Positions 1 through 32,226 of a DNA stretch of 32,226 nt are shown here, one piece after another. Below the pieces are notes generated by a model that was given only the letters and a program-made list of their open reading frames with translations, did no database searches and was not told the origin of the DNA. How positions within the stretch are numbered: the stretch's first letter is position 1; every line of letters begins with the position of its first letter. Source of the DNA: a virus; IMG/VR virus record IMGVR_UViG_3300042507_002119, positions 1 to 32,226 of that record; one strand, written 5' to 3'. A program made the position numbers and the translations under genes.

Positions 1-5
1 TGCCA

Positions 6-236
6 TCAGACCCACATGTCCTTCATGATAGCATTGGATGCGCGGTTCTCGTATAGTCGGATGGCAGCCGAGTTTGAAGGAGCATCAACAAACTCAGCCA
101 CCATCCGACAGAGGTCCCTCGGACTTGTGGGGCAGAACGCACACCCTTCGCCATGCCCTGCCGAGGTCTTGAATGTCGAGATGCGTGCGAGGGCACACGT
201 AGCGGCAGCCACGGCGTCCTCAGGCGTCTTAATCAC
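6..236 (-). CDS. Small cysteine-containing protein, unknown function
   Basis: This is a 76-aa protein read from a GTG at 234-236 that overlaps the stop codon of the upstream SSB-like gene, the same tight coupling used across this strand. The reading frame remains open far upstream of the GTG, but that extension is arginine-rich shadow sequence from the neighbouring gene, so the GTG start is preferred. A cysteine cluster (CAFCPTSPRDLC) lies near the middle and could bind zinc, although no histidine completes a recognisable finger. The C-terminal half looks like a charged helix. It follows Erf and the SSB-like protein, so a role in replication or recombination is possible only by position. I do not recognise the family. 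Confidence 0.6.
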   Translation of the reverse strand: MIKTPEDAVAAATCALARISTFKTSAGHGEGCAFCPTSPRDLCRMVAEFVDAPSNSAAIRLYENRASNAIMKDMWV

Positions 237-642
237 CGAGCGGCGTCCAGATGAGCGGGCTTGCGTCCCGCACCGTGACGTCCTCGTAATTCTTGCCCTC
301 GTACTCGCGAACGTTGCGGCGCTCGCCAGTGACGTGCAGGTTCGGTCGCTTGTCGGCATTGCCCTTGGCGTGTGCCTCATTGACCTTGTAATAGATCTTG
401 TACAGGTGCTCCTGAGCCTTCTTGTCAAAGACCGTCAGGGTCACGTACACGTACTTGTTTGCTGGAGCCTCTGGCTTCCCGTCCTTTGGAAGCGCACGCC
501 ACTGGGCGTATTCATCCGTGGAGCGCGAAGCGTAGAACTCAATGGCAGTCGTGCCACTCTGGAACGTCTTCTCCTTCGGCTCCTTCTTGTCCGAAAGCCA
601 GACGTCGTATGCTACCTGTGGACCGCGAATATTCTCAGCCAT
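229..642 (-). CDS. Possible single-stranded DNA-binding (OB-fold-like) protein
   Basis: This is a 137-aa protein whose ATG overlaps the erf stop codon (TAATG). Residues about 64-75 (YVYVTLTVFDKKA) and 103-126 (LHVTGERR followed by REYEGKNYEDVTV) resemble the strand pattern of SSB proteins, in which a VTVF segment is followed by a V-x-G-R-L strand and an aromatic-rich hairpin. There is no acidic DDDIPF-type tail. Phage Erf annealing proteins are very often encoded beside an SSB, which supports the guess. The similarity is weak and judged by eye; a general conserved phage protein of unknown function is the alternative. Confidence 0.5.
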   Translation of the reverse strand: MAENIRGPQVAYDVWLSDKKEPKEKTFQSGTTAIEFYASRSTDEYAQWRALPKDGKPEAPANKYVYVTLTVFDKKAQEHLYKIYYKVNEAHAKGNADKRPNLHVTGERRNVREYEGKNYEDVTVRDASPLIWTPLGD

Positions 643-1160
643 TAGAAGTCAAACTCCCCTAGGTCGGTGCTCTTCTTAGCAGGTGCAGGAGCGACCTTCT
701 CCTGATCCCCGAAGATCTTAACACCCGCTGCGGCGACCTTGTCGGTGGCAGCGTCGCTCTCTGGATCGTCGCCCGTTGGGACGAGGAACCCGAGGAGCAG
801 TGCGTACTTGAGTGCGCCCGTGGCAGCCTTGTAGGCAGCCTTGTCGCCTGAATCTGCACCCGTGCCGATGGACTGGAACGAGATGGTCTCGCCCGTGTCG
901 CCGTCGGTCAGGGTCCACGTGAAGCGGAGGGTCAAGAGCGCCTGCTTACCGCTAGGCGTGAGACCTTCGCTGATGACGTCGATTGTGGTCGGCGTCATCG
1001 ATACGTTCAGGGCAGCCAACTGCTCGCGCACCTTGTCGGCAACGACCGACGCCTGCACGAACTTGTAGCCCTGTGCTGAGTTAGTTCCCGTCTTAGGGAC
1101 GTAGCCTACCGCTTCCATGACCTTCGCGATCTTGGCAGCGAGTTTGACTGGGTGAGTCAT
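642..1160 (-). CDS. erf: Erf-family single-strand annealing recombinase
   Basis: This is a 172-aa protein of the ERF superfamily, which pairs complementary single strands during phage recombination and genome circularisation or repair. The N-terminal part (residues 1-60) has the GYKFVQASVV segment typical of the family, where substrate-binding strands begin. Residues 98-134 carry the diagnostic core, GTGADSGDKAAYKAATGALKYA followed by LLLGFLVPTGDDPE. The linker after residue 135 is alanine-rich, and the protein ends in an acidic-aromatic tail (LGEFDF) like tails used to dock replication partners. The start is supported by AGGAG about nine bases upstream and by an ATGA overlap with the nuclease gene. 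The neighbouring nuclease and SSB-like genes make a recombination module. Confidence 0.9.
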   Translation of the reverse strand: MTHPVKLAAKIAKVMEAVGYVPKTGTNSAQGYKFVQASVVADKVREQLAALNVSMTPTTIDVISEGLTPSGKQALLTLRFTWTLTDGDTGETISFQSIGTGADSGDKAAYKAATGALKYALLLGFLVPTGDDPESDAATDKVAAAGVKIFGDQEKVAPAPAKKSTDLGEFDF

Positions 1161-1828
1161 CCTCTACACTCCTTTAACCATTGGCAGCCCTTGCAGGGCC
1201 ACTGCGCCTTCATATCTCCCCCACGGGAGGGCAAGCGAGGCGGCTTACGCTTGTCGAAATAGTTGAGAGCCTTGAGTACGCGAACCGCTCGGTCTCGCCA
1301 ACCCCGCTCTAAAAGGTACTCTACCATCTGGAAGTTGTCAGCGCAAACGTAAACCACACGAGCCTCGTGAGGGTCACCAGTCTGCGTCTCCAGGATGTGC
1401 GCGTAGATCGAAGCCTGGATCGCATGCTCTGGCTTAACCGTCTTGAGATACTGCATGCCACGGCTGTTGATCGACTTGTACTCCCAGACCTCCTTGATCC
1501 CATCCTTGCGCTCGACGACGGCGTCCGCATTTCCTGAGAAGTTGTACTCCTCCCAGATCAGCGGCACCTCTTCGACGAACGACACGAGGTCGCCAGCCAA
1601 CTCGGCTTCACGACCAGCGCGGTTGAGCACCTCGGCGACAACGTGCCCGCGCTCGAAGACGCGATACAGGCTGTCTGGGAACGGGTTGCTGGACTCCACG
1701 CCCTCGGCGCTGTACCACTGCTGTCGGATGCAAGCACCCAGCAGGGAGCCACGCCAACGACGTGCCGCAGGGCGCCCGACGGCAGCCTTGCGCATGAGGT
1801 GGGCGTCAAGGACCTTGCTGACGCTCAT
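1157..1828 (-). CDS. Cas4/RecB-like PD-(D/E)XK nuclease with four-cysteine (Fe-S type) cluster
   Basis: This is a 223-aa exonuclease candidate. Counting from the ATG at 1826-1828, the PD-(D/E)XK core is visible as a histidine near residue 62, D102 (GNADAVV), E116-x-K118 (EVWEYKS) and a Q-x3-Y helix (QASIY) near 138. One cysteine near residue 33 and three close to the C-terminus (C212, C215, C221; WPCKGCQWLKEC) follow the one-plus-three layout of Cas4 and AddB 4Fe-4S clusters. Such phage nucleases resect duplex ends to supply single strands for annealing proteins, and erf follows directly with an ATGA overlap. The ATG is preferred because it overlaps the previous stop as ATGA; a GTG at 1834 with AGAAG upstream is the alternative. 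A role as a CRISPR adaptation protein is unlikely because no cas1, cas2 or array is present. Confidence 0.85.
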   Translation of the reverse strand: MSVSKVLDAHLMRKAAVGRPAARRWRGSLLGACIRQQWYSAEGVESSNPFPDSLYRVFERGHVVAEVLNRAGREAELAGDLVSFVEEVPLIWEEYNFSGNADAVVERKDGIKEVWEYKSINSRGMQYLKTVKPEHAIQASIYAHILETQTGDPHEARVVYVCADNFQMVEYLLERGWRDRAVRVLKALNYFDKRKPPRLPSRGGDMKAQWPCKGCQWLKECRG

Positions 1829-2784
1829 GACCACAATTTCTTCTGGTAGAGATCAGTTCTAGTTAAAAGTGTTCCGTTATACTCGCGCAGGCACTTCTCT
1901 ACGCGCCATAGGTTTTCTGGATTTTGTGTTGTCTTGAATTCGCTGTCTCTAATTTCTAGATTAAATTTTGCCTTGCTGTTATCCATGTGGTAATCGCGCC
2001 GATCTTCGTCTCGAGTGCCGTACTCAACTGGTGCATTGAGCGCCTGCCCGATTCGAGCCGCAAGGTCATAAACCGTAACGTTTTCAGAACAGACGTTAAG
2101 GATGCCGTGCACCGATGGGTTCAGGGCAGAAAGGGCAATTGCCAAACCAGCATCGTCAACATTAAGAATTGGTCGGCGAGCATTTGACTTAGGTCGGATA
2201 ACGCCAAGTTGGATTGCTTCCCAAATAAAGGCATTAACCACAAGGTCTCGACGCATGTTTGGAGCCTCTCCCCACAGGGTGCCGAGCCGCAGCGATACCC
2301 ACGGATGGTTCTCCTGCTTTAGGAGCCATGAGTCGGTCTGGTGCTTAGTGCGACCATACGCGGTGAGCGGATTGACTGCCGACTCTTCGGTCGACGGCTT
2401 TTCCTGACCAGCGCCGTAAACGGATGCCGACGAAATGTAGATGAACTTGCCCGATGGGTTCTCGTGCCAAAAGCGCTTTGCCTGGAGGATCGGCTGCTCG
2501 TAGTTCGACCACTCTGTGTCAAAGGCATCGAGTTCCCCGAGGTGGTCGTTGCTGACCGCAGCCAGCCAGATGATGACGTCGTACGAACCAAGCGGATCGA
2601 CGTCAAACAACCGCGAACCAACACCGTTGCGCTCGCTGTGCGGGATACACTCTGAGGTCAACCCGCGCATCGTGTCAACGTACCAATCCTCGTCAATGCC
2701 ATGGACCGTAACCCCTGCTCGCTTAAGATGCTTGACCGCCGCAGGGCCAACGTACCCACGGTGCCCGACCACTAGTGCCTTCAT
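1825..2784 (-). CDS. NAD-dependent epimerase/dehydratase (extended SDR family)
   Basis: This is a 319-aa extended short-chain dehydrogenase/reductase acting on a nucleotide-sugar. The N-terminal Rossmann motif is GHRGYVG (residues 7-13). Residues 119-123 (SASVY) supply the catalytic serine region and Y143-x3-K147 (YGRTK) is the active-site pair. A WLAAVSND segment corresponds to the usual nucleotide-binding strand. The frame extends upstream to 2907, but the ATG at 2784 overlaps the preceding stop as ATGA and begins exactly at the Rossmann fold, so it is chosen. It is co-transcribed with the RmlD-like reductase. Together they could complete a deoxysugar donor for the glycosyltransferase at 8543..9775. 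The exact substrate cannot be told from sequence. Confidence 0.88.
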   Translation of the reverse strand: MKALVVGHRGYVGPAAVKHLKRAGVTVHGIDEDWYVDTMRGLTSECIPHSERNGVGSRLFDVDPLGSYDVIIWLAAVSNDHLGELDAFDTEWSNYEQPILQAKRFWHENPSGKFIYISSASVYGAGQEKPSTEESAVNPLTAYGRTKHQTDSWLLKQENHPWVSLRLGTLWGEAPNMRRDLVVNAFIWEAIQLGVIRPKSNARRPILNVDDAGLAIALSALNPSVHGILNVCSENVTVYDLAARIGQALNAPVEYGTRDEDRRDYHMDNSKAKFNLEIRDSEFKTTQNPENLWRVEKCLREYNGTLLTRTDLYQKKLWS

Positions 2785-3623
2785 CGCGTAATCCTTTCTT
2801 CCGCTCTTGTGCCACGGAAATATTCGTCCATCGCTTCCGTCCAATGGCGGAGGCGTGGCAATCGCGTGTTCTTCAACGCGCCGTACGTCGGTCGCGTCTT
2901 GTCCCATCGCATGGAACCGACAATCTTCGCATTGTTACGATTAAGTTTCCGAGCCTGACGGGCAACCTCGACCCACGTCGCGGTGCCCTCATTGACTACA
3001 TGGTACACGCCCGTCGCAGCCGTGTCCTCTGCCAAGTCGATGATCACCTTCGCTGCGTCTGGCAGGTAGGAGATCCTGAAGAACTGGTCTGTCGGCAGGT
3101 CCAGTTCCTTGTACGACATGGAAGCAAAGTCCACGAAGTGCGGCTTCATTGGGGATGGGTAGACGCCGAAGGGGCTGCTGATGCGAGCCACGACGCCGCC
3201 TTGTGATAGTACCACACGCTCGCCTTCCAACTTGGTCTGACCGTAAATGCTGAGGGCGCCTCGGCTTTCTGCTTTCTCGTCCAGCGTGCGTGAATCCTGG
3301 TTCTCGTCGAAGACGTAGTCCGTGCTGATGTAGATCTGGTTCGTCACCTCGCCGATGATTTTCGGCAGGTCGACGTTTGCGACGTACGCGTCGTGCGGAT
3401 TCTTCTCACACAGGTTGATGTCTCGGAGCGCTGCGCAGTTGATGACCTGCTTAATCGCGTGCCGACGCAGCAGGTTCGGTAGCGTTTCTGGGGTATAAGA
3501 AAACACGCCCGACTCCTCACTGGGAATCGAGCGTGTATAGACGACGTACGGGATCTCCCGCGCCTTGAGTTCTGCGATGATGTGCTGGGCAACCTGCCCT
3601 GTTCCGACGACCCCGTAATTCAT
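2781..3623 (-). CDS. RmlD-like dTDP-4-dehydrorhamnose reductase family protein
   Basis: This is a 280-aa SDR reductase with the layout of RmlD: a dinucleotide-binding glycine motif at the N-terminus (VVGTGQVA), a VINCAALRDINLCEKNP segment close to the RmlD signature around the nucleotide-sugar site, STDYVFD near residues 100-106, and catalytic Y127-x3-K131 (YGQTKLEGE). The family reduces the 4-keto group of a dTDP-sugar to finish rhamnose-type donors. The start has a strong AGGGAGGG ribosome-binding site. No RmlA, B or C is visible, so the phage may tap a host pool of keto-sugar. The partner gene downstream is a second SDR enzyme, overlapping by ATGA. Confidence 0.85.
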   Translation of the reverse strand: MNYGVVGTGQVAQHIIAELKAREIPYVVYTRSIPSEESGVFSYTPETLPNLLRRHAIKQVINCAALRDINLCEKNPHDAYVANVDLPKIIGEVTNQIYISTDYVFDENQDSRTLDEKAESRGALSIYGQTKLEGERVVLSQGGVVARISSPFGVYPSPMKPHFVDFASMSYKELDLPTDQFFRISYLPDAAKVIIDLAEDTAATGVYHVVNEGTATWVEVARQARKLNRNNAKIVGSMRWDKTRPTYGALKNTRLPRLRHWTEAMDEYFRGTRAEERITR

Positions 3624-3648
3624 CGACCCTCCCTATGTGTAGTTTAGA

Positions 3649-4779
3649 TCATTTTACCACACTCTTGGGAGAATAGCGAACGCCACGCCAAGCCAACTCG
3701 GCGCCCGTCCACGATGCGAAGTCAGGCTGCCACTCTCCCGCCTTTTCGCCCCACAGTTCGATGACTGCGAAGCCAGCGGTCCAACGGCTGACCTGGTGCT
3801 GGGCGAGGTAGCCCAACTCGGTGCGTCGGCACATCATCCCCGTCGAGATGGCAGCCGTGCGCTTCTCCTCAATTCCAGCAAAGCCGCCGATTGTTCGGAA
3901 AGCAACTCCTTGCGAGTGGTCGTGTCCGCCCACGACGCTGACTCCTGCGGCGTCCACAATCGGAATGATGCTCGCGCCGCCTCCAGTACTGCGAGAATAC
4001 GTTCCATGCGTCGCGATGAGGTCTGGCGTGATCTGGTAGTATGAGCGGAAATGTTCTGGTCCTGCATATGCGAGCCCCTCCGAAAGGCATGGCTGAATCT
4101 TTAGCGCATCGAGGCGCAATAGGTTGGCGAGAGAAAGGATCTCGCGTCCTTCGGCATCGGTCATGCCAACCAACTCTGGGGCACGTTTGGCGAGCCACTT
4201 GGAGAGCCGCGCCTCATGGTTCCCGTAGAGGAAGAAAATCTGCGCCTCAGGGCCAGCGGACGCTCGGATTTCTGCGAGGCGTCGGTGAGCGTGGGCGAGT
4301 TCCGCCTGAACAGGCATTCCGAGGCGCGGGTCCTTGTCGTAGGCTGAGACGGCGGTGAGGTCAAGGATGTCGCCCGACAGCACAATGCGGTCAGGGCGCT
4401 CTGCTGCTAAGAACGTAAGGAACGACGAGTAGACCTCTGCGTCCTCAAAAGGAAACTGGAAGTCACCCGCGACAACGACCAACTCGTTTGTCGATTCCGT
4501 TCGATTTCCAATCCTCTGAACATAGTCTAGTTGCACAACGTCAACTGGCTTGATATACTCATTCTCCGCTGGGGGGGTAGGGGGGGAAAACTTCTTAACC
4601 TGACCCCCACTGAATAACCCGTCCCCCTCTGGGGAGGGGGTATGGGGGAGGGGATTTGAAAGCAAGAACTTCTGGTATCGCTTCTGGGCCTGGTCCTTGG
4701 TTAAACCAAGTTGCTGGCCGATTGCGGAAAATGAGAAGCCCTCAGAACGTAGGGCGTGGATGTCCTGTTCAAGACCCAT
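3649..4779 (-). CDS. HTH-calcineurin-like metallophosphoesterase fusion
   Basis: This is a 376-aa protein. Residues about 5-40 form a helix-turn-helix-like segment (FSAIGQQLGLTKDQAQKRY). A proline-rich linker follows (about 41-75), and from about residue 100 there is a metallophosphoesterase domain. Metal-site motifs are GDFQ (D106), LSGDILD (D137), YGNHE (N187-H188), THG (H258) and GGHDH (H286/H288). The usual first-motif D-x-H is D-x-Q here. Two starts compete: the first ATG (4785) abuts AGGAG with no spacer, while the second (4779) sits six bases after it, so 4779 is chosen; the same AGGAG includes the stop of the upstream gene. Similar phage proteins are annotated as phosphoesterases acting on nucleic acid or nucleotides; the substrate is unknown. 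The linker is encoded by an unusual C-rich palindromic stretch. Confidence 0.85.
   Translation of the reverse strand: MGLEQDIHALRSEGFSFSAIGQQLGLTKDQAQKRYQKFLLSNPLPHTPSPEGDGLFSGGQVKKFSPPTPPAENEYIKPVDVVQLDYVQRIGNRTESTNELVVVAGDFQFPFEDAEVYSSFLTFLAAERPDRIVLSGDILDLTAVSAYDKDPRLGMPVQAELAHAHRRLAEIRASAGPEAQIFFLYGNHEARLSKWLAKRAPELVGMTDAEGREILSLANLLRLDALKIQPCLSEGLAYAGPEHFRSYYQITPDLIATHGTYSRSTGGGASIIPIVDAAGVSVVGGHDHSQGVAFRTIGGFAGIEEKRTAAISTGMMCRRTELGYLAQHQVSRWTAGFAVIELWGEKAGEWQPDFASWTGAELAWRGVRYSPKSVVK
4560..4655. repeat. G/C-run tract with hairpin inside the phosphoesterase linker
   Basis: On the plus strand this tract contains a run of seven G, TA and seven more G near 4570, then a perfect 7-bp hairpin (CCCCCTC at 4623-4629, loop TGGG, GAGGGGG at 4634-4640), then further G runs to about 4654. 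It encodes the proline-rich linker of the phosphoesterase. The composition is unlike anything else in the coding sequence and resembles palindromic C-rich units that insert into bacterial linkers; it may also form a G-quadruplex on the plus strand. Confidence 0.6.
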
Positions 4780-4788
4780 TTTCATCTC

Positions 4789-5031
4789 CTAGGAGCCTGA
4801 GGTCAGGCTCACAATCAGGGTGGCGATGATGCCTACAGCAGACACCAAAATACCCACTTTCCATTGTACACCCAACTCGGCATCCCTACCAACTGCGCGG
4901 ATGGCTGACGCCTTAGCCTGGTCGACTTCGACGGCACGAAGGCGGCGTTCGATGTGGTCGAGTCGGTTAGAGATCTCCTCGCGGAGACCGTCGACTGCTG
5001 CCAGCAGGGTGTTGAATTGCGACTGTGTCAC
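4789..5031 (-). CDS. Small coiled-coil membrane protein, possible holin or lysis accessory
   Basis: This is an 80-aa protein. Residues 1-50 are a heptad-like amphipathic helix (LLAAVDGLREEISNRLDHIE), and residues about 56-77 form a single transmembrane helix (VGILVSAVGIIATLIVSL) followed by a short tail. This layout resembles XhlA-type haemolysin and one-helix holin-accessory proteins. The start is a GTG at 5029-5031, preceded at seven bases by TAGGAG. It sits between the tail-hub gene and the phosphoesterase, far from the endolysin, so it could instead be a tail- or membrane-associated protein. Function is inferred from topology only. Confidence 0.7.
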   Translation of the reverse strand: MTQSQFNTLLAAVDGLREEISNRLDHIERRLRAVEVDQAKASAIRAVGRDAELGVQWKVGILVSAVGIIATLIVSLTSGS

Positions 5032-5041
5032 ATTGGGTCTC

Positions 5042-7003
5042 CTACCTACTTGGCGGCGCAGTGAAGGCTGCCGCGAATGCTGACCCCTGAATTAGATCTA
5101 GTTCCACTCGCTCGTGACCGACGGACTCGCCGAACCAGCGGATACCAGCGATGACGAACGGCTCGTCGATGTCCACAAGCCCGCGTTTGATGGTGACCCG
5201 AATGGAGTCGCCTACGTCCCAGCCGTTCCAGAGGTCCACTCCGTCTACAACAACGGAAAGGCCGACCTGCTTGGAGTTGGCTGGTTTATACGAGTTGAGC
5301 AGGCGGTTAGCCTGGTTCTGGGCGGCTGCGGCGTTGATGAACCCTCCTTGGGCTGCGACCAGCGGGAGCCGACCATACAGAGCGAGGCTGGCAGAGTCGG
5401 AAGCGGACGCCCCGATGATCTGGGCGCCAGAAGAACCCTGTGCGCTTGATCCGCTTAGGTATCGGTCTGTCGGGATAATCGTGATGTCGTTGCGCACCCT
5501 ACTAAATCCAGGGGTGAACGAGAAGGCGCGGATGCTCTCTGGGTATCGTAGGGCAAATGCTGTAGTGGCTGCACTAGAAACGGACATCTTCAACTTAAAG
5601 TTGCCTGAGTATGTTGCGCCACCTGTAGGCTTATCGATGCCGAAAATTACTTTGCTACTGTCTGTCTTTGCGCCCATTTCCATGTCGGCGATGTCACCAA
5701 TATACCCAACTACTGGCTGCCCAGCGCTGTATGTTTCGTGAGTGGTAGCCGTGGAGCCGCTAATGCTAAGAGAAGCGTATCGAATACGAGACCCATCGAA
5801 CTGGGTTTTTGCATTGGTAAAAATTCGGGACGTAATTACTGAGATGTTGTCGGTTCCCTGGCCAAGAGTGACCTCTGTGGTAGATTTTGCTTTTGATCCT
5901 GTTGATGTAAACCACTTGTTCGTAACGGTAGAAAATGCGGCATAGATCCCAGCGTAAAGATCTAGGGTATACGTTAGACCGTTTCTAAACGCGTAAGTCG
6001 TTTGTGTACCAGACTTATTTGCAGATCCAATTGGGGTTTCAATAAGAGCAGATGCTACTGTTGCGGACGGTGCCCCTTGTGAAACAAGAGCGGTATAAAG
6101 TTCTTCACGAGCGGTAAGTGGCAAAATATCCACCAACCTGTTTTGAGCCTTAAATCGGTTAACGCCAGACGATGAGTCAGCGGCAATGTTAAATTCTGCA
6201 ATTCTTCCAGTTGAGCCAACTGGAGGATCGCCAAGATCTAGCGCGGCAGGTGGAGAGGCAAAAACCGCAACTCTCATCATTGGAGTGTTGGCAAATCCTC
6301 CAGTCCAACTGAGGCCACCAAAAGATCCAGTAAATCCACCCGCAAGCGATGTGGAGCCAGTCCATTGTAGGCTGTATGTTAACTGAAGATATGGGGTTTG
6401 AACAGACGCCGTGTAGGTAGATGTCCCAGAGGAAACGCTAATAGTTTTGGTAGTGTTCGCGTAAGCAGAGACGACTGCCGCAGATACTTGCATTGAATCA
6501 GTAACATCATATTCGACCTGGCCGTTAATGTCGTAAGAGGTACCGTACACTTGGTCCTTTGCAACCACCCCGTCGGTCGAGTTAAAAATAGTTGTTTTTT
6601 GGACTGTAGCAAGGTTTGGGTTAATCGGACTAGCGTTGGCAAAGGTAATATTACTTAACGGCGTAAAAATCTGGTTCATTACAGCCATGTAATCTAGTCC
6701 ACTAAACGTGGTCTGGTATTCTGTAACATTGTAGTCGTCTAGGATACCAGCAGCGACAAACTCCCAGCGAGATCGGCCTAGCGACCACCGAGCGATCTCG
6801 TAGTGCGTGTCGAGCGGAGTGAACTTGCTGATCTGGGGGTGGTCATTGTTGAGCGTCCAGTAGGCAGATCCGACATCGTTGGCATTTTCCTGGACACCGA
6901 TAGACATGGCATCATAGACCACGGCCTTGGCACTGGAACTTCTCCATCCCGTGCTTGTGTCCAGTTGCCAAAGTGTAATGCGGAACTTCTTCTGATCACT
7001 CAA
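5042..7003 (-). CDS. Tail hub / baseplate-like minor tail protein
   Basis: This protein of about 653 aa resembles Gp37-like hub proteins. The N-terminal 120 residues run through short beta segments ending in EFVAAGILDDYNVTEY, the usual first hub domain that defines a local coordinate domain around the tail axis. The serine/threonine-rich middle is beta-rich. The C-terminus (from about 490) has RNDITII, a quasi-repeat of ring-forming segments and WNGWDVGDSIRVTI, followed by the IAGIRWFGESVG pattern common in tail-hub C-termini. The TTG at 7003 is chosen because it sits seven bases after AAGGAGG and overlaps the Dit-like stop as TTGA; the TTG at 7009 is too close to the ribosome-binding site. 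It follows the Dit-like gene, the usual order in tail modules. Confidence 0.75.
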   Translation of the reverse strand: MSDQKKFRITLWQLDTSTGWRSSSAKAVVYDAMSIGVQENANDVGSAYWTLNNDHPQISKFTPLDTHYEIARWSLGRSRWEFVAAGILDDYNVTEYQTTFSGLDYMAVMNQIFTPLSNITFANASPINPNLATVQKTTIFNSTDGVVAKDQVYGTSYDINGQVEYDVTDSMQVSAAVVSAYANTTKTISVSSGTSTYTASVQTPYLQLTYSLQWTGSTSLAGGFTGSFGGLSWTGGFANTPMMRVAVFASPPAALDLGDPPVGSTGRIAEFNIAADSSSGVNRFKAQNRLVDILPLTAREELYTALVSQGAPSATVASALIETPIGSANKSGTQTTYAFRNGLTYTLDLYAGIYAAFSTVTNKWFTSTGSKAKSTTEVTLGQGTDNISVITSRIFTNAKTQFDGSRIRYASLSISGSTATTHETYSAGQPVVGYIGDIADMEMGAKTDSSKVIFGIDKPTGGATYSGNFKLKMSVSSAATTAFALRYPESIRAFSFTPGFSRVRNDITIIPTDRYLSGSSAQGSSGAQIIGASASDSASLALYGRLPLVAAQGGFINAAAAQNQANRLLNSYKPANSKQVGLSVVVDGVDLWNGWDVGDSIRVTIKRGLVDIDEPFVIAGIRWFGESVGHERVELDLIQGSAFAAAFTAPPSR

Positions 7004-7899
7004 AGCCAAGCCTCCTTGTATGCAAGAGAAACCGTAGTGGACGTAAGCGCCAAGACCGTTACCGTCGTGTTTCCCGTCATCATGTACGGCAAGATGGTTG
7101 TCGTGGCGAGGACGAGGTCCATGCGCAAAGTGCTGCCTACAGTAACCGTGCGGTCGTCACCATTAATCTTTACAGTCGTGTTTGCTGGGATCACTAGCGA
7201 CGTGGTGAACAGGCTTGTCCTAATGGTTGCCGTCTGCGTGCTGGCACTTGTGCTAACAAATGTTACGTCTGGGTAAATGTTGTAGTTTCCGTCGTTTGTT
7301 ACAGTGGTGGTCGTCGACGTTGACGCCGAGACGTTAAGCGAGGCAGTCCGAGTCGCCTGGGACAGTTTGCGAGGGTCCTTGGAAAATAGAGTGACCGAGG
7401 CGCGGGTCGAGACGCCTCGGTCACTTGTTTGCGGTGTAACCATGTCGTTGTTCAACTGGTACGATGGGAGCGACGTTGGTCGGACTTTCATCAACAAGTT
7501 GAGCAAGCCAGTAGTATTGTTGGACGTCGTGATGGCGGTTGGCTGAACGAAGCGCAACTCTCGGAATCCGTCGTCGGATGTGGCGTAGGATGGGTACGGG
7601 CGCATAGCCCCGTTGAGGCCGTTCAGTTTGTCGTAAAAGTCCGCTAGGCTAGAGCCGTACACTTGAACAACCATTTGAACCTGACGAGGCCCAAGCAATG
7701 CGATGTCCGCCTCAGAGCCGTCTCGCTGGGCTAGGGCCTCGGTGAATCCACCAATGCCAGCGTTTGCGTAAGAGACGTTCTCTACGAGGTAGCCAGAGAA
7801 TGGCGTACCCACTGTCGGAGCAGCCGTAATGCTGTTAAGATTGACGAACGCGCTCGTCGCAGTGCCAGTCGCGATCTGGATTGCCTTACTGAAGTCCAT
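7000..7899 (-). CDS. Dit-like distal tail protein
   Basis: This 299-aa protein has the architecture of phage distal-tail family proteins: an N-terminal beta-barrel half (to about residue 130, containing ALLGPRQVQMVVQVYG and a D-F-Y-D-K-L segment where Dit proteins have a conserved helix), then a threonine/serine-rich C-terminal half with repeated beta strands. Dit hexamers normally link the tail tube to the hub, and the hub-like gene follows immediately, sharing a TTGA junction. In a short-tailed phage an equivalent ring could sit directly under the adaptor. The identification rests on fold-like pattern and gene order; a general minor tail protein is the alternative. Confidence 0.7.
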   Translation of the reverse strand: MDFSKAIQIATGTATSAFVNLNSITAAPTVGTPFSGYLVENVSYANAGIGGFTEALAQRDGSEADIALLGPRQVQMVVQVYGSSLADFYDKLNGLNGAMRPYPSYATSDDGFRELRFVQPTAITTSNNTTGLLNLLMKVRPTSLPSYQLNNDMVTPQTSDRGVSTRASVTLFSKDPRKLSQATRTASLNVSASTSTTTTVTNDGNYNIYPDVTFVSTSASTQTATIRTSLFTTSLVIPANTTVKINGDDRTVTVGSTLRMDLVLATTTILPYMMTGNTTVTVLALTSTTVSLAYKEAWL

Positions 7900-7901
7900 G
7901 G

Positions 7902-8546
7902 TTAACCGTTCTTTCGGAAGCGGCGAATACGAGCCTTCTCCTGGCGCCAGCGCTGTTGGGCGCTCATCGCTAGGTTGTTCATGCCGAGTGCGGTGACGTC
8001 TGAGTTACCAGATCCCACCTGCCACTGCTGGAATTGCGCTCGGTCGAACGTCAGCATTGAGAGAGCCTCTGCTTCAACAAACACCTTAACGGCGTTGGCG
8101 GCAGTGACGTCGAGATCCGTGATAGACGTTGTTTGGGATGTAACAATCTGAGTCCAGGCGCCGTAGCCGAAGACCTTTAGTGTCCCTTGACCAACGGCAA
8201 GGGTATAGTGCGTTGGGAGATATAGGATACCGCCGTGGATTTCCCAACCAGAGTCTGGGCCTTCGCCGTTTGCTGGCCAGACCGTCTCTCGGTACTTCCC
8301 GTCACCATCGTAAACGTCTACTCGGATTGGCCAGGTTACGGTCGTGAGGGCAACGGTAAACATCGAGCCGTTGATCGGCTGCGTAAAGGCGACCGAGTCA
8401 ATGGTCTCGTTTGGGTACACGGAGCCGATGGCGTCGATGCCACGGTTGATCAACTCGCCGACTTGGGCGTCTGACCACGTCGTCCCGTTTGGGTCACGGA
8501 GCGACAGCCTCAGAGAGGTGAGAAGGCTTGAAAATGTGGTACTCAT
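7902..8546 (-). CDS. Head-tail adaptor-like protein
   Basis: This 214-aa protein starts with a helical segment typical of adaptor/connector proteins, SLRLSLRDPNGTTWSDAQV followed by a helix of the type that opens many neck proteins. A beta-rich middle (about 60-140, including WEIHGGILYLP) follows, and the C-terminus is a basic helix (RWRQEKARIRRFRKNG). Adaptors of this type bind the portal after DNA packaging and provide the docking site for the tail. Its position after the capsid gene and before the Dit-like gene fits. The ATG overlaps the stop of the glycosyltransferase as ATGA. Confidence 0.65.
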   Translation of the reverse strand: MSTTFSSLLTSLRLSLRDPNGTTWSDAQVGELINRGIDAIGSVYPNETIDSVAFTQPINGSMFTVALTTVTWPIRVDVYDGDGKYRETVWPANGEGPDSGWEIHGGILYLPTHYTLAVGQGTLKVFGYGAWTQIVTSQTTSITDLDVTAANAVKVFVEAEALSMLTFDRAQFQQWQVGSGNSDVTALGMNNLAMSAQQRWRQEKARIRRFRKNG

Positions 8547-9775
8547 GCGATCTTGGCTCCTTTGCCTTTATTCTCGGCTGCCCATTTGAAGGCGTCAGCC
8601 CATTCCTTTGCTCGATCTTTGTAGTGATATTCCTTTAGCACACGCTCACGCGCCGCACCTGCGAGTTGTTCTCGCAAATCCTTGCTGCGTGTTAATTTCT
8701 TCATCGCCTCGTACCACTCGCCACGACCACGGGCAAGCAGTCCGTCAACGCCGTCTCGGACTACCTCGTAGGGTCCACCGTTACGCATTCGTTCTCCGAT
8801 GAACGCACCGCCAACCATGGCGTATTCCAACCAGTGAAGTTCTGACTTGGCCTGGTCGAAGTCGTCGCCCATCAGCGGCGCAATGCCGATGTCTGGGTGA
8901 CTGTTCGCAAGCGTCTCGCAGAACTTGGCGATGCCTTCTACGTACGGAACCTGCTCGTCAAAGAGCGGGGTAATGATGTTTTCGGTTCCAGGATTAACGC
9001 CGATGAAGACGCGGGTCATCTCTTTCCTGAGATCCTCGACTGCCTTGCCAGCGTATCCGCCAACGATCTTGCCGCGTGGTCCCTCTGGGTATCCAGCGTA
9101 ATCGCGGATGCGAGCAGTGCTGCCGTAGTAGACCATGCGCGGCTTCTCTACAACTGGTCGCTCGGTGGTCGCCTTGTAGAGTTCTGGGTCAATCGCGTTG
9201 CGGATAACCCTGACGTTGTCGTTAAACCGCGAGTATCGCTTGGCAATGACATCCGTCGACGTGGTAACCAGATCAGCCCGCTGCGCCATCTCTTCGATCA
9301 TTGTCAGTTCTGGAAGAATGTCTTTCTTGTAGCCATTCCAGTCCTTGATGTTGAAGTGATCGTCGTCAGTTTCGTAGACAATTGCCTTGTTGTGGGCAGC
9401 AAACCTAAACGCTGGCCAGAGAAGGCGGGTGATGAGGTCTCGTTCCTTCCACCCATGTGGGTGCTCAATTGCCTCAGGATACGAGAATGTAACAAATGGA
9501 CACTGCTCATCCGCACAGGAGAGCGTAGTGTTGTAGTATCTTCGGAAGACCACGACGTCAGCCCAATCGACGTCGGTGGAGTCAAACTCAATGAACCCCT
9601 TGTTGAACGCCTCTGGCATCAGCATTTTCTCGCCGCCAGGCCTGACGTTGAAGTTGACTTTATTCAGACCCTTGTATTCAACTCCGAGTTTCTTAAGTTC
9701 CTCGGTGAACTGGTGCCCACGGAAGTAGGCGCAAGGACCGTCTTCGACGTGTCCCCAAACTAGGACTTTCAGCAT
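8543..9775 (-). CDS. GT4-like glycosyltransferase
   Basis: This is a 410-aa GT-B-type glycosyltransferase. The N-terminal domain begins MLKVLVWGH; a central segment (ADLVTTSTDVIAKRY, then VRVIRNAIDPELY) matches the family boundary between acceptor and donor domains. The donor domain contains DIGIAPLMGDD, SELHWLEYAMVGG and VVRDGVDGLLA, where GT4 enzymes hold the nucleotide-sugar. The start is the ATG at 9775 preceded by GGCGGGG; an ATG at 9793 lacks a ribosome-binding site. It lies inside the structural module, directly after the capsid gene, and may use sugars made by the two SDR enzymes at 1825..3623. Targets could be a virion protein or host wall polymer; neither is shown by sequence. Confidence 0.88.
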   Translation of the reverse strand: MLKVLVWGHVEDGPCAYFRGHQFTEELKKLGVEYKGLNKVNFNVRPGGEKMLMPEAFNKGFIEFDSTDVDWADVVVFRRYYNTTLSCADEQCPFVTFSYPEAIEHPHGWKERDLITRLLWPAFRFAAHNKAIVYETDDDHFNIKDWNGYKKDILPELTMIEEMAQRADLVTTSTDVIAKRYSRFNDNVRVIRNAIDPELYKATTERPVVEKPRMVYYGSTARIRDYAGYPEGPRGKIVGGYAGKAVEDLRKEMTRVFIGVNPGTENIITPLFDEQVPYVEGIAKFCETLANSHPDIGIAPLMGDDFDQAKSELHWLEYAMVGGAFIGERMRNGGPYEVVRDGVDGLLARGRGEWYEAMKKLTRSKDLREQLAGAARERVLKEYHYKDRAKEWADAFKWAAENKGKGAKIA

Positions 9776-9942
9776 ATCGACCCCGCCGAGCATAGAGGCT
9801 CGGAAACTCTTGGGGGGTATCTAGGTACCACCCTGACCCTTTTCGAGGCTCCTTGCTCGTCTGGCAGGCCTCTACGTTGATTCTAGCGGGACTCCCCCGC
9901 CCAGTCCATAGGACCAGGCGGGGGTATCGGCGTCCCTACCGA
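9776..9942. other. Noncoding gap after the capsid gene
   Basis: These 167 bases separate the capsid stop from the glycosyltransferase start, the longest gap in the minus-strand gene array. They contain the large hairpin at 9894-9924 and, near 9776-9782, the ribosome-binding site of the next gene. No gene or tRNA is seen. A GCCTCTACG nonamer near 9869 recurs at about 25213, 25234 and 32118. Confidence 0.7.
9894..9924 (-). terminator. Strong two-stage hairpin 19 bases after the capsid stop
   Basis: CCCCCGCC (9894-9901) pairs perfectly with GGCGGGGG (9917-9924); a symmetric CA/CA internal loop leads to a second stem GTCC (9904-9907)/GGAC (9911-9914) with an ATA loop. On the minus strand it begins 19 bases past the capsid stop. 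No T-tract follows, so it may be a GC-only terminator or a 3'-end stabiliser for the capsid message rather than a classic intrinsic terminator. Confidence 0.65.
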
Positions 9943-10914
9943 TTAGACTCCGACCGTGGCCTGGGTCTTGACGATGCGGTAACGAGCACCTGCCTCATCG
10001 AGGAGGAGGGAGCCGAAGCGCATCTTGTAACCGACCAACGCCTTCTGTGCGAGTGGGTCGGTGTGGTCACCACCAGGCGCAACGAAGTACGACTGGAGGG
10101 TCTGGCTGTCGCCAATTGCGTAGGCGTCAGGACCAAGGAAGGTTGCGGCGTACACGTTGCCTGACGAAGCACCAGCGGTCGCGTAGACCTTGGCGTCCGA
10201 AGACACGATGAAGCGCACGCCAGCGAACATACCGATTTCGCCCGTAAGCAGGTCGGTGTTGTTCACGTACTTGCGCGACTCGATCCAGCCGTTTACAGCC
10301 GTATCGCTGATCAAGTCATACTCCTGTGAAGGATGGATGATTGCGCGATACGTGCCATCAGCGAACTGAGGAACGTTGGCACCCTTAAGTCGAGCAACGA
10401 TCTGCTTGACAAAGGCACCGTTCAGGAGGCCAGCAGCAGCAACTGCGCTGTTGGCGGCGTTCTGGGTCAGCGTGCCCGAAGCGGTAGCACCAAAGACAGC
10501 GCTCGTGAGAGCGGTGCTGTGGATGTTATCGCGGACGATCTGGTCCATCGAGCGAACTGCCTGATACGCTACACGCTCGGCAGCAATGCTGACGAGGTCA
10601 TGTGGCGAATCAATGTTGGCCAGGTCGGAGATTGCGACCGTCGAGCCGTACTGCACAGCAGTAAAGAACTCGGACGAAATCGTCAGTTCCTGGTCAGTAG
10701 GTGGGGCGCCTTCCGTAAGCGGCGTCGTGTTGACCGCGAGGTCAGCGTAACGAGCGTAGCGGAGGGTGTTCGTGCCCTTGATGAAGCGAGCAGGGACGTA
10801 AAGCCCTGGCATCGCGTGTACAGCACGTGCGCGGAGTTCCTCGAGCGCTCGGGCAGAAACAAGTTCCTGTACGAGGGCTGCAAAACCCGTAGTGCTGGTC
10901 GTTGTGGTAGCCAT
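9943..10914 (-). CDS. Major capsid protein, N4-gp56-like (HK97 fold)
   Basis: This 323-aa protein is the shell subunit. The family signature is clear between residues 45 and 120: LRYARYADL, then TTPLTEGAPPT, then VQYGSTVAISDLAN, then AVRSMDQIVRDNI, as in N4-gp56 family capsid proteins, which adopt the HK97 fold. The N-terminal 25 residues are threonine-rich and then helical. The start has AAAGGAG eight bases upstream. The scaffold gene precedes it by 13 bases, and a strong hairpin follows the stop, so the scaffold and capsid look like one highly expressed pair. Confidence 0.92.
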   Translation of the reverse strand: MATTTTSTTGFAALVQELVSARALEELRARAVHAMPGLYVPARFIKGTNTLRYARYADLAVNTTPLTEGAPPTDQELTISSEFFTAVQYGSTVAISDLANIDSPHDLVSIAAERVAYQAVRSMDQIVRDNIHSTALTSAVFGATASGTLTQNAANSAVAAAGLLNGAFVKQIVARLKGANVPQFADGTYRAIIHPSQEYDLISDTAVNGWIESRKYVNNTDLLTGEIGMFAGVRFIVSSDAKVYATAGASSGNVYAATFLGPDAYAIGDSQTLQSYFVAPGGDHTDPLAQKALVGYKMRFGSLLLDEAGARYRIVKTQATVGV

Positions 10915-10927
10915 TTATGCTACTCCT

Positions 10928-11485
10928 TTACTCAGCGAATGGATTTCCCAATGCCGCGAGTTTCTCTTTGATACTCTTGGAATCGGGCTTGACAATTGGC
11001 GCAGCAGTTGCCCGTCGCGCATTATTTGGATCTACTGGCGCTGGCTCCGACTCGACAGGGGCAGTGGCCACGGCAGCGTCGCGGATGAACTTCTCTAGCG
11101 CAGCGATGCGTGAGATTTCATCCAGACCGCTTGTGTCCTTCTGAAACTGATGAGCGAGTGGGAACTCCTTCGCTAGGCGCTCCTCGCGTGCCGCAGCCTC
11201 GACAGCAGCAGCCTTCGATTCCAGTTCTCGAATACGCGCCTGCGCCTTCTCGAACTCAGTCATCGAGGACTGCTCCTGCTCCGCCTTCCAGCGAGCGAGT
11301 TCCGCAGCCTGGGACTTGAGGTCATCAAGTTCCTTCTTGGTTGCGGTTAGTGCCTGATCCTTACCTGCTAGGCGCTTCTTCCAAGTGGTGACGTCACCCT
11401 CGTTCTCAGTGGTCGCAACGGGGGCCTCAACGGCCTCCACTGCAGGCGACTGGACTTCGGTGCTGTTCACGACTTCTTCAGCCAC
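10928..11485 (-). CDS. Capsid scaffolding protein
   Basis: This is a 185-aa, highly charged, low-hydrophobicity protein. An alanine/glutamate/valine-rich N-terminus (1-30) leads to a long predicted coiled coil (about 35-115: KKELDDLKSQAAELARWKAE and onward), and the C-terminus ends in a small basic-hydrophobic helix (IKEKLAALGNPFAE) like the capsid-binding helix-turn-helix of other scaffolds. It lies directly upstream of the capsid gene, the standard position. The start is a GTG (11483-11485) seven bases after AAGGAG; an out-of-frame ATG at 11490 is too close to that site and opens only a seven-codon frame. Confidence 0.85.
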   Translation of the reverse strand: MAEEVVNSTEVQSPAVEAVEAPVATTENEGDVTTWKKRLAGKDQALTATKKELDDLKSQAAELARWKAEQEQSSMTEFEKAQARIRELESKAAAVEAAAREERLAKEFPLAHQFQKDTSGLDEISRIAALEKFIRDAAVATAPVESEPAPVDPNNARRATAAPIVKPDSKSIKEKLAALGNPFAE

Positions 11486-11510
11486 AGCATTTCTCCTTTT
11501 CTACAACCCA

Positions 11511-11529
11511 CCCCAACACAGTGTCGGGG
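11511..11529 (-). promoter_or_regulatory. Hairpin between the giant virion gene and the scaffold gene
   Basis: On the minus strand CCCCGACA pairs with TGTTGGGG around a CTG loop, with one G-U pair; the same position is an A-C mismatch on the plus strand, so the structure favours minus-strand RNA. It lies 8 bases past the giant-gene stop and about 26 bases before the scaffold start. No T-tract follows. It may act as a partial terminator, or as an RNA-processing or stability element at the front of the scaffold-capsid message. Confidence 0.55.
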
Positions 11530-11536
11530 ACTTTAT

Positions 11537-14500
11537 TTACGGATTAAAGAACCTGTTGACGTCCAACTGAACGTCATCTAGTTCATTTTCGAGGGATTCG
11601 CCAAATGCGCCAGCGCCACCAAGAAGTGCGCCACCCTGGCCAAGAACGGTGCCGCGCATGATGGTCTCGCCAACAAGTGGCGGAACTTTGGAAAGTTGCT
11701 CAAACGTGAGCGGCTGGTTGCGCTGCGCTGGCTCAAGGACGCCCTTGCGGAGCCAGTACGGAGCGGCGAAGCCCAGGTTCGTGGGCGTCGCAGGGACCAT
11801 GATGTTCAAAGCGTACCACAAAGGACGAGCCTCTGCTAGTGTCGTCATGAACCCACGGTCCGTGTTCGCGTCGACAGCAAGGGCCTCTTGTAGGCGCATA
11901 GCATTGATGTAGCCAAACCCTGGTCGAACGTGACCAGCAATCTTTGGCGCGAACATCATCTTGAGCATCCACGGAATCGCCTTCTGGGTCATGTACGAGT
12001 ATGGGTAGATTCCTAGGAACGGATGGTTGATCGAACGCTCGAACCATGAGCGGTAAGAACTGAAGAACTGATACTTGTTGGCACGTCGAGTGCCACGGAT
12101 CATGGCGTCAGTGAAGACACCGTGAGCAGCGGCTGCAATCTCTCGAGCCTTGCTGGCTGGAATGCCAGCCTCGGTGACTGCCTTCGTCCACAGGCCGATG
12201 GTTGGACCAGCCTCCCTGCGGAGCACAGTGGCAAACGCCTCTGGGCTGGACTGGATCATGCCGTCCTCGAGGATGCGGGCCATGACGCTTCGACCGTCAG
12301 TGAGTCCAAACTCAGCAAACTGATCAAACGTATCTGGCATGGCCTTCTTAAGTAGGGTATACATCTCTTCGACGGCCCACTCGGACGCCATGATGTCTCG
12401 GTACATCAACTTGAACTCTTCTGGATTATTGATCGCCCAGACCCCATCCTTAATGGCGTTCTTGGCCTTCAGTACCCTAGACACTGCATTGTTAAAGTCA
12501 GGCTTCTCCCGAATGGCAGAAAGCGACGACACAAGGGCCTTCTCCTGGTCATAGAAGACGGACTCGGCGATCTCGTTCGTTACTGATCGGCTGTCCTCGG
12601 TCATTCGTCGAATCAACTTCGATGGTTTGCCGCCAAGGAACTCGTCAACCTGATCTGTTTTGATCCTGTCCATGAGGGCCATCATCTTGGTCTCGATTGG
12701 CTCAAGGATCTGGCGGAAGAACGGGTTACCCTTACCGAATCGGAAGAGTGGGAAGGCACGGTCAGTGACTGCGCCCATGACTGGCTTCCACGCCTTGGCC
12801 CGACCAGAGAACCCAGGTAGCAGGCCGACGACGCTTACGTCACCAGCAGCAGCCGTAAATAGGTCTGCGAGTGGATCGTTGTTCTCAATGTACTTGAAAT
12901 ACTCGGCGTCGCCAAGCACTTCACGGAAAATGGTTTGCACCTGATCTCGCTCGAACCAGAGGCCTCGGACCGTCGTCTCCTTGCGTGCAGAAAGGTTGCC
13001 GACTCGGGCCAGGATGATCTCTGCCTCACGGGGAGTGATGCCAACCTTCTTGGTAATGTCTGTAACAAATCGCTCGATGTAGTTTGTACGAACGACATCT
13101 GGGCCATACTCTCGGGTCATGAGATCCGAGAACTTGTCAAGGAATCCACGGCGCTTATTGGTCGTAGCCGTTACCTCGTCCAACTTGTTGATGGCAACGG
13201 TGTCGAGCAGGTCGACGAACGGCTGCGCCGAGGTTGCGATCCTGGTCCCACCGAAGCCATCAGAGACTCGGGTGGTTCGCTCAATGATGCCACCTTTTGG
13301 AGCGACGCCATAGCGGTATCCACCGAGGGCAATCTGCGCCTGCTTGGCCTTGAAGCCATCTGGCAAGAGCCGAGCCTCGGTCTCCGTTAGTTCTCGGACT
13401 GTGATCTCTGGGTGGTTTCGTACCCAGTCAACGATGTCGACAGCAGAGCCACCTTTGTTCCACCAGACCGCAGCAACGTCATCATACTTCTGCACGAGTT
13501 CGTCAGCGATTGGTCGGAATGCAGCCTCTAGTTGCTCTTCTGGCAACTTCGGCTTACTGAGTCGAGCGATCTCTCCCTCTGGAATGTCCAGTGCAGATCG
13601 AATGACCTTCTCTGACTCTTTCTCTGCGGCAATTCGACCGAGAGCCGTGTTGAGGTAATAGCCCTCGCCGTCCTTGATCCTGAAGATCGACTCTTGTTCG
13701 GATCGGATACCAGCCTCAATTGCATCCTGTACGCTGTCGTACTTAATCGATACGTCGATGTAATAGGTATCGACACCGACGCTGTCGTAGAGTCCAATAT
13801 AATGGCTGTCTAGGGACAGAAGATCTTCGTTGTCTGAAACGTACTTGGCGAGCAATTGTCGCTGGAAGTTTTTGTCCGTAAGGAATCGCTCACGATCTGC
13901 GCCAGTAAGCGCAATGCTGCGTGGCTGGTACGGCGAGTTCATGAAGCCGAAATCGTCACCAACAACCTGCTTCGTGTTTCGGATTGGGTTAAACGTCGCT
14001 CCTCCACCGCGGGCAACAAGGTCTTCGTCGATCATCTTAAGCACGTCCGAGGTTGCCTCGTTGACAGCCTTCAGCGTTTCGCTTCCGTCTGTCTCACCGA
14101 GGATCATGTTGACACGCTTGATGATCGCATCGCGTGCGTTCTGCGTGAGGCTACGCTCGCTGATCAGGGTAATTCGTGACCAGGTATCAGCATCTGGCAG
14201 CGGCTGAGGGCCGTTGTGGCTGAGCATTCGGTCGAAGACGTTGCGCAGTTCTGGGTGAATCTGCTCCGCCTTGCTGACCTTTGCCCACAGATCCGTCATG
14301 AACTGGCGAATCTGGCCAAAGAGGTCTACGAGTGCTGGGATCGGGGCGCGGCCCGTGTACATGTAGTTAGTGAAGTCCTTCGCGAATCGCTCTTCGAGTT
14401 CCGTGGTCCAACCCTTGGTTGCACCGTAGACCTGGAGCACAACACGCTGATCGACGTCAGACAAGTTGCGTCGACCAATGTGGCCGATCTCATGGATCGC

Positions 14501-17500
14501 CGTCGTGATGTCGGCGCCCTTGAACAACTCGATGGCGGACTTGCCGTTGCGGTAGAACTTGGCTTTACCGAGCACCTGCCCACCGCGCTCCTCAAGGAAC
14601 TCGGCCATGACTCGTGTGTCGATACCAGCAAAGCCTTCAGTGCGCTTTGTTCCGCCAGCCTTCCTGATGGACTTTAGCGCCCTGGTGATCTGCTCTGGCG
14701 ACGGCTTCGCCATCTTGTCGACGCCGCGATGTAGCCAGAAGTGAGGCTCGATCTGCTGTCGGGTAATGTCCCAAATGAACCACTGCTTCTGTGCGCCAGA
14801 GAGTTTCTCTAGCCCAGGGTACAGAGTCTTACCCCAGTCATCAGCCATCTGGTTCATGTACTTGATCATGACTTCAAATGAACTGTTTCTGAGGGTCTTG
14901 ATGTCTGGGGTGTCTTTCGATCTGGCCCATGCTGGAAGTTCTGATACAGCGTTCTTCGTCGCCTGCGGAACATCCGCCTTGGCAATGTTCCTTACACCAA
15001 GGGCGATGCGATTGCCACTGGCATTCATGCCCTTTGGCTCCTTGCCAGCACGGAGTTCCGACAGGACCTTGCGCATGCCTGGGAGGATCTCGGTGACCTT
15101 CTTGCCAGCCTCGTCGATGTAGGTGTCTACGCCGCCGCCGAGGAACTCCTTAGCCTCTGCCGTGCCGACTCTGTCGACTTCATCGACGATCTCGTCAGCA
15201 AGCGTCCTACCGCCTGGAAGTTTAACCGTGTCTGCCCACTTGAAAATAGCAATGGACATCTGCGAGTCAATGGCACCGACGGTCATTGCCGCAGTGTCCA
15301 TCATTTCCGCAGCGAAGACGCCGACCTTTAGCCCAGCACCCTTGAGCAACGTGAGTCGCTCTGCGAACTGAAGCATGGTCTCGCCAGGAAGAAGTTTGAA
15401 GAATTCTGGATTGTCCGCTGCGGCAACCATGACGCGACCAGCGGTCACGATCTGGGATGCAATTCCAAGGTTGTCCTCGAGTCCGAAGTCCGCAGCGATC
15501 TCGCGGGCCAGGTCAGTCTCGTCGGCATAGGCGACATTACGGATACGGTCACCGTATCGAGCAACGAACTCGTTGATGTCCTCCATGTTTCGGACACGGA
15601 GGATCTGGTATACTGCTGCGTTGGACGAGAGGTTCCGTCGTGGAGAGAGCAGCGAGAACATGATCCTGTTCACGACTGCGGCGGTGTCCTGCATGTCGAT
15701 GGCCTTGGAGGCCGTCATCTTCTTGTGCATCTGGACACGGATTTCTCCAGGAAGCGCGGCTACAACCTCGTCTGGTTGCGAGGCGATGATGACCTCGTCA
15801 ATGATGTTGTATGGCGCTGGATCAGCAAAGGCTGCAAGGCCACCAGGAAGGGCAAACCCGCCCTTGGCTGTTTCGATGACCTCTGGGGCCAACTGCTCGC
15901 CAAGGCCAGCGGCGATCATGCGTTCGGTTGGCGTAATTGTCTTGGCAACTTCAAGGATCTCTGCGCTCGTGGTTGCGTCCCTAAACGCAGCCTTAGTCAA
16001 CTCAGCCTTGCTATAGAGTTCGTCGACGAGGGATACGGCGGCATCCTGTTCGCTGAGAGTCGACACGCCGTATACATGTTTTGCGTACCACTCGTTCGGC
16101 GTAATTCCTTCTCGCGCTGCGGTTGAGACACCGACGGAGTCGTACAACTTTGCAACAGCAAGGGCCTGATCTGGTGGGAGTTCCGAGAAGTACGTCTTTG
16201 CCAGGGCCTCGTGTCGCGACGCGGCCTCAGCCTCGATCTTAGCCAATGCCTCGAACTGGGTGGCCCGCTCAGCAGCAACTTCGCGCATCGAACGACCGAA
16301 TGCGGCCATGCGGCCAGTTTCCAGGAGGTTAATGAGGTCTCGAGTATTGCCAGCGTTCTTGGCCCACTGGTTACGAGCAATCTCTGCTGCTTTATCCGCA
16401 GAAACCCTGAATCCGAACTGAAGCGTTCGTGATAGGAAGTTAACAAACTGCTCTTCGTTCTGGGCAAATCGTACAAGGTTCAACTTGTTCTGCTGGATCA
16501 GTTCGATGCCAGCGTCAACAGCGTATCGCACGTTGGACTTTCCAAGTGCCTCTGCTGCCATAACGTAAAAATCTGGTCGTTCTTTGACGTCAATCTTTGA
16601 CATAACGTCAGTGAGTTCGCTAAGCAAGCCAGAAACCTTATCGCTGCCAGCGAATGCCTTCATCTCTGGGACAAACGCTGATTCTACGGCATTGGCAATG
16701 CGAACCTGGTCCACGCTGGAGTAACCAATGTCACTAAGGAAGTCTGCAACAGTCCTGTTTGTTCCGTACTCGGTCGCAAGAAGCGTGTCAGCACCCTTTG
16801 CCCCCGTAGCCAACTTATCGTACATTGCGCGAAGGAGATTTTGGCTAGAAGCACGCCAAGTGTTTCGCTGATTGCTTACAAGCGCCTCTGCTACCGCTGC
16901 CTTATTGGCATTTGCAGTGGTAAGCACGGCATTTCCAAGGGCCTCATCTACGTTCTCTTTTCCAGTAGCAACGCCGATTTCATCGAGCATGTCGGTTGTT
17001 GCCTTGCCGCCGACGATTCGTTCTGGCTGCTGGGCAATTTCACGAGTAAGTCGGCCACCAGTTACCTGGCCCCACTTATCCGTTACCTTCCCCCAGGTTG
17101 ACGTATACATCTTTCCGAGCCAGTCGTACTTCTCGAGGAATACGGCATCCTGAGCAAGGGTCATCGCCTCTGAGGTTTTCCTCGCGGCAAGTGCTTCGTT
17201 TCCGACCCCCAATGCCTTAGCGGCATCTGCCTTTGCAGTTTTCTCTGCTACCCTCAGAGCGTCTACTCCGTATGAGGAAAGTCGAGCGGCCCTGGATGCC
17301 ATAGTGAATGGCTTGGTAATTGGAATAATGTTAGTTGGATCAAATACCATCGTCCACAAGAAGTTCACAAAGGCATCTGGGCTATACGCGCCATACTTCG
17401 AACTACCAGCCGTACCGAATTGACCGACGTATTCAGCGGCAATATCCTCGACGGACTCGCCGTTTCGGTATCGGATGACTGCGTCCTTTGGGGCATCTGT

Positions 17501-17998
17501 CCACAGGAACCTTGCGATGTCAAACGTTGAGCCACGAGCGGTAGCAAGAATTCTTGCCTCAAGAACCTTCTTAGAAATTTCCTCGCTCGGAAGAGTAAGG
17601 GCCTTTAGGGCGCCTTGAAGTGGCAACGTGGCGATGTGGAATGCCGTACCAGCAGCGTCATTGACGGCCTTACCAATCGGCCCAGAAGAAATACCCTTAA
17701 CAACTTGACCGACCGTCGCGTCAGCAACGGCTCCGACCGCACCAATGACTGGCTTTGTAATTAGCCCAGCAATCGGAAGATTTTCCACTACGCTGACGGC
17801 TGCCTTGCCAATCCCTTGTGCGGCAGCAGCAAATCCTTCTACGGTGCCGCCGATGCTCTCTTCTGGCTTAGTAATATCCAGATTAAACTTGCCCATCGTG
17901 GAGAGGTTTGCACCGCCACCACCAATTGGCCTAGTGGCAAAATCTGCCTGTGGGCCAACTTGGCTGCCAGATACTCGTCCTACTCCCTTAATTGGCAT
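11537..17998 (-). CDS. Giant internal virion / polyvalent protein with zincin metallopeptidase motif
   Basis: This is a 2153-aa protein starting with a TAATG overlap. Residues about 53-135 are glycine/alanine-rich and hydrophobic (FAAAAQGIGKAAVSVVENLP and onward), suggesting membrane association. Long helical regions follow. A zincin site is at H1169-E-I-G-H1173 with a downstream ELEERFA segment (E1203 as likely third ligand) and NYMYTGRAP, matching the metallopeptidase domain of large polyvalent phage proteins. Residues about 1390-1450 (YYIDVSIKYDSVQDAIEAG) resemble another module common in such proteins. Around 1980-2015 lies an aromatic, hydrophobic stretch (GIYPYSYMTQKAIPWMLKMM). It lies between portal-side genes and scaffold, so it is probably packaged and ejected with DNA, possibly cleaving wall or protein targets. 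Confidence 0.8.
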   Translation of the reverse strand: MPIKGVGRVSGSQVGPQADFATRPIGGGGANLSTMGKFNLDITKPEESIGGTVEGFAAAAQGIGKAAVSVVENLPIAGLITKPVIGAVGAVADATVGQVVKGISSGPIGKAVNDAAGTAFHIATLPLQGALKALTLPSEEISKKVLEARILATARGSTFDIARFLWTDAPKDAVIRYRNGESVEDIAAEYVGQFGTAGSSKYGAYSPDAFVNFLWTMVFDPTNIIPITKPFTMASRAARLSSYGVDALRVAEKTAKADAAKALGVGNEALAARKTSEAMTLAQDAVFLEKYDWLGKMYTSTWGKVTDKWGQVTGGRLTREIAQQPERIVGGKATTDMLDEIGVATGKENVDEALGNAVLTTANANKAAVAEALVSNQRNTWRASSQNLLRAMYDKLATGAKGADTLLATEYGTNRTVADFLSDIGYSSVDQVRIANAVESAFVPEMKAFAGSDKVSGLLSELTDVMSKIDVKERPDFYVMAAEALGKSNVRYAVDAGIELIQQNKLNLVRFAQNEEQFVNFLSRTLQFGFRVSADKAAEIARNQWAKNAGNTRDLINLLETGRMAAFGRSMREVAAERATQFEALAKIEAEAASRHEALAKTYFSELPPDQALAVAKLYDSVGVSTAAREGITPNEWYAKHVYGVSTLSEQDAAVSLVDELYSKAELTKAAFRDATTSAEILEVAKTITPTERMIAAGLGEQLAPEVIETAKGGFALPGGLAAFADPAPYNIIDEVIIASQPDEVVAALPGEIRVQMHKKMTASKAIDMQDTAAVVNRIMFSLLSPRRNLSSNAAVYQILRVRNMEDINEFVARYGDRIRNVAYADETDLAREIAADFGLEDNLGIASQIVTAGRVMVAAADNPEFFKLLPGETMLQFAERLTLLKGAGLKVGVFAAEMMDTAAMTVGAIDSQMSIAIFKWADTVKLPGGRTLADEIVDEVDRVGTAEAKEFLGGGVDTYIDEAGKKVTEILPGMRKVLSELRAGKEPKGMNASGNRIALGVRNIAKADVPQATKNAVSELPAWARSKDTPDIKTLRNSSFEVMIKYMNQMADDWGKTLYPGLEKLSGAQKQWFIWDITRQQIEPHFWLHRGVDKMAKPSPEQITRALKSIRKAGGTKRTEGFAGIDTRVMAEFLEERGGQVLGKAKFYRNGKSAIELFKGADITTAIHEIGHIGRRNLSDVDQRVVLQVYGATKGWTTELEERFAKDFTNYMYTGRAPIPALVDLFGQIRQFMTDLWAKVSKAEQIHPELRNVFDRMLSHNGPQPLPDADTWSRITLISERSLTQNARDAIIKRVNMILGETDGSETLKAVNEATSDVLKMIDEDLVARGGGATFNPIRNTKQVVGDDFGFMNSPYQPRSIALTGADRERFLTDKNFQRQLLAKYVSDNEDLLSLDSHYIGLYDSVGVDTYYIDVSIKYDSVQDAIEAGIRSEQESIFRIKDGEGYYLNTALGRIAAEKESEKVIRSALDIPEGEIARLSKPKLPEEQLEAAFRPIADELVQKYDDVAAVWWNKGGSAVDIVDWVRNHPEITVRELTETEARLLPDGFKAKQAQIALGGYRYGVAPKGGIIERTTRVSDGFGGTRIATSAQPFVDLLDTVAINKLDEVTATTNKRRGFLDKFSDLMTREYGPDVVRTNYIERFVTDITKKVGITPREAEIILARVGNLSARKETTVRGLWFERDQVQTIFREVLGDAEYFKYIENNDPLADLFTAAAGDVSVVGLLPGFSGRAKAWKPVMGAVTDRAFPLFRFGKGNPFFRQILEPIETKMMALMDRIKTDQVDEFLGGKPSKLIRRMTEDSRSVTNEIAESVFYDQEKALVSSLSAIREKPDFNNAVSRVLKAKNAIKDGVWAINNPEEFKLMYRDIMASEWAVEEMYTLLKKAMPDTFDQFAEFGLTDGRSVMARILEDGMIQSSPEAFATVLRREAGPTIGLWTKAVTEAGIPASKAREIAAAAHGVFTDAMIRGTRRANKYQFFSSYRSWFERSINHPFLGIYPYSYMTQKAIPWMLKMMFAPKIAGHVRPGFGYINAMRLQEALAVDANTDRGFMTTLAEARPLWYALNIMVPATPTNLGFAAPYWLRKGVLEPAQRNQPLTFEQLSKVPPLVGETIMRGTVLGQGGALLGGAGAFGESLENELDDVQLDVNRFFNP

Positions 17999-20757
17999 TA
18001 CCTACCTCCAATACGGATTGGGGTTACTGGCTTCGGCGCAGTCGTTTGCGTTTCTGCTGCGATCAGAGCACGTCGTGCCTCTCGGTCATTTGCATTGAAC
18101 GGCGTCATCGCCGCCGATACGATTGGGGTTAACGCAGTTGGCTTTGGAGCACTTGGAACTCCACCAGTGTATCCAGCAATACCAAGGTATGACTGAGAAG
18201 TCTGTGGCGTTGTCGGGGCATTTCTGAAGAATGGTCCCGCCGCGTTACCAAAGAATCCTTGGCCAAGCAACAGGCCAGTTGGCCCACCAGGAGGAGGAGC
18301 GGCATTCGCCCTTTCTCCGACCTTGTTAACGTCCGCAATTGGTCGGATGTCAATGACATCTGGCAACTTCAATCCAGTTGCTGGATCAACCTCTTCATTG
18401 GCTCCACCAAGTACGCCTCTGGGGCTAAAGTCGGCATCCGCTGGTAGTACTCGAGTGAATACTCCAGGGGAAGTCTCTCGGTACTTGTCTGGATTCTTAA
18501 GAACAAATCGTCGGTAGTTGTCTCCTTGCAAAGTTCCTGGGCTTTCTACGTCAGAAATTCTTGACTTGATCAAATCCAACTCACTCTTCGAGGCTCCGCG
18601 CTCGCTGGCCCTAAAGAGGTTCGTGTTCAATTCAGTCAACTCCAGGCGATCTGCCTTCTCGGTAAGAGTCTGGATTTCGGTAGAAACCTTATCCTGATCA
18701 ACGACACCAAGAGCATTTACCCAGTTTGGATCTTCTGACAATTTTGTTAGTTCAACAGCAAGTTGCCGAAGTTTGACGTATGAGTTACCAGCATCCATTG
18801 TAAACGAGTCAATGTCGCTAACTGGAGCGGTTGTTGGCATGACGCCAGCATCTGCTCCGTTCTCCGCGCTATAAACACCATTTTCGGTAAGTTTTAATGA
18901 CTTAAACGGATTCTGGTCGTAAGAATCTCCATTGGTAGAGATCCACCAGGTCTTACCGCTGCTGAGGGTATATTCATATCCCCATGTTGTAGTCGCGGTT
19001 CCAGCCGATGGTACAATAATTGTTCTGTTTGGAGCAATCGACTGGATAATCGGAACTTTCGCTCCATCCTGTCCTTCGACATAGGTAAGAACGGAAAGGT
19101 ATCCGCCACCCTTATTTACGATTTGCGTGGCACCAAGTTTACCAGTTGCACCAACTGCAAGTGGGTCTGTGGTGACTTTCTTTACAAGCCCAGTGTTTGG
19201 GTCCCTAGTAACAACCTGAACTTTCTGTCCAGATGTCAAGCCATTGTAATTAATATCAGTTTCCCCGACGCTTCCATCAGCGTATGTTCGGTTGAATGGA
19301 ATACCTCCGTTAGAGTCATAACCAGAGTACATATTATACATCCCCTCTAGGGTCTGGTCATCAATCGAGATCACTTTCCCAGATGATCCCTTTAGGCTGT
19401 TAGCAATGGCGACCTTGAACGTGTCTCCATAGGCTCCGTAACCAGCCAACTCTTCATCGAGTTTCTCTTTTGAGATCTTCCCGTAGATGGAATCTTGCCC
19501 AGAGAGGAATTTGTTCCACTCCTTTAGGGATCTCCTAAGTGCAATGTCGTCCTCTGCTAGACCGTAAACGTAGATGTCCTCTCCGTACTTATTCATAGCA
19601 ACGTTGAGATCGTCAATTTGCGTTTGGCTTCCGATGGTCCTAGCAAGTGAAGTTCCGAGCGCGGCTGCATTTGCGTTTGCCTGTGTTGGGTTGAGTCGAT
19701 TGGCAGCAGCGGCAGAAACCTGGATGCTTTTAACTTCCTTGTCCAAAAGATCTCTAATTTCTCCTGGGGAATCAATGTCGTACTTCGCAGCAAGTTCTGG
19801 AGAGATCTGGGCTGTTCCATCCTCAAGCATGGATACCCACGTTTCGAATGCGCCTGGGTTTGCGATCATATCCTCAACTGTATAGGTTTTTCCTAGTTTC
19901 AGATCTTCAGCAGTGAGGTCTTTACCACGAACTCCGCTAGTGCTAAGGGCGGCTGCGTATAGTTCAGCAAGGACGCCCTGAGACTTATTATATCGGTCAA
20001 TTTGTGGATTTGCACCAGCAACAGCACCAGCGGCCCTGACGGAAACCATGTCGGCTTCAATTCGGGTAAGTAGTTCTCCGCTGATTTTTTCCGAAGCCAT
20101 TCGACTACGCATCTGGTTAAGGAAATTCATGTATCCAGAATACGCACCGCTCTTGTTTGCCTTGATTCGGTTCTGGTACTTGGTGTACTCGCCGTTGTAC
20201 TCAGCAACGAATGCCGAATACTTCGCGTCGTTGTACTCCTTCGAACCCTTGGTGAATGACGAGTCGATGCCAGCGTCTACCTGAGTCCTAAACTCATCGA
20301 TAGTCATCTGGCCCATCTGCAACTGGTTCGAAGCCTCGTTGATGAAGTTGTTTGTTACATTCTTCCGTAGGTCAAGGTACTGCTGGGCGTTGTTTTTATC
20401 GTTGACCGTCTGGGCATCGCCGTTGAGAAACGACATCAATTCAGTATAGTTTTTGCCACCAGTGGCATTGAAGTCAGCAAGCAGGTCGTCGTATCGGTAC
20501 TTGATTCCAGTATCGTACGCGTTTTTCTTGCGCTGGTTCAACTGATCAAACTCGAGCGTACCCTCAGTGAAGCCAGAAGTAGACGCCCAGTTATCGTAGA
20601 ATGCCTGGACCTCTTCCGCGCTAACTTCCTTGTTGCGGAATTTTTCGAGCAGCAACTGCTCCTCGGCGTTCTTTCGTTCGCGGAGGAGGGAAACGATCAG
20701 GGAACTAAGGTTCTGACCGCCAGCGTTAGGATTGGTGAATCGTCCTCGTCGTGCCAT
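17998..20757 (-). CDS. Large virion-associated protein, unknown function
   Basis: This is a 919-aa protein coupled to both neighbours by TAATG overlaps. The N-terminal 350 residues are charged and helical (LLRERKNAEEQLLLEKFRNK and onward). The middle (about 450-640) is glycine/threonine-rich with beta character, and the C-terminal 150 residues are proline-rich with little structure (for example ANAAPPPGGPTG). It has no signal peptide or clear catalytic motif. Its place between portal and the giant zincin protein suggests an internal core or ejection protein, as short-tailed phages carry in that position. I do not recognise the family. Confidence 0.72.
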   Translation of the reverse strand: MARRGRFTNPNAGGQNLSSLIVSLLRERKNAEEQLLLEKFRNKEVSAEEVQAFYDNWASTSGFTEGTLEFDQLNQRKKNAYDTGIKYRYDDLLADFNATGGKNYTELMSFLNGDAQTVNDKNNAQQYLDLRKNVTNNFINEASNQLQMGQMTIDEFRTQVDAGIDSSFTKGSKEYNDAKYSAFVAEYNGEYTKYQNRIKANKSGAYSGYMNFLNQMRSRMASEKISGELLTRIEADMVSVRAAGAVAGANPQIDRYNKSQGVLAELYAAALSTSGVRGKDLTAEDLKLGKTYTVEDMIANPGAFETWVSMLEDGTAQISPELAAKYDIDSPGEIRDLLDKEVKSIQVSAAAANRLNPTQANANAAALGTSLARTIGSQTQIDDLNVAMNKYGEDIYVYGLAEDDIALRRSLKEWNKFLSGQDSIYGKISKEKLDEELAGYGAYGDTFKVAIANSLKGSSGKVISIDDQTLEGMYNMYSGYDSNGGIPFNRTYADGSVGETDINYNGLTSGQKVQVVTRDPNTGLVKKVTTDPLAVGATGKLGATQIVNKGGGYLSVLTYVEGQDGAKVPIIQSIAPNRTIIVPSAGTATTTWGYEYTLSSGKTWWISTNGDSYDQNPFKSLKLTENGVYSAENGADAGVMPTTAPVSDIDSFTMDAGNSYVKLRQLAVELTKLSEDPNWVNALGVVDQDKVSTEIQTLTEKADRLELTELNTNLFRASERGASKSELDLIKSRISDVESPGTLQGDNYRRFVLKNPDKYRETSPGVFTRVLPADADFSPRGVLGGANEEVDPATGLKLPDVIDIRPIADVNKVGERANAAPPPGGPTGLLLGQGFFGNAAGPFFRNAPTTPQTSQSYLGIAGYTGGVPSAPKPTALTPIVSAAMTPFNANDREARRALIAAETQTTAPKPVTPIRIGGR

Positions 20758-23012
20758 TAGGCGGGTACCTCATTGGTCCCCGTTGGGGCGGGGAGAAGAT
20801 TCTGCTCACCAGGAGCCGCCGCGTTCGCTGGTAGCGACTCGGCTGGCGCCTGCTGCTGGTTTTCTGGCTGGTTTAGAGCCTGGCTGCCAGGGACTGGCGG
20901 GTTCTGCGTGCGGGAAGCGTTCTGAGCCTGCGCCATCTGGTCGCCTGCGGCACCCATCTGTGCCTGCATCTGCTGTTCCTGCATCTGCATCTGCTTCATC
21001 ATGTTCATGACCTGAGCCATCGTGGCCACAGCGCTCGGGTTGAGCGTTGCGTCAGTCTGCTCGTCACGGATAAGTTCCTTCTCGCCGACTGGATCTTCCA
21101 CGCCCACGCGATCCATAGCACGCTCGGCGCTCCAGATGCGGTTCTGAACGAGATTGATCGCGGTTGAAGCGAGTTCGAGCGTATCGCGAGGGGTCAACTC
21201 AGGGGCAACGATCTCAATGCGGTATTCGCCGTCAATGATCTCCCTGACCGCTGGGTCCTTGACTTCCCAGATGCGTGCGCACATCTCCCACACCTGGCGC
21301 ATCCAGGAGTAGAAGACCTTGCGCTTCGGAGCGAGGCGTGCCTCGTAGTTAGCAATGAGCGCAGCGATGGCTCGGGACGAACCGAGCACCTGCGACGGTG
21401 CCAGACCGAGGAGCAGGTCATTGAGGCCCGTGGCAACCGCAAGTTCGCGGTCGATGCGCCCGATGTACTGCTCGATCTGGAAGTTAGGAATGAACGGCTG
21501 GATGGCGCGGAGTTCGTTGCCAGGGCCAGGTGTGGCGACGCGTCCAGGCTTTGGCAGCGCATTGGCAGGAACCTCGTCAGGCGCCTCGGCACCGACCAAC
21601 TGCCACATCTGTCCACCGACAACGGATTGGATCATCTGCGCCATGGCAGTGATCCGCTCGTCCTTCTCGCGAAGGAGTTGTTCGGCGTCGTAGAGGGCTG
21701 GCTTGCCGTATGGGCTGCCAGGGATCTTGCCGTTTGGAAGGTGAATGTACGGGATCTGTCCCTGGTACTCAGGATGTGGATCGTTCTTAACAAGCGTGTT
21801 GCCAACGAAGATGGCGTTGTACACAAGCGGCGCATCGCCAGGCTTGGTCGGCACCTTGTACCAATAGTCATACACCTCGATCTGCATCTGCTCGTAGGCA
21901 GACTCTCGTCGAAGTGGGTTTCGCTCAAAACTGTTCATCCAGACGTTGCCGATTGGGTCTGCGTGCGTTCCGCGAGTGGTGTATGGGAACCACTTCTCGC
22001 CCTGCTTCACAGGGATGACTTCAACGCCGTAATCTTCCTGCACAGACTGCGGCGACATGCCGTAGGTGTAGATGGCCCAATCTAGGCGATTGTAGTCGCT
22101 TGATCCGAAGCCGAGGTAGAGGTTTTCTGGGCGCTCGATGATCGAAACCTTTGGCAGGTCAGCAACTGGATCCCAGTAGACCTTGGCTGCCGTGTGTCCG
22201 TACAACTCCTTGAGGAGTGCGGCATGCTCGTGGGTAAGGTCCATGTCGTTGGCATCCCACCAGCGGAAGTAAAGTCGCTCTCGGAGTTGCGCAGTCTGTC
22301 GCTCCTCTGGCGTTGGGCCAGTGGCGATGTAGTTGATGACTGGACGCACTGCCTGAATGGCAGCAGGGATCTGGACGTAGGCGTGGTGGATGTTGACCGA
22401 GACGTGGGCGCGGCCAGCAAGGCGTGCGCTTGGATCCTCTGCCCAGTGGTCTGCACCACCGAGGGTCATGGTCTCTGGGTGGTAGAGGTTGTCCATGCGT
22501 CGGAAGAGCGAGCGGAGACGATTCTGCTCTGGCTCGACCATCTGCTTGCGACCAAGGATCTCCTGGAGGAGGAGGAGTTCCTCGTTCTCTCCTGGATTCT
22601 CCGCTCGACCAGTGAGCGAGGACTCGAGCATCTTAATGGAGTTCTTCTCTCCAAGGGTGAGGCGCTCGATGTTCGGCTTGATCTTGGTTGCAGCACGGTT
22701 GCGAACGGTGAGTGATGGATCCGCAATGCCGCGCTCAGTGCCGCTCTGGACACCAGCGTTGCTGAGGGTGCGTGCCGAACGCAGGGCGCGTCGGGTTGCC
22801 GAGGTGCCAACTGGAGCGGTCGCCAATGGCTTGCTCTTCGGCTGGGCTGTAACAATGACCTGGCCCTTGGCTAGTTTGCGTGCCTTCTCGGTCGCAGTGC
22901 CAATAGAGGCGATCTGCTCTGGCGTCGCAATATCTGGGTCAGTCGTGTACTGTGCTGGGATCGCCCGCGTTCCTTCGAACGCTGCGGGGATCTTTCGTAC
23001 TTTTTCAGGCAT
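20757..23012 (-). CDS. Portal protein
   Basis: This is a 751-aa portal protein, the ring through which DNA enters and leaves the head. After a basic N-terminus (1-130), the clip/stem region includes YFRWWDANDMDLTHEHAALL near residues 250-270 and YLGFGSSDYNRLDWAIYTYG, typical of large portals. A helix-rich core around 480-600 has GLNDLLLGLAPSQV, the segment that forms the stem and tunnel loop. The C-terminus is glutamine/methionine-rich (MNMMKQMQMQEQQMQAQMG) and then proline-rich. It follows TerL with a one-base overlap, the standard order. Confidence 0.9.
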   Translation of the reverse strand: MPEKVRKIPAAFEGTRAIPAQYTTDPDIATPEQIASIGTATEKARKLAKGQVIVTAQPKSKPLATAPVGTSATRRALRSARTLSNAGVQSGTERGIADPSLTVRNRAATKIKPNIERLTLGEKNSIKMLESSLTGRAENPGENEELLLLQEILGRKQMVEPEQNRLRSLFRRMDNLYHPETMTLGGADHWAEDPSARLAGRAHVSVNIHHAYVQIPAAIQAVRPVINYIATGPTPEERQTAQLRERLYFRWWDANDMDLTHEHAALLKELYGHTAAKVYWDPVADLPKVSIIERPENLYLGFGSSDYNRLDWAIYTYGMSPQSVQEDYGVEVIPVKQGEKWFPYTTRGTHADPIGNVWMNSFERNPLRRESAYEQMQIEVYDYWYKVPTKPGDAPLVYNAIFVGNTLVKNDPHPEYQGQIPYIHLPNGKIPGSPYGKPALYDAEQLLREKDERITAMAQMIQSVVGGQMWQLVGAEAPDEVPANALPKPGRVATPGPGNELRAIQPFIPNFQIEQYIGRIDRELAVATGLNDLLLGLAPSQVLGSSRAIAALIANYEARLAPKRKVFYSWMRQVWEMCARIWEVKDPAVREIIDGEYRIEIVAPELTPRDTLELASTAINLVQNRIWSAERAMDRVGVEDPVGEKELIRDEQTDATLNPSAVATMAQVMNMMKQMQMQEQQMQAQMGAAGDQMAQAQNASRTQNPPVPGSQALNQPENQQQAPAESLPANAAAPGEQNLLPAPTGTNEVPA

Positions 23013-24511
23013 TAGTCACTCACTCCAAAATATGTGAACACTGGGTCGTTCACGGGCTTCTCTGGGTTGCGAATTGCGTGTCGGACGGCGATTGCTAGTG
23101 CCATCACTGCGTCCTGTTCCAACTTCTTATCGTCTAGTTTGTACGCGAGAAGTTGCCTGCGCAACTCGTCCCACGCGCCCCCCACAGGGAAACTGATCTG
23201 ACCCTTATCGATCACTGCCTTCAGGTCGTTCAAAAGTTCGACCTTCTTGGACTTTGTGCCGCCGAAGTCAAAACCTCGGATCGGCCTGATGATGCTGAAC
23301 TCTTGCTGGAATAGGCGTCCGCCCAGTCCAGTCGAGTCAACGATGGTCGTTGCCGACGCACCATCTTCGTTGTAGAGCAGATGCCCTTCTCGTACCATGT
23401 TGACCACGGCTGAGATGCTCTGCTTGCCTCCGCGCTTGCGGATGCGGGTACCAGTCATATGCTGGCGGTCCGTAGTGTCGAGCGTGATGGCCCAGGTTGC
23501 GTCATGTGAAATACCAGGGTCAACGCCCTGGACGTACCGATGGTGGCGCTTCGGGCCTTGCTCTTCGACTTCGTTCCTAAATGCTGACTGCACCGACACT
23601 GACCAGAAGAATGAATCCCTGGCCTCGATGAAGTACCCGTCAATGTTCTGTGGGATCAGGTATGCAGCCTGCTGTCGAACAACGTCATCGAAGTTCTCTT
23701 GCGTTAGGCCATACCCAATGTTGGACCGAGTCGAGAGTCGGAAGGAGATGAACTTCTCATCCTTCTCTGGATTCTCTGGGTTACCTTTCTCCCAGAGGTC
23801 GGAGTAGTCGTTGATGCCTTCAGTTGGCGTACCGATGAAGTGGAGTGGTCCGCCAGTCGAAAGTCGTCGGAGGTTGAGTACCTCTTGGTAGATCATCAGC
23901 AGGTGGGGTTCGAACGCCGCCTCGTCAAACGAGATGCCGTTCATGTCCTTACCGAGGAGAGCCTTGGCTCGATCCTGTGTGGTTCGGAAGTGGATGTTCG
24001 CTCCGCCCACTACTGGGTTGAACTTGATCCACGGATACTCACCGCGATACTTCTTGGTGGTCTCGACGATCTTGCCGAGTTCCTTGATGATAGGACACCC
24101 ACGTCCACCTTGGGCTGGGTGGGCACCGTTGAGGATCGTCTCGATCTCTCGGAAGACCAATTCTGCGGTCTCCTGTTGGATGCCTACATGGTACCACTCG
24201 TATGGTGCGTCTGTCCAACGCCGCGCTGATTCCATGTCTCCAGGGATTGGATTGGCTAGGCCCAACTTGTAGAGTGCGTGGTGGAAGCAGACCACAGCCA
24301 TGGCAAGCGTCTTGCCTGCTCGGTTACCTGCTGACACCACCGTGGTGATGTACTTCGGTCGGTAGCCACTTTCGTCGCGCTCCGCACAGGCTTCCCACCA
24401 GGCTACCTGCCCTGGGTTTCCCTTGATGCCGAGCCATCTCTCTGCGAAGAACGCAATGTCGTTGCGCCCTCGTGCGAGGTCCGTGGCAATGTCTAGATTG
24501 ACCTGCTTCAA
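23012..24511 (-). CDS. terL: Terminase large subunit
   Basis: This is a 499-aa packaging motor with both activities visible. ATPase: Walker A SAGNRAGKT (60-68), Walker B ISFDEAA (D196-E197) and coupling motif FIGTPT (225-230). Nuclease: acidic residues D331 (GVDPG), D392 (VDSTG) and D467 (QDAVMALA) form the RNase-H-like metal site. The TTG start at 24511 overlaps the upstream stop as TTGA, and a purine-rich AAGAAGGA lies directly before it, so initiation is probably by coupling. Portal follows immediately. Confidence 0.95.
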   Translation of the reverse strand: MKQVNLDIATDLARGRNDIAFFAERWLGIKGNPGQVAWWEACAERDESGYRPKYITTVVSAGNRAGKTLAMAVVCFHHALYKLGLANPIPGDMESARRWTDAPYEWYHVGIQQETAELVFREIETILNGAHPAQGGRGCPIIKELGKIVETTKKYRGEYPWIKFNPVVGGANIHFRTTQDRAKALLGKDMNGISFDEAAFEPHLLMIYQEVLNLRRLSTGGPLHFIGTPTEGINDYSDLWEKGNPENPEKDEKFISFRLSTRSNIGYGLTQENFDDVVRQQAAYLIPQNIDGYFIEARDSFFWSVSVQSAFRNEVEEQGPKRHHRYVQGVDPGISHDATWAITLDTTDRQHMTGTRIRKRGGKQSISAVVNMVREGHLLYNEDGASATTIVDSTGLGGRLFQQEFSIIRPIRGFDFGGTKSKKVELLNDLKAVIDKGQISFPVGGAWDELRRQLLAYKLDDKKLEQDAVMALAIAVRHAIRNPEKPVNDPVFTYFGVSD

Positions 24512-24813
24512 TCCTTCTTTTTCAGACGCTTGGACATAGCGGCTGCCTTCTGCTTGGCGTCCGCTTTGCTACTGGCACCCCAAGCCTGAAGGCTGAGGAG
24601 TAAGCGCGTTGGACGACCCTTCTCATCGCGCTCTGGTCCAGGATTCCCGCCCATTCGAGCAAGGAATGATGCACGTCGTGGATTGTCGCCCTTCTTGACT
24701 GGAGCCTTTAGCGTGCCACCAGTCTGGGCTTTGTACGAGGCGCGGCCCTTTTCGTTCAGTCCACCCTTAGGGTTCTGACCTTCTTTACGCTGCCAGGCTG
24801 CTGTCTTCGGCAT
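24508..24813 (-). CDS. Small basic DUF6321-like protein
   Basis: This is a 101-aa lysine-rich protein. The opening NPKGGLNEKGRASYKAQTGG and the FLARMGGNPGPERDEKG segment resemble a small family (DUF6321-type) seen in phages close to the terminase. No catalytic motif is evident; the high charge suggests nucleic-acid contact. It lies between the endolysin-holin gene (TAATG overlap) and terL (TTGA overlap). A packaging role is possible by position only; the family assignment is by eye. Confidence 0.7.
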   Translation of the reverse strand: MPKTAAWQRKEGQNPKGGLNEKGRASYKAQTGGTLKAPVKKGDNPRRASFLARMGGNPGPERDEKGRPTRLLLSLQAWGASSKADAKQKAAAMSKRLKKKD

Positions 24814-25952
24814 TACTTCTTCTTCTGAACGCCGTACTCGGTTGAGTTCGGATCCAGCGCCTTCACGACGATCTGGAGGGCTGACGCAAGGCCAGCGCTA
24901 ATGATCGTGCGGAAGTCTCCCCCGTTGATGTCCAGGAGCGGGATGCCCAAGCCAAGTGCGACCGAGATCGACACGGTGAGGAACGTCCGAACTGCATCGA
25001 GCAGCATCTCGTCAATCTTGCTGTTGTCTGTGATGTACTTGAACCATGCGCCAATCTTACCCATGATGGTCTTCTCCTTCTTGGCGGCCTCAGCCGCGTT
25101 TCCTGCCAGAGCCAGACCCTTTGCTCCGATTGATGCCCAATCCGCCTTTTCTAGGGCCTTTACGGCCAAATCTAGGTCGGATGGTGTCTTAGTACCAGAT
25201 TCTACTTTTCGAGCCTCTACGGGCTTCCTAGGTGCCTCTACGGCGATTGTAGGAGCCACTGGCGCTGCCACTGGAACAACCACTGGGGTCGCCACTGGGA
25301 CGGGGGCTGCTGCCTTCTTCGGGTAGGTGACGATAAGCAAGCACTTGTAATCAACGCCAGCCTTCTTCGCCTTGGACTTGCTGTTGGCGATTTGGCGCAA
25401 CTGCGCCTCCGTCACTGGTACGCCGTACTTCTCAGCGGCGACCTTCTCGTCACGCGTTGGGCAGGTCCACTGCCAACCGTGGTCTTCGCACCAGCCTGCG
25501 GAAGTCATGTGGCCGTAGCCAGCCGTGATCTTGGCAGGCTGTTGCTTGCTCCACCACTTGTGCCAGCGGTCGTGCCACGCGCTGATCTTTACGCCTGCTG
25601 GGTAGCCGACTGGCTGCTGCACCCAGACCATCAACGCCGCGCCAGCCTTGGCAGCGGCGACTGCGTCGTCCCACGACTTCGCATAGCGAGCCTTGCCGCC
25701 TAGGTGAGCGATGACCTTGGCAGCCTCAGCCAAAGAGCCGCCATTGTCGGAGACACCCTGCACATCTTTGCGGCCAGTGACTTTCTTCATGGCTGCTACG
25801 CCCTGAGCCGCGCTGTAGTCTACCGTGTATCCTGAAGCCCAAGAGACTGCCGCAGCGCAGGACGACCAGGTGCAGTCATCGAGGATCTGTTTTGCGCCCT
25901 TCTGCTGGGCTTCTGCGTCAGAGTAGAGTTGCGACTTGACCCGATACTGCAT
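24813..25952 (-). CDS. Endolysin (cysteine peptidase/amidase-like) fused to holin-like membrane domain
   Basis: This is a 379-aa two-part protein. Residues 1-210 look like a papain-fold wall hydrolase: the likely nucleophile is C27 in DDCTWSSCAAAVSW (C39/CHAP style) and H148 in GYGHMTSAG is the likely base. Residues 211-250 are a proline/valine/alanine linker. From about 297, MGKIGAWFKYI leads to two hydrophobic stretches (about 321-340 and 347-366), with the AVRTFLTVSISVALG and SAGLASALQIVVKAL pattern of r1t-type holins. Before M297 (25064), AAGGAG at about nine bases could initiate a separate holin of about 83 aa. The membrane domain could anchor the enzyme or let it act as its own holin. 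Confidence 0.8.
   Translation of the reverse strand: MQYRVKSQLYSDAEAQQKGAKQILDDCTWSSCAAAVSWASGYTVDYSAAQGVAAMKKVTGRKDVQGVSDNGGSLAEAAKVIAHLGGKARYAKSWDDAVAAAKAGAALMVWVQQPVGYPAGVKISAWHDRWHKWWSKQQPAKITAGYGHMTSAGWCEDHGWQWTCPTRDEKVAAEKYGVPVTEAQLRQIANSKSKAKKAGVDYKCLLIVTYPKKAAAPVPVATPVVVPVAAPVAPTIAVEAPRKPVEARKVESGTKTPSDLDLAVKALEKADWASIGAKGLALAGNAAEAAKKEKTIMGKIGAWFKYITDNSKIDEMLLDAVRTFLTVSISVALGLGIPLLDINGGDFRTIISAGLASALQIVVKALDPNSTEYGVQKKK
25074..25079 (-). promoter_or_regulatory. Possible internal ribosome-binding site in the endolysin gene
   Basis: AAGGAG on the minus strand lies about nine bases before the ATG at 25062-25064, the methionine that begins the holin-like domain. It would allow an in-frame, separately translated holin. 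The site also encodes a Lys-Lys-Glu-Lys stretch, so it could be coincidental. Confidence 0.45.
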
Positions 25953-25955
25953 TGG

Positions 25956-26126
25956 TTAATCCTTCCAGCGTAGTGGGCCAGTCACCAGCCAAACGACTGT
26001 GAGGCCCGTAAAGATCGCCGCCATCGTGCTCTGGGTCTGGCCCTCTGGGAGCACCACGACTGCAAAGAGAAGTCCGAGGATCGTCCAGGACCCACCGACT
26101 AGATCGTTAATGATGCGTGAAATCAT
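25956..26126 (-). CDS. 56-aa two-helix membrane protein, holin candidate
   Basis: This is a 56-aa protein with an ATG at 26124-26126 overlapping the preceding stop (ATGA) and a TAA three bases before the endolysin gene. Two hydrophobic stretches (residues about 11-27, [17 protein letters not shown], and 35-51, [17 protein letters not shown]) are joined by a short polar turn, and the ends are charged ([12 protein letters not shown]). Two-helix proteins of this size directly before an endolysin are classical class II holins. It is short enough to be missed by standard gene calling. Confidence 0.75.
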
Positions 26127-26827
26127 TTCTTTCTCCCTGTGTTCGAGGCTGCGACAGCAGCCGCTGCTGCTTGGGCTACCTGGCCTACGATGATTGCCAC
26201 CGCGACTGGTGCTGCCTTTTCCTTCTCCTCGACCGAGAGATCTTTTCCTAGATTGGTAATCGCTGCAACGGCCTCGCCGATGCTCTCTGAGATTGCTGCG
26301 ACTGGATCAGGGGGCGGAGCCACTGGCGATGGGGGTGGCTCCGTTGGAGTTGGTGGCGCCTCTGTTGGCGTAGGTGGCGGCTCCGTCGGTGTTGGCGGAG
26401 GCTCTGTGGGTGCTGGCGTTACGCTTGGCTTAGGGCTTGGCGTAGGCTTCGGAGTTTCAGTCGGAGTAGGCGTTGGCTCTGGAGTCGGCTCTTCCGTAGG
26501 GCTAGGAGTCGGCTCTGGCGTTGGCGGTGGCGTCGGCTCGGGCGTCGGCTCGGGTGTAGGCTCTGGCGTCGGCTCAAGGCTAGGCTCCGCACTCTCGCTC
26601 GGCGATGGGGTCGGCTCCACTGGAGTTGGGTCCCACGGTCGATTCGGCAGACAGATCTGCGTCCAAGGATCGGGTTCGTCTGCCCACCAGAATGGACCCC
26701 ATAGTTTCCATTCCCCCGTGTACGGATTCGTCCCCCCGCACCAGATCTCCTGTTGGTTCGCTTGGGCGAGCCTTGGAAGCGCGAGGCTTACGAGTAGAAG
26801 TAGACTTAAAGAAAGTGCGTACCGCAA
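26123..26827 (-). CDS. Secreted Pro/Thr-stalk protein with C-terminal hydrophobic segment
   Basis: This is a 234-aa protein. An N-terminal signal peptide ([20 protein letters not shown]) precedes a tryptophan/cysteine-rich module (25-65; [12 protein letters not shown] with two cysteines), then a long PT/PE stalk (about 66-175) built of repeats of the form TEPPPTP. The C-terminal 50 residues hold a hydrophobic segment ([20 protein letters not shown]) and a basic tail (GRKK), compatible with a membrane anchor. Initiation is at TTG (26825-26827) directly after the previous stop, with GAGGA just upstream; no ATG or GTG exists in frame before the signal peptide. Beside the holin and endolysin genes, a stalk across the wall resembles a unimolecular spanin in layout, but there is no lipobox. 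Confidence 0.75.
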
Positions 26828-27316
26828 TCATTCCTCTTCCCCGACCTCTATGGCTTCGACCTGCTTTGCTTCTAGTACCTGGAACCTGGCGTCGCCTCCA
26901 CCGAGAATCGCGGCGAGCGTAAGGGCGACTTCTCGGTCTGCGCCCTTCTCCTGACGTCGGTCGATCATTTCCTGCGCTCGCAAGCCCTCGGCTAGTGTTG
27001 GCGTCATGACGCCTTCCTGGACGGCAGTGTGGACGTAGTCGCGAACAAGGCTGGCGAGATCGCCAGTCACCTTGAGCGTGCTCTGCTGCTTCTTCATGAC
27101 CCTGGTGGCTTCGATCCTGGCACGCTCGTGCGGATCAGTGAGGTGCTCACGCTTGTGCTTGCCAAGGGTGATTCGGCTGACGTAGTGCCCAGCATCCTTG
27201 AGCCATGCCGAGATGACCTTGTCTGGGATCTGGTCTTTCATCTTCTTGTTGATGGTGTCGACCAGAGGGCTGCGGCAGACGTGGCAGCCCGTGAGGACTG
27301 GTGCGAGATCAGTCAT
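26828..27316 (-). CDS. Terminase small subunit-like DNA-binding protein
   Basis: This is a 162-aa protein. C11-x2-C14 (CHVC) with H54-x3-H58 (HKREH) could form a zinc site wrapped around a helix-turn-helix-like segment (KVISAWLKDAG, then VSRITLGKHK), a layout seen in small terminases that recognise the packaging site. The rest is helical and charged (about 60-140) with an acidic tail (EVGEEE). The ATG at 27316 is chosen; a TTG-started frame reaches 27367 but runs through the upstream small gene. TerL lies four genes downstream, so the distance is larger than usual and the call is an inference. Confidence 0.65.
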   Translation of the reverse strand: MTDLAPVLTGCHVCRSPLVDTINKKMKDQIPDKVISAWLKDAGHYVSRITLGKHKREHLTDPHERARIEATRVMKKQQSTLKVTGDLASLVRDYVHTAVQEGVMTPTLAEGLRAQEMIDRRQEKGADREVALTLAAILGGGDARFQVLEAKQVEAIEVGEEE

Positions 27317-27455
27317 TGACCTGTAGGTTGGTAATGTTGTTTCTGCACGATCCACAAACTGCAACAAGTTCAGATCCTTCTAGGAAAATAAATCCGTACA
27401 CGATTTCAAAATCAGTACATCCGCTTGTTTGGCATGAACCAGATACACTTAGCAT
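27309..27455 (-). CDS. 48-aa four-cysteine protein
   Basis: This is a tiny gene with ATG at 27453-27455 seven bases after GAGG, starting one base after the stop of the fibre gene and overlapping the start of the next gene. It encodes 48 residues with C8-x4-C13 and C34-x2-C37 (CQTSGC and CGSC), an arrangement able to bind one zinc ion, linked by a short beta-like stretch (FEIVYGFIFLEG). No family is recognised. A zinc-ribbon-like regulator or virion accessory is possible. It is too short for standard calling, but both junctions fit the pattern of the whole array. Confidence 0.7.
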   Translation of the reverse strand: MLSVSGSCQTSGCTDFEIVYGFIFLEGSELVAVCGSCRNNITNLQVND

Positions 27456-27456
27456 A

Positions 27457-29394
27457 TTATGACCTCACTCGGATAATAGACATGCTGGATAGGTTAGATG
27501 CAGCGTAAGTTCCGTTTCCGTTTGACTTATACATTGATGCTTTTACTGTGTACGATACTCCAGATGTAGCAGCAAACGTATGTGAGATTGGTGAAGTGAT
27601 GTTAGACGGAGTTCCGTGTGACGCAGCAAGACCTGTATATGCTGCTGGCGCGGCAATTGTTCCGTTTACAATAATCTTTCCAATAAGTGCTACCGACGCT
27701 GCTGGTGCGGAACTTTGGTTCCAAAGAATGTTTGCCTGAACAAAAACATTTTCATCGTATGTTGGGGTAAACGTGAAGGTCATTCCAGCAATATCTGTGG
27801 GAGCAGTTGCAGTTGTCGATGAGATTGTTGTTGTTGTAGCGGTGGCGTTGGCGATTGTCGAAAATCCGCTATTTGTTAAAGCAACTGTACCAGTTGAGTC
27901 TGGGAGTGTAATCGTCCTGTCTGCGGTTGCGTCGGCAGCAGTTAGGTCAATCTCGTTTGCGTCGGATGTAGTACCCTCAAACCTAACAGTTTTTCCAGGG
28001 GGAAGGTATAAGCCAGATGAAATGACCGACGCACCTACTGCCCCGCCAGCAATAAAATCTAACTGGCTTGCATGGATAATGTCTCCGCCGACAGTAAGAT
28101 CTAGCGCTACCTCAAGGTCATCGTCAGTTTTGAGTTGGCTTACTCCTGATCGGTAGAGGTTTGTGTCTCGTACCGCAGTTCCGCTACCAAACTCAATGCC
28201 ACCATTCGCAGTAACTGCGTAACGATTTACCGCGTCTCCAACGACAGTAACGGTAAGTGGCGCAAGGCTTGTTGCCGCGTCAGTATAGATGCGGATTACC
28301 CCAGCACCAGTTACGTTCATCGTACCAGTAAGCGTATCCCCTGATGCAGAGAGTTTTCCATTAGCCGTGGACTGAGCGTCAGTGGCAGCGTTGTTTGCAA
28401 TCCGTACCGCGTTTGCGGTGGGGACTGCGGTAGTTGAGGTGGAGGTAACGGAGTCAACTAGAGCAGATTTAGTCCAGAGGCTGCTGGAGGTCTTGTATTG
28501 GATGATGTCCCCATCAGACGGGCTTGCCGCAGAGACATCGTGGAGTTCGTCTAGTTCGTAGCCGTTCTGTACCTTGACAAGAATAGATCCGTTCATTGAT
28601 TGAACGCGGACCACAACACCAAGGTATACTGCGTGGCTTGGCTCTGCTGGCGGGGTTACGAATACCAGCGAGCCAGGAGTATTCCCTAGCCAGACGGCTG
28701 CACCAGCGGTGGTTGCAGAGGTGTCGATGTTGGTGAGATACCCAGCCTCAATGACGTACCCAAATGCATCCGTTGCAATCGCTTCGGCGGTAATGCCAAG
28801 CGTCTTAGAAGAAGATGCCTCGGATGTTGCTGAGGCAAGAGAGATCAGCGCATTGTCGCCAGTCGCGCCAGACACATACACCGCAGAACCCTTCGGGATC
28901 GTGGTGCCAGTCGTGTTCTTGACGAAGAAGCGAACGACCTGCGCGTTGGTAGCGGCGGTGGCCCCAGTGATCGCGGCCTGGTCAATGCCGACAGTAATCG
29001 CTGTCGTGCCAGATGTGGTGATCGGCGAGGTACCAGCGATGGAGGTGACGTAGGTACCAGCCGTCTGGTAATTTGCATTAAGGCTGATGGTTGAGGTACC
29101 AGAGGCAGTGACCACATTGATTGGCGACGTGCCAGTAATTGTTGGTGAACCTGGGAATCCAAGAGCGGTGCCAGTAAGGGTAATGTCCCCAACCGTAAGG
29201 CTGGAGACCTGGATGTTTCCCGTGGTTGGGGTCTCGGTAATGACGAGGTTGCCATTGTCGAGTTGCTCTTTCCAGTCAATGAGGAACTCGTCGAAGAAGG
29301 CGTCTGGGAACGTGTGGGTAGACCCAGCAGCCCCAATAAAGTCATTATTTCGCCAGCGGGTGTTAATGGTTACGTTCGAGGTGAACTTAGCCAT
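27457..29394 (-). CDS. Tail fibre-like structural protein
   Basis: This is a 645-aa, threonine/serine/glycine/alanine-rich protein with repeated beta segments, such as SPTITGTSPINVVTASGTST and GTSPITTSGTTAI, and a NGKLSASGDTLTGTMNVTG segment common in tail fibres. The C-terminal part (from about 450) turns into a beta-rich domain with VQANILWNQSSAP, the likely receptor-facing tip or trimerisation domain. The N-terminal 60 residues are less repetitive and could attach to the particle. It lies far from the tail-hub genes and before the packaging genes, so it may be a host-recognition cassette. Confidence 0.75.
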   Translation of the reverse strand: MAKFTSNVTINTRWRNNDFIGAAGSTHTFPDAFFDEFLIDWKEQLDNGNLVITETPTTGNIQVSSLTVGDITLTGTALGFPGSPTITGTSPINVVTASGTSTISLNANYQTAGTYVTSIAGTSPITTSGTTAITVGIDQAAITGATAATNAQVVRFFVKNTTGTTIPKGSAVYVSGATGDNALISLASATSEASSSKTLGITAEAIATDAFGYVIEAGYLTNIDTSATTAGAAVWLGNTPGSLVFVTPPAEPSHAVYLGVVVRVQSMNGSILVKVQNGYELDELHDVSAASPSDGDIIQYKTSSSLWTKSALVDSVTSTSTTAVPTANAVRIANNAATDAQSTANGKLSASGDTLTGTMNVTGAGVIRIYTDAATSLAPLTVTVVGDAVNRYAVTANGGIEFGSGTAVRDTNLYRSGVSQLKTDDDLEVALDLTVGGDIIHASQLDFIAGGAVGASVISSGLYLPPGKTVRFEGTTSDANEIDLTAADATADRTITLPDSTGTVALTNSGFSTIANATATTTTISSTTATAPTDIAGMTFTFTPTYDENVFVQANILWNQSSAPAASVALIGKIIVNGTIAAPAAYTGLAASHGTPSNITSPISHTFAATSGVSYTVKASMYKSNGNGTYAASNLSSMSIIRVRS

Positions 29395-29618
29395 TAGCCG
29401 CCTTTCTGTCGATTCGCCCTTCGGCTCATCAACTGAAGATTCTTCTTCGAGTTGTTCTTGGGGTTGCCGTCCTTATGGTCGACTTCCTTGCCCTTGACCG
29501 CAGCCTTGCCATTCTTCTTTACCATCTTGGCGCGGGCTGAGTTACGGGAGGCACGGTTTTCAATTTGCTCGGGGGTACCGTGGTACTCGTCGTATTCCTT
29601 GCGGTAGTTACGGGGCAT
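29394..29618 (-). CDS. Small HNH endonuclease-like protein
   Basis: This is a 74-aa basic protein. EVDHKDGNPKNN (from residue 45) then KKNLQLMSRRANRQ gives the order D-H, N, N-L and R/N of HNH nucleases, in a compact beta-beta-alpha metal fold. The N-terminal 40 residues are charged and may bind DNA. HNH proteins are often encoded close to terminases and can cooperate in packaging; here they are about 2 kb apart. It overlaps both neighbours as TAATG. Nicking activity is inferred from the motif only. Confidence 0.72.
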   Translation of the reverse strand: MPRNYRKEYDEYHGTPEQIENRASRNSARAKMVKKNGKAAVKGKEVDHKDGNPKNNSKKNLQLMSRRANRQKGG

Positions 29619-29845
29619 TACTTCTTCTTGCCCTTCTTGGCCGTCTTGGCAGAGTCCTTGAAGTCCTTGGCGCTTGGGGCGCCCTTGCTTCCAGCCTTGC
29701 GCATCTTCTCGCCAGATCCAGCGGCAATGCGCTTCTTCTTGGCGTTGATGTTGGCGTAGAGACCCTGCTTCTCGCCCTCTGCCTTCTTGGCAGCAGCCTT
29801 ACCAGCCTTTGTGTATGGGAACTTCTTCCCTCCGACCATTGGCAT
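29618..29845 (-). CDS. Small lysine/alanine-rich basic protein
   Basis: This is a 75-aa protein with about one residue in four a lysine. The opening MPMVGGKKFPYTKAGKAAAK resembles a small widely seen phage protein of unknown function, and a second basic stretch closes it (KDFKDSAKTAKKGKKK). No catalytic motif is present. The charge suggests binding to DNA or packaging as an internal basic protein. It is coupled by TAATG overlaps to the HNH-like gene and the glycine-rich gene. Confidence 0.65.
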   Translation of the reverse strand: MPMVGGKKFPYTKAGKAAAKKAEGEKQGLYANINAKKKRIAAGSGEKMRKAGSKGAPSAKDFKDSAKTAKKGKKK

Positions 29846-30150
29846 TATCGCACCTTCTTCTTCAGAATTCCGCCTTCGCCGCCGCCGCCACCGATGCCAC
29901 GGGAACCTTCTCCACGGGAGCCGCCGCGACCAACGCCGCCGCCGCCGCTTGGCTTGGTAGTCTTAGATGGGGCCTTTGGCGCCATCCCTGGGAAATTCAA
30001 GCGAAGTTCCAGCGCACGCACGCGAGTTCCAGCCTCGCCCATCTTTTCTAGTTTTGCAATATATCGTCGGTGCTGCTCTGCGTTGCTCATTTTTTCCCCT
30101 CGCGGGGTCTTGCCTAGACCTTCTGGATCATTGACTTTCTTCTTAGCCAT
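29845..30150 (-). CDS. Glycine-rich small protein, unknown function
   Basis: This is a 101-aa protein. Residues 1-55 are charged and helical (MSNAEQHRRYIAKLEKMGE), then a proline-lysine stretch leads to a glycine/arginine/serine-rich tail (about 65-95; GVGRGGSRGEGSRGIGGGGG) and a basic end (ILKKKVR). The tail looks flexible and similar to nucleic-acid-binding RGG segments. No family is recognised. It starts one base after the stop of the metallopeptidase-like gene. Confidence 0.6.
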   Translation of the reverse strand: MAKKKVNDPEGLGKTPRGEKMSNAEQHRRYIAKLEKMGEAGTRVRALELRLNFPGMAPKAPSKTTKPSGGGGVGRGGSRGEGSRGIGGGGGEGGILKKKVR

Positions 30151-30151
30151 G

Positions 30152-30541
30152 TTACTTTACTCCTACTGGCAGGGGTAGCACCTCTGCCACTACATTAGAG
30201 AGCGAGTCGGCTGACCGCTCAGATTCCGTATCCCACACATGGGAGAGCAACTCATACGCTGTGGAGCCCAGGGGCTTCTCCAGCGCTTCGACCAGCCGCT
30301 CTACGCCAGCCTGGTGGATATGGATCAATTCATGGGCAACCACCCGACGGATGTCCTCTGGCTTCTCTGCCCAGAGTTTTGGGGAGAAGCGGATGGTGGC
30401 GGTGTAGAGGTTGGTGCTGACCTCTACGTCAGCCCAGGCATCATCCGTACAGGGATCTGCCGAGATGTTTACTGTCCAGTGGCCGAGACCCATTAGGTCC
30501 TTACATTGGCCAACGTATTCTTGTACCTTCTTGCTGGCCAT
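30152..30541 (-). CDS. Small zincin-like metallopeptidase
   Basis: This is a 129-aa protein. H70-E71-x2-H74 (VVAHELIHIH) is a zincin motif, with E106 or E108 in the DTESERSADSLS segment about 32 residues later as a possible third ligand, similar to other small phage metallopeptidases. The N-terminal 60 residues have beta strands (HWTVNISADP, then YTATIRFSPKLW). There is no signal peptide, so it should act in the cytoplasm or in the virion. It is the first gene of the long minus-strand array, immediately after the noncoding control region. Confidence 0.72.
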   Translation of the reverse strand: MASKKVQEYVGQCKDLMGLGHWTVNISADPCTDDAWADVEVSTNLYTATIRFSPKLWAEKPEDIRRVVAHELIHIHQAGVERLVEALEKPLGSTAYELLSHVWDTESERSADSLSNVVAEVLPLPVGVK

Positions 30542-30595
30542 GGTGCCCCCGCTAAAACGGTCGAATTTTTATTGATGTGTAGACTCTTTACTAAA

Positions 30596-30611
30596 CCAGC
30601 CTAGCGGCTGG
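30596..30611. repeat. 6-bp inverted repeat upstream of the minus-strand array
   Basis: CCAGCC and GGCTGG flank a TAGC loop. On the minus strand it is followed by a short TTTAGT, and a TACAAT hexamer (30612-30617) lies directly upstream. It could be a 5' leader hairpin or an operator; no firm role can be assigned. Confidence 0.4.
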
Positions 30612-30683
30612 ATTGTACGAACTCTTCTTAAGTTAAGACCCTGGGCAGGAGGATGAGTTCGTGGCCCCCTCTGTGTCTCCCCC

Positions 30684-30715
30684 ATTTAACCAGAAAAAAG
30701 GGGGTGTTTTGTCAA
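30684..30715 (-). promoter_or_regulatory. Candidate promoter for the minus-strand array
   Basis: On the minus strand a consensus TTGACA (30710-30715) lies in an AT-rich island, and a TTAAAT-like -10 lies about 20 bases further (30684-30689). The spacer is longer than the usual 17, so this is a weak call. It is the only perfect -35 hexamer I noticed near the head of the array. Confidence 0.35.
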
Positions 30716-30857
30716 AAATAACATAAGGTATTTTTTCTTTGACTGAAAAGGGGCTTTTGTCAGGGGGAGGCCGCCTTTTCACAGGGGTGTTCAATGCGGG
30801 GTTGGGTGTTCCTCACTCTATTAGGGGATACCCCCAAAGTGCTACGGGGGGAGGGGA

Positions 30858-30874
30858 CCTGAAGGAAATTCAGG
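30858..30874. repeat. 17-bp inverted repeat CCTGAA-N5-TTCAGG
   Basis: Perfect 6-bp arms surround a GGAAA loop, the same 6-5-6 geometry as the TGGCAC palindrome that starts three bases later. It may be another operator-type site or an RNA hairpin in the same array. Confidence 0.6.
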
Positions 30875-30876
30875 TT

Positions 30877-30893
30877 TGGCACGATCTGTGCCA
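30877..30893. promoter_or_regulatory. TGGCAC palindrome, copy 1
   Basis: TGGCAC-GATCT-GTGCCA is a perfect inverted repeat with 6-bp arms and a five-base centre, followed by CC. It matches copies at 30990-31006 and 32031-32047. The conserved form is TGGCAC-N3-CTGTGYCACC, typical in size for a dimeric repressor operator. Confidence 0.6.
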
Positions 30894-30900
30894 CCCATTA

Positions 30901-30950
30901 GGACAGGTAGCCTTGTCCAGCCACGACAGGTAGGGTTGTCCTGTAGGACA
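30901..30950. repeat. Cluster of GACAGG/TGTCC repeats
   Basis: GGACA (30901) pairs with TGTCC (30914); GACAGGTAG occurs twice (30902 and 30925); and TGTCCT-GT-AGGACA (30937-30950) is a perfect palindrome. Together they form an interleaved repeat cluster between the TGGCAC palindromes. Confidence 0.5.
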
Positions 30951-30989
30951 GGGCGGGTTGTCGGGGGCGGAGAGGGGGCGTCACCCTTC

Positions 30990-31006
30990 TGGCACAGACT
31001 GTGTCA
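30990..31006. promoter_or_regulatory. TGGCAC palindrome, copy 2
   Basis: TGGCAC-AGACT-GTGTCA, with one mismatch in the arms relative to copies 1 and 3, again followed by CC. The central CT is kept in all three copies. Confidence 0.58.
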
Positions 31007-31209
31007 CCCCTGACCTGACCGACCAGCCCTGAACCTGTAACAATCCATCAACGCACAGGCACATTTGCGCCACGCTGAGCGGTTCCCCCGCGTTCTGGGG
31101 TACAGCCCCACCGACTCGCTGAACGCGTCCCTCCGTTGCGCTGGGGTGCCAGTAAGCACGAGCCAAAACCGAACCCCACGCACGAATGCCGAACGCTGGC
31201 TGCTGCTGA

Positions 31210-31235
31210 TTGTTACATTGTTAAGAAAACTTAAC
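31210..31235 (+). promoter_or_regulatory. TTGTTACATTGTTA motif joined to a GTTAAG-AAAA-CTTAAC palindrome
   Basis: The 14-base motif at 31210-31223 recurs exactly at 31936-31949. Its last bases merge into a perfect 6-4-6 inverted repeat (31220-31235). It lies about 75 bases before the plus-strand gene. No good -10 is seen, so it is best read as a regulatory site. Confidence 0.5.
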
Positions 31236-31262
31236 CGCACAGGGGCTTGATACCTGCTACCG

Positions 31263-31289
31263 TCGCCTCAGGGCGAGGTGTTCTCGCCC
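31263..31289 (+). promoter_or_regulatory. Mutually exclusive hairpins in the leader of the plus-strand gene
   Basis: GGGCGAG (31271-31277) pairs with CTCGCCC (31283-31289) around GTGTT, while TCGCC (31263-31267) can pair with GGCGA (31272-31276) around TCAG. The two stems compete for the same bases and lie about 20 bases before the start codon. Confidence 0.45.
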
Positions 31290-31309
31290 ACAAACTGGAG
31301 GAACCGAAG

Positions 31310-31837
31310 ATGGCAAAGATCGCACGAATGAACGAGATGCACGAAATCCTCGCCAAGCACCTGACCGTGGCGGTCGCCTTCAAGCACACAGAGAGCGGCG
31401 CATCCAGCCGCCTCGCGTGCCTTGAATGCGGCGACTTCTACCTCAAGAACCGTGACTGGGATCTGGAGGCATACGAGGTGAAGGCTGCTCAGGTTCTGGG
31501 CGGCATCTGGTCGGGCGACGATCAGTGCGTCCACTGCGACGAGGATCTCCTCGTGCTCGCCCACAAGGTGGTCGGGCTGAACACGCAGCCACACGACTGC
31601 TGGAGCGGTCAGGGCGAGTGCCGACCGTATGCGGTCGCGTTCACCCAACTTAGCAGCGGCGACTCCATCTACGCCTGCACGGACTGCGGCAAGGCAGCCA
31701 TCCAGAAGGCAAACCCAGACCGCGAGGCATCCACGGGCGTCGCGATCACCTACGTCACCGCCGACGCCGTCCTTGGCGGGCTGCTGGAGGACGCGTCCTG
31801 CTACAAGTGCGGCAAGGATCTGGACGCACAGATCTGA
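31310..31837 (+). CDS. Duplicated zinc-ribbon-like protein, unknown function
   Basis: This is the only plus-strand gene in the window. It encodes 175 aa from the ATG at 31310, preceded by GGAGG at a good distance; the frame extends to 31247 but without a ribosome-binding site. Two similar halves are visible. One carries C37-x2-C40 and C73-x2-C76 (ACLECGD, QCVHCDED) and the other C123-x2-C126 and C164-x2-C167 (ACTDCGK, CYKCGKD), each with a VAVAF or YAVAF strand before it and a LGG turn between its cysteine pairs. Each half probably binds one zinc ion. It has its own terminator and is flanked by palindromes, so it could be a regulator or an early host-takeover protein. No family is recognised. 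Confidence 0.8.
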   Translation: MAKIARMNEMHEILAKHLTVAVAFKHTESGASSRLACLECGDFYLKNRDWDLEAYEVKAAQVLGGIWSGDDQCVHCDEDLLVLAHKVVGLNTQPHDCWSGQGECRPYAVAFTQLSSGDSIYACTDCGKAAIQKANPDREASTGVAITYVTADAVLGGLLEDASCYKCGKDLDAQI

Positions 31838-31852
31838 GCCTCGTTCGGAACT

Positions 31853-31882
31853 GGGGGCGGGCTTCGGCTCGCCCCCTTTTTT
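31853..31882 (+). terminator. Rho-independent terminator with UUCG tetraloop
   Basis: GGGGGCG (31853-31859) pairs with CGCCCCC (31870-31876); inside, a G-U pair and a GC/GC step close a TTCG tetraloop, and six T follow (31877-31882). It starts 16 bases after the stop of the plus-strand gene. Confidence 0.92.
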
Positions 31883-31896
31883 GTTGAGAAAAATTT

Positions 31897-31932
31897 GTGA
31901 TAGTTAATAAAGTGATAGAAACCTTATGATAG
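31897..31932 (+). repeat. Three spaced GTGATAG-like repeats
   Basis: GTGATAG occurs at 31897-31903 and 31912-31918, with ATGATAG at 31926-31932, spaced 15 and 14 bases apart in an AT-rich stretch. The spacing resembles iterons or a tandem activator-binding site. Confidence 0.45.
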
Positions 31933-31935
31933 GAT

Positions 31936-31949
31936 TTGTTACATTGTTA
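31936..31949 (+). repeat. TTGTTACATTGTTA motif, second copy
   Basis: This is identical to 31210-31223. Here it runs into the first LexA-like box instead of a TTAAG palindrome. Confidence 0.55.
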
Positions 31950-31953
31950 CATT

Positions 31954-31967
31954 AGAACAGATGTTCT
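31954..31967. promoter_or_regulatory. LexA-like box 1 (AGAACAGATGTTCT)
   Basis: The core GAAC-AGAT-GTTC matches the Gram-positive SOS-box core GAAC-RNRY-GTTC. It lies inside a 17-base sequence (31951-31967) repeated exactly 25 bases downstream. Confidence 0.6.
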
Positions 31968-31978
31968 GTTTGCCAATT

Positions 31979-31992
31979 AGAACAGATGTTCT
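31979..31992. promoter_or_regulatory. LexA-like box 2 (AGAACAGATGTTCT)
   Basis: This is identical to box 1 with a centre-to-centre distance of 25 bases. Tandem identical sites suggest cooperative binding by LexA or a phage repressor of similar specificity. Confidence 0.6.
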
Positions 31993-32000
31993 ATTTCCGA

Positions 32001-32031
32001 AGTTAGCACTCTCGCCCTCCGACTGCTAACT
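32001..32031. repeat. 8-bp inverted repeat AGTTAGCA / TGCTAACT
   Basis: Perfect arms at 32001-32008 and 32024-32031 surround a 15-base centre. It touches the third TGGCAC palindrome. Confidence 0.5.
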
Positions 32032-32047
32032 GGCACAACCTGTGCCA
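32031..32047. promoter_or_regulatory. TGGCAC palindrome, copy 3
   Basis: TGGCAC-AACCT-GTGCCA has perfect 6-bp arms with the same CT in the centre and the same trailing ACC as copies 1 and 2, and lies on the far side of the plus-strand gene. Confidence 0.6.
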
Positions 32048-32056
32048 CCACCCCCC

Positions 32057-32075
32057 TGTTGCGTCAGGCGCAACA
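32057..32075. repeat. 7-bp inverted repeat TGTTGCG-N5-CGCAACA
   Basis: Perfect 7-bp arms with a TCAGG centre, 9 bases after the third TGGCAC palindrome. It could be a further operator or a weak hairpin; no T-tract follows. Confidence 0.5.
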
Positions 32076-32226
32076 CCCCCTTGACTTTGGCAAAACCCCG
32101 CAGCGTGGCTCCTAGGTGCCTCTACGGTCAAACGCCCCAAAAGGGTGTCTGTACCCTACCCCTGACCCAAACGCCTCTCTCCGTGGCTCCTAGACCCCTG
32201 TTATTTTCGCCGCATTGGCACCTACC

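Follow-up and report, generated by a model that had tools for sequence, protein, structure and literature searches.

Interleaved palindromes in the control region of an uncharacterized phage group as a candidate operator array

What kind of site is a short TGGCAC palindrome that occurs three times in a viral contig, on both sides of a single rightward gene, and what might bind it? The contig, IMGVR_UViG_3300042507_002119, is classed as linear, and its full 32,226 bases form the window analyzed here. The recognizable genes in the window run leftward and encode a major capsid protein, a portal, a terminase, tail proteins, an Erf-like annealing protein and a Cas4-like exonuclease. Relatives are plentiful in searches with the terminase and the capsid protein, and several of them are about 40-41 kb long. 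Two of the eight relatives assembled first, G032 and G005, carry terminal repeats of 123 and 127 bases, as complete genomes have. In the relatives, early genes spanning roughly 8-9 kb lie beyond the control region; most point rightward, and one encodes a DnaB-like helicase. The window is a truncated 32-kb contig from a phage of about 41 kb. A preliminary description of this DNA had noted only one plus-strand gene; it is indeed the sole convincing one in the window (31310-31837), but its solitude reflects the contig being cut before the rightward early genes.

The phage group is large, uncharacterized and abundant in the viral contig collection, in which marker searches returned at least 80 loci for each marker. 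The terminase had no match in the public phage record collection that was searched, and the nearest phage-record matches of the capsid protein are mixed and about 30% identical. From the sample numbers of the contigs, the group is presumably a freshwater one.

Two palindrome classes in one array

The three palindromes of the preliminary description are exact matches to TGGCACNNNCTGTGYCACC, at 30877-30895, 30990-31008 and 32031-32049, and this sequence occurs nowhere else in the record. Their number is far above chance. With up to three mismatches allowed, the record holds eight matches versus 0.67 expected, and no shuffle reached eight. The palindrome proper, termed P1, is 17 bp long in a 6-5-6 arrangement, TGGCAC-N5-GTG[C/T]CA. 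The right arm of site 2, GTGTCA, is one arm mismatch from the core, which is otherwise TGGCAC-N5-GTGCCA. A further copy with perfect arms, TGGCACGTCGAGTGCCA, lies at 12079 within an ORF of 2153 aa, 18.6 kb to the left of the control region. G026, the nearest relative, carries a comparable copy at 7443, which is 17.9 kb to the left of its own control region, so the copy at 12079 is probably a coding coincidence that the window and G026 have in common by descent.

A second palindrome class, P2 (CGACAAG-N4-CTTGTCG), is interleaved with P1. Three P2 palindromes occupy 30901-30963, between P1 sites 1 and 2; the preliminary description had missed them, and with them the array and its spacing. The features of the region are collected in Table 1.

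Table 1. Features of the control region and its right flank, with positions in the window
Feature	Positions	Strand	Sequence	Remark
Highly conserved block at the head of the leftward genes; putative leftward promoter	30677..30720	-	CTCCCCCATNTAACCA	near-invariant in relatives
P1 site 1, position A, before P2 array	30877..30893		TGGCACGATCTGTGCCA	exact match; same position in relatives
P2 palindrome 1	30901..30918		GGACAGGTAGCCTTGTCC	variant of CGACAAG-N4-CTTGTCG
P2 palindrome 2	30924..30941		CGACAGGTAGGGTTGTCC	center 23 bp from P2-1
P2 palindrome 3	30946..30963		GGACAGGGCGGGTTGTCG	center 22 bp from P2-2
P1 site 2, position B, after P2 array	30990..31006		TGGCACAGACTGTGTCA	center 43.5 bp from P2-3
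Cassette gene, 175-aa protein (zinc-ribbon gene of the preliminary description)	31310..31837	+		several CxxC pairs
Terminator-like hairpin after cassette gene	31853..31882	+		one found versus 1.9 expected in shuffles
Triple TGATAG repeat (31898, 31913, 31927)	31898..31932	+		in A+T-rich DNA
Two palindromes 25 bp apart, LexA-box-like	31954..31992		AGAACAGATGTTCT	GAAC-N4-GTTC core
CIRCE-like (HrcA operator) element	32003..32029		TTAGCACTC-N9-GACTGCTAA	one mismatch; 1 bp from P1 site 3
P1 site 3, right of cassette gene	32031..32047		TGGCACAACCTGTGCCA	exact match; identical in G026 at 26529

Between positions A and B, most lineages carry two or three P2 palindromes, whose centers are 22-23 bp apart in the relatives and in the window (array centers in the window: 208.5, 233, 256, 278 and 321.5). 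In lineages with P1 at position A, the P1-P2 center distance is most often 22.5 bp, a common value that comes partly from shared descent and so is not independent evidence. Center gaps of 43.5-44.5 bp are also seen, as though one position had been skipped, and other gaps in the relatives measure 29.5, 31, 36 and 54-60 bp. The regular spacing, much of it due to common ancestry, suggests that neighboring bound proteins would be in contact; it does not amount to strict helical phasing.

Conservation in relatives and the kind of site

In the relatives, as in the window, the palindromes lie between leftward late and rightward early genes, which bears out their first placement between divergent gene blocks. 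The block at 30677, a putative leftward promoter at which a consensus scan made no call, served as the landmark for measuring P1 positions in the relatives. Two positions are used, A at about +200 to +243 from the block and B at about +312 to +440; depending on the lineage, P1 occupies either or both and so stands before the P2 array, after it or on both sides. Such varying placement is expected if operators come and go during evolution.

P1 with at most one mismatch occurs in 16 of 22 non-redundant control regions, whereas the best of 179 arm-permuted controls reached 2 of 22. It is missing from the control region of some relatives, for example, G033. Across ten genomes (399 kb), 20 P1 matches fall within control regions (15 kb) and nine within the remaining 385 kb, a concentration of about 57-fold, with one G032 match duplicating another through the terminal repeat. 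The same genomes hold 18 P2 matches and six AGAAC-N4-GTTCT matches in control regions and none of either elsewhere. These genomes are related, so none of these counts represents independent events; the better evidence for conservation comes from the permuted controls and from the way in which positions A and B are lost and gained. Several of the analyses used our own scripts and thresholds that we chose, namely the mismatch cutoffs, a 1.5-kb control region, a 95% redundancy cut and the region lengths. The consensus search over whole genomes finds the sites concentrated in the control region, not scattered at random in coding sequence, and related phages keep P1. Both results support the earlier proposal that selection on an operator, and not a recent duplication, explains the pattern. 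The central CT that had been described as conserved fails in the relatives, in which positions 10-11 are mostly YY.

The consensus of 30 non-redundant P1 sites is TGRCAYARNYYGTGCCA, idealized as a 17-bp TGGCACA-N3-TGTGCCA; the list includes a few weak matches with two mismatches, perhaps due to chance. The left half is more variable than the right. The GG-N10-GC pattern of sigma-54 promoters, which are directional and have a conserved -12 GC, fits most of the sites, but three of the 30 have T replacing the C of GC, and conservation is two-sided. The palindromes could also act as hairpins in RNA or single-stranded DNA, given stems of 6-7 bp, loops of 3-5 nt and the presence of several palindrome sequences in the same region. 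However, the 180 arm pairs of the 30 sites comprise 157 Watson-Crick pairs, 10 G-T pairs and 13 broken by mismatch, with no compensatory double change among them, and it is the sequence itself that is conserved, especially GTGCCA. The lack of compensatory change argues that a protein recognizes the site as double-stranded DNA; it speaks against a hairpin, which we find scarcely credible. A search of Rfam gave nothing above gathering thresholds among matches at E up to 1.

The same palindrome is found outside this phage group. Tandem TGGCAC-N5-GTGCCA pairs are found in a few unrelated viral contigs and at 12 unrelated loci in bacterial genomes. The bacterial loci share no neighboring gene, and a general bacterial regulator was rejected as the binder on this ground and for want of exact P1 in the 119 genomes sampled from one actinobacterial phylum. 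We take these pairs to be independent or coincidental uses of a short palindrome. Gordonia otitidis (L208, G041) has two contigs with five exact P1-type palindromes between them, of which three form a cluster. A viral contig (L202, 1679-1727) and an Exiguobacterium locus (L212, 7620-7668) both have tandem P1-like palindromes with similar downstream sequence, cgcggaaa...tgatagcagttt. In the literature, the site sequence gave only incidental matches among the 20 of 495 papers listed.

Palindrome classes at the control region may turn over. By eye, palindromes of the TGAGG-N3-CCTCA type occupy the control regions of G024 and G033 where relatives have P1 and P2, and ACCTGAAGGAAATTCAGGT stands just before site 1 in the window; the suggestion of turnover comes from these two observations.

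The cassette gene and the right flank

The gene between sites 2 and 3 had been proposed, as one of two possibilities, to encode the protein that binds them, a zinc-ribbon protein. Its product has no family match, and its peptide patterns have no match in the viral contigs. A single-sequence structure model is uninformative (pLDDT 29.5), and the PDB matches are zinc-finger cysteine patterns. None of the 34 relatives searched, many of them with P1 sites, has a homologue, and in G026 the space between sites 2 and 3 is taken by an unrelated ORF, with flanks that match the window and both sites kept. These results eliminate the zinc-ribbon protein as a conserved binder. To the left of the cassette, identity between the window and G026 ends at site 2; to the right, similarity restarts near the terminator and the TGATAG repeats, about 140 bp before site 3. 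Because the gene is absent from the 34 relatives, gives way to a different ORF in G026 and is bounded by these borders of identity, the cassette is best regarded as an exchangeable gene that has been inserted into the control region and does not supply the binder. Within the gene (31310-31837), DNA repeats occur at offsets of about 261-273 bases, together with paired CxxC motifs, which suggests a possible internal duplication of a metal-binding unit.

The exchange could be ascribed to P1 itself, with the sites serving as recombination points for swapping the gene that lies between sites 2 and 3. The window and G026 do carry different genes there within flanks that otherwise match, and site 2 is where their identity ends. 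However, the right-hand similarity resumes well short of site 3, in many relatives the P1 sites are clustered and enclose no gene, and no integrase family was recognized in the genes examined. Recombination at P1 is therefore very improbable.

The DNA between the cassette gene and site 3 contains further repeats. TGATAG triples with 13-16-bp spacing recur in the early regions of G026 (26397, 26822, 28495 and 29473) and G024 (31511-34165, reverse), and the triple may be a promoter element of early genes. LexA-box-like palindromes and a CIRCE-like element adjoin site 3, which makes sites for host regulators possible. Host regulators would then bind the sites and let the phage read the state of its host. 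The two AGAACAGATGTTCT copies have the core of a Gram-positive-type LexA box, a likeness in sequence only, and AGAAC-N4-GTTCT is confined to control regions in the ten genomes. The CIRCE pattern TTAGCACTC-N9-GAGTGCTAA is found with one mismatch at 32003-32029, compared to 0.02 matches expected at up to three mismatches. The element is identical in G026. In addition, no phage repressor was recognized in the early genes scanned. Against a role for host regulators, exact P1 was found in none of 119 genomes sampled from one actinobacterial phylum, and tandem P1 pairs are few in bacterial genomes. Only the window and G026 have the CIRCE-like element in near-perfect form; in G016 and G024 its spacing is altered (by eye). 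Overall, we regard binding by host regulators as quite unlikely.

Known control switches and a proposed function

The array resembles known phage control switches. The OL and OR operators of lambda contain several copies of 17-bp odd-centered palindromes, with centers about 23 bp apart, between divergent gene blocks. The P1 array likewise consists of several closely spaced 17-bp odd-centered palindromes of one class between divergent blocks. Unlike in lambda, two dissimilar palindromes alternate here, no cI/cro pair or integrase was recognized, and no recognized promoter is overlapped. In mycobacteriophage BPs, palindromic repressor sites lie in an intergenic control region that has divergent promoters; gp33 is the known repressor, and immunity depends on integration (PMC4557955). 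The 12-bp BPs palindrome, CGACATATGTCG, has CGACA...TGTCG in common with P2, but spacing and length differ, and nothing resembling gp33 or integration-dependent immunity was found here. The stoperators of Cluster A mycobacteriophages (e.g., PMC9283540) are also repeated sites in a phage genome. These repressor sites are asymmetric and spread over the genome, whereas P1 and P2 are palindromes that cluster in one region.

The iterons of the lambda origin, 19-bp inverted repeats bound by O dimers (PMC5043065), point to a different function. P2 and P1 could be initiator-binding repeats of a replication origin, at which nearby A+T-rich DNA would melt and the phage DnaB-like helicase would be loaded. 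The 18-bp P2 palindromes form arrays of two or three at 22-23 bp, and the phage encodes such a helicase. The cumulative GC skew turns near the control region in several genomes, and A+T-rich stretches with TGATAG repeats lie nearby. However, A+T content is 30-43% around and just to the right of the array and rises to 62-70% only from about 31860, which places the 60-70% A+T stretch of the window about 900 bp from the P2 array rather than beside it. The array also lies between gene blocks and not inside an initiator gene, no O-like initiator was recognized, and the skew turn is confounded by the divergent orientation of the genes. An origin is an unlikely explanation.

The reading that we prefer, at about even confidence, is that P1 and P2 form an operator array of a dimeric regulator controlling divergent late and early transcription. 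A dimeric, sequence-specific DNA-binding protein would bind P1, and P1 together with P2 would make up the array in the single control region between leftward late and rightward early genes. A phage-encoded regulator may occupy neighboring sites about 22-23 bp apart, the likely outcome being control of the divergent late and early genes, probably by repressing their transcription. Protein binding, dimeric and possibly cooperative occupancy, the effect on transcription and the phage origin of the protein are what we infer from position and architecture. That the cassette differs in G026 while the sites stay speaks for operators. Against operators, P1 and P2 are about 165-310 bp from the putative leftward promoter, a scan covering only the sigma-70-type consensus found no promoter overlapping them, and some relatives have no P1 in the control region.

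The search for a binder among the early genes also counts against this reading. The preliminary description had named a phage repressor as the other possible binder; Pfam and PHROGs revealed no repressor or integrase family in the early genes scanned, a subset of ORFs, many of which have no family, and no gene family is present in exactly those relatives that have P1. A conserved 68-aa HTH-like early protein was rejected because it is also present in G033, which lacks P1; its model is of low confidence (pLDDT 66) and has no significant fold match. Another conserved early protein (L187, 4142-4531; L185, 9539-9919) has zinc-ribbon-like cysteines at its N terminus, resembles phage proteins annotated with a WYL domain and is possibly another regulator. 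The P1 half, TGGCACA, and the P2 half, CGACAAG, both fit YGRCAMR. In a bolder version of the operator reading, which we consider improbable, one phage protein would read both P1 and P2 in a phased array alongside host LexA- and HrcA-type sites, and an apparently integrase-less phage would thereby tie its early/late switch to host stress.

The array provides a defined, conserved target for studying the timing of gene expression or the start of replication in these phages, and P1 offers a short bait sequence for isolating its putative binding protein. Should the LexA-like and CIRCE-like elements prove genuine, one could directly test whether host stress is linked to phage gene expression.
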